Shown: piece by piece, positions 1-64,000 of the stretch
Layout of the letters: every line of letters begins with the position of its first letter
How positions within the stretch are numbered: position 1 is the first letter of the stretch
Source: Rhodococcus sp. W8901
Lineage (GTDB): Bacteria; Actinomycetota; Actinomycetes; Mycobacteriales; Mycobacteriaceae
Direction of reading: 5' to 3'
NCBI RefSeq assembly: GCF_013348805.1
Contig: NZ_CP054690.1
Span: 620,001-684,000 of the forward strand
Length of the DNA: 64,000 nucleotides
Program-made: the position numbers and the translations under genes
Notes under the pieces: model-generated
The model's input: the letters and a program-made list of their open reading frames with translations, nothing else
Database searches by the model: none
Told to the model about the DNA's origin: nothing

Positions 1-975
1 GCCGGGCACGGCGCGCTGTTCACGGCCGGGCCGCCGTTGGTGGCGGCGTCCACCGGCGAGCAGATCGACAAACAAGCACTCGGCGGGCCGCAGGTCGCGA
101 TCGACGCCTCCGGTGTCGCCCACAATCTCGCCGACTCCGACGAGGCCGCGCTCGCTCTCGCCGGCCGGTACCTGTCGTACTTTCCGAGCAGCGCGTGGCA
201 GCGGCCGCCGTGGGTGGGTCCCGAGGGCGGCAACCACGACGTGGGGGAGCGTGCACTACCGGAACTGCTGGACCTGGTCCCGGTGAACCAGAAGCGCCCC
301 TACGACATGCGTGCCGTCATCGACCGACTGGCCGACGCCGGCACGGTCACCGAGATCCAGCCCACCTACGGGAAATCGATCATCACGGCGCTCGCGCGCA
401 TCGGCGGGCACTCGGTCGCGGTCGTCGCGAATCAGCCGAGTGTGATGGCGGGTTCGGTGACGGTCGAGGCCGCCGACAAGGCCGCGGGCTTCCTGCAGTT
501 GGTGGGGGCGTTCCACCTGCCGGTGGTGTTCCTCGCGGACAATCCGGGGGTGATGGCGGGCAGTGCGTCCGAGAAGGCGGGCATCCTCAAGGCCAGCGCC
601 CGGATGTTCGCCGCGCAGCACCGGTTGCGGACCCCCAAGTTCCACCTCACCGTCCGCAAGGCGTTCGGGTTCGGCAGTTCGGTGATGGGGATGAATCCGT
701 ACGACGACCAGTCCATGACGCTCGCGTTTCCCGCCGTCACCCTCGGCGGCATCCCCGCCGACGTCGGGGGCCGGACGGCGAAGGAGGACGACGAGACCCG
801 GCGCGCGCTCGTCGAGAACGAGGCCTCCGGGCCGTGGGCGCTGGCGCAGACGCTGTTCTACGACGACGTCATCGACCCGCGCGAACTCCGCAACATCCTG
901 ATCCGCGGCCTGCGGACATCCACCCGCGACGGAGGCGGGATCGAACCCGTCGCGCACCACGGCTACCTGCGCTAG
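1..975 (+). CDS. Acyl-CoA carboxylase carboxyltransferase subunit, 5' truncated by window edge
   Basis: The reading frame is open from the first base, so the start lies outside the window and about 324 C-terminal residues are visible. This family (PccB/AccD type, usually about 510-540 aa) transfers the carboxyl group from biotin to an acyl-CoA such as propionyl- or acetyl-CoA. The visible part carries the crotonase-fold carboxyltransferase C domain, including DNPGVMAGSASEKAGILK and the glycine-rich GSSVMGMNPYDD stretch that lines the acyl-CoA pocket. The C-terminus ends with the basic, Gly-rich tail normal for the family. Substrate cannot be fixed from this part. It is convergent with the next gene. 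Confidence 0.85.
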   Translation, partial: AGHGALFTAGPPLVAASTGEQIDKQALGGPQVAIDASGVAHNLADSDEAALALAGRYLSYFPSSAWQRPPWVGPEGGNHDVGERALPELLDLVPVNQKRPYDMRAVIDRLADAGTVTEIQPTYGKSIITALARIGGHSVAVVANQPSVMAGSVTVEAADKAAGFLQLVGAFHLPVVFLADNPGVMAGSASEKAGILKASARMFAAQHRLRTPKFHLTVRKAFGFGSSVMGMNPYDDQSMTLAFPAVTLGGIPADVGGRTAKEDDETRRALVENEASGPWALAQTLFYDDVIDPRELRNILIRGLRTSTRDGGGIEPVAHHGYLR

Positions 976-979
976 CGGC

Positions 980-1249
980 TCACGGGTGCGTCGGTGCCGT
1001 CGTACGTGCGGTAGCGGCCACGCCGGACAGCAGCGCCGCGACAGCTGCGTACCCGGCGAGCGTGGTGACCTGCGAATCGCCGAAGACGGTGGCGGGGGTG
1101 ATCACCGGGATGTCGAGCAGGCCGCGGACGAGCAGGAGCCCCACCACTGCGGCGAGGGCCGCGACGATCGCGGTGGCGGCCCCGCCGGCCCACAGACGCT
1201 TCGCATCGAGAGTGGGTGCCGGCGGAGGGCCGGGCGGGTATGCGGTCAT
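980..1249 (-). CDS. Small membrane protein (DUF6069-like)
   Basis: An 89-residue protein beginning MTAYPPGPPP, with a short proline-rich cytoplasmic head and about three hydrophobic segments (residues about 20-40, 50-65 and 68-85). The ATG at 1249 is chosen over the longer upstream frame because GGAAGGAA stands at the right distance before it and the upstream extension is low-complexity Arg/Pro. The layout resembles the DUF6069 family of actinobacterial membrane proteins of unknown role. The assignment is from layout only. Nothing recognisable as a gene lies in 1250-1488. Confidence 0.6.
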   Translation of the reverse strand: MTAYPPGPPPAPTLDAKRLWAGGAATAIVAALAAVVGLLLVRGLLDIPVITPATVFGDSQVTTLAGYAAVAALLSGVAATARTTAPTHP

Positions 1250-1488
1250 CGAGTGTTCCTTCCGGTCGCCGGTCGGGGAACCGTCCTGTGGACAACGTAG
1301 GTCGGCGACCATCCCGACGCCGTCACCCGCGGCGGGTGAAACATCGGGCGCCGGGTGTCTGTGCCGCTCCCGATGTGGACGTGTCACGGTTCGCTGGAAG
1401 CGATAGTGGTTCCACGTTCGCGGACCGCATTGCCGACATCGACGCGCAGATCGTGCTCCTGTGGTCCGCCACGTCGGCGAGCACCGGT

Positions 1489-1527
1489 CACCGGCGCCGG
1501 CACCCCCGACGGGTGCCGACGCCGGTG
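1489..1527. terminator. Intrinsic terminator hairpin
   Basis: A 17-bp stem with one mismatch closes on a 5-nt loop (arms 1489-1505 and 1511-1527). It lies just past the stop of the minus-strand secreted-protein gene that ends at 1544, so it probably ends that transcript. There is no U-tract, as is common in high-GC actinobacteria. Confidence 0.6.
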
Positions 1528-1543
1528 CACGACGGGCGGGCGG

Positions 1544-2089
1544 TCAGGCCGCCGGCATGGCCGACCCGCTGAGAAGGCCCTGGACGAATTCGGCGATGCC
1601 GTCGAGCATTCCGTCCTCGAGACTGCCGAGATCGACGCTGCCGAGCAGTCCGCCGTCCGGGACGGACACGATCTGCGGCCGGCTCACCGCCGGTTCCTCA
1701 CTGTTCGGCGAAACACATTCGCCCACAACGGCGTAGAGGCCGTCAGTTAGCTCCGCGCTGAAGGTGTCCTCGTCGCCGGGGCCGACGCGCTGGGCGATGT
1801 CGGTGCGCCACGACAGGAAACCCGGGTCGTCGATCTTGCCGGGATCTGCCTCGAGTTCGGCCAGTTTGGATGACTCGAGGGCGAAGGCGCCGCACGTGCT
1901 GGTGGGCTCGCTGTTGGTGTTCTTCAGCGTGACGTTCAGTGTGTTCGCTTCCACGTTCGTCGTGACCGTCGGGCCGGTGAGCTCGACCGGTTCGGCGGAT
2001 GCGAGGGCGGGTACCGCAAGCGCCGAGGCGGCGACGATCGCGGCGCCGCCGACCGTGCGGGAGAACACTTTCCGGTTACGCAACTGCAT
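1544..2089 (-). CDS. Secreted protein of unknown function
   Basis: This 181-residue protein begins MQLRNRKVFSRTVGG and has a classic Sec signal peptide: a basic head, a hydrophobic core around residues 14-28 and an ALASAEP cleavage region near residue 31. The mature part is acidic, with an immunoglobulin-like-looking stretch (VTTNVEANTLNVTLKN) and two cysteines that could form a disulphide. The ATG at 2089 follows GGAAGGGG. I do not recognise a family; similar small secreted proteins are common in rhodococci. It is followed by its own terminator. Confidence 0.65.
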   Translation of the reverse strand: MQLRNRKVFSRTVGGAAIVAASALAVPALASAEPVELTGPTVTTNVEANTLNVTLKNTNSEPTSTCGAFALESSKLAELEADPGKIDDPGFLSWRTDIAQRVGPGDEDTFSAELTDGLYAVVGECVSPNSEEPAVSRPQIVSVPDGGLLGSVDLGSLEDGMLDGIAEFVQGLLSGSAMPAA

Positions 2090-2364
2090 GTAGAACCCCT
2101 TCCGAAGGTGGGACGCTGGGCATGATCGGGGTGTCGGGATCGCGGCGGGATCTCCGTGTCGGGATCTCGAAACCAAGATCACCACTCCACCATCGGGGCT
2201 CGGCGCCGGGGCTGCAACAGGAGGGTCGGGCAAATGCGACATCGGCGACGTCCGTGCCGGTGTCGCAGTGATGTGACGGTTTCCCGATTCGCCGATGAGC
2301 AGCGTCGATCCGGGATGTCCCGCAATAGATAACGATACGATAACGGTATCGCTCCCGGTGTGGA

Positions 2365-2706
2365 TCAGGCGTTGCGACTCTTGGTGTTTCGAGAGTTCGT
2401 CGCGAATTCCTCGCGGAGTCGGGCGAGCGCGCGATGCTGCGCGACCCGAACGGCGCCCGGTGTCATGCCGAGTGCGTCCGCGGTGTCGGTGGCCGTACGG
2501 CCGTCGATGATCCTCAGGTGCAGAATCGTCCGCTGCTGTGCGCTCAACGACGGGTAGCGCATCCCCTGCATCCGCGACCGGCAGAAACTCAGCACCATCG
2601 GGCGGATGCGCACCAGGACGGCGGACATCGCCGCGCGGTCTCCGAGAGCGGCGGCGACCGCGACGTCGTTCAGGTCGGTGGGGGGCGAGGCGTACCGGGT
2701 ACTCAC
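2365..2706 (-). pseudogene. SigD-like sigma factor with internal in-frame deletion
   Basis: The 113-residue frame starts like a mycobacterial SigD-type group-4 sigma factor: DLN near residue 11, then region 2.1 as AMSAVLVRIRPMVLSFC. It ends with a complete region 4 helix-turn-helix (TATDTADALGMTPGAVRVAQ, then HRALARLREE). The segment between them, normally about 80 residues holding regions 2.2-2.4 and the linker, is absent; residue 48 runs directly into region 4. Regions 2.3/2.4 melt and read the -10 element, so this protein should not work as a sigma factor. It could be a decayed gene or a DNA-binding remnant. The join is in frame with no stop. Confidence 0.65.
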
Positions 2707-2715
2707 CCTGCACAG

Positions 2716-3639
2716 CTAACTGGTGCCGACTGGGGTCTTGCTCTCGACAACCGGTGAACTTCCTGGGAGTTCTTCCGCGGGTCCCCGCAGGAACCGTCCG
2801 ATCGGTCCCTCGTCCAGCGCGAGTGCCTTGGTGACCACGGTCGCACCGACGATGATGCCGCACGCGACGAACATCCAGCCGATCGCCGTGAACACCAGCC
2901 CCAGGTCGCCGAACTTGGTCTCCGCCGACGCGACGATCCGCGGAAGAGCGACGTTACCGACGAGCCGCAGCGCCGTGAGGCCCACCGCGGTGATCGCCCC
3001 GGTCGACCACAGCACCCGGGCCGACAGGCGACGCTCGGTGAGCAGGTGCGGCACCAGGGTCCACAATCCCATCCAGACCGCGAACTGTGCCGCCAGTGCG
3101 AGCGGACCGCCGACGTACGCGAGGTCCCGCAATATCCGGGTCCCGCCGACCAGTGCGGCGGACGCCGCCACCGACGGCAGCACGGCCACCCACCGCCACC
3201 AACTCGCGAGGCGGAGTGTCGGGACGTGCCACACCCGCCCGTACAACCGGCCCAGCACGCGGGCGAAGGACGTGCCGCTGAGTATCACCATGAGCAGCCC
3301 GACGATCCCGAACGCGGCGAACGACGGATCATCGATGGAGAGGCTGTCCGGGGAGAAGTCGACGGCGTCCATATCGACACCGAACTGGTCGAAGAATCCC
3401 TTGGTGAAGTTGTCGTGGCTGCCGATCGTCGATGCCGCGATGACGACCGGCAGTACCGACGTGAACGACTGTGCCGCGAGGGTCATCGAGCGGTCGACCA
3501 ACTCGATGTCGACGAGCCCCGACAAGACGCGTTGCACCGTACGGCCGGGCGCGGTGCCGCGCAGCCAGCCCTGCGCCGTTTGCGAGCGGGCCGCGAGGGC
3601 TTCCTTGGCCAGCGCCACATTGAACTTCGACGACTTCAC
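2716..3639 (-). CDS. YihY/BrkB-like multi-pass inner-membrane protein
   Basis: A 307-residue membrane protein with about six hydrophobic segments, spread from residue 50 to 285, and a short charged tail. Layout and segments such as SMTLAAQSFTSVLPVV fit the YihY/UPF0761 (formerly BrkB) family, whose function is not settled. The GTG at 3639 is preferred over the upstream ATG because the upstream extension is Arg/Cys-rich and unlike coding sequence. It lies 9 nt upstream of the sigma-factor remnant on the same strand. Nothing else was found in 3640-3896. Confidence 0.7.
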   Translation of the reverse strand: MKSSKFNVALAKEALAARSQTAQGWLRGTAPGRTVQRVLSGLVDIELVDRSMTLAAQSFTSVLPVVIAASTIGSHDNFTKGFFDQFGVDMDAVDFSPDSLSIDDPSFAAFGIVGLLMVILSGTSFARVLGRLYGRVWHVPTLRLASWWRWVAVLPSVAASAALVGGTRILRDLAYVGGPLALAAQFAVWMGLWTLVPHLLTERRLSARVLWSTGAITAVGLTALRLVGNVALPRIVASAETKFGDLGLVFTAIGWMFVACGIIVGATVVTKALALDEGPIGRFLRGPAEELPGSSPVVESKTPVGTS

Positions 3640-3896
3640 AGCACCCCGCTCATGCCCGATGAGAAGCCGGCCGTGCCGGTCTCGATGATTCCGACAGCGT
3701 AGGCGACGTGCGCAGCCGAATCGGGTTGCCGAATCGACGAAACACGGCGGGTCCGCGCGATTCGTCCGGCTCGTCCGCAACCGTCGTCGGAATCGGGACG
3801 GATCCGGGGAAACCGGCGGGGCCCCAGGAGTCGCCGGCGTACCGTCGGGGCGACGCGATCGAACGGGCTCCGGCGGGCAACCACAGGGAGTGTGAC

Positions 3897-5756
3897 ATGA
3901 GCGGACGGATCTCGCGGCGAGCCTTCAACCGCGGCCTCGCGTGGACGGCCGGCGCCGTGGGTGTAGGGGCGATCACCGCAGGAGTGCCGGGGGTGCGGGC
4001 GCAGGATCTGGGCGATCTCGGCAATATCGACCCGTCCCGCCCGCAGTTGTTCGCGTCGCCGCGTATCGAGCCCTTCGTCGACGAACTGCCCCGCATTCCG
4101 GTGCTGTCCGGCTCGCAGCTGGAGCTGCGCGCCACGAGCACGACACATCGGTTCCACCGTGACCTCGATCCCTCTCCGGCGCTCGCGTACGGCGGCATGG
4201 ACTATCTCGGTCCCACCATCGAGGCGCACAGCAACGACCCGCTGACGGTGTCCTACCGCAACGAGATCGGGGTCCATCCCCTCGCCGCGGACTTCGACAC
4301 CACACTGCACGGCGTGACCGAGCAGGATCGGACGTCGGTGCCCACGTCGATGCATCTGCACGGCGCCGTGACACCTCCCGAGCACGACGGGCACCCCGCG
4401 TTCCTGCAGCGGCCGGGACAGGGGCACGTCCATCACTACCCGAACGGCCACGAGGCCACCCAACTCTGGTACCACGATCACGCGATGGGGATCACCCGCC
4501 TCAACGTGTACGCCGGACTCGCCGGGATGTTCCTGTTGCGGGACGAATTCGACACGGGTGCAACCGGTAACGCGTGGGGGCTGCCGTCGGGGGAGTTCGA
4601 GATTCCGCTGGTCCTGCAGGAGAAGATCTTCACCGCGGACGGACGGCAGAGCATCCGGGCCACCCCGCTGGTGCCGCAGGGGCGGTGGGACGGCGGAACC
4701 CCGGGCGACGTGGGGGTGGTGAACGGCAAGATATGGCCGGAACTCGAGGTAGCGCGGGGCTTCTACCGCCTGCGCATCGTCAGCGCCGCGTCCTTCAGCG
4801 TGTGGAATCTGTTCTTCGGCAACCGGATGCGGTTCTGGATTCTCGGCATGGAGGGCGGGCTCCTGCCCGCGCCCGTAGCCTCCGACCGCGTGCGGCTCGC
4901 ACCCGGAGAGCGGGTCGATCTCCTCGTCGACTTCGGGGCACTGGAACCCGGTGCGACGGTGGAACTCTGCAACGACGAGCCCCCGCCGCTCGGGGCGTCC
5001 CAGCGCGGTGCCCGGGCGATGCCGCTATTCTGCCGGTTCCGGATGTCGGCGGGACGCGGCTTCTCCGGGCGGGTTCCGGAGACGCTGCGCGGAGGGTCGG
5101 GGCAGCCCGCGGATCTGGAACCGGTGCCGACGCCGCAGGTGCAGCGAACGGTCACTGTGATGCAGTTGATCGACCAGTCGACCGGCGGAACGATCATGTC
5201 GCTCAACAACCTGATGTTCGGCGACCCCGACATCGAGATGCCTCGGCAGGGCACCGTCGAACAGTGGAACATCGTCAACGTCGCGCCTGAGCCGCACCCG
5301 ATTCACCTCCACCTGGTGAACTTCCGCGTGCTGGGCCGGCAGAACATCGATGTCGCGGCGTACACCAGGCAGTACCCGCAGCCACCGATCGGTACCAAGT
5401 GGACGCCGCCCGCCGACGACTTCGTCACCTCCCCGCTCGCACCGCCGGAGCCGTGGGAGACCGGTTCGAAGGACACAGTCATCGCGGATCCGGGGACGAT
5501 CACCCGGATCGTCGCGGTGTTCCCGACCGCCGAGCGCCTCGGTTTCGACCCCGATGCGACCTTCGGGGTGGGAGAGATCTCCGCCCCGGTGGAGGCCTCA
5601 CCTCAGATGCCCGACCACCGGATGCCCGCCCCTGCGGGACACGATGCCGCGCCGGCGGCGGCGGGTCCGTTGCAGGGGTACGTGTGGCACTGCCACATGC
5701 TCGACCACGAGGACCACGACATGATGCTGGGATTCCGCACCGTCGCCGGGGGATGA
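3897..5756 (+). CDS. Tat-exported multicopper oxidase (CotA/phenoxazinone synthase-like)
   Basis: This 619-residue enzyme should oxidise phenolic or metal substrates by one-electron steps and reduce oxygen to water outside the membrane. The twin-arginine signal is at residues 5-9 (SRRAF), followed by a hydrophobic stretch ending in VRA. All four copper motifs are present in order: HLHG at 153-156, YHDHA at 192-196, HPIHLH at 467-472 and WHCHMLDHEDHDMM from 597, with the type-1 copper Cys at 599. The CotA/bilirubin-oxidase/phenoxazinone-synthase branch fits best because of the bulky inter-domain loops. ATG at 3897 follows CAGGGAG. The physiological substrate is unknown. A hairpin follows the stop. 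Confidence 0.88.
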   Translation: MSGRISRRAFNRGLAWTAGAVGVGAITAGVPGVRAQDLGDLGNIDPSRPQLFASPRIEPFVDELPRIPVLSGSQLELRATSTTHRFHRDLDPSPALAYGGMDYLGPTIEAHSNDPLTVSYRNEIGVHPLAADFDTTLHGVTEQDRTSVPTSMHLHGAVTPPEHDGHPAFLQRPGQGHVHHYPNGHEATQLWYHDHAMGITRLNVYAGLAGMFLLRDEFDTGATGNAWGLPSGEFEIPLVLQEKIFTADGRQSIRATPLVPQGRWDGGTPGDVGVVNGKIWPELEVARGFYRLRIVSAASFSVWNLFFGNRMRFWILGMEGGLLPAPVASDRVRLAPGERVDLLVDFGALEPGATVELCNDEPPPLGASQRGARAMPLFCRFRMSAGRGFSGRVPETLRGGSGQPADLEPVPTPQVQRTVTVMQLIDQSTGGTIMSLNNLMFGDPDIEMPRQGTVEQWNIVNVAPEPHPIHLHLVNFRVLGRQNIDVAAYTRQYPQPPIGTKWTPPADDFVTSPLAPPEPWETGSKDTVIADPGTITRIVAVFPTAERLGFDPDATFGVGEISAPVEASPQMPDHRMPAPAGHDAAPAAAGPLQGYVWHCHMLDHEDHDMMLGFRTVAGG

Positions 5757-5789
5757 GGAGTAGGCGAGGGCCGATTCGAGATTCTGGGG

Positions 5790-5815
5790 CCCCGCGGACC
5801 GGAGTGTCCGCGGGG
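5790..5815. terminator. Terminator after multicopper oxidase
   Basis: A perfect 10-bp GC-rich stem with a 6-nt loop (arms 5790-5799 and 5806-5815) lies 34 nt after the multicopper oxidase stop codon. Confidence 0.6.
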
Positions 5816-5913
5816 CAGTTCATCCGATGGGTGTGAGGCCGCCGAGGCGATTCTGTTCGTACGGTGCCTGAGAGGCCGATGTGGCTGGATCCCACCATCT
5901 CGAGGAGTTTCGC

Positions 5914-6402
5914 ATGGCAGGAACGCTGACCGTCTGGAAGTTCGCGTCTCCGTCCGGAGCGGACACCGCCGTCGCGACGTTGGAAGCCCTGCAGAAGCAG
6001 GAATTGATCACCGTTCACGATGCGGCAGTGGTGAGTTGGCCGGAGGGGAGGAGGAAGCCGAAGACTCACCAGCTCGCCGATCTCGCGGGCGCGGGCGCGC
6101 TCGGCGGCGCCTTCTGGGGGCTGCTGTTCGGCATTCTGTTCTTCATCCCACTGATCGGGGTGGCCGTCGGTGCCGCCGTCGGCGCACTGACAGGGGCGCT
6201 GACCGACGTCGGAATCGACGACGACTTCATCAAGCGGCTCAAGGAACAGATCACCCCCGGAACCTCGGCCCTGTTCGTGTTGACGTCCGACGCGACGGTC
6301 GATCGCGTGCACGACGAATTCCATGGTCAGCACGCCGAACTGATCTCCACGAACCTGTCCCATGAGCAGGAGGCGCACTTTCGCGAGGTGTTCGCGGACT
6401 GA
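5914..6402 (+). CDS. DUF1269 membrane protein
   Basis: A 162-residue protein beginning MAGTLTVWKF. The N-terminal half is a small alpha/beta domain. Residues 55-95 form a glycine-rich hairpin of two membrane segments with an FFIPLIG core, and the C-terminal half ends in an acidic helix. This is the layout of DUF1269 proteins, often next to stress or transport genes and without a proven function. ATG 5914 follows GAGGAG, so the GTG at 5881 is rejected. An AI-2E permease fragment starts right after the stop. Confidence 0.75.
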   Translation: MAGTLTVWKFASPSGADTAVATLEALQKQELITVHDAAVVSWPEGRRKPKTHQLADLAGAGALGGAFWGLLFGILFFIPLIGVAVGAAVGALTGALTDVGIDDDFIKRLKEQITPGTSALFVLTSDATVDRVHDEFHGQHAELISTNLSHEQEAHFREVFAD

Positions 6403-6773
6403 CTGCCCGACGGCGGGCCGGGTCTCATGGTGTGGGTGATCGCGGTCTACTGCGTGATCAATTTCGTCATCCAGTCGATCATCCAGCCGAAGTTCGTCGG
6501 CGACGCCGTCGGCATCAGCGGACGATGACCTTCCTGGCGCTGGTGTTCTGGGCCTGGGTGCTCGGCCCGCTGGGTGCGCTGCTTACAATTCCGATGACGC
6601 TTCTGGTCAAGGCGATGCTGCTGGACATAGACCCCGCCACCCGTTGGGTGAACGTCCTGATCGGCGAGAAGGCGGAGGACGTTGCGGTTCCGCCGGACCC
6701 CGACATTCCCTCTCCTGCAAAGGAAGTCGATGATCCGAGTCCTGAGCCGGAGTCGGTCGTGCCGGCGACGTGA
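6403..6773 (+). pseudogene. AI-2E family transporter remnant (5'-truncated, frameshifted)
   Basis: Starting at 6403 the translation LPDGGPGLMVWVIAVYCVIN and then FVIQSIIQPKFVGDAVGIS matches the C-terminal third of AI-2E/PerM-type permeases. The frame then hits TGA at 6526. Shifting by one base at about 6520 restores TMTFLALVFWAWVLGPLGAL and the normal C-terminal tail to 6773. A single missing base explains the break. The first two thirds of the gene, about 250 codons, are absent because the homology begins right after the DUF1269 stop. The product cannot be a working permease. Confidence 0.75.
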
Positions 6774-6896
6774 CATCTGTGTCCTCGTCGGTCGCCCGAG
6801 CCTCATCCCGAACGGGTGATGTGGACGGCCGGCGGAGGGCGCACCCTGATGGGGACACGGACTCAACGACATGCGGAGCGGACGAGGAGATGTGCG

Positions 6897-8435
6897 ATGC
6901 CGGACTCGAAGCCGAACATTCTGGTGATCTGGGGCGATGACATCGGCATCTCCAACCTCAGTTGCTACAGCGACGGACTGATGGGATACCGGACGCCGAA
7001 CATCGATCGTCTCGCCGACGAGGGCATGAAGTTCACCGACTCCTACGGTGAGCAGAGTTGCACCGCCGGCCGCGCCTCATTCATCACCGGCCAGAGCGTC
7101 TACCGGACGGGGATGAGCAAGGTCGGCATGCCGGGCGTCGAGATCGGTCTCTCGGCTGAGGACCCGACCATTGCGGAACTGATCAAACCGCTCGGGTATG
7201 CCACCGGTCAGTTCGGTAAGAACCACCTCGGTGACCTGAACAAGTACCTGCCGACCGTGCACGGTTTCGACGAGTTCTTCGGCAACCTCTATCACCTCAA
7301 TGCCGAGGAGGAGCCGGAACTCCCGGACTACCCCGACGCGGATCTGTATCCCCGCCTGTACAACCTGCAACGGCCGCGGGGCGTCCTGCGCTCCTGGGCC
7401 ACCGATGAGGACGATTCCACCGAGGATCCGCGCTTCGGCCGCGTCGGCAAGCAACGGATCGAAGACACCGGTCCGCTGACCAAGAAGCGGATGGAGACCA
7501 TCGACGACGAGATCGCCGATGCCTGCATCGACTTCATCCGGCGCAAGCACGACGAGGACACGCCCTTCTTCGTGTGGCTGAACTTCACCCACATGCACCT
7601 GCGGACGCATACCAAGCCGGAAAGCCTGGGGCAGTCCGGCATCTGGCAGTCGCCGTACCACGACACGATGATCGACCACGACAAGAATGTCGGCTCCGTG
7701 CTCGATGTCCTGGACGAGCTCGGTCTGGCCGAGGACACGATCGTCATCTACAGCACCGACAACGGCCCGCACGCCAACACGTGGCCGGACGGTGCGACCA
7801 CACCCTTCCGCAGTGAGAAGGACACCAACTGGGAAGGGGCATTCCGGGTTCCGCAGGTGATCCGGTGGCCAGGGAGGATCGAAGCGGGGGCGGTCTCCAA
7901 CGACATCGTCCAGCATCACGACTGGCTCCCCACGTTCCTCGCGGCGGCCGGTGACACGGACATCGTCGACAAGCTGAAGTCCGGGCACGCCCCCGGCGAC
8001 AAGACCTACAAGGTCCATATCGACGGCTACAACCTGCTGCCCTACCTCACCGGGGAGGTGGAGCGGAGCCCGCGCCGGGGCATGGTCTACTTCTCGGACG
8101 ACTGCGACGTGCTGGGTGTGCGGTTCGAGAACTGGAAGATCGTCTTCATGGAGCAGCGGGTACAGGGCACACTGGGGATCTGGGCGGAGCCGTTCACGGA
8201 ACTGCGGGTACCGAAGCTGTTCAACCTCCGCACCGATCCGTTCGAGCGGGCCGACTCGACGTCGAACACGTACTGGGACTGGTTCCTCGACCACGATTAC
8301 ATCGCCCTCTACGGCACCGCGATCGCTACCGCCTTCCTCGACACGTTCAAGGAGTTTCCGCCGCGGCAGGAGCCAGCCACCTTCACGATCGATCATGCGG
8401 TGAAGAAGCTGCACGCCTTTCTGTCGCGGGACTGA
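6897..8435 (+). CDS. Arylsulfatase (formylglycine-dependent sulfatase)
   Basis: A 512-residue type I sulfatase that hydrolyses sulfate esters. The metal-binding WGDDIG stands at residues 12-17, and the signature SCTAGRASFITGQ places the Cys to be converted to formylglycine at residue 55. STDNGPH later supplies further metal ligands. There is no signal peptide, so it is probably cytoplasmic. ATG 6897 follows GAGGAG, and the longer upstream frame is rejected for lack of family residues. The HAD phosphatase starts 5 nt downstream and the enzyme that makes formylglycine follows, so the three form an operon. The natural substrate is unknown. Confidence 0.88.
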   Translation: MPDSKPNILVIWGDDIGISNLSCYSDGLMGYRTPNIDRLADEGMKFTDSYGEQSCTAGRASFITGQSVYRTGMSKVGMPGVEIGLSAEDPTIAELIKPLGYATGQFGKNHLGDLNKYLPTVHGFDEFFGNLYHLNAEEEPELPDYPDADLYPRLYNLQRPRGVLRSWATDEDDSTEDPRFGRVGKQRIEDTGPLTKKRMETIDDEIADACIDFIRRKHDEDTPFFVWLNFTHMHLRTHTKPESLGQSGIWQSPYHDTMIDHDKNVGSVLDVLDELGLAEDTIVIYSTDNGPHANTWPDGATTPFRSEKDTNWEGAFRVPQVIRWPGRIEAGAVSNDIVQHHDWLPTFLAAAGDTDIVDKLKSGHAPGDKTYKVHIDGYNLLPYLTGEVERSPRRGMVYFSDDCDVLGVRFENWKIVFMEQRVQGTLGIWAEPFTELRVPKLFNLRTDPFERADSTSNTYWDWFLDHDYIALYGTAIATAFLDTFKEFPPRQEPATFTIDHAVKKLHAFLSRD

Positions 8436-8440
8436 CCGGC

Positions 8441-9382
8441 ATGGTGAATGCACTCGAGTCGTGGGCCGACGGGGGAACAAGATCCGCCATAGTCGATTTC
8501 GTGGATCGGGTCACGGCGGCCGGCGGACCGGACTTCGTCGAACCCGAGGACCGGGTGGCGGTCTTCGACAACGACGGCACACTCTGGTGCGAGAAGCCGA
8601 TGCCCATCCAACTCGACTTCACCGTGCGGCGCTTCGCCGAGATGGCTACGGGCGAACCCGATCTGCGCCAGAAACAGCCGTGGAAGGCGGCCTACGAGAA
8701 TGACCTTCAGTGGCTCGGCACGGCGATGGTCAAGCATTATCAGGGCGACGACGGCGATCTGAAGCTGCTGATGGGCGCGGTCACCGCCGCGTTCGACTCG
8801 GTCACCGTCGAGAATTACGACGCGCGGGTCCGGGCCTTCTTCGCCGGGGCGGATCACCCGACGCTCGGCCGCCCCTATTACGGGTGCGGATACACGCCGA
8901 TGGTCGAGTTGTTGCGTTACCTCGAGGAGAACGGCTTCACGACCTACATCGCGTCCGGTGGTGACCGCGACTTCATGCGCCCGGTCGCCGGAAGGCTCTA
9001 CGGGCTGCCGCCGGAACGCATCATCGGCAGCGCGCTCGGTCTGTCGTACCGCGAGGGCGAGGACACCACCGATCTGCTCTACAAGGCCGCGATGGATTTC
9101 TTCGACGACGGACCGGAGAAGCCCGTCCGGATCTGGAGCAGGATCGGGCGGCGGCCGATCCTGTCGGTCGGCAACTCCAACGGCGACCTTCCGATGCTGG
9201 CGTTCTCCGGGCAACCCGACCGCCCGTCCCTGCGGATGGTGATCCTGCACGACGATGCCGAACGCGAGTTCGACTACGTCGCCGGTGCCGAACAGGCCCT
9301 CGATCAAGCGCGAGAGAAGGACTGGACCGTGGTAAGCATGAAGAACGACTGGACGAACGTCTTCTCGACGGCCGTCACCTGA
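8441..9382 (+). CDS. HAD-superfamily phosphatase in sulfatase operon
   Basis: A 313-residue haloacid-dehalogenase-type hydrolase. Motif I FDNDGTLWCEK near residue 43 holds the nucleophile and acid/base aspartates. Motif II is ASGGDRDF near 174, and motif IV is GNSNGDLPML near 245. A helical cap fills residues 55-150, as in phosphoserine-phosphatase-like HADs. It starts 5 nt after the sulfatase and ends 22 nt before the FGE gene. The context suggests it removes phosphate from a related organic ester or helps release the product, but that is inference. Confidence 0.78.
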   Translation: MVNALESWADGGTRSAIVDFVDRVTAAGGPDFVEPEDRVAVFDNDGTLWCEKPMPIQLDFTVRRFAEMATGEPDLRQKQPWKAAYENDLQWLGTAMVKHYQGDDGDLKLLMGAVTAAFDSVTVENYDARVRAFFAGADHPTLGRPYYGCGYTPMVELLRYLEENGFTTYIASGGDRDFMRPVAGRLYGLPPERIIGSALGLSYREGEDTTDLLYKAAMDFFDDGPEKPVRIWSRIGRRPILSVGNSNGDLPMLAFSGQPDRPSLRMVILHDDAEREFDYVAGAEQALDQAREKDWTVVSMKNDWTNVFSTAVT

Positions 9383-9404
9383 CCCCGAAGAGGAGCGAGG
9401 CCCA

Positions 9405-10334
9405 GTGGGTGATTCGGCATTCTCCGACCTCCGAGACGTACCGGCGCAGACATTCACGATGGGCTCGGATCGGCACTACCCGGAGGAGGGCCCGGCGCAC
9501 CGTGTGAAGGTCGATGCCTTCGCCATCGAGACCCATCAGGTCACCAATGCGCAGTACGCGCGTTTCGTGCGGGACACCGGCTACGTCACGGTGGCCGAGA
9601 GGCCGTTGGACCCCGCCGATTTCCCGGGGGCGCCCGTGGAGAACCTGCAGCCCGGATCGATGGTCTTCACACGCACCGCCGGTCCGGTCGATCTCCGGCA
9701 CCTCAGTCAATGGTGGACCTGGACGATCGGGGCGTCCTGGCAGCGCCCCACAGGCCCCGGATCGTCGACCGCCGGGCTCGGGGACCACCCCGTCGTTCAT
9801 GTCGCGCACGAGGATGCAGCGGCGTACGCGCAATGGGCGGGACGGTCGCTGCCCACCGAGGCGCAGTGGGAGGCCGCTGCGCGGGGTGGGCTGGACGGCG
9901 CCGACTTCACATGGGGCAAGGACGGCGAAGCGGACGACGAGCGTCTCGCGAACTTCTGGCACGGCGACTTCCCCTGGCGAGCGGATTCCGGGTACGGCAC
10001 CACCGCAGCGGTCGGCAGCTATCCGTCGAACGGGTACGGCCTGCACGACATGGCGGGCAACGTGTGGGAATGGACGGCCGACTGGTACTCGGACCGACAT
10101 GCCGACTCGGCGGACTCGTGCTGCGCACCGCTCAATCCGCGTGGGCCGGACGTGTCGCAGAGCTTCGACAGCCGTCAGCCCCAGTTCCAGGTGCCCCGCA
10201 AGGTGATCAAGGGCGGCTCGTTCCTGTGCGCCGACAGCTACTGCCGCCGCTATCGGCCCGCGGCGCGCCGACCCCAGATGGTCGACACGGGGATGAGCCA
10301 CATCGGATTCCGGTGCGTGGCGGGCGCCGCGTAG
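9405..10334 (+). CDS. Formylglycine-generating enzyme (sulfatase-activating)
   Basis: A 309-residue FGE-sulfatase-domain protein that oxidises the active-site Cys of sulfatases to formylglycine with oxygen and copper. The family core runs from FTMGSD and YPEEGPAH to the C-terminal GFRCV. The redox pair of true FGEs is present as FLC(275)ADSYC(280)RRYRPAAR, the same five-residue spacing as the human enzyme, so this is a genuine FGE rather than an EgtB/PvdO paralogue. The WEWTADWYSD block is conserved. GTG 9405 has GAGGAG upstream. The obvious client is the sulfatase two genes upstream, whose CTAGR motif fits. Confidence 0.88.
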   Translation: MGDSAFSDLRDVPAQTFTMGSDRHYPEEGPAHRVKVDAFAIETHQVTNAQYARFVRDTGYVTVAERPLDPADFPGAPVENLQPGSMVFTRTAGPVDLRHLSQWWTWTIGASWQRPTGPGSSTAGLGDHPVVHVAHEDAAAYAQWAGRSLPTEAQWEAAARGGLDGADFTWGKDGEADDERLANFWHGDFPWRADSGYGTTAAVGSYPSNGYGLHDMAGNVWEWTADWYSDRHADSADSCCAPLNPRGPDVSQSFDSRQPQFQVPRKVIKGGSFLCADSYCRRYRPAARRPQMVDTGMSHIGFRCVAGAA

Positions 10335-10398
10335 TCGAATCCGGACGGGCTCCGAACAGGTTGCGGCTCATGGTCGGCCGGGCCGCCGGGGCGACGGG

Positions 10399-10998
10399 TC
10401 AGGGATTTCCGTCCATAGCCGAGCAAGCGGGCAGGCCGAGTTGCTCGATCCGGCTGTTGAAGTCCTCGATCCGGTCGAGGTCCGTCGTGGTCAACCCGGC
10501 GTCTGCATCGGCGGCCAGATCCAGGATCCGCTGCGCTCCGTTCACGCTGAGCCCGTCGGGGCTGGAATCGATCACTGCGACAACATCGGTGGTGAGTTTC
10601 CTCCACGCGCGATGGGACGCGTCGAGGATGGCCTTGATCTGACGACCGTCGGAGACGGGCGGTTCCGGCATCTCGATCAACGTGTCGAGCGCAGGCAGGC
10701 TCGCGACGAGGGCGCTGCGGGTATTCGTGATGTTCGCCGGTGACAGTGCGGAGCTGGCGGGAATCTCGTCGAGCGCCTCTGTGGCGTCGGCGAGGGGTCC
10801 GTAGGCCGTGCAGAAGGCGTCGGCCCACGTTTCCAGGTCGGAGGCGACGGTATCCGGCGGCCGACTCGATGCGACGACCCCCTCCTCGCTCGTCGGTGTG
10901 CCTTCCAGTTCGGTCGCGCAACCCGCGATGCCGATCGCCGCGATCGCCGCGATCACCAGCCCCGACGATTCGCGCCGTCCTCGGTCCTTGACGAACAT
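10399..10998 (-). CDS. Predicted lipoprotein, unknown function
   Basis: A 199-residue protein whose signal peptide ends in the lipobox IGIAGC near residue 27, so it should be lipid-anchored on the outer face of the cytoplasmic membrane. The mature part is mostly helical and acidic, with two further Cys (DAFCTAYG, LPACSAM). ATG 10998 is chosen because a run of G precedes it and the longer frame would bury the signal peptide. No family is recognised. It is convergent with the FGE gene. Confidence 0.65.
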   Translation of the reverse strand: MFVKDRGRRESSGLVIAAIAAIGIAGCATELEGTPTSEEGVVASSRPPDTVASDLETWADAFCTAYGPLADATEALDEIPASSALSPANITNTRSALVASLPALDTLIEMPEPPVSDGRQIKAILDASHRAWRKLTTDVVAVIDSSPDGLSVNGAQRILDLAADADAGLTTTDLDRIEDFNSRIEQLGLPACSAMDGNP

Positions 10999-11096
10999 CT
11001 TCCCCCCCAGAGAAACGTACGTGTACGCCCAGGCTAACGGGGGAGCCGGCCCGATCCGCACACCGCCCCGGTGAACGGCCCGGCGGTCGACGTCGG

Positions 11097-11240
11097 CTAC
11101 CAGGCGGAGTCGCCGCGGCGCACGGCGCCGCCGTCGACGAAGACGACGTGGCCGGTGACGTGCGAATTCTCCGGGGAAACAAGCCGGGACAGCAGCGTGG
11201 CAATCTGTGCCAGGTCGCCAGTTTGTGCCACGCTGTCAAT
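11097..11240 (-). pseudogene. Short-chain dehydrogenase C-terminal remnant
   Basis: Read leftward from about 11240, the frame gives QTGDLAQIATLLSRLVSPEN followed by HVTGHVVFVDGGAVRRG and a stop at 11097. That is the typical last 45 residues of a short-chain dehydrogenase (TG-x2-V-x2-DGG). No Rossmann start or YxxxK exists upstream, so this is a 3' scrap. The next 200 bp (11241-11448) hold only a short plus-strand frame (stop 11396) and the upstream region of the SRPBCC gene. I see no complete gene there. Confidence 0.6.
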
Positions 11241-11448
11241 GTGCTCGAGACGCACTCTCGGATGCGACCGCTGCTGGCGGGGCGGGCCGGGCCCGATCTG
11301 GACGACCCCGAGGGGCCGGCCGACGTGGGTGAGCTGGCGGCGTCCGCGCTGTCCGTCCTACGCCTCGATGTCCAGATTCCGGCGCGAAGCGACTAGCTCG
11401 ACGAATCCGTTCGACAGACAACATGTTTCGGCAGACAAGGAGACAATC

Positions 11449-11886
11449 ATGGTTCGGTCACTGGTGAGAAGCGTCGTGGTTTCGGCAGATCCCGATCGGG
11501 TCTGGTCCCACATCGGCGACTTCGACCGGCTCGGCGCGTGGCATCCGGGCGTCCCGCCCTCGGAGCTCGAGGGCGACACGGAGCCGACCGAGGTCGGTGC
11601 AATCCGTGTCTTCTCGATCGACGGGCGTGTCGTCGCCCGGGAGCTTCTCGTCGGCCGCGATGCAGCGGCGCGCACGTACAGCTACCAGGTGCTCGACCCG
11701 ATGCTGCCGATCAGCGACTACATCGCCACCCTCGCGGTGCGGCCGCACGCCGGCGGCACCGAGATTCATTGGAGCGCGGAGTATCAGGCCGACGACGACG
11801 CGGCGGTCGCGACGGTGGAGCAGATGTTCGGCGACGGGGTCTATGTCACCGGACTCAACGCTGTGGCAACGTATTTCGCGGACTAG
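11449..11886 (+). CDS. SRPBCC (START-like) family protein
   Basis: A 145-residue single-domain protein of the polyketide-cyclase/MxaD branch of the SRPBCC fold, a helix-grip pocket that binds small hydrophobic ligands. The start VVVSADPDRVWSHIGDFDR and the HWSAEY strand near residue 108 are typical. Cytoplasmic, no signal peptide. ATG 11449 follows AAGGAG with ideal spacing. Ligand unknown. It converges with the DksA-like gene across a shared hairpin. Confidence 0.75.
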   Translation: MVRSLVRSVVVSADPDRVWSHIGDFDRLGAWHPGVPPSELEGDTEPTEVGAIRVFSIDGRVVARELLVGRDAAARTYSYQVLDPMLPISDYIATLAVRPHAGGTEIHWSAEYQADDDAAVATVEQMFGDGVYVTGLNAVATYFAD

Positions 11887-11902
11887 CCGCGCACCGACCG
11901 CC

Positions 11903-11934
11903 GGCTCGTCGTCGCTTGCTAGTGGCGACGAGCC
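11903..11934. terminator. Bidirectional hairpin between SRPBCC and DksA-like genes
   Basis: The 9-bp arms GGCTCGTCG (11903-11911) and CGACGAGCC (11926-11934) lie between two convergent genes and overlap the stop codon of the minus-strand gene. Confidence 0.45.
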
Positions 11935-12305
11935 GAGCAGTCGATACACATCGTGGCGGCGGGCACCGCATCGAGTCGGGCCTCGGTGATCGGTGTTCCG
12001 CATCGGACGCAGACGCCGTACGTGCCGTTCTCGAGGCGCTGTGTTGCCGCCGCCAGGTCCTCCAGGTCGCGGCGAGCGTCGTCGAGCAGGGCCGAGACCT
12101 GGGCACGCTCGAAGGCGATGGTCGAGCCTTCGGGATCGTGCTCGTCGTCGTCCGTGGTGAACTCCGATCCCTCCACTATTCCGGTGAATCGCTGGTTGAG
12201 TGCGGCGATGCGGCGCTCCGTGTCGGCGCGTTCCCGGGCGATCCGGGCCCGATGCCGGGAGGCGGTCGCGTCCGCGTCGGCTCCTGCGGGGGTGTCGTCG
12301 ACCAT
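11919..12305 (-). CDS. DksA/TraR C4-type zinc-finger protein
   Basis: A 128-residue protein with a long coiled-coil helix (residues about 17-85) and a C-terminal four-cysteine zinc finger, CVRCG (near 99) and CIDC (near 122). This is the TraR/DksA architecture: such proteins enter the RNA polymerase secondary channel and tune initiation. Two acidic residues (DDD) sit near the coiled-coil turn, as in DksA. Actinobacterial members are often called RNA polymerase-binding or RbpA-unrelated DksA-like proteins; the physiological signal is unknown. Confidence 0.75.
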   Translation of the reverse strand: MVDDTPAGADADATASRHRARIARERADTERRIAALNQRFTGIVEGSEFTTDDDEHDPEGSTIAFERAQVSALLDDARRDLEDLAAATQRLENGTYGVCVRCGTPITEARLDAVPAATMCIDCSARRH

Positions 12306-12335
12306 GGGTGTTCCTCCATCGAAGCCGGTTCGCGG

Positions 12336-12542
12336 TTACCGAAAGTTGATCAGTAGCCCGGCCATCCACACGCAAGCCAGGGTGAAGGCTGTGATCAAAA
12401 CGGCCTCGAGCAGCGTGGTGCCGACCATCAGTGCGAACAATCCGGGCACGAACACGATGAGTGCGATGCACAGCAGCCATGCCAATCGCAGTGACGTGGT
12501 TCGTATCCCGGCCCGCCGCGCGCGTTGTGGAGCCTCGCACAT
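12336..12542 (-). CDS. Small two-TM membrane protein
   Basis: A 68-residue protein beginning MCEAPQRARR, with a basic head and two membrane segments (about residues 19-40 and 43-65). ATG 12542 follows GGGAGAC, and the longer upstream frame looks non-coding. It lies 30 nt upstream of the DksA-like gene on the same strand and may be co-transcribed. No family is recognised. The following 340 bp (12543-12881) contain no gene I can support. Confidence 0.55.
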   Translation of the reverse strand: MCEAPQRARRAGIRTTSLRLAWLLCIALIVFVPGLFALMVGTTLLEAVLITAFTLACVWMAGLLINFR

Positions 12543-12881
12543 GTCGTCTCCCGTGAGCTGTGGTGCGCTCCTGTCGTCTGTGCCGTGCAGTACGCACCCG
12601 ACGGTAGCGGAGTGGTAGCGGAGGCGTGTGGGGAATCGTCCGAATTGTACTGCGGTGCAGAGATTGGCCGAATCGATCGCGTGGATGTGGTTGCGGGCGA
12701 ATCCATCCCGCTTCGGGTTCCGGGTGCAGATCATTGCACCCGCGCGGCCGGTGACGGTGCGGCCGGTTCGCCGCGCGCACCGGGGCGGGGATTGCCTCTG
12801 TCCGGAGGGTCGCCCGGCCCGCGGTCCTCGCCGGACGGCCCGGGTTCGCGCGACCGCCGCATCCTGGAGGTTGTCGTTCTT

Positions 12882-12909
12882 TTGACTTATTCCAGAAAAG
12901 GGGCATACT
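12882..12909 (+). promoter_or_regulatory. furA-katA promoter, leaderless arrangement
   Basis: TTGACT at 12882-12887 and CATACT at 12904-12909 are separated by 16 nt, a good sigma-A-type promoter. The furA ATG begins 7 nt after the -10 box, so the transcript should start at or within a base or two of the start codon. The AT-rich spacer (TTATTCCAGAAAAG) is a plausible place for FurA autoregulation, as known for mycobacterial furA. Confidence 0.65.
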
Positions 12910-12916
12910 GGGAACC

Positions 12917-13447
12917 ATGCAACACGGAGAGCACGGCATCGAACCCCGCACCCTGCTGAGGGAAGCGGGCCTACGTGTCACGGCTCCCCGGGTTGCGGTT
13001 CTGAATGCTGTTGCCGCGAATCCGCATTCGGATGCGGAGGAGATCGCTGCCGAGGTGCGTCGTCAGCTCGGGACCGTCTCCACCCAGGGCGTCTACGACG
13101 TGCTGGGGGCCTGTGTCCGGGCGGGTCTGCTGCGCCGGATCGAACCTGCGGGTTCCCCGGCACGGTACGAGACCCGCGCCGCGGACAACCATCACCACTT
13201 GGTGTGCCGCTCGTGCGGCACGGTCGTCGATGTGGACTGCGTCGTCGGCCACGCTCCCTGCCTGGAGCCCTCGAACGACCACGGCTTCGAGATCGACGAG
13301 GCCGAGGTGGTGTTCTGGGGTCTGTGCGGCGGTTGCCGAAGTGTTTCGGCGAAAACCACAGCAGAGACCGTTGCCAGCTCACAGAATCAAGACGATGTGC
13401 CCGGATCGGGCGGGTCGAACCATTCGAAGACAGCCACAGCCCACTAG
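12917..13447 (+). CDS. furA: Fur-family peroxide-responsive repressor (FurA)
   Basis: A 176-residue Fur-family DNA-binding repressor. The winged helix covers residues 8-80 ([16 protein letters not shown] and TQGVYDVLG). The regulatory metal ligands lie in NHHHLVC, and the structural zinc pairs are CRSC and CGGC. A polar tail of about 25 residues extends beyond the usual end. It is followed 19 nt later by the catalase gene, the arrangement of actinobacterial FurA proteins that sense peroxide and repress a linked catalase. The partner here is a monofunctional catalase rather than KatG. Confidence 0.85.
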
Positions 13448-13466
13448 TGCCAGGAGGCTTCGCAAA

Positions 13467-14933
13467 ATGACGTCCGCACAGTCACGTCCGACGACGAACA
13501 ACTTCGGAATCCCGGTCAGCAGCGACGACGAGTCGTTGACCGCGGGTACGCAGGGGCCGATCCTGCTGCACGACCACTACCTGATCGAGAAGCTCGCGCA
13601 GTTCAACCGCGAGCGGGTGCCGGAGCGCATCGTGCACGCCAAGGGCGGCGGCGCGTTCGGTGAACTCGTCATCACCGGTGACGTCAGCAAGTACACCAAG
13701 GCGAAGTTCCTGCAGCCCGGCAAGAAGACCGAGTCGCTGGTGCGCTTCTCCACCGTCGCCGGCGAGCAGGGCAGCCCCGACACGTGGCGCGATCCGCGCG
13801 GGTTCGCGATGAAGTTCTACACCGAAGAGGGCAACTACGACCTCGTCGGCAACAACACCCCGGTCTTCTTCATCAAGGACCCCATCAAGTTCCCCGACTT
13901 CATCCGCTCGCAGAAGCGTCTGCCGGGTTCGGGTCTGCGCGACCACGACATGCAGTGGGACTTCTGGACGCTGCGTCCCGAGACGGCGCACCAGGTGACG
14001 TGGCTGATGGGCGACCGCGGTATCCCGAAGTCGTGGCGGCACATGGACGGGTTCGGCTCGCACACCTACCAGTGGGTCAACGCTGCCGGTGAGCGCTTCT
14101 GGGTGAAGTACCACTTCAAGACCGACCAGGGCATCGAGTTCCTCACGCAGGCCGAGGCCGACACCCTCGCCGGCTCCGACCCGGATTACCACCGCGCCGA
14201 TCTGTACAACGCGATCGATCGGGGCGAGTTCCCCAGCTGGACCATGAAGGTTCAGGTCATGCCGGTCGTGGAGGCCGAGGGCTACCGCTTCAACCCGTTC
14301 GACCTGACGAAGGTGTGGTCGCAGAAGGACTACCCGCTGATCGAGGTCGGCAAGTGGACCCTGAACCGCAATCCGGAGAACTTCTTCGCGCAGATCGAGC
14401 AGGCGTCGTTCGAACCGTCGAACGTGGTGCCCGGCATCGGGTTCAGCCCCGACAAGATGCTGCTCGGCCGGGTGTTCTCCTACGCGGACGCCCATCGCTA
14501 CCGGATCGGCACCAACTACGCCGACCTGCCGGTGAACGCGCCGAAGTGCCCCGTGAACTCCTACTCCAAGGAGGGTGCGATGCGCTACAGCTTCAACTCC
14601 GCCGACACCCCGGTGTACGCGCCCAACTCGTACGGCGGGCCGCACGCGGATCCGTCGGCCGCCGGTGACGAGGGCCTGTGGGAGTTCGACGGTCAGGCGG
14701 TGCGCGCCGGGTACATCCAGCACCCGGAGGACGGCGACTTCACGCAGGCCGGAACCCTGGTCCGCGAGGTGCTCGACGATGCCGCCCGCGAACGTCTGGT
14801 GAGCAACATCGTCGGCCACGCGCTCGGCGGTGTCAGCGAACCCGTGCTGCAGCGCGTGTTCGAGTACTGGAAGAACGTGGACGCCGAACTCGGCAAGAAG
14901 GTCGAGGTAGGCGTGCGCGCCGGCCAGAAGTAG
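13467..14933 (+). CDS. katA: Monofunctional haem catalase
   Basis: A 488-residue small-subunit (clade 3 size) catalase converting hydrogen peroxide to water and oxygen in the cytoplasm. The distal histidine is at residue 57 ([12 protein letters not shown]) and the distal Asn lies in [11 protein letters not shown]. The proximal haem tyrosine is in [12 protein letters not shown]. The length lacks the extra C-terminal flavodoxin-like domain of large catalases. ATG 13467 follows a perfect AGGAGG. Expected to be controlled with furA from the shared promoter. Confidence 0.93.
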
Positions 14934-14943
14934 ACCGATGAGC

Positions 14944-14991
14944 CCGATGGGCCCGTTCCGGAATTGGACAATTCCGGAACGGGCCCATCGG
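14944..14991. terminator. Strong terminator after katA
   Basis: A perfect 22-bp inverted repeat with a 4-nt GGAC loop (arms 14944-14965 and 14970-14991) begins 11 nt after the catalase stop. It is the strongest hairpin in the window. It may serve both strands, since minus-strand transcripts from 15085 run toward it. Confidence 0.8.
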
Positions 14992-15022
14992 CTTTCACGA
15001 ACCTGTCGGCCTCATCGACTCG

Positions 15023-15085
15023 TCAGGGGAGCAGGCCCCACCAGTAGATGAAGGTTGCTGCCAGCCACAGAATCAGAGTGTCCAT
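15023..15085 (-). CDS. 20-residue membrane microprotein
   Basis: A tiny gene, ATG to TGA, encoding 20 residues starting MDTLILWLAATFIYWW and ending GLLP. Almost every residue is hydrophobic with several Trp, so it can form one membrane helix. GGGAGG stands 7 nt before the ATG, and the katA hairpin lies just past the stop. It is 33 nt downstream of the membrane-protein gene at 15119 and may share its transcript. The clear ribosome site and amphipathic-free helix argue for a real product; function unknown. Confidence 0.55.
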   Translation of the reverse strand: MDTLILWLAATFIYWWGLLP

Positions 15086-15118
15086 AACCGCCTCCCGAGC
15101 ATTCGAGGACTGCCTCCA

Positions 15119-16153
15119 TCATGCCCCTCGGCGTCGGCTCTGAACAAACACGGCAATTCCGTACACGAGTACCGCCCCGATGATCCAGGCCTCCAGCACC
15201 GCGATCGCTGTGGGGAGGCCGTCGTTGTCGAAGTACGCGGTGCCGCGCAGCGCGCGAACGGTGACGCCGACCGGCAGGATGTTCGTCAGCGGTTCCAACC
15301 AACCCGGAAGGAACTGTGCGGGCAGGATGCCGGTGCTGGTCGCGTTTCCGAACACCAGCAGGACGACGGCGGCGACGAAGATCCCGGGCGGCCCGAGGAG
15401 TTTGAGCAGCGCCACGGTCGAGGCGCCGACGGCAAACGCGAGCAGACCGACGAGCGTGGCGGTCATGAGGAACGACGCCGGCAGCGCCCCGAAAACGGGC
15501 TGGACCAGCCAGGCGACGACGAGGCTCACCAGGATCGAGAAGGCCACTGCGCTGACGGCACGCCAGACGACGGGCAGTCGCGGACCGGCCTGCATGCTGG
15601 TGAGGCCGAACAGGAACGCCGCGAGGACGACACCGAAGGCGGTGTAGAACACCGACAGTCCGCGGGAATCGCCCGACGCCAACGGGACGACGTCGGTCAC
15701 GGTCAGCGGCGTACCGGTCGCCGCGGCGGCCGCCCCGAACGCACGGGACAGGACCTCGGTGACCGCCGGCCCGTTCGCGCCCGCGACGAGCAGTTCCGCG
15801 GTGGGCGCACCGGCGGCGACGAACGCGCCGAAGACATCGTGCGACTCGACGGACTGCCGGGCCGTGTCGGCGGACGGGTAGACGCGCACGTCGAAGGCGT
15901 CGCCGGCGGCCGCCGACTGGGCCTCGATCGCGGCGACCGCCGGTGGCGGCGCAACCACCGCGACGGGCAGATCGTGCGGTTTCGGATCGTGGAAGGCGGC
16001 CAGGAACACCGCGACGAAGATGGCGCCGATCAGCAAACCGACCAGCATCGGGACCACGGTTCCCCGCACGACCGTGTCGCGCTCCGGCTCCGAGTGCTCG
16101 GCTGACCGATCCGGTTCCGAATCGTCTACTGACCGCGTCGACGTCGCTGCCAT
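15119..16153 (-). CDS. ABC-2/YhgE-Pip-like membrane protein (DUF3533-like)
   Basis: A 344-residue protein with an acidic cytoplasmic head, a membrane segment at residues 33-54, an extracytoplasmic domain of about 130 residues and five further membrane segments to the C-terminus. This is the layout of YhgE/Pip and ABC-2 permease-like proteins (DUF3533), implicated in phage reception, drug export or type VII export. No ATPase gene is adjacent, so it probably works alone or with a distant partner. ATG 16153 is the only sensible start. Confidence 0.65.
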   Translation of the reverse strand: MAATSTRSVDDSEPDRSAEHSEPERDTVVRGTVVPMLVGLLIGAIFVAVFLAAFHDPKPHDLPVAVVAPPPAVAAIEAQSAAAGDAFDVRVYPSADTARQSVESHDVFGAFVAAGAPTAELLVAGANGPAVTEVLSRAFGAAAAATGTPLTVTDVVPLASGDSRGLSVFYTAFGVVLAAFLFGLTSMQAGPRLPVVWRAVSAVAFSILVSLVVAWLVQPVFGALPASFLMTATLVGLLAFAVGASTVALLKLLGPPGIFVAAVVLLVFGNATSTGILPAQFLPGWLEPLTNILPVGVTVRALRGTAYFDNDGLPTAIAVLEAWIIGAVLVYGIAVFVQSRRRGA

Positions 16154-16200
16154 ACATCGAGTGTGCCCACATCACGGCGCCGCGGTGGGCGTTCTCGACG

Positions 16201-17664
16201 TCACGGTTCGAGAAAGCGTGCCAGGAACTCGATCAGCAGCCGCTCGCCGACCGGTGCGGGCAGTGCCTCGACGAGGGCGAGGACGTCGGCCTGGGGGCCG
16301 GTGAGCCCGGCCTTCGGATCCAGCCCGGCGAGCCCCAGCACGGCGGCGCTGACCTCGCTGGTGAGATCGACGGGATCGATCTGCGCGGCGGCCGCGACCA
16401 GGTCGGCGGGGGCGTCCGCGCCCGGGATCCCGCGGGTGCCGTCCGCCGCCTTCTGCAGCGCCGCGATCAGGTCGTCGACGACCCGTTCGGTGACCGGCGT
16501 GATCGTCAGATGCGTGGTGCGCGGCAGGACCGTTCCGTCCGACTGGGTGTACCGGGGCTGCGGCTGCAGCGCCCACCCGGCGTCGCCCGCGGCGTCGGAC
16601 CACCGGTGCGGATCAACGCGGCGCTCCGGCGACACCGCCTCGTCCGTGGCGATCGCCAGCAGGGGGCCGACGGGATCGCCGACGAGCCGCAGGCCCACGA
16701 TTCCCGCGATCGCGCCGCGGATCCGTTCGGTCGCGCGCGCCATCGGCGCGACCAGGGCTGCGAATCCCTCCTCGCCGAGGGCCTGTGTCACCGCCCAGCC
16801 GGCCGCGATCGGCATGACGCTGCGCGATCCCAGCAGCGTCGGATTGACCACGGAGTAGCCGGGCCACGACGTGGTGGCGAACCAGTGTGCGCGGTGTCGG
16901 TCGCGGTCGCGGTAGAGCAGCAGCGACACGCCCTTGGGGGCGTACCCGTACTTGTGCAGGTCCACCGACAGGCTGCTCACGCCCGGCACCGTCAGATCCC
17001 ACCGCCGTGTCAGGCCCGGCCACCACGGCAGCACCCAGCCGCCGATGCAGCCGTCCACGTGCAGTGGGACATCCTGGGCTGCACACAGTTCCGCGATCTG
17101 CTCGACAGGATCGAGGGCGCCGTGCGCATACGACGGCGTGCTCGCGACGACCAGGGCCACGTCGGGCGACAAGGCCGCGGCGACGTCCGACGGCCGCAGC
17201 CGCGCGGTGACGGGATCCACCGGCAGCACCTCGAGCCGCAGATCGAGATGCTGCGCCGCCTTGTGGAAGGCCGCGTGCGCAGTGGCGCCGATCAGCAGTG
17301 TCGGGCGGTGCTCGGCCCCCGTTCGCCTCCGCCACGTGTCCCGTGCGGATTTGACGGCGAGCATGCAGCTTTCGGTGCCGCCGCTCGTGACCGAGCCGAC
17401 GACGTCCGGGTCGCCACCTGCGAGCACGCCGCGCCCCAGTTCGACGAGATCGCGCTCCATCGCCGCGATCGACGGAAACGTGGTGGGGTCCAGCCCGTTC
17501 AGCGACTGCGCGCGCAACGCCGCGGCCCCCGCGAGCTCGGCGAGTTCGGCGACGCCCGGGTCGTACACGTACGACAGCAGGCGTCCGCCCGACGTCGGGG
17601 CATCCGCCGCGCGAAGGGCATCGAGGCGGGCGAGGACGTCGGCAGGATCGTTGCGGAACTGCAT
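16201..17664 (-). CDS. PLP-dependent decarboxylase/lyase (group II, S1P-lyase-like)
   Basis: A 487-residue fold-type I PLP enzyme of the aromatic-L-amino-acid decarboxylase / sphingosine-1-phosphate lyase group. VTSGGTESCMLAVK near residue 90 binds the phosphate, HVDGCIGGW near 206 holds the Asp contacting the pyridine N, and DLHKYGYAPKG near 238 carries the Schiff-base Lys. The KYGYAPKG form and the C-terminal domain favour the S1P-lyase/archaeal MfnA branch over glutamate decarboxylase. Its ATG overlaps the upstream transporter stop by one base (TGATG), so the two are translationally coupled. The substrate is probably imported by that transporter. Confidence 0.8.
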   Translation of the reverse strand: MQFRNDPADVLARLDALRAADAPTSGGRLLSYVYDPGVAELAELAGAAALRAQSLNGLDPTTFPSIAAMERDLVELGRGVLAGGDPDVVGSVTSGGTESCMLAVKSARDTWRRRTGAEHRPTLLIGATAHAAFHKAAQHLDLRLEVLPVDPVTARLRPSDVAAALSPDVALVVASTPSYAHGALDPVEQIAELCAAQDVPLHVDGCIGGWVLPWWPGLTRRWDLTVPGVSSLSVDLHKYGYAPKGVSLLLYRDRDRHRAHWFATTSWPGYSVVNPTLLGSRSVMPIAAGWAVTQALGEEGFAALVAPMARATERIRGAIAGIVGLRLVGDPVGPLLAIATDEAVSPERRVDPHRWSDAAGDAGWALQPQPRYTQSDGTVLPRTTHLTITPVTERVVDDLIAALQKAADGTRGIPGADAPADLVAAAAQIDPVDLTSEVSAAVLGLAGLDPKAGLTGPQADVLALVEALPAPVGERLLIEFLARFLEP

Positions 17665-19034
17665 CAGTGGCTTCCGTTCTGGGAGTAGGAGTCCTCGGCG
17701 GCGAGGCGGTAGCGCGCGAGCGCGACGATGCTGAGCGCGGTGAGGATCGCAGGAGCCGCGGAGATCGCCAGTGCGATGCCGTTGATCGCGGTCTCGGACT
17801 GGTCGGCGTGGTGGTCGTCGGTGGACGAGACGAACCCGGTGATCGCGAGGATCGCGAGGACCAGAGCGGGACCGAGCGCCAGGCCGATGGTCTCGACGGC
17901 CGTCCACACGCCGCTGAACGCCCCGGCGCGAACCGTGCCGCCCTCGCGCTTCTCGTGGTCGCTGATGACGTCCGGCAGCATCGACATGCCCAGCATCTGC
18001 ATGCCCGCGTAGCCGACACCGGCCACCGCCACCACCGCGTACACCCACCACCCGGTGTCCACGAGCAGACCCAGCAGCGCCACGGTGGCGGCGAGGAACA
18101 GGCTCGACGCCAGCAGGTAGGCGCGCCGCTTGCCCCACGCCCGCACCGAGCGTGACCACAGCGGCATCACCGCGACCGCCGGACCGACCAGCGCGGCGAA
18201 CAGGATCGACACCGACCGCTCGTTGCCGAGCACATACGTGGCGGCGTACTGCGCTGCGGCCAGCATGGTGCCCGTCGCGAAGGCCTGCAGCGCGGACGCC
18301 GTCAGCAGCATCCGGAAGGGCCTGCTGGATCGGACGACGCGCAACGAGGCCGAGAACGAGGCGTCCTCGCCGAGCGACGGCTCCGACGCCGCCCGGCGCG
18401 GCGCCACACGGGACGCCGCGAACATGCCCAGTCCCAGCAACGCGCCGGCGACGATGCCCATGACGAGGTAGCCCCAGCGGCCGCCGCCACCCAGTTCGCG
18501 CAGCTCCGGACCACCCGCGCCGAAGAGGAGGATCGCGATGCCGAGAACCGCGACGCGCCACGCCATCAGACGCGCGCGCTCGTGGTAGTCGTCGGTGAGT
18601 TCGGCGGGCATCGCGATGTACGGAACCTGGAACATGCTGAACGCCACCGCGGACGCGATGAACGCGACCGCGACCCACACCGCACCGCCGGCGGCGTCGA
18701 CCCCGTCGGGCACCGCGAAGGTGAGCGCGAAGAAGACCGGCAGCAGCACGGCGCCGATCGTGAGGAACCGCCGTCGGCTCCCGGTCCGACGGGCCCACGA
18801 GTCGCTCCACGCCCCGATCGCCGGATTGAGCACCACGTCCAGCGCCTTCGGCGCGAACACCACGAACGTGGCGACGGCCGCCGCGACGCCCAAGGTGTCG
18901 GTGAGGTAGTAGGCGAGCACCAGGCCCGGCAGGGTCGAGAAGCCGCCGGTGCCGACTGAACCCAGCGCGTAGCCACGAATGGTGGCGGCGCTGAGCCGAC
19001 CTGGCGCGGTGGACGAGACATTCGTGGCCGTCAT
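17664..19034 (-). CDS. GPH-type (MelB-like) major facilitator transporter
   Basis: A 456-residue twelve-helix transporter. The N-terminal half has GFSTLPGLVLAYYLTDTLG followed by VLNPAIGAWSDSWARRTGSR, the glycoside-pentoside-hexuronide/cation symporter signature also seen in SLC45-like sucrose carriers. ATG 19034 gives a proper short cytoplasmic head; the longer frame upstream is rejected. It is coupled to the PLP decarboxylase downstream. A sugar or modified-sugar substrate is usual for the family, but a polar amine or lipid-derived substrate is conceivable from its partner. Confidence 0.78.
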   Translation of the reverse strand: MTATNVSSTAPGRLSAATIRGYALGSVGTGGFSTLPGLVLAYYLTDTLGVAAAVATFVVFAPKALDVVLNPAIGAWSDSWARRTGSRRRFLTIGAVLLPVFFALTFAVPDGVDAAGGAVWVAVAFIASAVAFSMFQVPYIAMPAELTDDYHERARLMAWRVAVLGIAILLFGAGGPELRELGGGGRWGYLVMGIVAGALLGLGMFAASRVAPRRAASEPSLGEDASFSASLRVVRSSRPFRMLLTASALQAFATGTMLAAAQYAATYVLGNERSVSILFAALVGPAVAVMPLWSRSVRAWGKRRAYLLASSLFLAATVALLGLLVDTGWWVYAVVAVAGVGYAGMQMLGMSMLPDVISDHEKREGGTVRAGAFSGVWTAVETIGLALGPALVLAILAITGFVSSTDDHHADQSETAINGIALAISAAPAILTALSIVALARYRLAAEDSYSQNGSH

Positions 19035-19200
19035 GCGCGTCAATCTAGGCCAGCCGCAGGCCGGTGGTGGGCCGGTCGCGGCCGTCGGAGCGTCGTGTCG
19101 GTGGTCGTTGCTAGCGTTCCCGGCAAGGGGTCCGGGGCTGCCGCTTCGGACCCCTTCGCTGTCGGTGATCTGCTGTCCTGCTCGAAAGGTGCTGTCTCCC

Positions 19201-20016
19201 ATGGTTATGGGTGCTACCCATGCAATGTCCGGTGCCGTGGTCGGCCTAGCCGTCGCGGACCTGCTGCCCACCGACTGGGGTGGACCCACGTCCACCGCGG
19301 AGACCTTCGCGTTCGCCGGCGTGTGCGCCGGGGCCGCGCTGCTGCCGGATCTGGACACCACCCAGTCCACCGTCGCGCGGTCGTTCGGCCCGATCAGCAG
19401 GACCCTCGCCGCGGGCGTCGACGCCCTGTCCCTCGGGGTGTACCGGGTGACCAAGGGGCGGAAGGATCCCAACCGGCGCGGTGGGCACCGCACCCTCACC
19501 CACACCGCGTTGTTCGCGGTGGGGCTGGGCGCGGGCATCTCGGCGCTGGTCGGCCAGTTCGGCCGGCCCGCCATCATCGTCACGCTGTTCTTCACACTCG
19601 GCTTGGCGCTGCGCGGTCTGGTCGGGGACTGGGCGCGGGACAAGGGGTGGCTCGTCGTCACCGGCGCCGCGGCCTTCCTGTCGATCCTGACGTGGCAGTG
19701 GTTCCCGGATCAGGTGGGGTCGACCGGGCTCGGCGTCGCGGTTGCGCTCGGCTGCGCCACGCACTGTCTCGGCGACATGATCACCAAGGAGGGGGTGCCG
19801 TTCCTCGCGCCGTTCGTCCCGTTCGGGGGACGACGATGGTGGGAACTGCGGCTGCCCTCGTTCCTGGCGATCCGCGCGGGCGGCGGCTTCGAGAAGGCCG
19901 TGCTGGGTCCGGCGCTGACGATCCTGGCCGTCGGTCTCGCGGTCTGGTCGGTGGACGGGGCGCCGGAGGCGATCACCGATGCGCTGCGGACCTCGGTGCA
20001 GGTGACCGAGAAGTAG
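19201..20016 (+). CDS. YdjM-type membrane-bound metal-dependent hydrolase
   Basis: A 271-residue protein of the YdjM/DUF457 family, membrane proteins with conserved His/Asp residues that likely bind a metal. MGATHAMSGAVVG, ALLPDLDTTQS and GGHRTLTHT are the three conserved motifs, and THCLGDMITKEGVPFL adds a fourth. Four to five membrane segments alternate with them. ATG 19201 or 19207 is possible. LexA-regulated members exist elsewhere, but no SOS box is seen here. Function unknown. Confidence 0.78.
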   Translation: MVMGATHAMSGAVVGLAVADLLPTDWGGPTSTAETFAFAGVCAGAALLPDLDTTQSTVARSFGPISRTLAAGVDALSLGVYRVTKGRKDPNRRGGHRTLTHTALFAVGLGAGISALVGQFGRPAIIVTLFFTLGLALRGLVGDWARDKGWLVVTGAAAFLSILTWQWFPDQVGSTGLGVAVALGCATHCLGDMITKEGVPFLAPFVPFGGRRWWELRLPSFLAIRAGGGFEKAVLGPALTILAVGLAVWSVDGAPEAITDALRTSVQVTEK

Positions 20017-20068
20017 GGGCGCCTCCGAGGTTCCCTCGACCAGAATTACGGAACCACTGGCATCGGAA

Positions 20069-20082
20069 CGAAACTTGTTCTA
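20069..20082 (-). promoter_or_regulatory. KstR-like operator
   Basis: On the minus strand the site reads TAGAACAAGTTTCG. The KstR consensus is TNNAACNNGTTNNA. The left half TAGAAC and the AAC-N2-GTT core match exactly; only the last base differs. It lies 73-86 nt upstream of the cholesterol oxidase start, where repression by the cholesterol-catabolism regulator KstR would make sense. Confidence 0.55.
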
Positions 20083-20154
20083 GTTTGGCTCGAGATCGTG
20101 CGCGGCGGACTCGACGGTGCCGCCACCCCCGACGAGTGGATCGGAGTCGAACCG

Positions 20155-21957
20155 GTGAGTGTCGACGGCAGCGAGATGGCGACAGGCGGATCGCGTAACG
20201 GGATGTCGCGCAGGGGATTCCTCGGCCGAGCGGCCGGGGCGGCGGCGGGCGCCGCCGCCGCGGCGGGCATGGGCTGGTCTCCGGCCTTCGCGCTGCCGGC
20301 GGCGGGCTCGACCGGTTCGGGTGGTGGCCCGGTGTCGAACCTTCCGGCGCCGCCCGCGTTCCCCCAGGACATTCCGCTGTCCCAACAGGGCTACGTCAAC
20401 TGGGCCAAGGACATCCGGTTCGACGCCGTGTGGACCGCGACCGCGCGGACACCCGACGACGTGGTCCGGATCGCGAACTGGGCCAAGGACAACGGCTTCC
20501 GGGTGCGCGCGAAGGGCACCATGCACGGGTGGAGTCCGCTCACCGTCGTGCCCGGCGAGAACGTCGAGAAGATCCTGCTCGTCGACACGATGACCCATCT
20601 GAACTGGGTGAACGTCGACCCCGTCGGATCACCGGCCACCGTCACCGCAGGCGGCGGTGCCAGCCTCGAGGCCATCCTCACCGCGCTGCAGCAGCACGGT
20701 CTCGGGTGGGCCAACTCGCCGGCCATCGGCGATCTCTCGATCGCCGGGATCCTCGCCATCGGCGCCCACGGCGCCACGTACCCGGCCGCGGGGGAGACGG
20801 TGACGCCCGGCCAGTCGTTCGGCTCGCTGTCGAACCTCGTCACCGCGATGACCGCGGTGGTGTGGGACGACGCCACCGACCGCTTCGTGCTGCGCGACTT
20901 CACCCGCGCCGATCCCGAGATCACCGCGCTGCTGACACATCTGGGCCGCAGCTTCGTCACGGCGGTGACGCTGCAGGCCGGCGTCAACGCCCGCCTGCGC
21001 TGCCAGAGCATCATGGACATCCCGTGGCAGGAGATGTTCGCGCAGCCGGGAGCACCGGGCCGGACGTACGAGACCTTCGTGGAGACGTCGGGCCGTGTCG
21101 AGGCGATCTGGTTCCCGTTCACCGGCAAGCCGTGGCTGAAGATCTGGACGCCGACGCCGGTCAGGCCGCCGGAGTCCCGGGAGGTGTTCGGTCCCTACAA
21201 CTATTTCTTCACCGACAACCTGCCCGAGCCGCTCACCGATCTGCTGGGGCAGGTGGCGTCGGGCATCCAGGCCGCCACCCCCGCCTTCGGGATCGGGCAG
21301 TTGGCGGCCGTACAGGCGGGCCTCGCGCTCACCGACACCGACGACCTGTGGGGCTGGTCCAAGGACGTCCTGTTCTACCTGCGGCACACCACGATGCGTG
21401 TCACCGCGGGCGGCGGCGTCGTCGTGACGAAGCGGTCGAACATCCAGCGGGTCATCAACGAGTTCACCACGTGGCACAACGCGCGGATAACGGACCTGGC
21501 GGCGCAGGGCAGGTACCCGATCAACGGCCCGTTCGAGGTGCGCATGTGCAAGGTCGACGACCAGGCCGAGGTGCTGGTGGAATCGGCCGGGCCGCCGAAC
21601 CTCTCGGCCGTGCGTCCGCGCCCCGACCACCCCGAGTGGGACACCTGCATCTGGATGAACGTCGTCACGCTGCCGGGCACGCCGGGCGCGGCGGACTACT
21701 TCCGCGACATGGAACGCTGGATGGCGCAGAACTATTCGGGCGACTACGCCACGTTCCGCTCCGAGTGGGCCAAGGGCTGGGGCTTCGACGGTCAGGGCGG
21801 CTACCGCGACCCCGAGTGGCTGACGCAGACCCTGCCCGCCGCCTACACGACAGGAATCCCGGCATCGGGGAACTGGGAGGCCGCGCGGAAGTCCCTCAAC
21901 GCGCACGACCCGCACCGCGTGTTCGCCAACAGCTTCCACGACCGACTGCTGCCGTAG
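20155..21957 (+). CDS. Tat-exported VAO-type (type II) cholesterol oxidase
   Basis: A 600-residue FAD enzyme of the vanillyl-alcohol-oxidase fold, the class II cholesterol oxidase of Brevibacterium sterolicum type, which oxidises and isomerises cholesterol to cholest-4-en-3-one. The Tat motif SRRGFLG (18-24) is followed by an Ala-rich segment ending AFALPAAG. The FAD domain has RAKGTMHGWSPL, and the covalent-FAD histidine is His205 in LAIGAHGAT. The substrate domain ends with DPHRVFANSFHDRLLP. GTG 20155 has GGAG 8 nt upstream; ATG 20176 is an alternative. A KstR-like site precedes it. Confidence 0.85.
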   Translation: MSVDGSEMATGGSRNGMSRRGFLGRAAGAAAGAAAAAGMGWSPAFALPAAGSTGSGGGPVSNLPAPPAFPQDIPLSQQGYVNWAKDIRFDAVWTATARTPDDVVRIANWAKDNGFRVRAKGTMHGWSPLTVVPGENVEKILLVDTMTHLNWVNVDPVGSPATVTAGGGASLEAILTALQQHGLGWANSPAIGDLSIAGILAIGAHGATYPAAGETVTPGQSFGSLSNLVTAMTAVVWDDATDRFVLRDFTRADPEITALLTHLGRSFVTAVTLQAGVNARLRCQSIMDIPWQEMFAQPGAPGRTYETFVETSGRVEAIWFPFTGKPWLKIWTPTPVRPPESREVFGPYNYFFTDNLPEPLTDLLGQVASGIQAATPAFGIGQLAAVQAGLALTDTDDLWGWSKDVLFYLRHTTMRVTAGGGVVVTKRSNIQRVINEFTTWHNARITDLAAQGRYPINGPFEVRMCKVDDQAEVLVESAGPPNLSAVRPRPDHPEWDTCIWMNVVTLPGTPGAADYFRDMERWMAQNYSGDYATFRSEWAKGWGFDGQGGYRDPEWLTQTLPAAYTTGIPASGNWEAARKSLNAHDPHRVFANSFHDRLLP

Positions 21958-22005
21958 AGGGCGCCGTCGGGTAGTTTCGGGCGGGGTCGAATTGTTGGAG
22001 TTGTT

Positions 22006-22548
22006 GTGGTTTCTGATGCGGTCCATCCGGATGTGGCCCTCGTGATGCGTCTCTTCGCTGGCCTCGGGGTCGGGTGTTCGCCGGCTGTGTCCGAGCCCGA
22101 CAACGCCGAGTACGGTGCCGCGATTTCGGAGGTCGGCCGGTCGACGGTTCGGTTTCGGGTCGGCAAGCTGACCCCGACGAAGGTGGGGCTGTTCGTCTCG
22201 GTGTGGCGTCGCGCGGCCGGTGGGTCGACGGAACCGTTCCCGACCGAGGGCGACGTGGACGGGCTGGTCGTCACCGCCCGCGAGGGGGACCGCTTCGGCG
22301 CGTTCGTCTTCCCGACGGAGGTGCTGGCCACCCGCGGCATCGTGTCGGTACGTGGTGCCGGTGGGAAGCGGGGTTTCCGGGTGTATCCGCCGTGGTCGGC
22401 GACCAGCAACCCGCAGGCGAAGCGGTCCCAGGGTTGGCAGTGCGACTGGTTCCTCGACCTGAGTGACCGAGCGGCCGTCGATCTGCAGCGGGCCGGTCGC
22501 CTCCTTGCGGTGATCCAGCAGCCCATCACGGGTTCGAGCAACCACTAG
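22006..22548 (+). CDS. MepB-family protein
   Basis: A 180-residue protein matching the MepB family, first noted next to the MepA efflux pump in staphylococci. NAEYGAAISEVGR, RVGKLTPTKVGLFVSVW, FGAFVFPTEVL and RGFRVYPPWSATSNPQAKRS are the family's conserved blocks. Cytoplasmic and without known activity. GTG 22006 is taken as start. It overlaps the convergent TetR gene by 4 nt. Confidence 0.75.
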   Translation: MVSDAVHPDVALVMRLFAGLGVGCSPAVSEPDNAEYGAAISEVGRSTVRFRVGKLTPTKVGLFVSVWRRAAGGSTEPFPTEGDVDGLVVTAREGDRFGAFVFPTEVLATRGIVSVRGAGGKRGFRVYPPWSATSNPQAKRSQGWQCDWFLDLSDRAAVDLQRAGRLLAVIQQPITGSSNH

Positions 22549-23189
22549 ACGTCGCCGACATCGAGTGGATGCGCGCCCCATCCGCCCGCTACCGAACGCT
22601 CGCATTGCGCAGGGTCGTCGCCGGCGCGGATCAATAGAGCGGTCAACATGGTTGCGCCGTAGTCGAGAACCTCCCTCGCGAGAGGTCCGGTCGCAACCAG
22701 CGAGGTCAGCCCGTGGCCGATGATCCAACACTGAGTGGCGAGGTCGGACGCAACGACCTCGCCGGACAGCCGCCCGGCGAGCTTTGCTCGTTCCACAGCG
22801 CGAACGAGATAGCTCAGGGTCGCATCTGCGGCCAGGGGATCTGCGAGTTCGACGGTGTCGTCGAACATGACGCGATAAAGGTCAGGATTCGCCAACGCAT
22901 TTGATACGTATGCAGAACCCAGCGCAACCAGGTCCCGAACGGGATCGTCGGAGGCTGGGGTCTTTTCGAGAATCGCCGCAAGTCGTGTGAATCCTTCCTG
23001 CCGCACCGCCGTCCACAGGCCGTCCATGCCGTCGAAGTAGGTGTAGACGGCCATCGTGGATACGCCGGTCCCGGCAACGAGTGAACGAATCGTGATCGGC
23101 TCCCGGGTGCGGAGCATCCGGGCCGCTCGCTCCACCAACAGTTCCCGAACCGCAGGATCCTTCGCTCTGACCACGCCAGAACGATACAT
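22545..23189 (-). CDS. TetR-family repressor
   Basis: A 214-residue one-component repressor. The helix-turn-helix covers residues about 14-60 (ITIRSLVAGTGVSTMAVYTY), and the C-terminal ligand domain resembles the WHG/TetR_C group. It is divergent from the RidA-family gene, and an imperfect palindrome overlaps its own start codon, so it probably represses both. Ligand unknown. Confidence 0.75.
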   Translation of the reverse strand: MYRSGVVRAKDPAVRELLVERAARMLRTREPITIRSLVAGTGVSTMAVYTYFDGMDGLWTAVRQEGFTRLAAILEKTPASDDPVRDLVALGSAYVSNALANPDLYRVMFDDTVELADPLAADATLSYLVRAVERAKLAGRLSGEVVASDLATQCWIIGHGLTSLVATGPLAREVLDYGATMLTALLIRAGDDPAQCERSVAGGWGAHPLDVGDV

Positions 23190-23202
23190 AACGCTGCTAT
23201 GT
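23186..23202. promoter_or_regulatory. Likely TetR operator
   Basis: ACATA and TATGT half-sites enclose 7 nt (23186-23202) in the TetR/RidA divergent gap, and the left half overlaps the TetR ATG. The central part is not symmetric, so the call is moderate. Confidence 0.4.
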
Positions 23203-23248
23203 TTTCTCGTGACCGCTCCGCCCTGACCAGACAGAGATGAGAGTTGAG

Positions 23249-23656
23249 ATGCCAGTCACCCTGATCAACCCTGAAGGACTGCCGAAGCCCGCCGTCTACC
23301 GGCAACTGTCGATCGCGACGGGCTCGCGGATCGTTTTCCTCGCAGGGCAGGTCGCTCGTGATGCAGACGGAAGACCGGTCGGCGAGGGCGACTTCGCCGC
23401 ACAGGTCGAGCAGGCGTACCTCAACATCGGAACAGCTCTCACCGAGATCGGCGGGTCATTCGACGACGTAGCGAAGCTGACCGTCTACGTTGTCGACTGG
23501 ACCCCGGACAAGATGGCACTCCTGGGGGAGGGTGTGACCCGAGCGGCGGAGAAGATGGGGATCGATCCGGTCAAGCCGATCACTCTGCTGGGAGTCGCGT
23601 CCCTGGGAGAACCGGATCTCATGGTCGAGGTCGAAGCGACCGCAGTAATTCCCTAG
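23249..23656 (+). CDS. RidA-family (YjgF/YER057c) protein
   Basis: A 135-residue Rid-family protein. These trimeric proteins hydrolyse reactive enamine/imine intermediates. The fold core VYRQLSIATGSRIVFLAGQV and the GEPDLMVEVEATAVIP end are present. The catalytic Arg of RidA proper (about 105 in the standard numbering) is not obvious, so it is more likely a Rid4-7 type member. ATG 23237 is an alternative start. Probably controlled by the divergent TetR. Confidence 0.75.
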   Translation: MPVTLINPEGLPKPAVYRQLSIATGSRIVFLAGQVARDADGRPVGEGDFAAQVEQAYLNIGTALTEIGGSFDDVAKLTVYVVDWTPDKMALLGEGVTRAAEKMGIDPVKPITLLGVASLGEPDLMVEVEATAVIP

Positions 23657-23847
23657 CGTGCCGGATCGGCATTCGCCGCGGGCTGAGCGGAAAGAAGGTG
23701 GACCGGCGGCTCGGTCGCCTCACGGCGAAAGGCGCAACGCAGCTCCAGCCGAACGGAACTCTGCGAAGGCGGTGAAATTGAGCCCGGGGGACACGGAACC
23801 GCCGATCCGAACCATTCAACCACGACCCCGCCGAGGTTATTCCAGGG

Positions 23848-24123
23848 TCATCCCAAGAGGTCCCGGGCCCGTTCCAGCTCCATGTCGAGCAGGTCGTCGA
23901 CATCGAGATCCGAGGCTTCCCGCACCGCGGACTCGAGGAGCGCCGTCGCCTCGTCGGCCCGTCCCAGCTGCTGCAGAAGGTCGCCGTAGACGACGAGCGC
24001 GCGGACCCGCAACACGCCGGGCTGCGAGCGATCGAGTAGCTCACGCAGCGTGACCTCCGCTTTCTCGACCCGGCCGTAGTCGAGCTGGAGCAGTGCCTTC
24101 TGCAGGGTCAGCGACTCGTCCAT
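23848..24123 (-). CDS. Short TPR-like helical protein
   Basis: A 91-residue helical protein with two tetratricopeptide-like repeats (ALLQLDYGRVEKAEVTLREL and VVYGDLLQQLGRADEATALL). Cytoplasmic, no catalytic motif. Its ribosome site is weak. It ends at 23848; nothing is supported in 23657-23847. It lies downstream of the siderophore-binding gene, separated by a terminator. Confidence 0.6.
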   Translation of the reverse strand: MDESLTLQKALLQLDYGRVEKAEVTLRELLDRSQPGVLRVRALVVYGDLLQQLGRADEATALLESAVREASDLDVDDLLDMELERARDLLG

Positions 24124-24137
24124 GCGGCCACGATAAC

Positions 24138-24174
24138 GGCGAGGCCCGGCACCGAATCGGTGCCGGGCCTCGCC
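24138..24174. terminator. Terminator after siderophore-binding lipoprotein gene
   Basis: A perfect 18-bp inverted repeat (arms 24138-24155 and 24157-24174; the real loop will open to 3-5 nt) lies directly after the minus-strand gene that ends at 24188. Confidence 0.75.
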
Positions 24175-24187
24175 GCGGGTCGAACGT

Positions 24188-25228
24188 CTACTGCTTGCCG
24201 CCGAGCAGGTTGTCCAGGTCGTCGAGCACGATCATCGCGCCTGTCGGACCCAGCGCGAGGAACCATGTCTCGTCGGACACCTGCACGGCCTTGCCGTTCT
24301 TCACTGCGTTCATGCTCGACCACAGCGGGCCGCCCAGCACCTCGCCCTCGGCGGTGGTGTCGGGCTTGCCGTAAGTCGAGTAGAAGATCCAGTCACCGTC
24401 GGCCTGCGTGATGGTCTCGGGGCTGACCTCGACGGCCAGCTCCTCGATGTTCTGGATGTCGGGGCGGCGCAGTCCGACGTCCTGCAGGATCACGCCGATA
24501 AACGACAGGTTGCCGTACAGGCGGGTCTTGCCGCTCATGAAGCGCACCAGCGAGATCGACGGATCGCCCTGGATGCTGTCGCGGACCTCGTTCGCCCGGG
24601 TCTGGTAGTCGTTGAGCACGGACTCGGCCTTCGTCTCCTCACCGAGGGTGTCGGCGACCAGGAGGAAGTTCTCCTTCCACGGGAAGCCCGGGCGGATGCC
24701 GAACACCGTGGGCGCGATCTGCGACAGCTGCGGGTACAGCTTGTCGGAACGCAGCTTGCTACCGAGGATCAGATCCGGCTGCAGCGCGGTGATCGCCTCG
24801 AGATTGAGGTTGTTGGAGGTGCCGACATCCGGCACACCCTTCAGCTTGTCCGCGAGGTACGACGGCTGTCCGGACACACCCTCCGGATTCGCGATACCGA
24901 CCGGAGTGATGCCGAGCGACAGGACGTCGTCGAGCTCGCCGCCGTCGAGCACGACGACGCGCTCCGGCTTCTTCTCGATCACGGTCTCGCCGAGCGCATG
25001 CTTTACGGTCCGCGGGAACGCGCCGGGCTGCGCGTCGCTGCCCAGTTCGGCGGTCGCGGCGTCGGCGGTGGCGAACAGGTGACCGCCCGTCGCGACGTCG
25101 GTGTTGCCGGCCGGAGCGTCGGTCGCACTGTCGGAGGAGCCGCATGCGGTGGCGGCGAACACGGTCGCGAGGGCGACCATCGCGACGCGGACGGAGGTCC
25201 GCTTGCGCAGGGACGATCGATTGAACAT
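24188..25228 (-). CDS. Iron-siderophore ABC transporter substrate-binding lipoprotein
   Basis: A 346-residue class III periplasmic-binding-type lipoprotein (FecB/FhuD/CdtB-like). The signal peptide ends in the lipobox FAATACGSS near residue 29. RVVVLDGGELDDVLSLGI starts the first lobe, LNLEAITALQPDLILG is the typical hinge-side motif, and the C-terminal lobe ends LDDLDNLLGG. It should capture a ferric siderophore outside the membrane. No permease or ATPase is adjacent, so it works with a distant transporter. An IdeR box touches its start codon. Confidence 0.82.
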   Translation of the reverse strand: MFNRSSLRKRTSVRVAMVALATVFAATACGSSDSATDAPAGNTDVATGGHLFATADAATAELGSDAQPGAFPRTVKHALGETVIEKKPERVVVLDGGELDDVLSLGITPVGIANPEGVSGQPSYLADKLKGVPDVGTSNNLNLEAITALQPDLILGSKLRSDKLYPQLSQIAPTVFGIRPGFPWKENFLLVADTLGEETKAESVLNDYQTRANEVRDSIQGDPSISLVRFMSGKTRLYGNLSFIGVILQDVGLRRPDIQNIEELAVEVSPETITQADGDWIFYSTYGKPDTTAEGEVLGGPLWSSMNAVKNGKAVQVSDETWFLALGPTGAMIVLDDLDNLLGGKQ

Positions 25229-25246
25229 TAGGTCAGGCTAGCCTGT
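25228..25246 (-). promoter_or_regulatory. IdeR/DmdR iron box
   Basis: TTAGGTCAGGCTAGCCTGT matches the 19-bp iron-box consensus TTAGGTTAGGCTAACCTAA at 15 of 19 positions. It abuts the ATG of the siderophore-binding gene, sharing one base. Iron-loaded IdeR bound there would block start of transcription or translation directly. Confidence 0.75.
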
Positions 25247-25296
25247 GGTCCAGGGGGGCTTTCCGGTGGGACGGCGGGAGCGGTCCTGTAAACGGA

Positions 25297-25330
25297 AAAG
25301 ACCCGGTCCGAATAATCGGACCGGGTCTTT
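25297..25330 (-). terminator. Original tRNA-Pro terminator, now separated from the gene
   Basis: A perfect 15-bp stem with ATAA loop (25297-25311 / 25316-25330) flanked by A and T tracts lies just left of the tRNA 3'-end copy at 25339-25388. Its position is right for the terminator of the tRNA before the element inserted. Confidence 0.65.
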
Positions 25331-25338
25331 CTGTTCTT

Positions 25339-25388
25339 CACTGTCGGGGTGGCGGGATTTGAACCCACGACCTCTTCGTCCCGAACGA
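25339..25388. repeat. 50-bp attachment-site repeat, left copy (tRNA-Pro 3' end fragment)
   Basis: This 50-bp sequence is identical to 30395-30444. Positions 25344-25388 equal the last 45 nt of tRNA-Pro (T arm, acceptor 3' strand, part of the anticodon stem). The sequence diverges abruptly at 25389, so this is only the 3' part of a tRNA, as made when an integrase recombines at a tRNA gene. Confidence 0.9.
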
Positions 25389-25574
25389 CCTCACCTGGGC
25401 AGACGACAGGATATGGAGGCGTGAGCTGCATGAGTGAAAACGCCGTAACCAGCGAACTGGATGGTCAGCTTCGTGAGTGAGATGTGCCGAGTAATGGCGG
25501 TGCTGCGGACCCACTCGCTTACCTGCGATCGAAAGCGACTCACGAGGATGCAGGCGACTGGGTGTACCCGGCCA

Positions 25575-26140
25575 TCGGGTTGGTTGCAGTCGGCTGATCG
25601 GCGGTAGTCCTTCGAGTGCGCTGTGGCGTCGTCGAGTGTTGTAGTACTCGAGCCAGGGTGCAAGCGCGTCGGCGCGTTCGGTGTTGCTGGTGAAGACCTG
25701 CCGGTAGGCCCACTCGGATTGCAGGGTCCGATTGAGGCGTTCGACCTTCCCGTTCTGCCACGGGCAGTGCGGTGTGATGAACTTCTGTCGGATGCCGTGC
25801 TCAGCGGAGACCTCCCGTAGCGACCACCGGTAGGCCCAGGCGTTGTCGGTCATCAGCCGCTCGATGCGGGTGATGCCGTGGCGGGCGAAGTAGTCGATCG
25901 CACGGACCAGGAAACCCGCACAGGTGGAACCCTTTTCGTCCGGGAGGATCTCCGAGTAGGCGAGCCGGGAGTGATCGTCGATGAGGGAGTGGACGTAGTC
26001 GAACCCCACCTTCGTCGAGTAGTCCCGGATCCGGTGCTCTCGGCCATGGGCACGCCATCCGCCACCGTCGGGAATCCGGCCGAGCTTTTTGACATCCATG
26101 TGCACCAACAATTCGTCTGCGGCCAGGTCGCTGTTGTCAG
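25575..26140 (-). pseudogene. IS481-family transposase remnant
   Basis: The frame encodes DVKKLGRIPDGGGWRAHGRE, DDHSRLAYSEILPDEKGS, MTDNAWAYR and WQNGKVERLNRTLQSEWAY, which is the DDE catalytic core of IS481-type transposases with all three acidic residues. The N-terminal helix-turn-helix half, about 110 residues, is missing: homology begins at about 26140 exactly where the YbaB-like gene ends. The frame runs without its normal stop toward the attachment repeat. No terminal inverted repeats were recognised, so it is a dead fragment. Confidence 0.75.
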
Positions 26141-26532
26141 ATGCTCCGGAGGATCGACCTGGTGGCGTAGTACGCGTCCTCGTCCGCATCGGGTCCAGGG
26201 TGGTAGCGCGGCGTAGTGGGGGCGGTTGTGCGTGTTCCGGCGATGACCTGTGCGACTCGTGGGTCGGCGGCCAACTCGCCACGAAGGGCCTGGGCTGCCT
26301 CCTCTGCTTCGGTGCATGCTGCGCGGTGGGTGGCGGTGACGATCGCCGCGAGCGTGGTGGCGCCTCCCGCGAGGGCGGTGTCGGTGATGGTCAGTGCGGT
26401 GATGCGCCCGGCGGCGTCGACTTCGGCGGTGACGTGCCCGCCCGCGGATTGGGCCCGTCCGCGCACGAGTGTCACCGCCTCGTGGACTCGGCGTGCTTTC
26501 ACGGCGAGGTCGTCGAGCGGTGCGCTGGTCAT
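26137..26532 (-). CDS. YbaB/EbfC-like protein of a type VII-associated cassette
   Basis: A 131-residue protein with the YbaB/EbfC fold layout: a long first helix (LDDLAVKARRVHEAVTLVRG), beta strands (GHVTAEVDAAGRITALTITD) and a second helix. Paralogues of this fold accompany ESX/type VII loci in actinobacteria, such as EspL. ATG 26532 follows GGGAG. The acidic tail ends ATRSILRSI exactly where the IS481 remnant begins, so the native C-terminus may have been cut. It is the last gene of the cassette. Confidence 0.65.
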   Translation of the reverse strand: MTSAPLDDLAVKARRVHEAVTLVRGRAQSAGGHVTAEVDAAGRITALTITDTALAGGATTLAAIVTATHRAACTEAEEAAQALRGELAADPRVAQVIAGTRTTAPTTPRYHPGPDADEDAYYATRSILRSI

Positions 26533-26594
26533 GGTGTCGCTCCCGGAGGTATCGGTCGGGTGTGCTGGGTGGGTGGCAATCGGGGGGCGACGCG

Positions 26595-27158
26595 TTACGG
26601 CGTCTGTTCGGTCCGCTGGGCAGGGAGTCGGCACCCGGTTCGGGCGCTGACGAGTGCGGCGACCTGTGTGCCGAGGTGGATTTGGCTGCCGTCGTCGCTG
26701 GTGAGTACCACGTCGTGATCGCCCGGCTTGTCGACGCGGACGTTCAGCTGGGTGATCCCGAGGGACGCGGCGATGTCACGGGCCGCCTGGAGCACGCGGG
26801 GCCAGTCGGCGTCGGGAATCGGGGTGGCGGAGACGTAGTTCGGTAAGTCGATCTCGAGTCCGTCGGTTTTGCCGAAGGCGCCGCCGCAGCTGGACTGGGT
26901 CCGCTGGCGACGCCATTCCCACTGCAGTTCTGGTGCGATGGTTGTTGCGGCGTTGGCGATCTGCACCACCGCGTCGGTGATCTGCTTTTCGGTGTCCTCG
27001 AGTGAGGGTCGGGTGGGCAGGAGGGCTGCGGCGGCGGCGATTTCCTCGTCGGTGTGGTTGTAAGGGTTGCCCATGGTGTCGAGGTCTCCGCATCCGGTGG
27101 TCAGGATTGTCACGGTTGTTGCGATCGCCGCCAGCAGCGGCAGGGTGTGTCGGTTCAC
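26595..27158 (-). CDS. LppA-like lipoprotein
   Basis: A 187-residue lipoprotein. The signal peptide ends in TILTTGC (Cys23). The mature part matches the LppA/LppB/LppJ-type mycobacterial lipoproteins: NPYNHTDEE, RPSLEDTEKQI, KTDGLEIDLPNYV, IPDADWPRVLQAARDIAASL, KPGDHDVVL and GCRLP are recognisable blocks. It should be anchored on the outer face of the membrane. Its GTG overlaps the upstream hydrolase stop by 4 nt. In M. tuberculosis a lipoprotein gene of this kind (lppJ) sits beside a DUF1023 hydrolase (Rv2079), the same pairing as here. Confidence 0.72.
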   Translation of the reverse strand: MNRHTLPLLAAIATTVTILTTGCGDLDTMGNPYNHTDEEIAAAAALLPTRPSLEDTEKQITDAVVQIANAATTIAPELQWEWRRQRTQSSCGGAFGKTDGLEIDLPNYVSATPIPDADWPRVLQAARDIAASLGITQLNVRVDKPGDHDVVLTSDDGSQIHLGTQVAALVSARTGCRLPAQRTEQTP

Positions 27159-28849
27159 AAGCGCACCGCCTGTTCGGGTAGTCCGGCCACGATCACGGCC
27201 ATGTTGTATCCCGACATTCGAAGCTCCCCGTTGTCGCCTTGCTGTGAGTATTGACTGTGCTTGTGGACGCCGTCTCGTGTGACGCCGTCGGGGCTGGTGC
27301 CTGCGTTGGTGGAGAGCTGTTCGAAGTCGGAGGTGCTGGGGTCGGGTCCGAACCGGTGCGTCTTGCCGATTTCGGTGACGACGCGGTCCTCGTCGGCCTC
27401 CATCACGTAGCCGTGTCCTTCGGCGAGGCCCAGGTCGGATTCGTCGTCGGCGTTGATGCCGGGCGATCCATAGAACACGGCGTCGTCGATGGGTTGGCCG
27501 GGACCGGGGTCCTGGAGTGCCAGACCGGTGGTCAGGGACCCGTAGGAGTGCCCGAGCGCGGTGATGTGCGGGTCCGGCTGCGTGGACGCGACGTCGAGGC
27601 CGTCGTAGAACCCGGCGAGCTTCGCGGCGCCCGCGTTCGCGCGGTCCGTCTGGGCGACGTCCAGTCCGCCGCGTGCGTGGTCCGCGACCACGTTCGACGA
27701 CCCGTCGAGCTGCGGTGGTTCGTATCCCAACCAGGCGATGCTCGCCACTGTCTCGTCAGCACGGCCGGCGCGATCGAGCTGTTCCTCCGCCTCGGACTGC
27801 AGGTATGTCGCTTCATTGACCATGCCGTTGAAGGAGTCGTCGATGTTGGTGTTCAGCCCGGGGGTGGTGACGGAGATGTGGTCGGCGGTGTCGGGGTCGC
27901 CGACGGCGAAGGCGGCCATGCCGCGTTCGCCGGACTGCAGGTCGAGCAGCATCAGGCGGCCGTCTGGGTTGTCGGCCACGATGCCCTCGATCTCGTCGAG
28001 GTCACGTAGTTTCTGCTCGGTGTACCAGAGCGCGGCGTCGTCGTTGGTGAACGTGCCGCCGAAGAGGTTGTCGTCGAGGTTCGCCTGCAGGCGGTCGCGT
28101 TCGGCTTCGAGACGGTCGCGTTCGTCGTCGAACCGGTTGACGTTCGCCTCGTGTCGTACGGCGGAGGGGATGCCGTCGCGGTTGCCGACCCAGTCCGGGT
28201 GCTCGTCGATGATCTGACGTCGCTGTTCCTCGGTGAGCGAGTCCCAGTACTTCTTGTTGTCGGCGGCGGTGGCGCCGGGTGCCGGCTCGGGGAGCGCGCC
28301 GGCTCCGAGGTTGCCCGCTCGGGCCTCGCCGGCGTCGCCGAGCTGGGCGGTCGCGGCGTCCAGGGCGGCACCGGCGCGGGCGTCGAGTTCGCCGACTGTC
28401 GCGAGGGCGGGGATCAGCCGGGCCTCGAGCACGGTCGCTTGTTCGCCCAGTTGTGCCTGAATCAGCATGTCGGCGACCGGGTTGCCGCTGACGAACGGTG
28501 GGGCGCTGACCCGTCCGTCGTCGGCGACCGCGAATCCGGAGGCGATCGCCTCGTCGGCGATCGAGAGGGCGGTGAGTCGGGCGGGACCGATCGAGGCCGC
28601 GGCATTCGTCAATGCGTCGGCCTGGGCGGTGACCGCTGTCGCGATGCGGCGTCCGGCTTCCTGTTCCGAGGCGGACCGCGACGAGGCGGCCGCGGCGGCG
28701 GTGCCGTGCCAACTCGACATGGCGGTGTCGACATGTGATCCGGCCGCCTGCATCGCGTCGCCGAAGGTGCGGTTCGCTGCGGCGACGGCGGTGCCGGCGG
28801 CGGCGAGGAGGTCCGGTTGCCAGGTGCGGAGCTGAGACAGGGTGACCAT
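27155..28849 (-). CDS. WXG-like/DUF1023 alpha/beta hydrolase
   Basis: A 564-residue two-part protein. Residues 1-180 are alpha-helical and resemble WXG100/ESX substrates (AMSSWHGTAAAAASSRS). Residues about 330-545 form a DUF1023 alpha/beta hydrolase with nucleophile elbow ALGHSYGSLT near 434 and a late His in GVTRDGVHKHSQY. A charged linker (residues 230-280, rich in E, R and D) joins them. Such WXG-hydrolase fusions are candidate type VII effectors. ATG 28849 abuts the stop of the ESX target gene, and the end overlaps the lipoprotein start by 4 nt. Substrate unknown. Confidence 0.75.
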   Translation of the reverse strand: MVTLSQLRTWQPDLLAAAGTAVAAANRTFGDAMQAAGSHVDTAMSSWHGTAAAAASSRSASEQEAGRRIATAVTAQADALTNAAASIGPARLTALSIADEAIASGFAVADDGRVSAPPFVSGNPVADMLIQAQLGEQATVLEARLIPALATVGELDARAGAALDAATAQLGDAGEARAGNLGAGALPEPAPGATAADNKKYWDSLTEEQRRQIIDEHPDWVGNRDGIPSAVRHEANVNRFDDERDRLEAERDRLQANLDDNLFGGTFTNDDAALWYTEQKLRDLDEIEGIVADNPDGRLMLLDLQSGERGMAAFAVGDPDTADHISVTTPGLNTNIDDSFNGMVNEATYLQSEAEEQLDRAGRADETVASIAWLGYEPPQLDGSSNVVADHARGGLDVAQTDRANAGAAKLAGFYDGLDVASTQPDPHITALGHSYGSLTTGLALQDPGPGQPIDDAVFYGSPGINADDESDLGLAEGHGYVMEADEDRVVTEIGKTHRFGPDPSTSDFEQLSTNAGTSPDGVTRDGVHKHSQYSQQGDNGELRMSGYNMAVIVAGLPEQAVRL

Positions 28850-29155
28850 CTAGATCTCCCCGGACTTGATATCGAGCTGCTGCCGGAAGGCGCGCTCGGC
28901 ACCGTCGTAGACGTGGGCGTTCGCCTCCGCGTTCGCGGACATGTCGCGGAGCCGCTCGGCTGTGTCGCGGTGGGACCGGAGCAGCGGGGCCCCGGCGCGG
29001 GCCGCGGCCGCACCGACCGACGACCCTGGCATTGCGCCTGCTGCGGCGTCGATCGGACCGGACGGGTCGATACCCGAGATCCGATCGGCTTCGACCGTCA
29101 ACGATGCAGCGAGCGAACGCAACGCCTCTGTATCGACACCCAGCTGATCTCCCAA
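28850..29155 (-). CDS. ESX-1 secretion-associated/type VII target-like protein
   Basis: A 101-residue all-helical protein of the DUF2580/ESX-secretion-target type: LGVDTEALRSLAASLTVEAD, AAARAGAPLL, then a second helix with HRDTAERLRDM and ending AFRQQLDIKSGEI. The TTG at 29155 is preferred (AAGGA and GGGGGT upstream); the frame is also open from a GTG at 29197. Its stop TAG touches the ATG of the hydrolase gene. It is the first gene of the four-gene cassette. Confidence 0.68.
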   Translation of the reverse strand: MGDQLGVDTEALRSLAASLTVEADRISGIDPSGPIDAAAGAMPGSSVGAAAARAGAPLLRSHRDTAERLRDMSANAEANAHVYDGAERAFRQQLDIKSGEI

Positions 29156-29340
29156 AGCACCCCCAGTTCCTTCTGTGCCATGTGCGGTACCGCGCACCGC
29201 CGCTCATACGGCGCTCACAGCGGAGCCCTGTTTGGTTTGACGCAGCCCAGCGGTGAACGGTTCCATCACAATTACTGCAGGTTGCGATGCCTGTTCGGTC
29301 GTGGTCAGGTGAGTACGATCTGGCTCTGGGCGCCGTCTTG

Positions 29341-29495
29341 TTATTGCAGGATCACGGTCGCTCCGCGCTTGCGTGCTTCTCGACGAACGAGGTCATGCGG
29401 ATGGAGCGGGCGAGGGCGGCAGTCATGGTCGACGCCTGGTGCTCGGCCATTTCGACGAGTAGTTCGACGTCGGTGTCGGGCAGCTCCACGGTCAT
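29341..29495 (-). pseudogene. Ribbon-helix-helix regulator gene with frameshift
   Basis: ATG 29495 starts MTVELPDTDVELLVEMAEHQ and continues ASTMTAALARSIRMTSFVEK, a ribbon-helix-helix layout like small antitoxin-type regulators. At about 29362 the frame changes: the ordinary ending KRGATVILQ followed by TAA appears one base off, as if one base was lost. No toxin partner is seen. Confidence 0.5.
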
Positions 29496-29505
29496 CTTGG
29501 TGGTC

Positions 29506-29885
29506 CGGAGAGGCCCCCGGTGAGTTCTCCTGCGACTCCACCGCATTCGCAGGCCTCCTGACGTGGCTCGTCGATGATCGGCCCTGGCTGAACGCGACAA
29601 GGCCGCCCCGCCAGGCTATCTGGCGGGGCGGGGTTCTTTGGCTGGAACGGTCAGCGGCCTATCGTCCGGGTGTAGCCGCGGGCATGCATGTCGGCGAGGC
29701 GATGCAGCCGAGTCATGGCGCCGGCACGTCCTGGGTGATGATGGTGCCCACCTGGACACCCCCGGCGAACCCGAACGCCTCGGCGCCGAGCTCATCGAGG
29801 ATCTCCGTCCTGGTTTCGCGGAGGTAGTCGTTCGCTTTGGTCGAGTAGGCCTGCGCCCAGTCCAGCGTCTGCATCTGCGGCGACG
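29506..29885. other. Element interior with no confident gene
   Basis: No recognisable family is found here. On the minus strand a 53-codon frame (29713-29874, MQTLDWAQAYSTKANDYL...) and a 21-codon frame (29651-29716, MTRLHRLADMHARG...) overlap by 4 nt like a coupled gene pair, but neither has a good ribosome site. They may be scraps of a longer element gene. Confidence 0.35.
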
Positions 29886-30314
29886 TGCTGGCGGGCCCGG
29901 TATGTCGATGACACTGGCCGTGAACACTCCAAGGCATTCGGCAAGAAGGTCGACGCGCAGTCGTGGCTCGATACGGCCACTGCGTCGTTGGTGCAGGGAT
30001 CCCATGTCGCGCCCTCTGCTGGCAAGGGGACTGTCGGGGAGCTTGGCGCCCGGTGGCTTGCTGCGAACGGGCACGTCAAAGCGACGACCGATGCAACTCG
30101 TCGGGTGACGTCGTCGGCCCATGTGACCCCGCACGATCTGCGGCACATGGCCGCGTCGCCGGCGATCAGTGCCGGCGCCAACCCCAAGGCGGTCCAGAAG
30201 ATGCTCGGACACGCGAAGGCGAGCATGACCCTCGACGTGTACGCGGACCTATTCGAGGATGACCTCGAGGCCGTGGCCGAGGCCCTCGATGTCGCGGTGC
30301 GTGCAGCCGAGTGA
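29886..30314 (+). pseudogene. Tyrosine integrase remnant with internal deletion
   Basis: The frame opens with WRARYVDDTGREHSKAF and DAQSWLDTATASLVQGSHV, the N-terminal AP2-like and core-binding region of actinophage-type integrases. After ATTDATRRV it jumps to TPHDLRHMAASPAISAGANP and then MLGHAKASMTLDVYADLF, the C-terminal catalytic HxxR...GH...Y region. About 200 residues between, including the first catalytic Arg, are missing. There is no proper start codon either. It directs toward the right repeat, the normal position beside an attachment site. Confidence 0.75.
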
Positions 30315-30347
30315 AACTACTGCGGACCCACTGCGGACCGGAAACGA

Positions 30348-30385
30348 GTAGAGGCCCTATCCGATCTCCCGGATAGGGCCTCTAC
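30348..30385 (-). terminator. Element-borne replacement terminator for tRNA-Pro
   Basis: A perfect 16-bp stem (30348-30363 / 30370-30385) lies 15 nt beyond the tRNA 3' end, inside the element. It sits where the original tRNA terminator (now at 25297) would have been. It also follows the plus-strand integrase remnant. Confidence 0.6.
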
Positions 30386-30394
30386 CTGCTCTAA

Positions 30395-30473
<79 letters not shown>

Positions 30474-30527
30474 TGTTGAACCTCGGTTAGCTTACATGAC
30501 CGATTCCTCAGGGGTTAAATCGGCTGG

Positions 30528-31508
30528 TCAGCGCCCCAAAACGGCGCTTTCCACGGCGGCCGATCCGCGAGCTTCCGTCACGGTGTCACGCGGTGCGGGG
30601 ACCAACGTGAGCAGCGTCGCCTCGGGGCGGCAGCAGAACCGGGCCGGCGCGTACGGCGACGTGCCGATGCCCGCCGACACGTGCAACCGGGTGTGCGCAC
30701 CCCACCGCGATGGGCCCTTCACCCGGGACCGGTCCAGCTGGCAGTTGGTGACCAGCGCGCCGTAGAACGGCAGGCACAGCTGGCCGCCGTGGGTGTGCCC
30801 GGCGAGGACCAGGTCGTAGCCGTCGTCGGCGAAGCGGTCCAGCACGCGCGGCTCGGGGGAGTGGGTGATGCCCAGCTTCAGGTGGGCGAGCGGGTTCGGC
30901 AGGCCGGCGATGGTGTCGTACCGGTCGCGCTCGAGGTGCGGGTCGTCCACACCGGCCGCGGCGATGCGCACGCCCCCGACCTCGATCTCGCGATGCACGT
31001 GGGTGGCGTCGAGCCAGCCGCGCTCGGTGAACGCGGCCCGTAGATCGGCCCACGGCAGCGGATCGCCGAGCACCCGGCGGTGCTCCTTCTTGAAGTACTT
31101 GAGCGGGTTCTTCGGCTTGGGTGCGAAGTAGTCGTTGCTGCCGAACACGAACAGGCCCGGGCGGGCCAGCAGGCCGCCGAGGGACTGCACCACGGCCGGG
31201 ACCGACTTCTGGTGCGACAGGTTGTCGCCGGTGTTGACCACCAGATCCGGTTCGAGTCGATCGAGCTCCCGCAGCCAGTTCTGCTTGAGCTTCTGGTTCG
31301 GCATCATGTGTAGATCGCTGATGTGCAGCACCCGCAGCGTCGCCGAGCCCGGTGCCAGTACCGGCATCGTCGCCTCCCGCAGGGCGAACGCGTTGCGCTC
31401 GATCAGCGAGGCGTAGCCGAGGCCCAGCGCGGCGGCGCCCGCAGTGGCCAGGGCAGCGCGGTTCAGGGTGCGGCGGGTCGGGGTATTGCGAGACAGATCA
31501 GACACCAT
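30528..31508 (-). CDS. Metallophosphoesterase (Rv3683-like)
   Basis: A 326-residue calcineurin-like phosphoesterase with an N-terminal hydrophobic anchor or Tat-less signal at residues 15-35. HISDLHMMP, NTGDNLSH, FGSNDYFAP, THSPEPRVL and LAGHTHGGQ form the binuclear metal site in the standard order. The YkuE-like group acts on phosphoesters at the membrane. ATG 31508 is chosen; the longer frame overlaps the divergent YqeY gene. The same gene lies next to ponA2 in M. tuberculosis, supporting synteny. Confidence 0.82.
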   Translation of the reverse strand: MVSDLSRNTPTRRTLNRAALATAGAAALGLGYASLIERNAFALREATMPVLAPGSATLRVLHISDLHMMPNQKLKQNWLRELDRLEPDLVVNTGDNLSHQKSVPAVVQSLGGLLARPGLFVFGSNDYFAPKPKNPLKYFKKEHRRVLGDPLPWADLRAAFTERGWLDATHVHREIEVGGVRIAAAGVDDPHLERDRYDTIAGLPNPLAHLKLGITHSPEPRVLDRFADDGYDLVLAGHTHGGQLCLPFYGALVTNCQLDRSRVKGPSRWGAHTRLHVSAGIGTSPYAPARFCCRPEATLLTLVPAPRDTVTEARGSAAVESAVLGR

Positions 31509-31572
31509 TTCAGAATACGGGTGCACGCAATGAAGGTGCAGGACACCGCGCTGGGCGCGTACCGTTCGGCGC

Positions 31573-32049
31573 ATGGCCGATACCACTCCCACGCTCAAGT
31601 CCACGCTCCGTGCCGACCTCACCGCCGCGATGAAGGCGAAGGATCCGCTGCGCCTGTCGACGCTGCGGATGATCCTGGCCGCGGTGCAGACGGAGGAGGT
31701 GTCCGGCAAGGAGGCCCGCGAGCTCACCGACGACGAGGTGCTCAAGGTTCTCGCCAAGGAGTCGAAGAAGCGTGGTGAGGCCGCCGAGGTCTACACCGAG
31801 GCCGGACGCGGCGAGTTGGCCGCCACCGAGCGCGCCGAGGCCCAGATCATCGACGGCTACCTGCCCACCCCGCTCACCGACGCCGAACTGGCCGATGTCG
31901 CCGACACCGCGATCGCACAGGTCGCGGAGGAGCTGGGCGAGCGCCCCGGCCCGCGACAGATGGGTCAGGTCATGAAGGCCGCCACCGCACTCGCCGGCGG
32001 CAAGGCCGACGGATCGCGCGTCTCCAAGGCGGTCAAGGACCGTCTGTAG
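31573..32049 (+). CDS. GatB/YqeY domain protein
   Basis: A 158-residue YqeY-type protein, similar to the C-terminal tRNA-binding tail of GatB. LKSTLRADLTAAMKAKDPLR, IDGYLPTPLTDAEL and GQVMKAATALAGGKADGSRV are the conserved stretches. It may bind aminoacyl-tRNA, but no activity is established. ATG 31573 follows a divergent promoter region shared with the phosphoesterase. Confidence 0.8.
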   Translation: MADTTPTLKSTLRADLTAAMKAKDPLRLSTLRMILAAVQTEEVSGKEARELTDDEVLKVLAKESKKRGEAAEVYTEAGRGELAATERAEAQIIDGYLPTPLTDAELADVADTAIAQVAEELGERPGPRQMGQVMKAATALAGGKADGSRVSKAVKDRL

Positions 32050-32147
32050 TGCCGTGAGCCGATTTCGTCCGTAACGCCCGGACCTCCGCGCATGATGACC
32101 ATGATGATCGGGGGCCGTGGGGGTCCTCCCACGGGGTGGAGGTCGAG

Positions 32148-32933
32148 ATGGGTGGAATCGGTTCGAGGACAGTACGTTCCCTCGTCGCACTATTCGGTGT
32201 CGCGGCAGCGGTGGTGATGGCGTCGCCCGCCACCGCCACCGCTGCGGTGGTGCCCGGCGAACTCGTCCAGATCGACTGGCTTGCCGCCAACGGCGGCACG
32301 AAGGGCGTCTCCGAGTTCGCATTCCCGGTGACGATCGACGAGATCGGTGTGACCGGACCCGGGCAGACGCTGTCCGTCGGGCAGCATTTCGGATTCCAGA
32401 ACTGGCAGGGCGGCTACATCGGGCTCGAGGTCCAGCGCCCCGCGATCGACGCGCCGCTCGTTGCCCGCACGGTCTTCAGCTACTTCGGCCCCGACGTCCA
32501 GCACGCCGGATGCGGACCCATCGTCCCCGGACCCGGTGGGATGACATGTCGCGGCGAATTCTTCGACCTCGCACTCGGCAGGACGTACACGCTGCGGGTC
32601 GAACAGATGGGATCCAACTACTGGCATGCCTATGTCGGAGACGGCACGATGCAGCGGTCGATCAGCGGGGTCCAGATCACCAACGAGCTGCGCCGCATGA
32701 TGCCGTTCGGTCACCAGTCCGTCGGGTACTACGGTCCGTCGGGATCGTGCGGAGAAGTTCCACATGCCCGTGTGCGTCTCGGCACGCCCGTGTCGTTCTC
32801 GACGCCGATCGACTACACGGGTGAACCGGTCCTGGTCGCGCCGCGCAGGCCGAACCTCACGTGCCTCGGTGGCATCGTCAACGACGCCGTCGCCGTGCCG
32901 GGCGGGGTCTCGGTGACCGTTGGCCGCGGGTAG
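32148..32933 (+). CDS. Secreted protein of unknown function
   Basis: A 261-residue exported protein. Its signal peptide has a hydrophobic core at residues 12-26 and a likely cut after TATAA. The mature part is beta-rich with four cysteines (HAGCG, MTCRG, GSCGE, LTCLG) that suggest two disulphides, and a carbohydrate-binding-like stretch FGFQNWQGGYIGLEVQ, as in DUF3472-type proteins. ATG 32148 follows GGAGG. The role is unknown. Confidence 0.65.
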   Translation: MGGIGSRTVRSLVALFGVAAAVVMASPATATAAVVPGELVQIDWLAANGGTKGVSEFAFPVTIDEIGVTGPGQTLSVGQHFGFQNWQGGYIGLEVQRPAIDAPLVARTVFSYFGPDVQHAGCGPIVPGPGGMTCRGEFFDLALGRTYTLRVEQMGSNYWHAYVGDGTMQRSISGVQITNELRRMMPFGHQSVGYYGPSGSCGEVPHARVRLGTPVSFSTPIDYTGEPVLVAPRRPNLTCLGGIVNDAVAVPGGVSVTVGRG

Positions 32934-32936
32934 GAC

Positions 32937-33500
32937 TCACACGCGCGTCGAGGTCGACGAGAAGACGTCGACGATCGCGTCGCAGAACGCCGGCAGATCG
33001 CGGGGATTGCGGCTGGACACCAGCGCGCCGTCGATCACCACCTCGCGGTCGACGACGTTGCCACCGGCGTTGCGGATGTCCGTCCGCATGCTCGGGTACG
33101 ACGTGAGGGTGCGGCCGCGCACCACGTCCGCCTCCACGAGTGTCCACGGACCGTGGCAGATCGCGCCGACGGGTTTGCCGGCCTGAACGAAATCCCGAAC
33201 AAAGGAAACGGCTTTCGGGTCCATCCGCAGGTGATCGGGATTGGTGGTCCCGCCGGGCAGGATCAGAGCGTCGTAGTCGGCCGCCGACGTGTCACCGACC
33301 GTGACGTCGACGTCGTACCGTCCGGCCTCGTGCACGTCGCTGCGCATGGCCTGGATCCGGCCGCCCGACAGTGAGACCAGTCGTGTGGTGGCCCCGGCCT
33401 CTTCGACGGCCCTGCGCGGTTCGACGAGTTCGACCTCCTCGACGCCGTTGGTCGCGAGGATCGCGACGGTGCGTCCGGTGAGTGTTCCCTTGCCGGTCAC
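32937..33500 (-). CDS. DJ-1/PfpI-family protein (type 1 GATase-like)
   Basis: A 187-residue DJ-1/PfpI protein. The nucleophile Cys lies in VGAICHGPWTLVEA near residue 115, with GVEEVELVEP near residue 20 holding the conserved Glu. Members act as proteases, deglycases or stress chaperones. The GTG start overlaps the stop of the DUF2231 gene by 4 nt, so the two are coupled. Confidence 0.8.
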   Translation of the reverse strand: MTGKGTLTGRTVAILATNGVEEVELVEPRRAVEEAGATTRLVSLSGGRIQAMRSDVHEAGRYDVDVTVGDTSAADYDALILPGGTTNPDHLRMDPKAVSFVRDFVQAGKPVGAICHGPWTLVEADVVRGRTLTSYPSMRTDIRNAGGNVVDREVVIDGALVSSRNPRDLPAFCDAIVDVFSSTSTRV

Positions 33501-34138
33501 GGGTGCCCCCTCCGGTGCAGTCCGATGTGTGCCAGGTGGCCGTTCGAGTGTTCCGGCTCGGTCCGGGCATCGACCTCGGCGAGCACCGGGTCGAACGCCG
33601 GACCGTCGTTGGCGGGCGTCATCGCCAGGCCCGCACCCTGCCCGAAGACGAGGTGCCCGCCCAGCGCGCCGCCCGCCCCGACCGCACCGAGCGCGGCCAC
33701 GGACAGCCCCACCGCCAGGGCGTCAGATGCGGCGGGATCTCGCCGACGGCGACGGAACGACGCCAGCATCAGCGTGATCCCCACCGCGTTGGCGCCGGCG
33801 TGCAGCAGGCCGACCCGACGCTGACGGACGTCGCGCTCGCTCCAGTCCGCCCAGCCGGTCGCGAGGGTCGGTGGCAGCGCGACCAGCCCGACGCCGATCA
33901 GACGGCGGGCGCTGCGGTGGTCACGCAGCACCGCGTCGAAGATCAGCGAACTGGTCCAGGCCCCGATCGGAATCGCGACCAGGACGGGATGCACCGGGTG
34001 TCCGAGCCAGTCGCCCCGCAGTCGGTCGCCGACCGGCGTGCGGCCCAGCCCGTTCTGCAGTCGGTGCTGCAGCCCGGCGCTCAGGCCGTCCAGGAACGAC
34101 GCGGACTCGGCCCGGTTGTACAGATGACGAAGGTTCAT
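33497..34138 (-). CDS. DUF2231-like membrane protein
   Basis: A 213-residue protein with four membrane segments. GDWLGHPVHPVLVAIPIGAW is the DUF2231 signature (HP-x-HP), suggesting metal or haem binding. A soluble tail with several His (HSNGHLAHIGLHRRGHP) might hold a metal. It is coupled to the PfpI gene downstream. In other actinobacteria it occurs beside Rieske-type proteins; none is visible here. Confidence 0.72.
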   Translation of the reverse strand: MNLRHLYNRAESASFLDGLSAGLQHRLQNGLGRTPVGDRLRGDWLGHPVHPVLVAIPIGAWTSSLIFDAVLRDHRSARRLIGVGLVALPPTLATGWADWSERDVRQRRVGLLHAGANAVGITLMLASFRRRRRDPAASDALAVGLSVAALGAVGAGGALGGHLVFGQGAGLAMTPANDGPAFDPVLAEVDARTEPEHSNGHLAHIGLHRRGHP

Positions 34139-34204
34139 CCCGTCCGGCTACCCGGGAATCGCGACCGGCAAACGCCGCGGGGGAGTGGCCGCTCAATATC
34201 ACGC

Positions 34205-34360
34205 TCAGTACCAGTAGCGCCGACCGCCGACAGCGCGCCCCGTCGCACCGAGCAGTGCCAGGATCGCGCCGACCACGATCAACACGATCCCGATGGTCCA
34301 CAGGATCGAGATGTTCGTCAGGAACCCGACCATCAGCAGAATCAAGCCGAGAACGATCAT
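34205..34360 (-). CDS. Small DUF6131-like membrane protein
   Basis: A 51-residue protein, MIVLGLILLMVGFL..., with two membrane helices separated by a short turn and an RRYWY tail, as in DUF6131 proteins. ATG 34360 has AGGTCCC upstream. Confidence 0.6.
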   Translation of the reverse strand: MIVLGLILLMVGFLTNISILWTIGIVLIVVGAILALLGATGRAVGGRRYWY

Positions 34361-34457
34361 GACGGGACCTCGATCCGGTCGAGGGGGCCCGGACGGCTCC
34401 CCGCGCACCACGATTACCCCGGGCGCGGGGAGCGCAAACCGCCTCCGTGCGGGCTGA

Positions 34458-36782
34458 TCAGCCGCCGGGCGTCGTGTTCGGCCGCGGTGCCGCGGAGCCG
34501 GGCGGTGCCGCCTTCACCGAGCCGTCGCTGACGTAGATCGTCACCGCGGAACCGGGAACCGCCAGCCCCGACGGCGCGCTGCCGGTGATGCTGCCCTGGG
34601 GCGCGTCCGACTTGGTGCCGACCGCGTTCACCGTGAAACCGGCCGCCTTCAGGGCCGCCGTCGCAGCGTCCTGGGTCATCCCGACGACGTCGGGCACCTG
34701 GGCGTTCTGGGATCCCCTGACGTACTTGTCGTCGACCGGAGGCAGCGCCGTGGGACCGAAGTTCCCGACGACGGGTGTCATCGCCTGGAACCACGTTCGG
34801 GCCGGTTCGGTGCCGCCGTACAGGTTGCCGTCACCACACGGGCGCAGCGGCGCGGAGCAGATCTCGCCCGGCGTCGTGGAGTCGCCGTAGACCAGCACGC
34901 TGCCCGCGAGGTTGTTGGTGAAGCCGAGGAAGCCCGACGACATGTGGGACTCGGTGGTGCCGGTCTTGCCCGACATCGGCAGCTTCCAGCCCGCCGAGTT
35001 CGCCGCCGCGAACGACGTGCCGCCCGGCTGGTCGTCCTTGCTCAGCGCGACCGACAGGGTGTCGGCCAGGCCCGGCGCGACCACCTGCTCGCACGCGTCC
35101 TGCGTGATGGAGACCGGCTTGCCCTCACGGTCGGTGATCGAGTCGATGGGCGTCGGCGGGCACCACTTGCCGTGCGAGGCGAGGGTCGCGGCAACGTTCG
35201 CGAGCTCGAGCGGGTTGACCCAGGTGGGGCCGAGGGTGAACGAGCCGAGGTTCTGCGACTTCTGCATCTCGGCCATGCTCTCGTCGCCGAAGCCGGACGA
35301 GCTCGTGGCGGTGTACGAGCGCAGACCCAGCCGGACGGCCATGTCCACGGTCGGCGTGACGCCGGTGGATTCGATCAGCTTGACGAACGCGGTGTTCGGC
35401 GACTGGGCGAGCGCGTCGGTGACCGACAGCTTCGCGGCGTAGTTGGGCGACGCGTTCTCGACACAGTAGGTGGCGGCCGGGCAGCCCTTCGCGCCGCCGT
35501 TGCCCATGCCGCGGGCCTCGAACCGTCGGGGGACGTCGAGCACCGCGTTGGTGCCCAGGCCCTGCTCCATCGCGGCGGCCGTCGTGAAGATCTTGAAGAT
35601 CGAGCCCGCGCCGTGTCCGACGAGCGTGTAGGGCTGCGGCTGCACGGTCTGCTCCGCCGAGGTGTCGAGGCCGTAGTCGCGGCTCGAACCCATCGCCAGG
35701 ACACGATGCTGGTCCTGCCCGGGCTGGACGACGTTCATGACGTTCGCGATGCCGTCGAGCTTGGGGTCGGCGTTCGCCGCCAGGGCGGACCTGACCGAGT
35801 TCTGGACGGCGGGGTCGAGCGTCGTCTTGATCGTGTAGCCGCCCTTGTTGATCTGTTCCCGGCTGATGCCGGAGGCGGCGAGGTACTGCAGCGCGTAGTC
35901 GCAGAAGAAGCCGCGGTCGCCGGCCGCGATGCAGCCGCGCGGCAGCGCCTTGGGCTCGGGCAGCACCCCGAGCGGTGCGTCCTTGGCCGCCCGGATCTCG
36001 GTGGCCCGGTCCGGAATGTTGGCGATCATCGTGTCGAGGACCGTGTTCCGGCGCTCGAGGACGCCCTCCTCGTTGGTGTACGGATTGAGGGCCGAACTGG
36101 ACTGCACCATGCCCGCGAGCATCGCGGCCTGCGTCAGGTTCAGATCCTTGGCGTCGACGCCGAAGTAGGTCTGCGCGGCGTCCTGCACGCCGAACGAGCC
36201 GTTGCCGAACGGCACCAGGTTGAGGTACCGGGTGAGGATCTCGTCCTTCGTGAGCTTCTTGTCCAGCGTGAGCGCCATCCGGATCTCCCGGATCTTGCGG
36301 GCCGGCGTCGTCTCGATCGCGGCGCGGCGCTCGGCGTCGTTCCGGGCGACCACCAGAAGTTGGTAGTTCTTCACGTACTGCTGGTCGATCGTCGAGGCGC
36401 CCTGCTGGACCTCGCCGCTGGTGGTGTTCGTCATGAACGCGCGCAGCGTGCCCTGCCAGTCGACACCGTGGTGGTCGGCGAAGCGCTTGTCCTCGATCGA
36501 GACGAGCGCGAGTTTCATCTCGTTGGAGATCTGATCGCTGGGGACCTCGAATCGGCGTTGCTCGTACAACCACGCGATCGGGTTGCCGGCGACGTCGGTC
36601 ATCGTCGAGACGGCGGGGACTGTGCCCTCCACCAATTCCGCCGAGACGTTGTTGACGGCGTCCGCGGCGCGGTTGGACGCGAATCCGAAGCCTCCTGCCA
36701 GCGGAAACATCAACCCGGCGAGCAGGACACCTGCGAGTGCGGAACACCCCGCGAGCTTGGCGATCGTTTTGGCTCTCGACAC
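34458..36782 (-). CDS. ponA2: Class A penicillin-binding protein with PASTA domain (PonA2)
   Basis: A 774-residue bifunctional peptidoglycan synthase. A membrane anchor lies at residues 9-32. The GT51 transglycosylase covers about 60-260, with EDKRFADHHGVDW, GASTIDQQYVKNY and RKIREIRMALTLDKK. The transpeptidase covers about 330-660: catalytic Ser in SIFK, then SPN and the KTG triad in SGKTGTTE. One PASTA domain (VPDVVGMTQDAATAAL to near 755) precedes a Pro-rich tail. GTG 36782. It sits next to whiB4 as in M. tuberculosis. PonA2 supports stationary-phase and stress survival there. Confidence 0.92.
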   Translation of the reverse strand: MSRAKTIAKLAGCSALAGVLLAGLMFPLAGGFGFASNRAADAVNNVSAELVEGTVPAVSTMTDVAGNPIAWLYEQRRFEVPSDQISNEMKLALVSIEDKRFADHHGVDWQGTLRAFMTNTTSGEVQQGASTIDQQYVKNYQLLVVARNDAERRAAIETTPARKIREIRMALTLDKKLTKDEILTRYLNLVPFGNGSFGVQDAAQTYFGVDAKDLNLTQAAMLAGMVQSSSALNPYTNEEGVLERRNTVLDTMIANIPDRATEIRAAKDAPLGVLPEPKALPRGCIAAGDRGFFCDYALQYLAASGISREQINKGGYTIKTTLDPAVQNSVRSALAANADPKLDGIANVMNVVQPGQDQHRVLAMGSSRDYGLDTSAEQTVQPQPYTLVGHGAGSIFKIFTTAAAMEQGLGTNAVLDVPRRFEARGMGNGGAKGCPAATYCVENASPNYAAKLSVTDALAQSPNTAFVKLIESTGVTPTVDMAVRLGLRSYTATSSSGFGDESMAEMQKSQNLGSFTLGPTWVNPLELANVAATLASHGKWCPPTPIDSITDREGKPVSITQDACEQVVAPGLADTLSVALSKDDQPGGTSFAAANSAGWKLPMSGKTGTTESHMSSGFLGFTNNLAGSVLVYGDSTTPGEICSAPLRPCGDGNLYGGTEPARTWFQAMTPVVGNFGPTALPPVDDKYVRGSQNAQVPDVVGMTQDAATAALKAAGFTVNAVGTKSDAPQGSITGSAPSGLAVPGSAVTIYVSDGSVKAAPPGSAAPRPNTTPGG

Positions 36783-36963
36783 GCCCTACAGAGTACGTCG
36801 AACGAACCGATTGCCCCGGTGGACAGCCGCTCGGGCGTGAGAGATCGGGGGTGAAGGTGCGGATCGACTCGGGCAATTGCCGCGAAGCATGCACGGTCGT
36901 ACCAGAATTTTGGTAGCTGATCTTGCGCACCGCGCGTTCTTTACCTAAATTGGCTGAAGTCAG

Positions 36964-36979
36964 TGTGATACAGCTAACA
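36964..36979. promoter_or_regulatory. Crp-like site upstream of whiB4
   Basis: TGTGATACAGCTAACA fits the mycobacterial CRP consensus TGTGA-N6-TCACA with one mismatch in the second half. It lies in the ponA2/whiB4 divergent gap. The rest of 36783-37080 holds no gene, only the two promoter regions. Confidence 0.4.
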
Positions 36980-37039
36980 CTGGATTAGGAATGTGGTGCA
37001 GTCCTCACGTGCTACCGAGAGCGATTGCGCGAACATCCT

Positions 37040-37062
37040 GAACGCCGTGGGGAACGGCGTTC
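37040..37062. repeat. 9-bp inverted repeat in whiB4 leader
   Basis: GAACGCCGT and ACGGCGTTC (37040-37048 / 37054-37062) flank a 5-nt spacer and end 18 nt before the whiB4 start, just ahead of its ribosome site. It could be a protein-binding palindrome or a leader hairpin. Confidence 0.4.
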
Positions 37063-37080
37063 GGACTGAAGGGGAACCGA

Positions 37081-37404
37081 ATGCACATGACCACCACAGC
37101 CACACGGCTCGACTATGAGGAAGCGGAAGCCCGTATTCAGTGGGTCGCACAGGCCCGATGCCGTGAAGTAGATCCCGATCAGCTCTTCGTACGTGGCGCG
37201 GCTCAGCGGAAGGCGGCCACCATCTGCCGGCACTGCCCGGTTCTCATGCAGTGTGGTGCCGACGCCCTCGACAATCGCGTCGAGTTCGGTGTGTGGGGTG
37301 GCATGACCGAGCGTCAGCGGCGCGCGTTGCTCAAGCAGCATCCGGAGGTGGAGTCCTGGGCCGAGTTCTTCGAGGCGCAGCGCCAGCACCAGTCGGCGGT
37401 CTGA
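37081..37404 (+). CDS. whiB4: WhiB4-type iron-sulfur redox regulator
   Basis: A 107-residue Wbl protein. Four cysteines (C27, C49, C52, C58; pattern C-x21-C-x2-C-x5-C) hold a 4Fe-4S cluster, and GVWGG near 70-75 precedes the basic DNA-binding tail (TERQRR). The assignment to WhiB4 rests on position between ponA2 and the ArsA-like pair, as in M. tuberculosis, where WhiB4 senses oxygen and redox. ATG 37081 follows AAGGGGAA; ATG 37087 is possible. Confidence 0.85.
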   Translation: MHMTTTATRLDYEEAEARIQWVAQARCREVDPDQLFVRGAAQRKAATICRHCPVLMQCGADALDNRVEFGVWGGMTERQRRALLKQHPEVESWAEFFEAQRQHQSAV

Positions 37405-37467
37405 AGCTCAGACCACAGCAGTTCGGTCCTCGTCGGGGAGTAGGTCCGATCTGTAGCCCAACTTGTT

Positions 37468-37501
37468 CGCGAGCAGCGGTGTGCAGGCGCCGCTGCTCGC
37501 G
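37468..37501. terminator. Bidirectional terminator whiB4/ArsA
   Basis: A 12-bp perfect stem (37468-37479 / 37490-37501) lies between the convergent whiB4 and ArsA-like genes. Confidence 0.65.
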
Positions 37502-37548
37502 GCCCTTCATGCCCGATCAGTGCCTGACCGGTGCCTACGCGGTGCCTC

Positions 37549-38688
37549 TCAGCCCTGTCGTGCGAGCTGGTCGCCGACGGCGCGCAATGCCTCGAGATCG
37601 GACACCTCGAACGGCAGGGACGGCACGCCGATGATCGGCACCCGTGGATGCGCTGCGGTGAATCGCCCGAGCAGCCGGATCTCCCGCTTCGCCGTGACCG
37701 CGCGATGCGCGTGGACCCGCAGGACAGCCGAGGTCAGCTCGTCCGCCGGCTCCACGGGTTCGCTCTCGTCCAGGAGATCGGCACCGGTGAGGGCGTGATC
37801 GGCGGGCAGCGAACACAACGTGGGATGCGTCCGGTTCAGCACCAGACCGGCCAGCGGCATGTCGTCGCCGGAGAGGCGGTCGACGAAGAAGGCGGCCTCG
37901 CGCAGCGCGTCGGGCTCCGCGGCCGCGATCACCACGAACTGTGTGCCCTCCTGCCGGAGCAACTGGTACGTGCGGCTCGCCCGCTCCCGGAACCCACCGA
38001 ACATCGAATCGAGGGACTGCACGAACGCGGACGCGTCGGACAGCATCTGACTGCCCACGACGGTGGACACGCCCTTGAGTGCGAGGCCCATCGCGCCGGT
38101 GACGAGGCGACCGATGCCGCGGCCCGGCGCCGTGAGCAGCCGGATCATGCGGCCGTCGAGGAACGCGCCCAACCGCTGTGGTGCGTCCAGGAAGTCCAGC
38201 GCGTTGCGGGACGGCGGGGTGTCCACGATCACCAGATCCCACCGGTCGTCGGCCGCCAGCTGGCCGAGCTTCTCCATTGCCATGTACTCCTGCGTTCCCG
38301 AGAACGAGGTCGCGACGGTCTGATAGAAGGGGTTGGCCAGGATCTGCTGCGCCTTGTCCGGTGCGGAATGCTCGAGCACCATCTCGTCGAACGTGCGGCG
38401 CATGTTCAGCATCATCGCGTGCAACTCGCCCGTCGAGCCGGGCGCGAGCTCCACCAGCTGAGGCTCGTTGTCGAGGTCCTGCACGCCGAGGGCCTGGGCG
38501 AGGCGTCGCGCAGGGTCGATCGTCAGGACGGCCACGCGCCGGCCCTGCTCGGCGGCGCGCAGCGCCATCGACGCGGCGGTAGTGGTCTTGCCGACGCCGC
38601 CGGCGCCGCAACACACCACGATCCGGGTCTTCGGGTCGGTCAGGACGCCGGCCAGGTCGAGGGCCGGGGCGGTCCGCGGCGGGTTCAT
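37549..38688 (-). CDS. ArsA/GET3-like anion-transporting ATPase (second of pair)
   Basis: A 379-residue P-loop ATPase of the ArsA/TRC40 family. The deviant Walker [15 protein letters not shown] lies near residue 28, switch [12 protein letters not shown] near 58, and switch [14 protein letters not shown] near 155. No ArsB-like efflux partner or metal-binding Cys triad is seen, so arsenite pumping is unlikely; membrane-protein targeting or another role is more plausible. It overlaps the upstream ArsA-like gene by 4 nt, as for Rv3679-Rv3680. Confidence 0.85.
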
Positions 38689-39725
38689 CGCACACCCTGC
38701 TCGGTGAGGCTCTCGGAGAGCTCGTACAGCCCGCCGAGGTCGACGCCGTCCACCAGCGCGGGCAGATACATCCGGGTCACCTTCACCTCGTCGAGTTGGG
38801 CCGCGCTCTCGTCCTGCGCGGCCAGGGTGGCCGCGTGCTCGATGGTCTCGGTCAGCAGACCGGCGAAGTCGTCGTCGGACAGCGTGATGCCCGCCTTCGC
38901 CAAGCCGGTGTGGATCGCGTCCGCGTCGATCCGGCCCTTCGCGGCGTCGGCGAGAGCGTCCTCCGGAAGGAACGGGGTGTTTGTGCGATTGACGATCACG
39001 GTCCCCAGATGCAGGTCCGCGGCCTCGAGTTCGGCCACGGCGTCGGCCGTCTCCTGCACCGGCAGCGCCTCGAGCAGGGTCACCAGGTGCACGACGGTCT
39101 CCTCCGAGTGCAGCAGTCGCACCACACCCTGGCTCTGCGAGTGGATAGGACCACCCTTCGCCAGGTCCGACATCGCGCGCGTGACGTCGAGGAACTTCCC
39201 GATCCGTCCGGTGGGTGGGGCGTCGACCACGACCGCGTCGTACATGCGCCGGCCGGCCTTGTCGGTGCGGACCACGCACTCCTTGATCTTGCCGGTGAGC
39301 AGGACGTCGCGCAGGCCCGGAGCCAGGGTGGTCGCGAACTCGACCGCCCCGATCTTCTTCATCGCGCGCCCCGCGAACCCGAGGTTGTAGAACATGTCGA
39401 GGTACTCGAGGAACGCCGTCTCCAGGTCGATCGCGAGCGCCACCACCTCGCCGCCGCCGTCCGCGGTCGCGATCTTGGTCTCCTGCGGCGGCAGCGGCGG
39501 CACGTCGAACAGCTGCGCGATGCCCTGCCGGCCCTCGACCTCGATCAGCAGCACGCGCCGTCCGCCGGCCGCGAGCGATAGCGCCAACGCGGCCGCCACG
39601 GTGGACTTGCCGGTGCCGCCCTTGCCGGAGACGAAGTGCAGTCGCGCCGTCTCGGCGTTGGGAGGCCATCCCGGCTCGGCGGGGTGCGACCGCTCCTGCG
39701 CGGCTGTGTCTGTCGGTGCTGCCAC
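38685..39725 (-). CDS. ArsA/GET3-like ATPase (first of pair)
   Basis: A 346-residue partner of the ATPase that follows. Walker [19 protein letters not shown] lies near residue 33, then [14 protein letters not shown], and [13 protein letters not shown] near 168. Sequences of the two differ clearly, so a heterodimer is likely, as with Rv3679/Rv3680. GTG 39725 is taken as start, close to the divergent DUF4177 gene. Confidence 0.85.
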
Positions 39726-39779
39726 GGCACGAGCCTATATATCGAGGAGCCCACACGTGCGGGGGATAGGCTCACCGGC

Positions 39780-39944
39780 ATGAGTGAATTGACTACCTGG
39801 GAGTACGCGACCGTGCCGCTGCTCACGCACGCGACCAAGGCGATCCTCGACCAGTGGGGTGGGGACGGCTGGGAGCTGGTGACGGTTCTCCCCGGTCCGA
39901 CGGGCGAACAGCACGTCGCGTACCTCAAGCGTCCGAAGGGCTGA
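39780..39944 (+). CDS. Small DUF4177-type protein
   Basis: A 54-residue protein beginning MSELTTWEYATVPLLTHA and containing the DUF4177 core WGGDGWELVTVLPGP. Five nt separate its stop from the GTG of the RidA gene, so they share a transcript. M. tuberculosis has a small gene in the same place. Function unknown. Confidence 0.75.
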   Translation: MSELTTWEYATVPLLTHATKAILDQWGGDGWELVTVLPGPTGEQHVAYLKRPKG

Positions 39945-39949
39945 GGCTC

Positions 39950-40420
39950 GTGGCAGACACCGCACAGTCCTGGACCGCGCGCCTGGCCGAGCTGGGCATC
40001 GAGCTGCCGCCGGTCGCCGCCCCCGTCGCGGCGTACGTGCCGGCCGTGCGCACCGGTGACCACGTCTACACCTCGGGGCAGTTGCCGTTCGTGGACGGCA
40101 AGCTGCCGCTCACCGGCAAGCTCGGCGCGGACGTGTCCGATGCGGACGCGAAGGCCGCCGCCCGCACGTGCGCCCTCAACGCGCTCGCCGCGATCGACGC
40201 ACTGGTCGGTCTCGACTCGATCGTGCGGATCGTCAAGGTCGTCGGCTTCGTGGCCTCGGCCGAGGGATTCACCGGTCAGCCGGGCGTGATCAACGGAGCG
40301 TCGGAGTTCCTCGGTGAGGTCTTCGGCGACGCCGGCATCCATGCCCGCTCCGCGGTCGGCGTGGCCGAACTGCCGCTGGGTGCGCCCGTCGAGGTCGAGC
40401 TCATCGCCGAGGTGCGCTGA
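39950..40420 (+). CDS. RidA-family protein (Rv3678c-like)
   Basis: A 156-residue Rid-family protein; the fold motifs PAVRTGDHVYTSGQLPFVDG and RSAVGVAELPLGAPVEVELI are clear. The R in HARSAVGV fits the position of the catalytic Arg of imine-hydrolysing RidA. GTG 39950 is 5 nt after the previous stop. It is followed by a terminator. In mycobacteria the same gene precedes the metallo-beta-lactamase gene directly; here a 2.6-kb insertion separates them. Confidence 0.82.
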   Translation: MADTAQSWTARLAELGIELPPVAAPVAAYVPAVRTGDHVYTSGQLPFVDGKLPLTGKLGADVSDADAKAAARTCALNALAAIDALVGLDSIVRIVKVVGFVASAEGFTGQPGVINGASEFLGEVFGDAGIHARSAVGVAELPLGAPVEVELIAEVR

Positions 40421-40441
40421 GCAGTCCGCGAATTTGTCCGA

Positions 40442-40477
40442 CCTGAGCCGCATTCCCGAACGGGGATGCGGCTCAGG
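40442..40477. terminator. Terminator after RidA gene
   Basis: A 16-bp stem with one G-U pair and a GAAC loop (40442-40457 / 40462-40477). Confidence 0.7.
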
Positions 40478-40540
40478 CCGTTTCGGGCTTATCGTGGCTC
40501 GGGCGACGCTGATCCGACATCGTCGCGGGAAAGAGGATTC

Positions 40541-41371
40541 GTGAACGACGACGTCGTGCTGTTGGAGCGGTCCGGTGAGATCGCGATCGTGCGGCTCAAC
40601 CGTCCGGATCGGTTGAACGCCTTCACCTACGACATGTGCGAGCGCATCGTCGCGGCGCTGGACGAGTGCGACGCGGACGACGACATTCGTGCGGTGGTGC
40701 TGACCGGGTCCGGCCGGGCTTTCTGCGCCGGAGCCGACCTCGCTGCCGGCGGGGAGGCCTTCGTGCTCGGTACCGATCCGCAGACCGGCGGTGCACCCGC
40801 CGACCAGGGCGGCCTGGTGGCGTTGCGCCTCTATGCCTCGACGAAACCGATCATTGCGGCCGTCAACGGCCCCGCGGCCGGCGTCGGTGTCACGATGATG
40901 CTGCCCGCGGACATCAGGATCGCCTCCGACACAGCTCGATTCGGGTTCGTCTTCACCAGGCGGGGTCTCGTCCCCGAGGCTTGCTCCAGTTGGTTCCTGC
41001 CCCGGGTCGTCGGCGTCTCCACCGCTCTGGAGTGGACCCTCGGCGGAAAGATGGTGCCCGCGACGGAAGCTCTCGAACGCGGCCTCGTGCGCGAGGTCGT
41101 CCCCGCCGACCGGGTACTCGCTCGCGCGGTCGAGGTCGCGCGGGAACTGGTTGCCGGGACCGCGCCGGTGTCCGTCGCCCTCACCCGGCAGTTGATGTGG
41201 CGAATGCTGGGAGCCGAGAGTCCCGAGGTGGCCCACCGTGCCGACTCGCAGGCGATCTACGTGCGTGGTGCGTCGGGTGATGTGCGCGAGGGCGTGGGAG
41301 CCTTCCTGGCCAAACGCGAACCGGTGTTCCCGGATCGGATCTCGGAGGGCCTTCCCGACCTTTTCGGCTAG
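40541..41371 (+). CDS. Enoyl-CoA hydratase/isomerase family protein
   Basis: A 276-residue crotonase-fold protein. The oxyanion-hole segments are GRAFCAGADLAAGG near residue 62 and NGPAAGVGVTMMLPADI near 109. The Glu that hydratases need at the first catalytic position is not obvious, while the second-position Glu appears in RRGLVPEACSSW near 148, so it may be an isomerase or another crotonase activity. GTG 40541 follows AAAGAGGA. Confidence 0.75.
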   Translation: MNDDVVLLERSGEIAIVRLNRPDRLNAFTYDMCERIVAALDECDADDDIRAVVLTGSGRAFCAGADLAAGGEAFVLGTDPQTGGAPADQGGLVALRLYASTKPIIAAVNGPAAGVGVTMMLPADIRIASDTARFGFVFTRRGLVPEACSSWFLPRVVGVSTALEWTLGGKMVPATEALERGLVREVVPADRVLARAVEVARELVAGTAPVSVALTRQLMWRMLGAESPEVAHRADSQAIYVRGASGDVREGVGAFLAKREPVFPDRISEGLPDLFG

Positions 41372-41425
41372 TCCGCCCGGGTGCTCACCGTGGGGAGGTG
41401 CGTGCGGCTCAGTTGTCTTCGGGGT

Positions 41426-42049
41426 TCAGCCGACGAGGGTGCGGATGCAGCGCGCCGCGAGATCCGCCGGTCCGCCGGGGCCGGTGCTCGGGGCGTCGGT
41501 CGCCGCCCACGTCTCGACCGCGATCCGCATCGCGGCGTTCGCGGAGGCCGCGGTGAGCCGGACGGTCAGCGGGTCGGCAGTCGGCCCCATCAGCGTCGTG
41601 AGCGCCGCGACCAGTCCGTCCTCCGAGTCGGCCTGTACGCGCAGCCACACGGCTCGTAGACCGGGTTCGGCGTGCACCGTCCGCAGCAGTCCGCGGGTCC
41701 ACTGCAGCATCTCCTCGGCGATGTCGTCGGACGGCGTCAGTGCCTGGCGCGTCGCCCGCTCGAGGGCGGCCTGCACGGATTCGTCCGAGGGGGCGTCCCC
41801 GTCGCCGGTGAGGTGTGCGATCCAGCCCGTGACCCCGCCGGCGAGCAGGGGTGCGACTGCCTCCTCCTTGGTGCGGAAGTAGCGGTAGAACGTGCGCAGG
41901 CCGATGCCGGCCGCCGCGGCGATCTCCTCGGCTGTCACCGCGGACGCGCCGCGTGCGGAGAACAGTTCTGCGGCGCGTCGGGAGATCTCGAGTTGTGTCT
42001 CCGCTTTCCGTCGCTCGGTCAGCGAGGTGGCGGGCTGTGCGCCGGGCAT
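41426..42049 (-). CDS. TetR-family regulator
   Basis: A 207-residue TetR-type repressor: ISRRAAELFSARGASAVTAE and IAAAAGIGLRTFYRYFRTKE make up the helix-turn-helix. The C-terminal domain is of the AcrR kind. ATG 42049 has GAGGAGCC upstream. It is divergent from the SDR gene, which it most likely controls. Confidence 0.78.
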   Translation of the reverse strand: MPGAQPATSLTERRKAETQLEISRRAAELFSARGASAVTAEEIAAAAGIGLRTFYRYFRTKEEAVAPLLAGGVTGWIAHLTGDGDAPSDESVQAALERATRQALTPSDDIAEEMLQWTRGLLRTVHAEPGLRAVWLRVQADSEDGLVAALTTLMGPTADPLTVRLTAASANAAMRIAVETWAATDAPSTGPGGPADLAARCIRTLVG

Positions 42050-42182
42050 GTTCTGGGCTCCTCGGGTGGTGTCGGATCGCAGACTACCGGTCTTGTTTCC
42101 GGAAAATGCGTGACACAACGTGCCATCTCGGCCTACCGTGCCAGTAGAGCTGTGAATCAACTCTATGCGAACAGGAGAAATC

Positions 42183-42947
42183 ATGAAGCGATTCGAAGGA
42201 CGCCGAGTACTCGTCACCGGAGCCGGATCCGGCATCGGTCAGGCCGTGGTGGCCCGCATCCTCGACGAGGGTGGCATCGTCACCGGCGTCGACGTGGTCG
42301 AGAACGGCCTGGCAGTGACGCGTGAGCGCGCCGAGCAGGCCGGAGTCGCCGACCGGTTGCGCACCGTCACCGCCGACATCTCCGATGAGAACTCGGTCCG
42401 CGAGAACATCGGCGGCGCGATCGAACAGCTCGGCGGCCTGGACGTCCTGGTCAACGCGGCCGGCATCCTGCGCTCGTCGCACACCCACGAGACCGAACTC
42501 GACTTCTGGAACAAGGTGATCGGCACCAACCTCACCGGGACGTTCCTGGTGACCCGCCAGTCGCTGCCCGCGCTGCTCGAGACCGGCAAGGGCGTCGTGG
42601 TGAACTTCAGTTCGACGTCGGCACAGTTCGCGCACCCCTACATGGCGGCGTACGCGGCGTCGAAGGGTGGCATCCAGTCGTTCACGCATGCGATCGCGCT
42701 CGAGTACGCCAGGCAGGGCCTGCGCGCGGTCGCGGTCGCACCGGGCAGCATCGCGTCGGGCATGACCAGCAACCCGGGCTTCCCGGAGGACGTCGACGCG
42801 AGCCTGATCGGCAAGCTGTACCCGTGGATCGGCGAGGGCTTCGCGGGCCCCGAGACCGTCGCCGGCGTCGTCGCGATGCTCGCGTCCGACGACGGCGCGT
42901 TCGTCACCGGCACCGAGATCCGGATCGACGGCGGCACCCACATGTGA
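42183..42947 (+). CDS. Short-chain dehydrogenase/reductase
   Basis: A 254-residue classical SDR. The NAD(P) motif TGAGSGIG is at residues 12-19, NAAG at 93, the catalytic Ser in NFSSTSA, and YAASK at about 157-161. An Asp follows the second strand (GVDVVE), which favours NAD. ATG 42183 follows AGGAGA. The substrate is unknown. TetR and the SDR form a self-contained pair inserted in the conserved block. Confidence 0.82.
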   Translation: MKRFEGRRVLVTGAGSGIGQAVVARILDEGGIVTGVDVVENGLAVTRERAEQAGVADRLRTVTADISDENSVRENIGGAIEQLGGLDVLVNAAGILRSSHTHETELDFWNKVIGTNLTGTFLVTRQSLPALLETGKGVVVNFSSTSAQFAHPYMAAYAASKGGIQSFTHAIALEYARQGLRAVAVAPGSIASGMTSNPGFPEDVDASLIGKLYPWIGEGFAGPETVAGVVAMLASDDGAFVTGTEIRIDGGTHM

Positions 42948-43060
42948 GTGCGCTTGCCGCGCAGTAGGTGTCGTCCGGGGCGGCCGCGGCGTGGCAGGAG
43001 TCGTACAGTGATGCTCGGTTTCGCCGAAGACGCTGTCGGCCCGTCACGAAAGGGGCGTCC

Positions 43061-43846
43061 ATGACGCTTCAGCACCCCGCGTACGCCCAGCTGCGCCAGG
43101 TCACGCCGATCGCGGCGGTGATGCTCGAGAACAACCCGAGCATGTACTCGCTCGACGGCACCAACACCTGGATCCTGCGGAGCCCGGGTCGCGACGAGTG
43201 CATCGTGGTCGACCCGGGCGACGACGACCCCGAGCACCTCGCACGGGTCGCGCGCGTCGGCACGGTGGTGCTGACGCTGGTCTCGCACCGACACCACGAC
43301 CACACCGGCGGCCTCGATCGGTTCCACGAACTGACCGGGGCGCCGGTGCGTGCGGTCCGCGAGGAGTTCCGTCGCGGCGTTGGCGGCGGACTCGGGCACG
43401 GCGAGTCGATCGAGGCGGCTGGACTCACCCTGCGCGTGCTGCGCACCCCCGGCCACACCGCCGACTCGGTGTCGTTCGTGATCGAGGACGACGGGTCGGT
43501 GCTCACCGCCGACACCATCCTCGGCCGCGGCACCACGGTCCTCGACGCCTCCGACGGAAATCTGCGCGACTACCTGGCGTCGATGCGGCTCCTCATCGAC
43601 CTTGGCCCCGGCCGGACGGTCCTGCCCGGGCACGGACCCGAACTGCCCGACCTCGAGACCGTGGCCCGCTACTACCTCGCGCACCGCGAGGAGCGACTCG
43701 CGCAGGTGCGCGGCGCACTCGACGTCCTGGGCGCCGACGCCGACGTCCGCGCGGTGGTCGAGCACGTCTACACCGACGTCGACGAGACGCTGTGGCCGGC
43801 TGCCGAGCAGTCGGTGCGGGTGCAGTTGGAGTACCTGCGGAGCTGA
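43061..43846 (+). CDS. Metallo-beta-lactamase-fold hydrolase (Rv3677c-like, LACTB2-type)
   Basis: A 261-residue MBL-fold protein. The zinc motif SHRHHDHTGG lies near residue 76, GHTADSV near 132, and the LPGHG near 190. The C-terminal helix (about 205-261) ends as in LACTB2-type members, which act on nucleic acids or thioesters. ATG 43061 follows AAAGGGG. It is next to crp in mycobacteria, but here lies 11 kb away. Confidence 0.82.
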   Translation: MTLQHPAYAQLRQVTPIAAVMLENNPSMYSLDGTNTWILRSPGRDECIVVDPGDDDPEHLARVARVGTVVLTLVSHRHHDHTGGLDRFHELTGAPVRAVREEFRRGVGGGLGHGESIEAAGLTLRVLRTPGHTADSVSFVIEDDGSVLTADTILGRGTTVLDASDGNLRDYLASMRLLIDLGPGRTVLPGHGPELPDLETVARYYLAHREERLAQVRGALDVLGADADVRAVVEHVYTDVDETLWPAAEQSVRVQLEYLRS

Positions 43847-43864
43847 GCCCCGGCAGGGCTCAGC
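43842..43864. terminator. Bidirectional terminator overlapping two stop codons
   Basis: A perfect 9-bp stem with a 5-nt loop (43842-43850 / 43856-43864) includes the stops of the MBL gene and of the convergent SWIM gene. Confidence 0.6.
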
Positions 43865-44417
43865 CCGACGCCCTCTCGAAGAATGCCGCGGGATCGAGCG
43901 CGCTGACGGGTGTCCAGCGCGCGGTCGACGCCGGTACCGCCGAATCATGCAGCATCGCAGTGGTATAGCCCTGGATGTCCAGCGCGAGCTGTGGGTTCTC
44001 GTCGACTCGGTGCGCGATTTCGTAGAGGACGGCGAGCAGGTGCAGACAGGGAGCGGAGCGCGCCGAACACGAACAGTCGGTGTCCGCGAGAACGGGTGCG
44101 AGCGCGATCCCGGCGGTGACGATGTCCTGGTGGATGTCGTCGGTCAGCACGGCGGTGTCCGGAACTATCGCCGCGATGCCGGTGATCGACGCTCTGGTCA
44201 GCGGCGCCACCTCCAGTTGGGTCACCGATGCCTGACCCCCGCGGTGGATCGAGGCGCGCACGATCCGTCCCTCGACCGTCGCCTTCACGAGGTTGTTGCG
44301 TGCGAGGCTGCGAGCACGAGGCAGGAGTAGGCGCGCCGGTCCGCTCTGGCGCAGCGGCTGGGCCAGCCGCACCCAGTCCATGCCCCATGCGGTGTATCCG
44401 AATTCGTTGTCCACCAT
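43860..44417 (-). CDS. SWIM zinc-finger protein
   Basis: A 185-residue protein with a SWIM motif (CSCSARSAPCLHLLAVLY; CxC...CxH) near residue 115. Its ATG overlaps the helicase stop by one base (TGATG). SWIM proteins are frequent partners of SNF2-type ATPases in bacteria, probably bridging to DNA or protein. The rest is not recognised. Confidence 0.75.
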   Translation of the reverse strand: MVDNEFGYTAWGMDWVRLAQPLRQSGPARLLLPRARSLARNNLVKATVEGRIVRASIHRGGQASVTQLEVAPLTRASITGIAAIVPDTAVLTDDIHQDIVTAGIALAPVLADTDCSCSARSAPCLHLLAVLYEIAHRVDENPQLALDIQGYTTAMLHDSAVPASTARWTPVSALDPAAFFERASG

Positions 44418-46180
44418 CAGTTCTCCCTCTTGCGGCGAAGGATCTCGATCAGCTGGTCGTCGTCAAGTCCCGCGAGCGCGGCGATGCCCGCCGTGTCACT
44501 CAGATCGGTGAGTGCAGCCTTTCGGTCGTGCATGCCCGCGATGTGCTCCTCGACGGTGGTGGTCGAGGTGAGTGTGGTGACGGTGACCGTGCGCGTCTGA
44601 CCGATCCGGTGTGCCCGGTCGGAGGCCTGCGCCTCGACCGCGGGATTCCACCAGCGGTCGAAGTGGATGACGTCGGCGGCGCGGGTGAGTGTCAGACCGG
44701 TGCCGGCGGCGCGCAGGCTCAGGACCAGTACCGGCGGTCCGTCCTCGGTCTGGAACCGGGACACGATCTCGGCGCGTTCGGCCGGGGCCAGCCCGCCGTG
44801 CAGGAACGGCGCCGTGACGGCGAACTGATCGGCGAGATGGCGCACGAGTAGTTCACCGGTCCGGCGATACTGGGTGAAGACCAGTGTCGGGCTGGCGGTT
44901 TCCAGATTGGTGGCCAGGATGTCGGTGCACAGGTCGAGCTTCCCGGACCGGCCGGCGAGTGACTCCAGTTCACCGGTGACCAGCCCGGGATGGTTGCAGA
45001 CCTGCTTCAGTGAGGTCAGTACCGCGAGGACACGGCCGTGGCGTTCGATACCGGAACCGAACCCGTCATCGATGGCTTCCGCGAGGAGGAGGTCGTAGAT
45101 CTCCTCCTGCTCGGCGGTGAGATCGCACAGCATGTCGTTGTGGATCTTCGGCGGTAGCGTCGCGGCCACCTGGACCTTCTTGCGCGCCAGCACGATCGGC
45201 TCGATGGTGTCGCGCAACCGGGTCGCGGCGGCGACCGAGCCCTCCTGGATCGGTTGGACGAACCGCCGCCGGAACTGCGCCCGGTGCCCGAGCATCCGGG
45301 GCGCGACCAGGTTAACCAGCGCCCACAGCTCGTCGAGGTGGTTCTCCACCGGTGTGCCGGTCAGCGCGATCTTCGCCGCACTGTCCAACGCCCGCGCAGC
45401 CTTCGAGATCTGGGTGCGCGGGTTCTTCAGCGCCTGCGCCTCGTCGAAGACCACCGTGCTCCAGTGCTGTCCGGCCAGCAGTTCGCCGTGTATGCGCAAG
45501 GTCGGGTATCCCACGATGACGACGGTTCCCGGTTCGGCGGGGATCTGCCCGCCGCGCCACGCCGTCGCATGTAGTCCCGGCGCGAATCGCCCGATCTCGT
45601 GTGCCCAGTTGCCGACCAGCGAGGTCGGGCAGACCACGAGCTGCGGCTCCGCCTCCGCGCGACCGAGGAGGAAGCCGATGGTCTGGACGGTCTTGCCGAG
45701 GCCCATCTCGTCGGCGAGCACCGCGCCGCCGTGAGCGTCGACGGTCTCCCGCAGCCAGCCGACGCCACGTGCCTGGTAGGGCCGGAGTTGCGCCTCCAGC
45801 GTCGAACGTAGTTCGGCCGCCACGGCCTCGGATTCGCGCAGGACGCGAACGGCGTGTTCCGCCGACACGATCGCGGTGCCGGAGGCGTTCGGCACCGCGT
45901 GCGCCGCGACGGGCAGGGACGGCCTGTCGGTGGCCGGCGGGGTGAGCGGGCCGCCGTCGGTGGCGTGCACTGCGTCCTGCCACAGCGTCACCGACTCGCC
46001 CGCCGGTTCGAGCGTCAGTCCGGCGAGGGTCGTGGTGTCCACGAGCGTGGTGTCCACGTCGGCAACCTCGATCGCGCCGTCCGCGCCGACCGGGAGCGCG
46101 AGCGCCAGGGTCTCGCGGTCGCCGTGGACGCTCGGGGCGGGGCCGGTGCCGCGGCCCGTCCACGTCCAGAGCGCGAACAT
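44417..46180 (-). CDS. SNF2-family DNA/RNA helicase-like ATPase
   Basis: A 587-residue Swi2/Snf2 ATPase. Motif I LADEMGLGKTVQTIG lies near residue 155, DEAQ (Walker B) near 243, motif III LTGTPVENHLDELW near 270, and motifs V/VI (LRAAGTGLTL and DRAHRIGQTR) in the last quarter. ATG 46180 is a conservative start; a further upstream start up to 46273 would run into the divergent promoter. It is coupled to the SWIM gene and resembles a split HelZ. Its role in repair or defence is inference. Confidence 0.78.
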   Translation of the reverse strand: MFALWTWTGRGTGPAPSVHGDRETLALALPVGADGAIEVADVDTTLVDTTTLAGLTLEPAGESVTLWQDAVHATDGGPLTPPATDRPSLPVAAHAVPNASGTAIVSAEHAVRVLRESEAVAAELRSTLEAQLRPYQARGVGWLRETVDAHGGAVLADEMGLGKTVQTIGFLLGRAEAEPQLVVCPTSLVGNWAHEIGRFAPGLHATAWRGGQIPAEPGTVVIVGYPTLRIHGELLAGQHWSTVVFDEAQALKNPRTQISKAARALDSAAKIALTGTPVENHLDELWALVNLVAPRMLGHRAQFRRRFVQPIQEGSVAAATRLRDTIEPIVLARKKVQVAATLPPKIHNDMLCDLTAEQEEIYDLLLAEAIDDGFGSGIERHGRVLAVLTSLKQVCNHPGLVTGELESLAGRSGKLDLCTDILATNLETASPTLVFTQYRRTGELLVRHLADQFAVTAPFLHGGLAPAERAEIVSRFQTEDGPPVLVLSLRAAGTGLTLTRAADVIHFDRWWNPAVEAQASDRAHRIGQTRTVTVTTLTSTTTVEEHIAGMHDRKAALTDLSDTAGIAALAGLDDDQLIEILRRKREN

Positions 46181-46239
46181 GTGCCGATCCGGCAGGTAGG
46201 TGGCGTTTGTGCTGGGCAGAGTAGACCCCCGAAAGTAGC

Positions 46240-46278
46240 GTATGGTGTACGGAGTATCCCTGACAACGTACACCGTAC
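46240..46278. promoter_or_regulatory. Large TetR-type operator in divergent gap
   Basis: GTATGGTGTACG (46240-46251) and CGTACACCGTAC (46267-46278) are inverted with 11 of 12 matching bases and 15 nt between. They lie between the helicase and TetR genes, where a TetR dimer pair would control both. Confidence 0.6.
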
Positions 46279-46301
46279 TGGATTTGTTCCGAAGGGGCTC
46301 C

Positions 46302-47060
46302 GTGAGCGAGGAGATCAGCGCCGAGCAGGCGAAACAGGTGGTGAACCTGCTGTGGCGGCACGAGCTTCCGCCGCAGCCTGCCAGGCGCGGCCCGAAGCAG
46401 ACGGTCAGTGTCGACGCGGTGGTCGCCGCGGCGATCGCGCTCGCCGACCGGGAGGGCTACGCCAGCGTCTCCATCCGCTCGGTCGCCACCGAGCTGGGCC
46501 TGCGGCCGATGAGCCTGTACACCTACGTCCCCAGCAAGGACGCACTCACGATCCTCATGGTCGACGCGGTCGCCGACGAGGACACCACCTCGATTTCGGG
46601 GGACCTCGCACCGCGCGAACGGATGGCCTCCATTGCCCGTCAGGTCCGCGCCGAACTGATCGCGCATCCCTGGCTCCTGGAAGTGCCGCCCTGGCGGCTC
46701 GTGCTCGGGCCGGGGCGCATGCGGCGTTACGAACAGCAGCTGGCCGCGATCGAGGGCATCGGCCTGTCGGATGTTGCCATGGACCGGGTGATCGCGGTGC
46801 TGTCGGAGTTCGCCACGGGCAACGCCCGAGTGGCGGTCGCGGCGATCGATGCGACGCGGCAACTGAGTGACGCCCAGTGGTGGGAGGTGCACGGCCCGTT
46901 GTTCGCTGCGGCCATGCCGCCGAGTCTGTTCCCGCTGTCGTCGCGGGTGGGTTCGACGGTCGGGGAGCTGTACCAGGCGCCCGCAGACCCGGACGGCGCG
47001 TTCGAGTACGGGCTCGCCAAGCTGCTGGACGGGATCGAGTGTGAGGTTTCGGCAGACTGA
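46302..47060 (+). CDS. TetR-family regulator (C-terminal TetR_C class)
   Basis: A 252-residue TetR repressor with an additional N-terminal head of about 40 residues and helix-turn-helix SIRSVATELGLRPMSLYTYV near 65-85. The C-terminal part resembles TetR_C (tetracycline-repressor-like). GTG 46302 follows GAAGGGG. It is divergent from the SNF2 gene and upstream of the catabolic cluster; either could be its target. An operator-like palindrome sits in the SNF2 gap. Confidence 0.75.
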   Translation: MSEEISAEQAKQVVNLLWRHELPPQPARRGPKQTVSVDAVVAAAIALADREGYASVSIRSVATELGLRPMSLYTYVPSKDALTILMVDAVADEDTTSISGDLAPRERMASIARQVRAELIAHPWLLEVPPWRLVLGPGRMRRYEQQLAAIEGIGLSDVAMDRVIAVLSEFATGNARVAVAAIDATRQLSDAQWWEVHGPLFAAAMPPSLFPLSSRVGSTVGELYQAPADPDGAFEYGLAKLLDGIECEVSAD

Positions 47061-47136
47061 CACATCTCCGCAACCCTGCGCCGGTTCTCCGTGGGCTCTG
47101 CGCGGGACGTATGCCTACAAGGGCATGGGTAGAACC

Positions 47137-47151
47137 CGATTTGGCATTTGT
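47137..47151 (+). promoter_or_regulatory. Cluster operator motif, copy 1
   Basis: CGATTTGGCATTTGT is repeated with one change at 51499-51513. It ends 31 nt before the dehydrogenase start, a typical LysR or repressor binding position. GGCAT also recurs at 47122 and 47154. Confidence 0.5.
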
Positions 47152-47182
47152 TCGGCATGGATCGGGGCTCGACCATTGATCC

Positions 47183-48658
47183 ATGACTTCAACCCTCGAC
47201 GGCTGGATCCGTAACTTCGTCGACGGCGCATTCGTCGATCCCGACCCGCAGCGCGGCTTCGACCAGATCGACCCGGCGACCGGGCGGGTCCTCGCCCAGG
47301 TGCACGAGGCCGACCAGGTGCTGGTCGACCGTGCCGTGACCGGCGCGCGCCGCGCGCTGGACAACGGCTGGGCCGACACCCCGGTCCGCGAGCGCACGGC
47401 GCTGCTGCGTCGGGCGGCGGACCGCATCGAGGAGCGGTTCGAGGAGTTCGTGGCCGCCGAGATGGCGGACACCGGCAAGCCGATCACGCAGGCCCGCGAA
47501 CTGGATGTCGCCCGCGCGCTCACCAACTTCCGGACCTTCGCCGACGTCGCGGCGGCCGCCGGTCAGGAATCGTTCATGACCGACCTCGCCGGGGGTCGTC
47601 AGGCGCTCAACTACGCCGTGCGCAAGCCGCTCGGCGTGGTGGCGGTGATCGTGCCGTGGAACCTGCCGCTGCTGCTGCTCACCTGGAAGGTGGCGCCCGC
47701 GCTGGCGTGCGGCAACGCGGTGGTCGTCAAGCCTAGCGAGGAGACGCCCGCGACGGCGACGCTGCTCGCCGAGGTGCTCGCCGAGGTCGGTCTGCCCGCC
47801 GGCGTGTACAACGTGGTGCACGGCTTCGGCGGCAACTCCGCCGGCGAGTACCTCACGACGCACCCCGGCATCGACGGCGTCACGTTCACCGGCTCGTCCG
47901 CGACCGGCTCGCACGTGATGAAGACCGTTGCCCCGCGGGTGCGCCCGGTGTCGTTCGAGCTCGGTGGCAAGAACGCGGCCGTCGTGTTCGACGACGTCGA
48001 CCTCGACGAGGCGCTGACCGGGCTGACCAAGTCGGTGTTCACCAACACCGGCCAGGTGTGTCTGTGCACCGAACGGGTGTACGTGCACCGGGCGATCTTC
48101 GACGACATCGCGACGGGCCTCGTCGAGCGGGCGCAGCAGCTGCGGCTCGGCGATCCCACCGACGAGAACACCACCACCGGCCCGCTGATCTCGCAGGCAC
48201 ACCGCGACAAGGTCATGAGCTTCTTCAAGATGGCCGAGCAGTCCGGAGCGAAGGTGCTCACCGGTGGCGGAATCCCCGACCTGGGCTCGAAGTTCGCGTT
48301 CGGATCGTGGGTGGAGCCCACCCTGTGGACCGGGCTGACCAACGAGGATCCTGTGCTCCGTGAGGAGATCTTCGGGCCGGTCGCCGCGCTGGTGCCCTTC
48401 GACACCGAGGAGGAGGCGATCGCGCTGGCCAACGACACCAAGTACGGTCTGGCCGCCTCGGTGTGGACGAACGACCTGCGTCGCGGACACCGTGTCGCGC
48501 AGAAGATGAACGTCGGAATCTCCTGGGTCAACACGTGGTTCACCCGTGAGCTGCGGTCACCGTTCGGTGGCGTCGGGCTGTCCGGCATCGGGCGGGAGGG
48601 CGGCGAGTCCTCGCTGCACTTCTACACCGAGCCGACGAACGTGTGCGTGGCGCTGTGA
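47183..48658 (+). CDS. nbaE: 2-Aminomuconate 6-semialdehyde dehydrogenase
   Basis: A 491-residue aldehyde dehydrogenase. The nucleophile Cys is C293 in NTGQVCLCTERV, the general base Glu lies in FELGGKNAAV, and VPWNLPLLLLTWKVAPALAC is the coenzyme-side motif. The RELRSPFGGVGLSGIGREGG end is typical of the 2-aminomuconate/2-hydroxymuconate semialdehyde dehydrogenase group. It would turn aminomuconate semialdehyde into 2-aminomuconate with NAD. It leads the operon; the order here (E-G-F-C-D) fits the recalled Pseudomonas nba cluster. Confidence 0.82.
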   Translation: MTSTLDGWIRNFVDGAFVDPDPQRGFDQIDPATGRVLAQVHEADQVLVDRAVTGARRALDNGWADTPVRERTALLRRAADRIEERFEEFVAAEMADTGKPITQARELDVARALTNFRTFADVAAAAGQESFMTDLAGGRQALNYAVRKPLGVVAVIVPWNLPLLLLTWKVAPALACGNAVVVKPSEETPATATLLAEVLAEVGLPAGVYNVVHGFGGNSAGEYLTTHPGIDGVTFTGSSATGSHVMKTVAPRVRPVSFELGGKNAAVVFDDVDLDEALTGLTKSVFTNTGQVCLCTERVYVHRAIFDDIATGLVERAQQLRLGDPTDENTTTGPLISQAHRDKVMSFFKMAEQSGAKVLTGGGIPDLGSKFAFGSWVEPTLWTGLTNEDPVLREEIFGPVAALVPFDTEEEAIALANDTKYGLAASVWTNDLRRGHRVAQKMNVGISWVNTWFTRELRSPFGGVGLSGIGREGGESSLHFYTEPTNVCVAL

Positions 48659-48696
48659 CTTCGAGGACTTCTGGGACTTCTGGGAAACGAGGACTG

Positions 48697-49476
48697 ATGG
48701 AAACGAAACCACTGGACAGCAACGAGATCCAAGCGCTGGCCCGGCGCCTGGACGACGCTCAGGTCGGCGTGCACGACACCCTCAGCCTCGCCGACGACGT
48801 CGCCGTGGACATCGACGACGCGTACCGCATCCAGGAGTCGCTCATCGGCTTCCGCTGCGGGCGCGGCGAGATGCTCCTCGGTGTGAAGCTCGGCTTCACG
48901 AGCAAGGCGAAGATGGCCCAGATGGGTGTCTCCGATGTGATCGTCGGCCGGCTCACCGATGCGATGTGCGTCGATGACGGCGGCGACGTCGACCTGCACC
49001 GCTTCATCCATCCCAAGATCGAGCCCGAGATCGCGTACCGTCTCGCGCGCGACGTGGACGTCGACGATCCGACCGTCGACATCGAATCCTGCGTCGACGC
49101 CGTCGCTCCCGCGATGGAGATCATCGACTCCCGCTACCGGGACTTCCGCTTCACCTACACCGATGTCGTCGCCGACAACACCTCTGCGGCCGCGTACGTG
49201 ATCGGCCCGTGGCAGCCGATGCGGGGGGTCGGCGACCTCGTGGTGCGGCTCGAGGCGGGCGGCGAGTCCGTCACCGGCTCGACGGCGGCGATCCTCGACG
49301 ATCCCGTCAACGCGCTGCACGCGCTGCTCGACATGAGTCGACGCCGGCAGATTCCGCTGCGGGCCGGGGACGTCGTCCTCGCCGGTGCTGCGACGGCGGC
49401 GATCCCGTTCGCCGCGGGCACCGCACGGTGCGACGTCGAGGGTCTGGGCAGTGTCACGGTGAAGGGAATCGCATGA
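48697..49476 (+). CDS. nbaG: 4-Oxalocrotonate decarboxylase / 2-oxopent-4-enoate hydratase
   Basis: A 259-residue member of the MhpD/DmpH-DmpE family. [36 protein letters not shown] and the Asp/Glu metal-binding cluster ([16 protein letters not shown]) are diagnostic. Decarboxylase and hydratase cannot be separated by reading alone; decarboxylase (NbaG/AmnE) fits the position right before the deaminase gene. ATG 48697 follows GAGGA; ATGA overlap with the next gene. Confidence 0.78.
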
Positions 49477-49943
49477 GCGACAACGCAGCCAAAGTGATCG
49501 AACGCCTCGCCACCCCGCGCGGACGGTTCCCGCACGTGAAGGTGGCCGGCGACTTCGTGTACGTCTCGGGCACCAGTTCGCGTCGGCCGGACAACACGTT
49601 CGTCGGCGTCGAGGTGGACGAGATGGGCACCACCAAGCTCGACATCCGGGCCCAGACTCGCGCCGTGATCGAGAACATCGAGGCGATCCTCGCCGAGGTC
49701 GGTGCCGAACTGAGCGATCTCGTCCAGGTCACGTCGTACCTGGTCTCGATGAACGACTTCGGTGGGTACAACGAGGTGTACGCCGAGATGTTCGACGAGA
49801 CCGGACCCACCCGCACCACGGTTGCGGTGCACCAGCTTCCGCACCCGCACCTGCTGATCGAGATCCAGGGCGTGGCGTACCTGCCCGCCGACCGTCGCAA
49901 GAACATCATCACCACCGCCGCAGACTCGGAGGACCACTCGTGA
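49473..49943 (+). CDS. nbaF: RidA-type 2-aminomuconate deaminase
   Basis: A 156-residue Rid-fold protein in a catabolic context. The AmnD/NbaF deaminases of this fold hydrolyse 2-aminomuconate to 4-oxalocrotonate and ammonia. [20 protein letters not shown] and [20 protein letters not shown] are conserved; R in GPTRTTV corresponds to the catalytic Arg. Its ATG and stop overlap neighbours by 4 nt each. The role in this cluster is strong inference from context. Confidence 0.82.
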
Positions 49944-50461
49944 CCCGTATCCCGCCCGTCATCGACTTCCAGAAGTGGATCGCCGAGAACCGCCACCTGC
50001 TCGCGCCGCCGGTCAACAACCAGACGATGGCGCTCGGTGACGACTTCATCGTGCAGGTCGTCGGTGGACCCAACCAGCGCACCGACTACCACCTCGACCC
50101 GTACGAGGAGTGGTTCTACCAGCTCGAGGGCGACATCCACGTCGACGTCATGACCGAGGACGGACCCGAGCGGGTCCACATCCGCGAGGGCGAGACCTGG
50201 TTGCTCCCCGGCAACCTGCCGCACTCGCCGCAGCGGCCCACCGCGGGTTCGATCGGCCTGGTCATCGAGCGGGTGCGCCGCGAGGGCACGCTGGAGAAGT
50301 TCCAGTGGTACTGCCTCGAATGCAACCACCTCATCCACGAGATCGAACTGCAGGTGCGCGACATCGTCGCCGACCTGCCGCCCGTGTTCGTGCAGTTCTA
50401 CGAGGACGAGCAGGCGCGCACGTGCGACAAGTGCGGCGCCCTGCACCCCGGAAAGGGCTGA
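49940..50461 (+). CDS. nbaC: 3-Hydroxyanthranilate 3,4-dioxygenase
   Basis: A 173-residue cupin extradiol dioxygenase that opens 3-hydroxyanthranilate to 2-amino-3-carboxymuconate semialdehyde with oxygen and Fe(II). The iron ligands H51, E57 and H95 and the C-terminal rubredoxin-like metal site C125/C128/C162/C165 occur at exactly the canonical bacterial positions. GTG overlaps the previous stop by 4 nt. This is the pathway-defining enzyme of the cluster. Confidence 0.93.
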
Positions 50462-50464
50462 CGA

Positions 50465-51469
50465 GTGTCCGGCATCATCGACATCCACACGCACTACGTC
50501 CCCAAGGGGTGGCCCGACCTCACCGCGGACGCCGGGCCGGAGGCGCCGTGGCTGCGGGTCGAGAGCGAGTCCGAGGCCGTCATCATGATGGGCTCCAAGG
50601 AGTTCCGTCGGATCCAGGCCGACGCGTGGGACGCGGAGACCCGGCTGCGGGACATGGACGCCGACGGTGTCCGAACCCAGGTGGTCTCGCCGACGCCGGC
50701 GTTCTTCAACTACGGACGCACCGGCGAGCAGGCCGCCCGCATCTCGCGGATCTTCAACGATCTCGCGCTCGAGATCGTCGCACCCGCCCCGGACCGGCTG
50801 ATCCCGTTCTGTCAGGTCCCGCTGCAGGACGCGGACGCCGCCTGCCGTGAGGTGGAGCGCAGCGTCGCCAACGGGCACCGCGGCGTGGAGATCGGCAACC
50901 ACGTCGGTGACCGCGACCTCGACAGCGAGGGCGTGGTGACGTTCCTGCAGCACTGCGCGTCGCTGGACGTCCCGGTGTTCGTGCACCCGTGGGACATGGA
51001 CTCGTCGCCGCGCCTGAACCGGTGGATGGCGCAGTGGCTCACCGCGATGCCGGCCGAGACCCACCTGTCGATCCTCGCCCTGGTCCTCGGCGGCGTCTTC
51101 GACCGCATCGACGAGCGACTGAAGATCGGATTCGCGCACGGCGGCGGATCTTTCGCGTTCTGGCTCGGACGGATGGAGAACGCGTGGCATCGGCGCAACG
51201 ACATCATCGGTACGTCGGAGATGCCGCCGTCACACTACCTCGGTCGCTTCTATGTGGACTCCGTCGTGTTCGACGACCGCGCACTGCGCCTGCTGGTCGA
51301 CACCGTCGGTGTCGACCGGGTGATGGTGGGCAGTGACTACCCGTACCCGCTGGGGGAGCGGCCGGTCGGGGAGGTCGTGCGCAAGAGTGAGTTCCTCGAC
51401 GAGACCGCACGCAATCTGATCCAGCGCGGCAACGCCGAGCGGTTCCTCGGGCTCTCCGACATCGCCTGA
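50465..51469 (+). CDS. nbaD: 2-Amino-3-carboxymuconate-6-semialdehyde decarboxylase (ACMSD)
   Basis: A 334-residue metal-dependent amidohydrolase-fold decarboxylase. Zinc ligands are H8 and H10 (IDIHTHYVP), H174 (VFVHPWDMD) and D291 (GSDYPYPLGE); FAHGGGSFAF adds the catalytic His. It removes CO2 from the dioxygenase product, so the carbon goes to catabolism rather than quinolinate. GTG 50465 starts 3 nt after the previous stop. Confidence 0.92.
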   Translation: MSGIIDIHTHYVPKGWPDLTADAGPEAPWLRVESESEAVIMMGSKEFRRIQADAWDAETRLRDMDADGVRTQVVSPTPAFFNYGRTGEQAARISRIFNDLALEIVAPAPDRLIPFCQVPLQDADAACREVERSVANGHRGVEIGNHVGDRDLDSEGVVTFLQHCASLDVPVFVHPWDMDSSPRLNRWMAQWLTAMPAETHLSILALVLGGVFDRIDERLKIGFAHGGGSFAFWLGRMENAWHRRNDIIGTSEMPPSHYLGRFYVDSVVFDDRALRLLVDTVGVDRVMVGSDYPYPLGERPVGEVVRKSEFLDETARNLIQRGNAERFLGLSDIA

Positions 51470-51498
51470 GGCATAGCCAAATTGAGATACCCGGCGGC

Positions 51499-51513
51499 CG
51501 ATTCGGCATTTGT
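51499..51513 (+). promoter_or_regulatory. Cluster operator motif, copy 2
   Basis: CGATTCGGCATTTGT matches copy 1 (47137-47151) at 14 of 15 bases. It lies 121 nt upstream of the transporter start. An inverted half-like AGCCAAATTG stands 20 nt to its left. Confidence 0.5.
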
Positions 51514-51634
51514 GAGTCATGTCTCACGTGTGCAGAATCTTCCGTACAAGGCCGAATTGGCCGCCGGATTCTCCTGGCGAAGAACGGATCTCGGAGATCC
51601 GACCGCCTCCCCCGACACCCGATAGGTATCTGCG

Positions 51635-52978
51635 ATGACCGACAGCACACCAGGCCGGGGCACCGCCCCCGTCGCGGCCGCGCGCAGCCGCGTCGCCATG
51701 GCGACCCTGGCCGGCACCACCCTCGAGTGGTACGACTTCTTCCTCTACGGCACCGCCGCCGCACTGATCTTCAACAAGCAGTTCTTCCCCAGCCTGAGCC
51801 CCACCGCCGGAACCCTCGCCGCGTTCAGCACGTTCGCGGTCGGATTCATCGCCCGCCCGCTCGGCGGTCTGGTGTTCGGTCACTTCGGGGACCGGATCGG
51901 CCGCAAGGCGACCCTCGTGGTCTCACTCGTGATGATGGGCATCGGATCGACCCTGATCGGCCTCATCCCGAACTACGACGCGATCGGCGTCTGGGCCCCG
52001 ATCCTGCTCGTCGCCATGCGCGTCGTGCAGGGCATCGGACTGGGCGGTGAGGGCGCCGGCGCGACGCTGATGTCGATGGAACACGCCCCGGCCGGCAAGA
52101 AGAACCTCTACGCCGGGTTCCCGCAGATGGGCACCCCGGCGGGTCTGGTGCTCGCGAACGGCATCTTCCTCACCACCAGTTCGGTGATGTCGGACAGTGC
52201 GTTCGCCTCCTGGGGTTGGCGGATCCCGTTCCTGCTCAGCTTCGTCCTCGTCGCCATCGGTCTGGTCATCCGCCTGCGGGTCACCGAGTCGCCGTCGTTC
52301 ACCGGGATCGTCGAGAACAACGAGGTGGCCAAGTTCCCGCTCCGCGAGGCGCTGAAGGTCGGCTTCCCCCGACTGTCGCTGACCCTGCTCGCGGTCCTCG
52401 CGAATTCCGCTGTCGCGTATGCCTTCATGGTGTTCTCGCTGTCGTACGGCACGCAGCACCTCGGCTACGACAAGCAGTTCCTGATCCTGAGCGTGACGGC
52501 GGCCGCGGTCCTGTGGTTCGCGTCTATTCCGGTGTGGACGAGGGTCGCCGACAAGCACGGCCGGCGCACCATGTTCATCGCCGGCTCCGCCGCGATCCTG
52601 GTGTGGTGCATCGTGTTCTTCCCGCTGCTCAACACCGAGAACTCCGTCGTCGCCGTGATCGCGTTCCTCGGCATGGGCCTGATCGTGCCCGTCACGCACT
52701 GCGTGCAGGGCAGCATCATCGCTGACACGTTCCCCACGAAGGTCCGGTACTCGGGATCGTCGCTGATCCTGCAGAGCGGAGCGATCCTGGGCGGTGGCCT
52801 GGCGCCGATGATCGCCACCGCGCTGCTCGACGCCACCGGATCGTCCACCGGCGTCACGTGGTACCTCGCGATCATCTGCGCCGTCAGCCTGTTCGGTGCC
52901 ATCGCCCTGTTCCGGGTGGTGCCGGACTCGTCCCGCGGCCTGCAGCACGACGAGGCGCCGTCCGTCGTCCACGTCTGA
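51635..52978 (+). CDS. MHS-family MFS transporter (aromatic acid uptake, likely)
   Basis: A 447-residue twelve-helix metabolite:H+ symporter of the MHS family. LEWYDFFLYGTAAAL (helix 1), GHFGDRIGRKATLV (loop 2-3), and RVVQGIGLGGEGAGATL (helix 4) are diagnostic. It ends the cluster transcript before a terminator and probably imports the cluster's substrate, for instance a hydroxyanthranilate or related acid. ATG 51635. Confidence 0.83.
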   Translation: MTDSTPGRGTAPVAAARSRVAMATLAGTTLEWYDFFLYGTAAALIFNKQFFPSLSPTAGTLAAFSTFAVGFIARPLGGLVFGHFGDRIGRKATLVVSLVMMGIGSTLIGLIPNYDAIGVWAPILLVAMRVVQGIGLGGEGAGATLMSMEHAPAGKKNLYAGFPQMGTPAGLVLANGIFLTTSSVMSDSAFASWGWRIPFLLSFVLVAIGLVIRLRVTESPSFTGIVENNEVAKFPLREALKVGFPRLSLTLLAVLANSAVAYAFMVFSLSYGTQHLGYDKQFLILSVTAAAVLWFASIPVWTRVADKHGRRTMFIAGSAAILVWCIVFFPLLNTENSVVAVIAFLGMGLIVPVTHCVQGSIIADTFPTKVRYSGSSLILQSGAILGGGLAPMIATALLDATGSSTGVTWYLAIICAVSLFGAIALFRVVPDSSRGLQHDEAPSVVHV

Positions 52979-52994
52979 TCCTGTCGGGGGATTC

Positions 52995-53025
52995 GGAGCC
53001 GTCCACCTTTCCGGTGGGCGGCTCC
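52995..53025. terminator. Bidirectional terminator transporter/LysR
   Basis: A 13-bp stem with one G-U pair (52995-53007 / 53013-53025) lies between convergent genes. Confidence 0.65.
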
Positions 53026-53037
53026 GCCCGTTCCGGA

Positions 53038-53970
53038 TCAGCCTCGCTGGGGCGCGATCTCGGCCGCGAACTCGGCGAGGAAGTCCACCAGCGCGGCCGC
53101 GGACGGGCTCAGCGTGCGACCGGCCGAGAGCGTGACCCCGACGCTGTGGCCGATCGGATCCAGCGTGATCGGCAGCGTGGTCAGCCGGGCGTCGTCCCGG
53201 GGGATCAGGCTCGGGAGCACCGCCACCATATCGGTCTCGAGCAGCAGCTGGCGCACCGTCAGGAACGACGTGGCCTCCACCCGGTTCTCCGGGAGGGAGA
53301 GGCTGTTCCGGGCGAAGAACTCCTCGAGCTCCCGACGCAGCGCGGTTTCCACCCCGGGCAGGATCCACGGGTACTGGGTGAGATCGCTCAGTCGGATGTC
53401 ATCGCGACCCGCGAGTGGATGTCCCACGCGCGTCACGAGTTCCACCGACTCGGCGTACAACGTGCGCCGCACCGCCATCTCGTCGGTGGGGGAGGTGAGC
53501 CTGCCGACGATGAGATCGATACGCCCGGACTGCAGTTCGGTCAGCAGCATCTCCGGCGTGCCCTCGCGCACGATCACCGTCAGCAGCGGTCGCTCGTTCT
53601 TCAGTCTGGCGATCGCACCGGGCAGCAGCACGTTCGAACCCGCGAGATGTGTTCCGACGACAACGGTTCCGCGGTCGGCGTCCGCAAGCTCGACGACGTG
53701 CCGGCCGGCCTGGGTCAGTTGCGCGATGACCGCTCGGGCGTGCGCCGTGAACGCCTCGCCGAAGATGGTCGGGGTGATTCCCCGTGGGCCGCGGTCGTAC
53801 AGGGACACACCGAGAATCGACTCGAGATCGTGCAGGCTGCGCGTCGCGACGGGTTGCGTGACGTGGAGTGCCGCGGCCGCGGCGACGACGCTGCCCTGAC
53901 TGGTCAGCGCGTCGACGAGGAGCAGGTGGCGGAGCTTGAGGCGCCCGTCCAGCAGTTTGGGCATGTCCAT
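53038..53970 (-). CDS. LysR-family regulator
   Basis: A 310-residue LysR regulator. The helix-turn-helix LTSQGSVVAAAAALHVTQPV lies near residues 22-42, and the effector domain begins near 95 (GTVVVGTHLAGSNVLLPGA). The PcaQ/GbpR subgroup resembles it best. It sits beside the transporter and hydrolase genes and is the natural candidate to bind the repeated CGATT-GGCATTTGT motif and activate the cluster. Confidence 0.8.
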   Translation of the reverse strand: MDMPKLLDGRLKLRHLLLVDALTSQGSVVAAAAALHVTQPVATRSLHDLESILGVSLYDRGPRGITPTIFGEAFTAHARAVIAQLTQAGRHVVELADADRGTVVVGTHLAGSNVLLPGAIARLKNERPLLTVIVREGTPEMLLTELQSGRIDLIVGRLTSPTDEMAVRRTLYAESVELVTRVGHPLAGRDDIRLSDLTQYPWILPGVETALRRELEEFFARNSLSLPENRVEATSFLTVRQLLLETDMVAVLPSLIPRDDARLTTLPITLDPIGHSVGVTLSAGRTLSPSAAALVDFLAEFAAEIAPQRG

Positions 53971-54083
53971 GGTGGAATCCTAGCGACGACCGCATCCGAC
54001 GTATACCGTCAGCGGTTTGGCGGTTGCGATGCGCAACTGTACTGCGGCGAGGCGGATTTCGAGGTCTCGGTGGTGCAGCGCCC

Positions 54084-54941
54084 TCAGGACGTGTGCTCGA
54101 GGCCCGCGAACAGCCCGAGCAGTGCGGTACTCAGAGCCGACGCGGGATCGGCGAGATCGAGGAACACGTCGTAATGATTACGGTCCGGGATCACCAGGAG
54201 TTCGCTCTCGGATCGACGGGCCCACGCGCTGTGGAACCTCCGACTCTGGGCGAGGAACCCGACGCCGTCGTGCTCGGCCACGGCGACCACCGCCCGCGGA
54301 CCGACCCGGTCGGTCTGCAACATCGGGCTCAGCGCACTCGCCCGTGGGGTGTCGAGGCTCAACCACTCGTTCGCGAACGAGTTCACGAGTGGCCGGATGT
54401 CGAACAGTCCGCTGATCGGCATCGCCGCGCGGACCACGTCGTCCGGCAGACCGAGCGGATCCTGCCAGCCGGGGACCATCGTGGTGGCGGTCAGGTGGCC
54501 GCCCGCGGAGCTGCCGCCCACCACGATGCGGTTCGGGTCCAGTCCGTGCTCCGCGCCGTGGTGGTACACCCACGCGACCGCCGCTCGCACCTGCCGGACG
54601 ATCTCCTCGAGCGGGGTGTCGGGGGCGAGGCCGTAGTCGACCGCGACGGTGGCGATGCCGGCGGCGTCGAGCATGCGCGCCATGAACGCGGTGTGGTGCC
54701 GCGACAGCGCCCGCCAGTACCCGCCGTGGATCGCCACGAACACCGGTCGCAGCCCGGTCCCCGTTCCCCAGACATCGAGGCGCTCGAGGCTGTCGGGGTC
54801 GTAGCGCAGATCCTGGCACCCGTCGAGCCCGTCGACGGCCTCGCGCGAGCGCTGCCGATACTCCTCGATCGTGGCATCGAACAGTTCGGCGGAGACGGTG
54901 TTGCGGACGTTGTAGTCCGCATCGATCTGCGGGTCGGTCAT
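54084..54941 (-). CDS. Alpha/beta hydrolase, kynurenine-formamidase-like
   Basis: A 285-residue alpha/beta hydrolase. HGGYWRALSRHHTAFMAR near residue 72 is the oxyanion-hole motif typical of arylformamidases, the nucleophile Ser is in VVGGSSAGGHLT near 143, and the Asp and His near the end complete the triad (HDG, NHYDVF). N-formylkynurenine hydrolysis fits the neighbouring 3-hydroxyanthranilate pathway, but a general esterase is possible. It follows LysR in the opposite direction from the operon. Confidence 0.7.
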   Translation of the reverse strand: MTDPQIDADYNVRNTVSAELFDATIEEYRQRSREAVDGLDGCQDLRYDPDSLERLDVWGTGTGLRPVFVAIHGGYWRALSRHHTAFMARMLDAAGIATVAVDYGLAPDTPLEEIVRQVRAAVAWVYHHGAEHGLDPNRIVVGGSSAGGHLTATTMVPGWQDPLGLPDDVVRAAMPISGLFDIRPLVNSFANEWLSLDTPRASALSPMLQTDRVGPRAVVAVAEHDGVGFLAQSRRFHSAWARRSESELLVIPDRNHYDVFLDLADPASALSTALLGLFAGLEHTS

Positions 54942-55037
54942 CCTCCCATCCTCTGGGGCGAAGCGAATGCCTGTCGAATGCGAAATCCGGGCAGAGGTAT
55001 GACCGTGCAGCTATGGCTACTCGACCACAGAAACGAC

Positions 55038-55073
55038 GAAGCCGCCCGGCCCCGGATGGGGACAGGCGGCTTC
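55038..55073. terminator. Terminator after crp
   Basis: Arms GAAGCCGCC and GGCGGCTTC (55038-55046 / 55065-55073) close a GC-rich hairpin just past the crp stop. Confidence 0.6.
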
Positions 55074-55102
55074 GGGTCGTTCGGTGCCGGTCGCTCGCGC
55101 GA

Positions 55103-55777
55103 TCAGCGAGCGCGGCGCGCCAGACGCTCCGAGTCGGAGATCAGGACGCTCTTGCCCTCGAGCCGCAGCCAGCCGCGGTGCGCGAAGTCGGCCAGGGCCT
55201 TGTTCACGGTTTCGCGGGAGGCGCCGACGAGCTGGGCGATCTCTTCCTGCGTGAGGTCGTGCGTCACGCGGAGCGAGCCGGCCTCCTGGGTGCCGAAGCG
55301 CTGCGCGAGCTGCAGCAGTGCCTTGGCGACACGACCCGGGACGTCGGTGAAGATCAGGTCCGCGAGGTTGTTGTTGGTCCGGCGCAGGCGACGCGCGAGA
55401 ACACGCAGCAGCTGCTCCGCGATCTCCGGGCGCTGGTCGATCCACGACTTCAGAGCGTCGCGGTCCATGCTCACGGCGCGAACCTCGGTGACCGTGGTCG
55501 CGGTCGACGTACGCGGACCCGGGTCGAAGATCGACAGCTCGCCGAACATGTCCGACGGACCCATGATCGTCAGCAGGTTCTCGCGGCCGTCCGGCGAACG
55601 GCGGCCGAGCTTCACCTTGCCGGAGACGATGATGTACAGACGATCGCCGGGCTCACCCTCGTTGAAGATGACGTGCCCGCGCGGGAAATCGACGGGCTGA
55701 AGCTGCTTGACCAGCGCAGCCACCGCCGAGGGCTCGACTCCTTGGAAGATGCCGGCTCTGGCCAGGACCTCGTCCAC
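55103..55777 (-). CDS. crp: cAMP receptor protein (Crp/GlxR type)
   Basis: A 224-residue CRP/FNR-family regulator. The cyclic-nucleotide domain has [20 protein letters not shown] near residues 79-98 (cAMP pocket R in PRTST), and the DNA-recognition helix is in [20 protein letters not shown] near 175-195. This matches Rv3676/GlxR, the global carbon regulator of the order. GTG 55777. In mycobacteria it is beside the MBL gene. Confidence 0.9.
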
Positions 55778-55876
55778 GTGCGCTCCTTTGGAAAAATCTG
55801 TTCATCAATGCAAGTTGCTGCACGTCGACTGAGGTCTCATGCAACGAGTACGAGAAGAAAGTCTACTTGGCATCGC

Positions 55877-55892
55877 TGTGGGACGAGTCACG
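55877..55892. promoter_or_regulatory. Crp-like site upstream of crp
   Basis: TGTGGGACGAGTCACG keeps GTG-N8-CAC of the TGTGA-N6-TCACA consensus with two mismatches, about 100 nt upstream of the crp start; autoregulation is likely. Confidence 0.45.
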
Positions 55893-55990
55893 GACACCAC
55901 GTAGAGTTCTACAACTTTGCGAAAATCCCTCCCCGGACTGTTCGAGGAAGACACTCGAGGCCGATCGAATCGGCCGGCCGGCGCGCGGGA

Positions 55991-56272
55991 TCAGCTGGCG
56001 CGGCGGGTGCTCTCGGGGTTTTCCAGGTCGTCCGTGTCGTCGGCGATCTCGGTCTGACCACCCTTCTTCCGGCGACGGTGGAAACGGGCCAGCGCGTGGG
56101 GGAATCCCTCGTTGGCCAGGGTCGCCACCTCGTCCTGGCTGGCCTGGTCGAGGAACTCCTCGACCTCCTGCTCGCGGACGGTGAGACGCCGAAGTCGGAA
56201 CTCGACACGCTCCATCGCCAGCGCGAACAACATGAGCAGCACCGGGAACAGCACCACAGCCAGACCTTGCAT
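55991..56272 (-). CDS. Small membrane protein (Rv3675-like)
   Basis: A 93-residue protein with one N-terminal membrane segment ([18 protein letters not shown]) and a charged tail rich in Arg and Glu. It lies between crp and nth, as does Rv3675 in M. tuberculosis. ATG 56272 is preferred; an ATG at 56311 is possible. No function known. Confidence 0.7.
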
Positions 56273-56354
56273 ACCGGGAAGTAAACACTGCGAAGGTCTC
56301 AGAATCGACACAGTCCGGAATCCGATCGGACGCCGGGTCCGTAGAGTTGTCGAG

Positions 56355-57128
56355 GTGCATGCGACCTCAGGAGACGACCCGAATCAGGGTGCGGGTGCCG
56401 CCGCGACAGGCGAGTCCCGGCTCGCGCTCGTGCGCCGGGCACGGCGGATGAACCGCCGCCTGAAGGTGGCGTTTCCGCACGTCTACTGCGAGCTCGACTT
56501 CACGACGCCGCTCGAGCTCACGGTCGCGACGATCCTGTCGGCCCAGTGCACCGATGTGCGCGTCAACCAGGTCACTCCGGCATTGTTCGCGCGCTACCCG
56601 GACGCCCGCGCCTACGCGGAGGCCGACCGGACCGAGCTCGAGGAGTACATCCGGTCGACCGGTTTCTATCGCAACAAGGCGAACTCGATCATCGGCCTCG
56701 GGCAGGCTCTGCTCGAGCGCTACGACGGCGAGGTGCCCGGCAAGTTGAAGGACCTCGTGGCGCTGCCCGGGATCGGTCGCAAGACGGCGAACGTCGTCCT
56801 CGGGAACGCGTTCGGCGTGCCCGGAATCACAGTCGATACGCACTTCGGGCGGCTCGTCCGGCGCTGGAAGTGGACCGAGGAGACCGACCCGGTCAAGGTC
56901 GAGCACGCGGTCGGGGCACTCATCGAACGCAAGGAGTGGACCGACCTGTCGCACCGGGTGATCTTCCACGGTCGCCGGGTCTGTCATTCGCGCAAGCCCG
57001 CGTGCGGTGTGTGCGTGCTCGCGAAGGACTGCCCGTCCTTCGGTGCCGGGCCCACGGATCCGGTTGCGGCGGCCGCGCTCGTGAAGGGCCCGGAGACCGA
57101 GCACCTTCTCGAACTGGCAGGCATGTGA
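56355..57128 (+). CDS. nth: Endonuclease III
   Basis: A 257-residue DNA glycosylase/AP lyase removing oxidised pyrimidines. The helix-hairpin-helix [18 protein letters not shown] contains the catalytic Lys143, and the Asp161 lies in VDTHFGRL. The 4Fe-4S cluster ligands form [20 protein letters not shown] 56355 is a reasonable start. The stop overlaps the next gene by 4 nt. Same order as Rv3674c-Rv3671c. Confidence 0.9.
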
Positions 57129-57802
57129 GCGGTATGCGGATCTCGAATGCCGCGCGGTGGAGCCTGGCCGCGCTCGTGGTGGTGGCGGCGCTCGTCGTGG
57201 CGATCTGGCCGCGCGGCGACAGCGACGAACAGGAGATCGGGGACTACCCTGGTGCGGGCCGCTCGACGTCGCAGCAGGAGCGTCGGGCTTCGGACTCGCC
57301 CGAGGCCCTGGCCCCGCTGCGGGCTGAGGCCGCACTCGCACCGTGCCCCATGGCCGCCGGCCCCGCACCCGACGGTTCCGTGTTGACGGGCATCACGCTC
57401 GAGTGCCTCGGCGACGGCACCCGAGTCGACCTCGGTGCCGCGCTCGCGGGCAAGCCGGTGTTGCTGAACATCTGGGCCTACTGGTGCGGGCCGTGCCGGG
57501 AGGAACTGCCGTATCTCCAGCAATATGCGGACCGTGCGGGCGACGCGGTTACCGTTCTGACGGTGCACACCGATTCCAACGAGGCCAACGCGCTCGCCCG
57601 ACTCGCCGAGTACGACGTGCACCTGCCCGGCGTCCAGGACGGTGCGGTGCGGGTGCAGGCGGCCGTCGGGTCGCCCGCTGTGCTGCCGGTGTCCGTGCTG
57701 ATCCGTCCGGACGGCACCGTCGCGAAGATCCTGCCGCAGCCGTTCCGGAGCGTCGACGAGATCGCCGACGTCGTCCAGCAGTATCTCGGCGTCGCCGCAT
57801 GA
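57125..57802 (+). CDS. Membrane-anchored thioredoxin-like (TlpA-type) protein
   Basis: A 225-residue protein with an N-terminal membrane anchor (residues 12-31) and an extracytoplasmic thioredoxin domain with [11 protein letters not shown] near residue 120. The CGPC pair fits disulphide reduction or exchange. A cis-Pro segment VLPVSV is also present. GTG 57125 overlaps nth by 4 nt (ATG 57134 is an alternative). The gene is the Rv3673c equivalent. Confidence 0.85.
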
Positions 57803-58563
57803 GCCTCTACCCGCAGTCCGGCGGGGCTCCCGAATGGCTGCGCGCGGTGACGAGCACCCTCCCCGCCGACCCCAACCGCGTCAACCCGGTGCTGAACCGA
57901 CGGTCGCCGACGGGCGCCAGGGTGCGGCCCGCCGCGGTACTGGTGCTGTTCGGCGGCTCGCACGAGTCCGATCCGCTCGCCATCGGCGGGCTGCCCGCCG
58001 ACGCCGACGTCCTGCTCACCCAGCGCGCATCGACGATGCGGCAGCACAGCGGGCAGGTCGCATTCCCCGGCGGTGCAGCCGACCCGGAGGACGACGGTCC
58101 CGTCGACACCGCGCTCCGGGAGGCGGAGGAAGAGACCGGCCTGGTGCGCAGCGGCGTCCAACCGCTCGCGACGCTGCCCGAGATCTTCATCCCGCCGTCC
58201 GGGTTCGACGTCACTCCCGTGCTCGCGTACTGGCGCGACCCCAGCCCGGTCGGCGTCGTGGACCCCGCCGAGGCCGAGCGGGTGGTGCGGGTCCCGCTGC
58301 GGGAGCTGATCGACCCGGACAACCGGTTCCAGGTCCGGCACCGCGCCGGCTACCAGGGCCCCGCGTTCGAGGTGGACGGAATGCTCGTGTGGGGATTCAC
58401 CGCGGGCGTGCTCGCCGGGCTCCTGGCCGTGTCCGGCTGGGAACTCGAATGGGACCACCGCGACATCCGAGACCTCGATGCCACGCTCACCCAGGTGGAC
58501 AGCGGACTGGAGAACACCGAACCCGGACACCTGCGTCCGGGTCGAGGAATGGGGGAGCGTTGA
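57799..58563 (+). CDS. Nudix hydrolase (CoA pyrophosphatase-like)
   Basis: A 254-residue Nudix protein. QHSGQVAFPGGAADPEDDG and REAEEETGL form the Nudix box near residues 90-120, with the UPF0035-type upstream part LLTQRASTMRQHSGQ of CoA pyrophosphatases. It overlaps the thioredoxin gene and marP by 4 nt each. Confidence 0.85.
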   Translation: MSLYPQSGGAPEWLRAVTSTLPADPNRVNPVLNRRSPTGARVRPAAVLVLFGGSHESDPLAIGGLPADADVLLTQRASTMRQHSGQVAFPGGAADPEDDGPVDTALREAEEETGLVRSGVQPLATLPEIFIPPSGFDVTPVLAYWRDPSPVGVVDPAEAERVVRVPLRELIDPDNRFQVRHRAGYQGPAFEVDGMLVWGFTAGVLAGLLAVSGWELEWDHRDIRDLDATLTQVDSGLENTEPGHLRPGRGMGER

Positions 58564-59750
58564 GCGGATCGGGTTGGATCGATCTGGCCGTGATCCTGGT
58601 GGCGCTGCTCGCGGCGTCGTCGGGGTGGCGGCAGGGTGCGGTCGCGTCGGCGCTCGCGTTCCTCGGGGTCGTGCTCGGTGCCGTCGCCGGCATCCTCATC
58701 GCACCGCACGTCCTGGTCCACGTGGACGAGGGCCGGATGCGGGTCCTCGCCGGCATCGCGCTGATCGTCGCGCTGGTCGTGATCGGCGAGGTCGCGGGCA
58801 TGGTGCTGGGGCGGGCGGCCCGCAGCGGCATTCACAGCCCGGTGGCTCGGTCGGTGGACAGTTTCGTCGGCGCAGGACTGCAGTTGACCGCGGTGCTGGT
58901 TGCCGCCTGGCTGCTCGCGATCCCGCTCACCTCGTCGACCCAGGCCAATGTGGCCGGCGCGGTCCGCGGATCCAAGGTGCTCACCGCCGTCGACGACGTC
59001 GCCCCCGACTGGCTACGCCAGGTGCCCAGCGAGTTTTCGGCACTGCTCGACACCTCCGGACTTCCCGACGTCATCGGTCCGTTCGGCCGCACGCCGATCA
59101 CGAACGTCGAGCCGCCGGACCCGAGTGTGCTCGCGAGCCCGGTGGCGCAGCGGCTGCAGTCGAGTGTCCTGCGGATTCGCGGCGTCGCACCGAGTTGTCA
59201 GAAGGCGCTCGAAGGCTCCGGATTCGTGGTGGGACCTGAGCGCGTCATGACCAACGCCCACGTCGTCGCCGGGACGTCGGCGGTCACCGTCGACACCGCC
59301 GACGGGCCGCTCGACGCCCGCGTCGTGGTGTTCGATCCGGCCGTGGACGTCGCCGTCCTCGACGTGCCGGGGCTGCGGGCCACGCCACTCACCTTCGCCC
59401 CCGAGCAGGCGCGGACCGGTGACAGTGCCATCGTCCTCGGCTACCCGGGCGGTGGGCCCTACACCGCCAGCGCTGCACGCATCCGTGAGGTTCTGGACCT
59501 GCGCGGCCCGGACATCTACCGGTCCGGCACGGTCGAGCGTGAGGTCTACACCGTGCGCGGGTCGATCCGTCAGGGCAACTCGGGTGGCCCGCTGGTCGAT
59601 GAGAAGGGGCAGGTCCTGGGTGTGGTGTTCGGTGCCGCCGTCGACGACAGCGACACCGGGTTCGTGCTCACCGCCGATGAGGTCTCCCGTCAGCTCGACC
59701 TGGCCGGCCAGTCCACGGAAACGGTCGGGACCGGGGTGTGCATCGTCTGA
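58560..59750 (+). CDS. marP: Membrane serine protease MarP
   Basis: A 396-residue protease with four membrane segments in residues 5-125 (CvpA-like) and a periplasmic chymotrypsin-type domain. The triad is H234 (TNAHVV), D263 (DVAVLDV) and S341 (GNSGGPL), close to M. tuberculosis MarP numbering, where it is needed for acid and oxidative-stress resistance. The TTG start at 58560 overlaps the Nudix stop by 4 nt and follows GGGGGAG. Confidence 0.9.
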   Translation: MSGSGWIDLAVILVALLAASSGWRQGAVASALAFLGVVLGAVAGILIAPHVLVHVDEGRMRVLAGIALIVALVVIGEVAGMVLGRAARSGIHSPVARSVDSFVGAGLQLTAVLVAAWLLAIPLTSSTQANVAGAVRGSKVLTAVDDVAPDWLRQVPSEFSALLDTSGLPDVIGPFGRTPITNVEPPDPSVLASPVAQRLQSSVLRIRGVAPSCQKALEGSGFVVGPERVMTNAHVVAGTSAVTVDTADGPLDARVVVFDPAVDVAVLDVPGLRATPLTFAPEQARTGDSAIVLGYPGGGPYTASAARIREVLDLRGPDIYRSGTVEREVYTVRGSIRQGNSGGPLVDEKGQVLGVVFGAAVDDSDTGFVLTADEVSRQLDLAGQSTETVGTGVCIV

Positions 59751-59780
59751 GTCCGGGTGGCCTGTGCCGCCCGGGCTCAG
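59747..59780. terminator. Bidirectional terminator marP/hydrolase
   Basis: A 14-bp stem with two G-U pairs (59747-59760 / 59767-59780) covers the end of marP and of the convergent hydrolase gene. Confidence 0.6.
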
Positions 59781-60724
59781 CGTGAGGCGAGCGCGAACCG
59801 CGTCAGTTCCGCGGTGACCTCGTCGGGGGACTCCTGGTGTGCGAAGTGGCCGGCGCCCGCGATCCGGTGCAGTTGCTGTCCCGGCGCGTGCGCGGTGGAC
59901 TGCTCGACGGTCCTCGCGAGGACGTAGCGGTCCAGCGTGCCGTGGATCTGCAGGACCGGGATCTGAACCTGCTTGTCCATCGCCGTCATGAAGCGGTGGC
60001 CGTCCGGGCGGAACTGGCTGCGGAACGCCCACCGCTGGTACTCCAGCGCCGAGTGCGCGACCCGGGGAATCTGGATCGCCGACCGGAGCCGGTTCGCCAC
60101 GTCGGCGAACTGCTCCGACTGCGGCCACGCCGGACCGGATCGGGCGCGCAGGAGGCGTTCGACCTCGGCGCCGTCGTCGCGGACCAGTCGTCGCTCCGGC
60201 CGCCACGGCACCTGGTAATCGAGGAACGTCGGCAGCAGCGCGGACCGCTGTCGGCGGTCCTTCAGAACGGACTGCTTGAGCGCGATCGGGTGCGGCGAGC
60301 TGATCAGACCGATCGACCGCACGAGCCGCGGGTGCAGCAGTGTGGTCGCCCAGCAGACAAGTCCGCCGTCGGCGTGGCCGATGAGGGTGGCGTCGGTGTG
60401 GCCCATCGCCCGGATCAGTCCCGCGATGTCACCGGCGAGCGTCCAGCCGTCATAGCCGCGGGGCGGGGTGTCGGTGTCGCCGTAGCCGCGCAGGTCGACC
60501 GCGACGGTGCGGAAACCGGCGTCCGCGAGTGCGGGCAGCTGGTGGCGCCACGTCCACCAGAAGTCTGCGAAGCCGTGCAGGAGGACGACGAGCGGCGCGT
60601 CGGGGCGTGCGGGGCCGGTCTCCGCGGTGTGGATGCGGATGCCGTTCGCATGGATGTCACGATGCGTCCACGGTCCGTCGAAACGGACCGTGGACGGGTC
60701 GGGCTGTGTCACTGATTCGACCAC
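59777..60724 (-). CDS. ephE: Alpha/beta hydrolase, epoxide-hydrolase-like (EphE-type)
   Basis: A 315-residue alpha/beta hydrolase. The oxyanion HGFADFWWTWRHQLP near residue 49 and the nucleophile Asp in LIGHADGGLV near 114 fit epoxide hydrolases; GAGHFAHQE holds the His. The tyrosines of the cap that activate the epoxide are not all identified. GTG 60724 is a tentative start. The same position next to marP is occupied by ephE in M. tuberculosis. Confidence 0.8.
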   Translation of the reverse strand: MVESVTQPDPSTVRFDGPWTHRDIHANGIRIHTAETGPARPDAPLVVLLHGFADFWWTWRHQLPALADAGFRTVAVDLRGYGDTDTPPRGYDGWTLAGDIAGLIRAMGHTDATLIGHADGGLVCWATTLLHPRLVRSIGLISSPHPIALKQSVLKDRRQRSALLPTFLDYQVPWRPERRLVRDDGAEVERLLRARSGPAWPQSEQFADVANRLRSAIQIPRVAHSALEYQRWAFRSQFRPDGHRFMTAMDKQVQIPVLQIHGTLDRYVLARTVEQSTAHAPGQQLHRIAGAGHFAHQESPDEVTAELTRFALASR

Positions 60725-60731
60725 CGCCGGA

Positions 60732-61256
60732 TCAGCCGGCGGTGCCCGTTCCGGTACCCAGCGGGGACGCGCTGTCCGGGCGCTGGCCCGGCAGCACCGT
60801 CGCGGCCTGCTTGAGGGAGTCGATCGTCTTGTTCGGCGCGCGCACCTTGCGGACCCGCATGTAGCCGAGCAGCGCGAGGATGCCGGTGACGACCAGCATC
60901 AGCACGAAGACGATCAGGAACGACGCCCAGCGATCGAGCCACACGCTGAGCAGCTCCGCGAGGAAGAAAAAGAAGAAGAACGCGCTGAACACCAGCACGG
61001 CCAGCGCCAGGATGAAGAACAGGCTGCCCTGCAGCCCCTTCTTGACCTCGCTGGTGACCTCGGACTTCGCCAGCTCGACCTCGGCGCGGAACAGCGTCGA
61101 CACCTGGGCGGTCGCGTCGCGCACCAGGGTGCCGATCGACGCGGTCTCCGGGTTGTGGAGGTCGGTGAGGGGAATCGAGGAAACCGTGGTCGGGACGCCG
61201 TCGCCGGTGAACCGGCCGCCGTCTCCCGTGACTCCGTTGCCGTTGGTGACGCTCAC
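60732..61256 (-). CDS. Phage-holin-family membrane protein (Rv3669-like)
   Basis: A 174-residue protein with a cytoplasmic head, an amphipathic helix (AEVELAKSEVTSEVKKG), two long membrane helices (SLFFILALAVLVFSAFFFFF and a second near residue 110-135) and a basic tail. It fits the actinobacterial holin superfamily III (PF07332). 7 nt precede the EphE-like gene, so co-transcribed. Confidence 0.78.
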   Translation of the reverse strand: MSVTNGNGVTGDGGRFTGDGVPTTVSSIPLTDLHNPETASIGTLVRDATAQVSTLFRAEVELAKSEVTSEVKKGLQGSLFFILALAVLVFSAFFFFFFLAELLSVWLDRWASFLIVFVLMLVVTGILALLGYMRVRKVRAPNKTIDSLKQAATVLPGQRPDSASPLGTGTGTAG

Positions 61257-61314
61257 TTCTCGACCCCTCCAGGTTGTTCTGACGCGCTGGTTACTGCGAC
61301 CCGCGAGCGGTCAC

Positions 61315-62589
61315 TCACGAGCCCTCGGCAGCGGCGCGGGCCTGATGGACCCGTCCGCGTCGCAACAGTAGCGCCGATCCGAGCAGTGACGCAGCCAACG
61401 ACGTCACGAGCACCGCGGCCTTCGCGATGTCCGCTTCGCTGCCGTCGCCGATACCCGCGAGAGCAAGATCGGCCACCAGAAGGCTAACGGTGAACCCGAT
61501 CGCGCCGAGCACCGACAGGGCGAACATGTCGCGCATGCCCAGGAGTCGGGGCTTGGTCGCGATGCCCAGACGGATCGCGAGCCACGAGATACCGAAGATT
61601 CCGACGGTCTTGCCGACCAGGAGTCCGAGGATGATTGCCAGGCCGATGCGATCGGTGAACAGCTGCCCGAGGACCTGGCCGTTGATCGGGACGCCGGATG
61701 CGAACAGGGCGAACAGGGGCACGCAGATCGCCGCGGAGTACGGCTGCAGCCGGTGTTCGAGCCGGGTCGCGGGGGCGTACTGCTCGCCCGGATCGGTCCG
61801 GACCCGGGTGAGCAGGCCCAGCGCGACGCCGGCCAGTGTTGCGTGGATCCCCGCCTCGTGGACGCTGTACCAGGTCAGCAGGGCCAGCGGGACGTACAGC
61901 AGGGGTGTCGTGATGCGGCGCTTCTGCGCGTACCAGTAGACGACGAGGCACACGATCGCCGTCAGGATCCACAGCATCGCGATGGAACTGGTGAACAGCA
62001 CCGCGATCAGCACGATCGCGAGCAGGTCGTCGACCACCGCGAGGCTGAGCAGGAACACGCGGGCGCTCGCCGGGATCCGCGAGCCGGTCAGCGCGAGCAC
62101 ACCGAGCGCGAAGGCGATGTCGGTGGCGACCGGGATCGCCCAGCCGCGGTCCATGCCTGGGGCGCCGGCGCCGACGACGGCCGCGATGATCGCCGGCACC
62201 ACGACGCCGCCGCACGCGGCGATGATCGGCAGCAGCGCCTTCTTCCGGTCGGCCAGTTCGCCGACCACGAGCTCGCGTTTGAGCTCGAGACCAGCGACGA
62301 AGAAGAAGATCGCGAGCAGACCGTCCTGTGCCCAGGTGCCGAGGCTGAGGTTCAGGTGGATGGCGGCGGGGCCGATCTGCCAGTCCCGCAGTGACGTGTA
62401 AGCGTCGGCGAAGGGAGAGTTTGCCCACAGCACGGCCAGAGCGGCGGCGATCAGCAGGATGGACCCGCCCACCGTTTCGGTGCGGAGGTAGCGGGCGAGT
62501 TCGGAGCGTGCGGCAGAAATCAAGGAAAGCCTCTCACCTGGGGTTACGTCGGGTACGGCAAAGCTGTCGCCGACCAGACTTCCCGGCAC
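61315..62589 (-). CDS. nhaA: Na+/H+ antiporter NhaA
   Basis: A 424-residue NhaA-type antiporter with about twelve helices. ATDIAFALGVLAL and AVVDDLLAIVLI hold the two ion-binding aspartates in the family positions. GTG 62589 is taken as start. Its product lowers internal sodium in exchange for protons. It is divergent from the MHS transporter gene. Confidence 0.9.
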   Translation of the reverse strand: MPGSLVGDSFAVPDVTPGERLSLISAARSELARYLRTETVGGSILLIAAALAVLWANSPFADAYTSLRDWQIGPAAIHLNLSLGTWAQDGLLAIFFFVAGLELKRELVVGELADRKKALLPIIAACGGVVVPAIIAAVVGAGAPGMDRGWAIPVATDIAFALGVLALTGSRIPASARVFLLSLAVVDDLLAIVLIAVLFTSSIAMLWILTAIVCLVVYWYAQKRRITTPLLYVPLALLTWYSVHEAGIHATLAGVALGLLTRVRTDPGEQYAPATRLEHRLQPYSAAICVPLFALFASGVPINGQVLGQLFTDRIGLAIILGLLVGKTVGIFGISWLAIRLGIATKPRLLGMRDMFALSVLGAIGFTVSLLVADLALAGIGDGSEADIAKAAVLVTSLAASLLGSALLLRRGRVHQARAAAEGS

Positions 62590-62766
62590 TCCTCCTAGAT
62601 CTTAACGGGTTCTTTGCAACCGTTCAGTCGGTAACCGTCGGTTGCGACTTCGTGTGCGCGCCGTGTTCAATTCCTAAGGTTTGGGATGGATTTCCATTCA
62701 GTGGAACTTTGGGAACCAGCTCACGGGCGGGGGAGCCATCGAGATGTTTGTGCAGGAGATTGTCAC

Positions 62767-64000
62767 GTGAGCAAGGATGTCGAGTCCGCCGAGCGCGGAC
62801 AGGACGAGTTATCGACGGCCGGCGCCCCGGCGGACGCGTCGACGGTGGGCGGCGTCCCGCGCAGCCGCATCGTCGTCGCGAGCATGGTCGGAACCTCGAT
62901 CGAGTTCTACGACTTCTACATCTATGCGACGGCCGCGGTATCGGTCTTCCCGCACCTGTTCTTCCCCAAGGGCAACGACACCACCGCGCTGCTGGCGTCG
63001 TTCGCGACGTTCGGTCTGGCGTTCGTCGCCCGGCCGCTCGGTTCCATCCTGTTCGGTCACTTCGGTGACCGCATCGGTCGCAAGGCCACGCTCGTCGGAT
63101 CGCTGCTCACGATGGGCATCGCGACGTTCCTGATCGGCCTGCTGCCCACCTATCACGCGGTGGGGCTTTGGGCGCCGGCGCTGCTGGCCCTGATGCGTTT
63201 CTGCCAGGGTCTCGGCCTCGGCGGTGAGTGGTCCGGCGCGGCACTGCTGGCGACGGAGACCGCGAAGAGCGGCAAGCGGGCGTGGGCCGCGATGTGGCCG
63301 CAGTTGGGCGCACCGATCGGGTTCTTCTTCGCCAACGGCCTGTTCCTGCTGATCACGCTCACTCTCGGCTACACCAGCAGCTCCGATCCCGACCTCGACA
63401 GCGCATTCCTGTCGTGGGGCTGGCGAATTCCGTTCCTGTTGAGCGCGCTGATGGTGATGATCGGTCTGTACGTGCGCCTCAAGCTCGAGGAGACGCCGGT
63501 GTTCGCCCGGGCCGTCGCCAACGGCGAGAAGGTCAAGACCCCGCTCAAGGAGGTCTTCAAGACCAGCTGGCGTCAGCTGATCATCGGCACGTTCGTGATG
63601 CTCGCGACGTACACGCTCTTCTACATCATGACCACGTGGGTGCTCAGCTACGGGACCGGCAAGACCGCCGCTGACGGCGGGTACGGTGCCGGATTCCAGT
63701 ACCGCGACTTCCTGGTTCTGCAGTTGGTGGCGGTGCTGTTCTTCGCGGCCACCATCCCGCTCGCCGGTTGGCTCGCCGACCGCTACGGGCGCCGCATCAC
63801 GCTGCTGGTCATCACCGCCGCCATGATGGTCTTCGGTCTGACGTTCGGTCTCCTCCTCGGGACCGAGGGCATGACCGATGCCCGGATGCTGGTCTTCCTG
63901 ATCATCGGCATGGTGTTGATGGGCCTGACGTTCGGCCCGATGAGTGCGGTGCTGCCGGAGTTGTTCCCGACCAATGTCCGGTACACGGGCTCCGGCATCG
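62767..64000 (+). CDS. MHS-family MFS transporter, 3' truncated by window edge
   Basis: The frame opens at GTG 62767 (GGAG upstream) and runs to the last base without a stop: 411 codons are visible. SIEFYDFYIYATAAVSVFPH, GHFGDRIGRKATLVG and RFCQGLGLGGEWSGAALL are the MHS-family signatures. The end PELFPTNVRYTGSGI is helix 10-11 region, so about 40-60 residues are missing. Substrate unknown, related to the transporter at 51635. Confidence 0.88.
   Translation, partial: MSKDVESAERGQDELSTAGAPADASTVGGVPRSRIVVASMVGTSIEFYDFYIYATAAVSVFPHLFFPKGNDTTALLASFATFGLAFVARPLGSILFGHFGDRIGRKATLVGSLLTMGIATFLIGLLPTYHAVGLWAPALLALMRFCQGLGLGGEWSGAALLATETAKSGKRAWAAMWPQLGAPIGFFFANGLFLLITLTLGYTSSSDPDLDSAFLSWGWRIPFLLSALMVMIGLYVRLKLEETPVFARAVANGEKVKTPLKEVFKTSWRQLIIGTFVMLATYTLFYIMTTWVLSYGTGKTAADGGYGAGFQYRDFLVLQLVAVLFFAATIPLAGWLADRYGRRITLLVITAAMMVFGLTFGLLLGTEGMTDARMLVFLIIGMVLMGLTFGPMSAVLPELFPTNVRYTGSGI

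What the first reader, a model, noticed from the sequence alone, without database searches (positions are those of the whole stretch)
26137..29155. Compact four-gene type VII-associated cassette inside a tRNA-Pro element
An ESX-target protein, a WXG-like/DUF1023 hydrolase with an intact GHSYG nucleophile, an LppA-like lipoprotein and a YbaB/EbfC-like protein are arranged as one leftward transcription unit with abutting or overlapping starts. M. tuberculosis has a related lppJ/Rv2079 pairing, but here it travels as cargo on an integrative element. It may be a mobile effector, interbacterial or phage-defence module that borrows the host ESX apparatus. The hydrolase part looks catalytically complete. 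That it acts as an effector is inference.
Basis: partly seen in the sequence, partly recalled or inferred. Interest (0 to 1): 0.72.

Follow-up and report, generated by a model that had tools for sequence, protein, structure and literature searches.

The report
Mobile secreted-lipase toxin with lipoprotein antidote
A small once-mobile piece of DNA in a Rhodococcus-like bacterium carries four genes that look like a toxin-export kit: a fat-splitting enzyme, its export partner, a helper and a membrane-anchored lipoprotein that probably protects the cell making it; such kits are known from prophages of mycobacteria, and this one suggests a job for a lipoprotein family whose role is unclear.

Summary
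Four leftward genes (26137-29155) lie on a 5,056-bp island bounded by an exact 50-bp repeat of the tRNA-Pro 3' end. In 13 relatives the island is not seen beside that tRNA; three show an exact empty site. The integrase and an IS481 transposase are fragments.

The hydrolase (PF06259) has a WxG helical hairpin and a complete Ser435-Asp488-His531 triad. The EspC-like partner carries an ESX export motif. The lipoprotein is an LppA (157.7 bits; fold match to M. tuberculosis LppA). A ~3.2-kb unit recurs at other loci. A complete ESX locus lies elsewhere in the genome.

Best explanation: an ESX-exported, lipase-type polymorphic toxin with lipoprotein immunity and a YbaB-like chaperone. This is the kind called PT-Imm/PEST in M. 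abscessus prophages, some of which carry the same toxin domain followed by an annotated 'LppA lipoprotein'. Across relatives the lipoprotein tracks the toxin domain and the partner tracks the export domain.

Against: one relative keeps the hydrolase but has lost most of LppA; about half of the hydrolases examined have no such neighbour. Toxicity and immunity are untested. No sign of phage defence. Verdict: a new variant of a known kind, with a testable role for LppA proteins.

The parts
25339..25388 (.). left attachment repeat (copy of the tRNA-Pro 3' end)
   Evidence: exact 50-bp direct repeat
25587..26120 (-). IS481-family transposase fragment (C-terminal part only), abutting the cassette end
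   Evidence: NF033577 positions 127-284 of 284, 186 bits, below cut-off 224; coordinates derived from residues 55-232 of ORF 25338-26282
26118..29309 (-). cassette unit: the ~3.2-kb stretch shared with the second copy in this genome, whose flanks are unrelated
   Evidence: blastn, 87% identity to L005; nearly the same ends with L009 and L011
26137..26532 (-). YbaB/EbfC-fold protein, likely 131 aa from ATG 26532; proposed substrate chaperone
   Evidence: PF02575 34.2 bits; start by comparison with the second copy
26595..27158 (-). LppA-family lipoprotein, 187 aa; proposed immunity protein
27155..28849 (-). WXG-like hairpin plus Abhydrolase_8 lipase-fold domain, 564 aa; proposed ESX-exported toxin
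   Evidence: PF06259 168.9 bits; triad; model and fold search
28850..29155 (-). EspC-like small helical partner, 101 aa, with YxxxE motif
   Evidence: PF10824 21 bits, below cut-off 23.5; motif in 15 of 15 aligned partners, read by eye
29239..29264 (-). conserved GGAACC-N14-TGCGTC element upstream of the cassette, ECF-sigma-like promoter candidate (recalled consensus)
   Evidence: alignment of 8 cassette upstream regions; one match in window, 0.11 expected
29988..30314 (+). tyrosine integrase C-terminal fragment, 108 aa
   Evidence: PF00589 45 bits, profile positions 114-168 of 172
30395..30444 (.). right attachment repeat, overlapping the tRNA-Pro 3' end
30399..30473 (-). tRNA-Pro (CGG), integration site
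   Evidence: ARAGORN

Best explanation
The cassette is an ESX (type VII) polymorphic-toxin module carried on the remnant of a tRNA-Pro integrative element. The EspC-like protein and the N-terminal WXG-like hairpin of the hydrolase pair as a composite export signal and are exported by the host ESX machine, with the YbaB-like protein acting as a cytoplasmic chaperone. The C-terminal lipase-fold domain acts outside the producing cell on an ester bond of envelope lipid. The LppA lipoprotein, anchored on the outer face of the membrane, binds this domain and protects the producer. Shown here: genes, triad, motifs, island with empty site, cassette recurrence, complete ESX locus, co-variation of toxin domain with lipoprotein and of export domain with partner, prophage relatives. 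Inferred: export, lipid substrate, toxicity, immunity, chaperone role, and whether the target is a rival bacterium or a host cell.
Against: G008 keeps the hydrolase with its nucleophile, and the partner, but its LppA is cut to 59 aa and no PF16708 match is found in that genome. G011 carries the cassette but gave no EccB match. 67 of 132 hydrolases have no adjacent 120-260 aa same-strand gene. Of 86 proteins with both domains the script called the downstream gene soluble in 29 and absent in 6. The N-domain also keeps some correlation with the lipoprotein (partial 0.40 at n 55, 0.12 at n 21). The EspC match is below its cut-off. Enrichment and correlation tests do not correct for relatedness beyond thinning. 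Co-variation would also arise for an enzyme and a required cofactor. No toxicity, export or binding data.
Confidence: 0.68

Rival explanations
1. The hydrolase is an ESX-exported, non-toxic envelope or nutrient lipase, and LppA is its cofactor: a lipid shuttle, foldase or surface anchor. The pair is carried as a metabolic or host-interaction trait.
For: LppA co-varies with the lipase domain, as a cofactor would. PF06259 is found in 188 of 201 family genomes, and 67 of 132 hydrolases examined lack such a neighbour. G008 keeps the enzyme without LppA.
Against: The N-domain is shared with unrelated C-termini that have other neighbours. The cassette recurs at other loci and has relatives on prophages annotated as polymorphic toxins. 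A cofactor should be kept where the enzyme is kept, yet G008 lost it.
Confidence: 0.2
2. The cassette is decaying cargo of a defunct element, with no present function at this site.
For: Integrase and IS481 are fragments; another cassette locus in the same genome has a truncated hydrolase.
Against: All four ORFs, triad, lipobox, export motif and the upstream promoter-like element are intact here.
Confidence: 0.08
3. The cassette is a phage-defence module carried by a satellite-like element.
For: Location on a tRNA element; the PEST authors list viral defence among untested possibilities (PMC10654092, passages).
Against: No PADLOC model matches any of the four proteins at E <= 0.01; an exported enzyme with an outward-facing lipoprotein does not suit intracellular defence (inference).
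Confidence: 0.03

Closest known systems
PT-Imm / PEST cassettes of Mycobacterium abscessus prophages and satellites (PMC8092301, PMC10654092)
   Same: Small ESX partner, large protein with N-terminal WXG domain and variable C-terminus, immunity gene directly downstream; on prophages or PICIs, next to att junctions. Several immunity proteins are predicted lipoproteins (PMC8092301, passage). Two prophage records opened carry the same PF06259 toxin domain followed by a gene annotated 'LppA lipoprotein'.
   Different: Here the partner is EspC-like, not WXG100. The lipoprotein is PF16708 LppA; BLAST finds no clear likeness to the prophage one, and profile comparison is split: 5.9% with a narrow and 95.6% with a broad alignment. 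A YbaB-like gene is added, and the carrier is a small remnant.
TslA/TilA lipase toxin of Staphylococcus aureus (PMC10730906)
   Same: Works alike: T7SS-exported lipase, small helical partners, immunity lipoprotein outside the membrane.
   Different: TslA has the lipase domain first and belongs to the Bacillota T7SS. Homology was not tested.
M. tuberculosis LppA (PDB 2v7s)
   Different: No function known to me; its neighbouring genes were not examined (recalled to include a hydrolase).
EspH/EspL, YbaB-like ESX-1 proteins (PMC6107294, PMC6319747)
   Same: YbaB fold beside ESX substrates; the EspH authors propose dedicated chaperones (passages).
   Different: No direct sequence comparison was made here.

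Membership tests
PT-Imm / PEST cassette | small ESX partner gene directly upstream | tested here: met
   EspC-like 101 aa, abutting; YxxxE motif. It is EspC-like at 21 bits, below the 23.5 cut-off, not WXG100
PT-Imm / PEST cassette | large protein with N-terminal WXG-type helical domain | tested here: met
   W47-x-G49, tryptophan invariant in 15 rows; helices 12-46 and 50-103 in the model. Pfam WXG100 itself is below cut-off, 15 vs 27.3 bits
PT-Imm / PEST cassette | the N-domain is combined with varied C-terminal domains | tested here: met
   38 relatives without the hydrolase domain; of 10 scanned, 3 have TPR_23
PT-Imm / PEST cassette | downstream gene tracks the toxin domain | tested here: met
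   partial r 0.77-0.84 given the N-domain
PT-Imm / PEST cassette | carried on a prophage or integrative element near att | tested here: met
   between att repeats, 0.75 kb and 1.2 kb away; remnant integrase only
PT-Imm / PEST cassette | toxicity relieved by the immunity protein | not testable with these tools
   needs bench work
LppA (PF16708) | profile match over cut-off, lipobox, LppA fold | tested here: met
Abhydrolase_8 (PF06259) | profile match and catalytic triad | tested here: met
   168.9 bits vs 20.5; S435, D488, H531
TslA-type lipase toxin | lipase domain N-terminal to the helical targeting domain | tested here: not met
   order is reversed here: hairpin 12-103, hydrolase from about 298
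YbaB/EbfC | profile match over cut-off | tested here: met
   34.2 bits vs 25.5
YbaB/EbfC | DNA binding | not testable with these tools
   needs bench work
known anti-phage defence systems (PADLOC) | match to a defence-protein model | tested here: not met
   0 of 4 proteins at E <= 0.01
M. tuberculosis Rv2079/lppJ pair | orthology and shared gene order | not tested

The most novel reading that the evidence does not exclude
The LppA lipoprotein family (PF16708 and its distant kin next to Abhydrolase_8 genes), including the M. tuberculosis members, is a family of outer-face immunity lipoproteins against ESX-exported lipase toxins: an actinobacterial counterpart of T6SS Tle/Tli (recalled) and of TslA/TilA that spreads as a cassette between prophages, islands and chromosomes.
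Probability: 0.4. Interest if true: 0.75.

Novelty: new variant of a known kind. Interest (0 to 1): 0.55.

Why it matters
LppA of M. tuberculosis has had a crystal structure since 2008 (2v7s); no title or abstract start listed by my searches gives it a function. If the LppA-like proteins paired with these hydrolases are immunity proteins, then ESX systems of actinobacteria deliver lipase toxins, a family of orphan lipoproteins gets a direct test, and mobile elements are seen to spread toxin cargo that relies on the host's ESX machine. It also extends PT-Imm cassettes from M. abscessus prophages to a Rhodococcus-like genome, with a different export partner and a proposed YbaB-like chaperone.

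Tried and rejected
Phage defence: no PADLOC hit. PHROGs: no hit for the four cassette proteins; only the integrase fragment matched. IMG/VR scan with the hydrolase: 3 loci, not followed up. Foldseek against viral models: one hit at E <= 0.001, without a name. Plasmids: 25 records match the hydrolase, none with 80% coverage; three opened, two with a 174-196 aa gene overlapping the hydrolase stop by 4 nt. Ends of the cassette: no terminal repeats seen by eye that would explain its movement. Sequence searches of solved structures for LppA and the hydrolase gave nothing usable; the fold search found LppA. LppA against the prophage lipoprotein by BLAST: nothing clear; profile comparison 5.9% and 95.6%, the second with a broad alignment that mixes subfamilies, so weak. 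Prophage gene 12 (158 aa) has no Pfam match and is not like the YbaB protein by BLAST. In one search, 13 of 29 partner ORFs picked by script lacked the motif, and several look misread; one search repeats the test on the 16 with it. The gene picker used is my own GC3-based script and misplaces some genes and starts.
Full report
What is there. The window lies in a 5.71-Mb single-contig genome. Between an exact 50-bp repeat at 25339-25388 and 30395-30444 lies a 5,056-bp island. The right repeat is the 3' end of tRNA-Pro(CGG), 30399-30473. I looked at the same tRNA in 13 relatives, about 1.4 kb beyond the tRNA in each. The island is not seen in any. In three (L110, L114, L115) the whole left flank joins the tRNA end with nothing between; the other sites have partial or no left-flank match, and L121 has 141 bp resembling the island's integrase end, a scar of another element. 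The island holds a 108-aa integrase fragment, an IS481 transposase fragment and the four genes, so it is a remnant.

Mobility of the cassette. The island copy matches a second copy in the same genome at 87% over 3.2 kb, and copies in other genomes at 78-90%. In L005, L009 and L011 the match starts about 150 bp before the EspC-like gene and stops just after YbaB; in L013 it covers the genes only. Flanks are unrelated except that L011 and L012 share one site. Of nine loci of this subtype seen, five carry all four genes (island, L005, L009, L011, L013); L012 has a damaged YbaB, L209 a truncated LppA, and L010 and L211 are cut by contig ends. An upstream element GGAACC-N14-TGCGTC is kept in all eight aligned upstream regions and occurs once in the window, 0.11 expected.

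Export. The tryptophan of WxG is invariant in 15 aligned N-domains, and all 15 aligned partners carry YxxxD/E (read by eye). The genome has one EccB match, in a locus with EccCa/Cb, EccD, EccE, mycosin and two WXG100 proteins, all above cut-off, beside ribosomal genes; ESX-4-like by recalled synteny. EccB is found in 13 of 14 genus genomes; the exception, G011, carries the cassette.

Toxin-immunity logic. The N-domain family occurs in 101 of 121 family genomes. In my collected loci, 38 distinct proteins have it without the hydrolase. For 26 of them a downstream gene was readable: 18 multi-TM and 8 lipoprotein-like, after I moved three that the script called lipoprotein but that have 3-4 TM segments, and added two whose lipobox the script missed; 7 were at edges and 5 had none. 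Of 86 proteins with both domains, the script called the downstream gene lipoprotein in 39, single N-terminal TM in 5, multi-TM in 1, soluble in 29, none in 6, edge in 6. In a separate count (132 hydrolases after dropping 2 fragments from 134; drawn from part of the matches) 63 had an adjacent same-strand gene of 120-260 aa: 46 with a lipobox and 9 more with an N-terminal hydrophobic segment, against 8 of 54 control pairs (Fisher p 2e-10, not corrected for relatedness); 2 were at edges and 67 had no such gene. Distances: lipoprotein follows toxin domain given N-domain (partial r 0.84 at n 55; 0.77 at n 21 after thinning, permutation p 0.001), and N-domain given toxin domain less (0.40, 0.12); partner follows N-domain given toxin domain (0.96 at n 16) and not the reverse (-0.26). 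This is what a toxin with cognate immunity and an export partner predicts; a cofactor would also fit the first half.

Known relatives. The hydrolase hits four phage records, all M. abscessus prophages annotated 'polymorphic toxin protein'. The two opened have a WXG protein, the toxin with PF06259, and 'LppA lipoprotein'. A sibling cassette in the genus (L053: EspC-like, hydrolase, lipoprotein, YbaB) is 34% identical to the prophage toxin and 30% to its lipoprotein. PMC8092301 (passages) describes such PT-Imm cassettes next to att junctions, with several lipoprotein immunity proteins. PMC10654092 (passages) names them PEST and reports that plasmids with two cassettes lacking the imm gene did not transform M. 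smegmatis efficiently. PMC10730906 (abstract and Discussion) describes TslA/TilA. PMC6107294 and PMC6319747 (passages) describe YbaB-like EspH and EspL, the first proposing chaperones. In this genome one further YbaB-like gene sits beside an EspC-like gene, and in another genome one follows a hydrolase directly (L215, L258).

Results against. G008 keeps hydrolase and partner but has LppA cut to 59 aa and no PF16708 match. One relative, L197, has lost its nucleophile, and its downstream gene lacks a signal peptide, consistent with joint decay, but it is a single case. Another locus in this genome (L004/L007) keeps EspC-like, lipoprotein and YbaB genes with a truncated hydrolase. PF06259 is found in 188 of 201 family genomes, and about half of the hydrolases examined are not in such pairs.

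Literature limits. Searches for DUF1023, Rv2079/lppJ, Rv2542/lppA/lppV, LppA with polymorphic toxin, and PF06259/PF16708 listed no paper whose title or abstract start assigns LppA an immunity role. Most listed papers were not opened; of PMC8467076, PMC11878206 and PMC13209886 I saw only one or two passages each. Subscription papers are not held.

Verdict. A new variant of PT-Imm/PEST cassettes: a lipase-type toxin, EspC-like partner, LppA immunity, YbaB-like helper. Interest 0.55.

Noticed in passing
29239-29264 (-): ECF-sigma-like element GGAACC-N14-TGCGTC kept upstream of eight aligned cassettes.
   Followed up: partly
L209 8240-10836 (G008): Cassette with hydrolase and partner kept but LppA cut to 59 aa by a deletion.
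   Followed up: yes
L197 2778-4469: Hydrolase with the nucleophile serine replaced (GHDYG), followed by a 153-aa gene without a signal peptide: possible joint decay.
   Followed up: no
L004 1230-2889 (own genome, G000:C1:5087k; also L007): Cassette locus with EspC-like, lipoprotein and YbaB genes but a truncated hydrolase; its lipoprotein is of the M. abscessus prophage type.
   Followed up: partly
L217 7242-8216; L247; L270 and others: The same N-domain with a short glycine-rich C-terminus followed by a four-TM gene: likely another toxin type (L068 and L060).
   Followed up: partly
L252, L268, L263: The same N-domain followed by an EspA-like TPR_23 domain and a 250-270 aa lipoprotein-like gene.
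   Followed up: partly
L215 7534-8380; L216 6389-7035: Further YbaB-like genes in this genome, one beside an EspC-like gene.
   Followed up: partly
G020 and G047: Two genomes with 15 and 9 Abhydrolase_8 matches; G092 has neighbouring pairs about 3.5 kb apart.
   Followed up: no
25587-26120: IS481 transposase fragment abutting the cassette edge at about 26118.
   Followed up: partly
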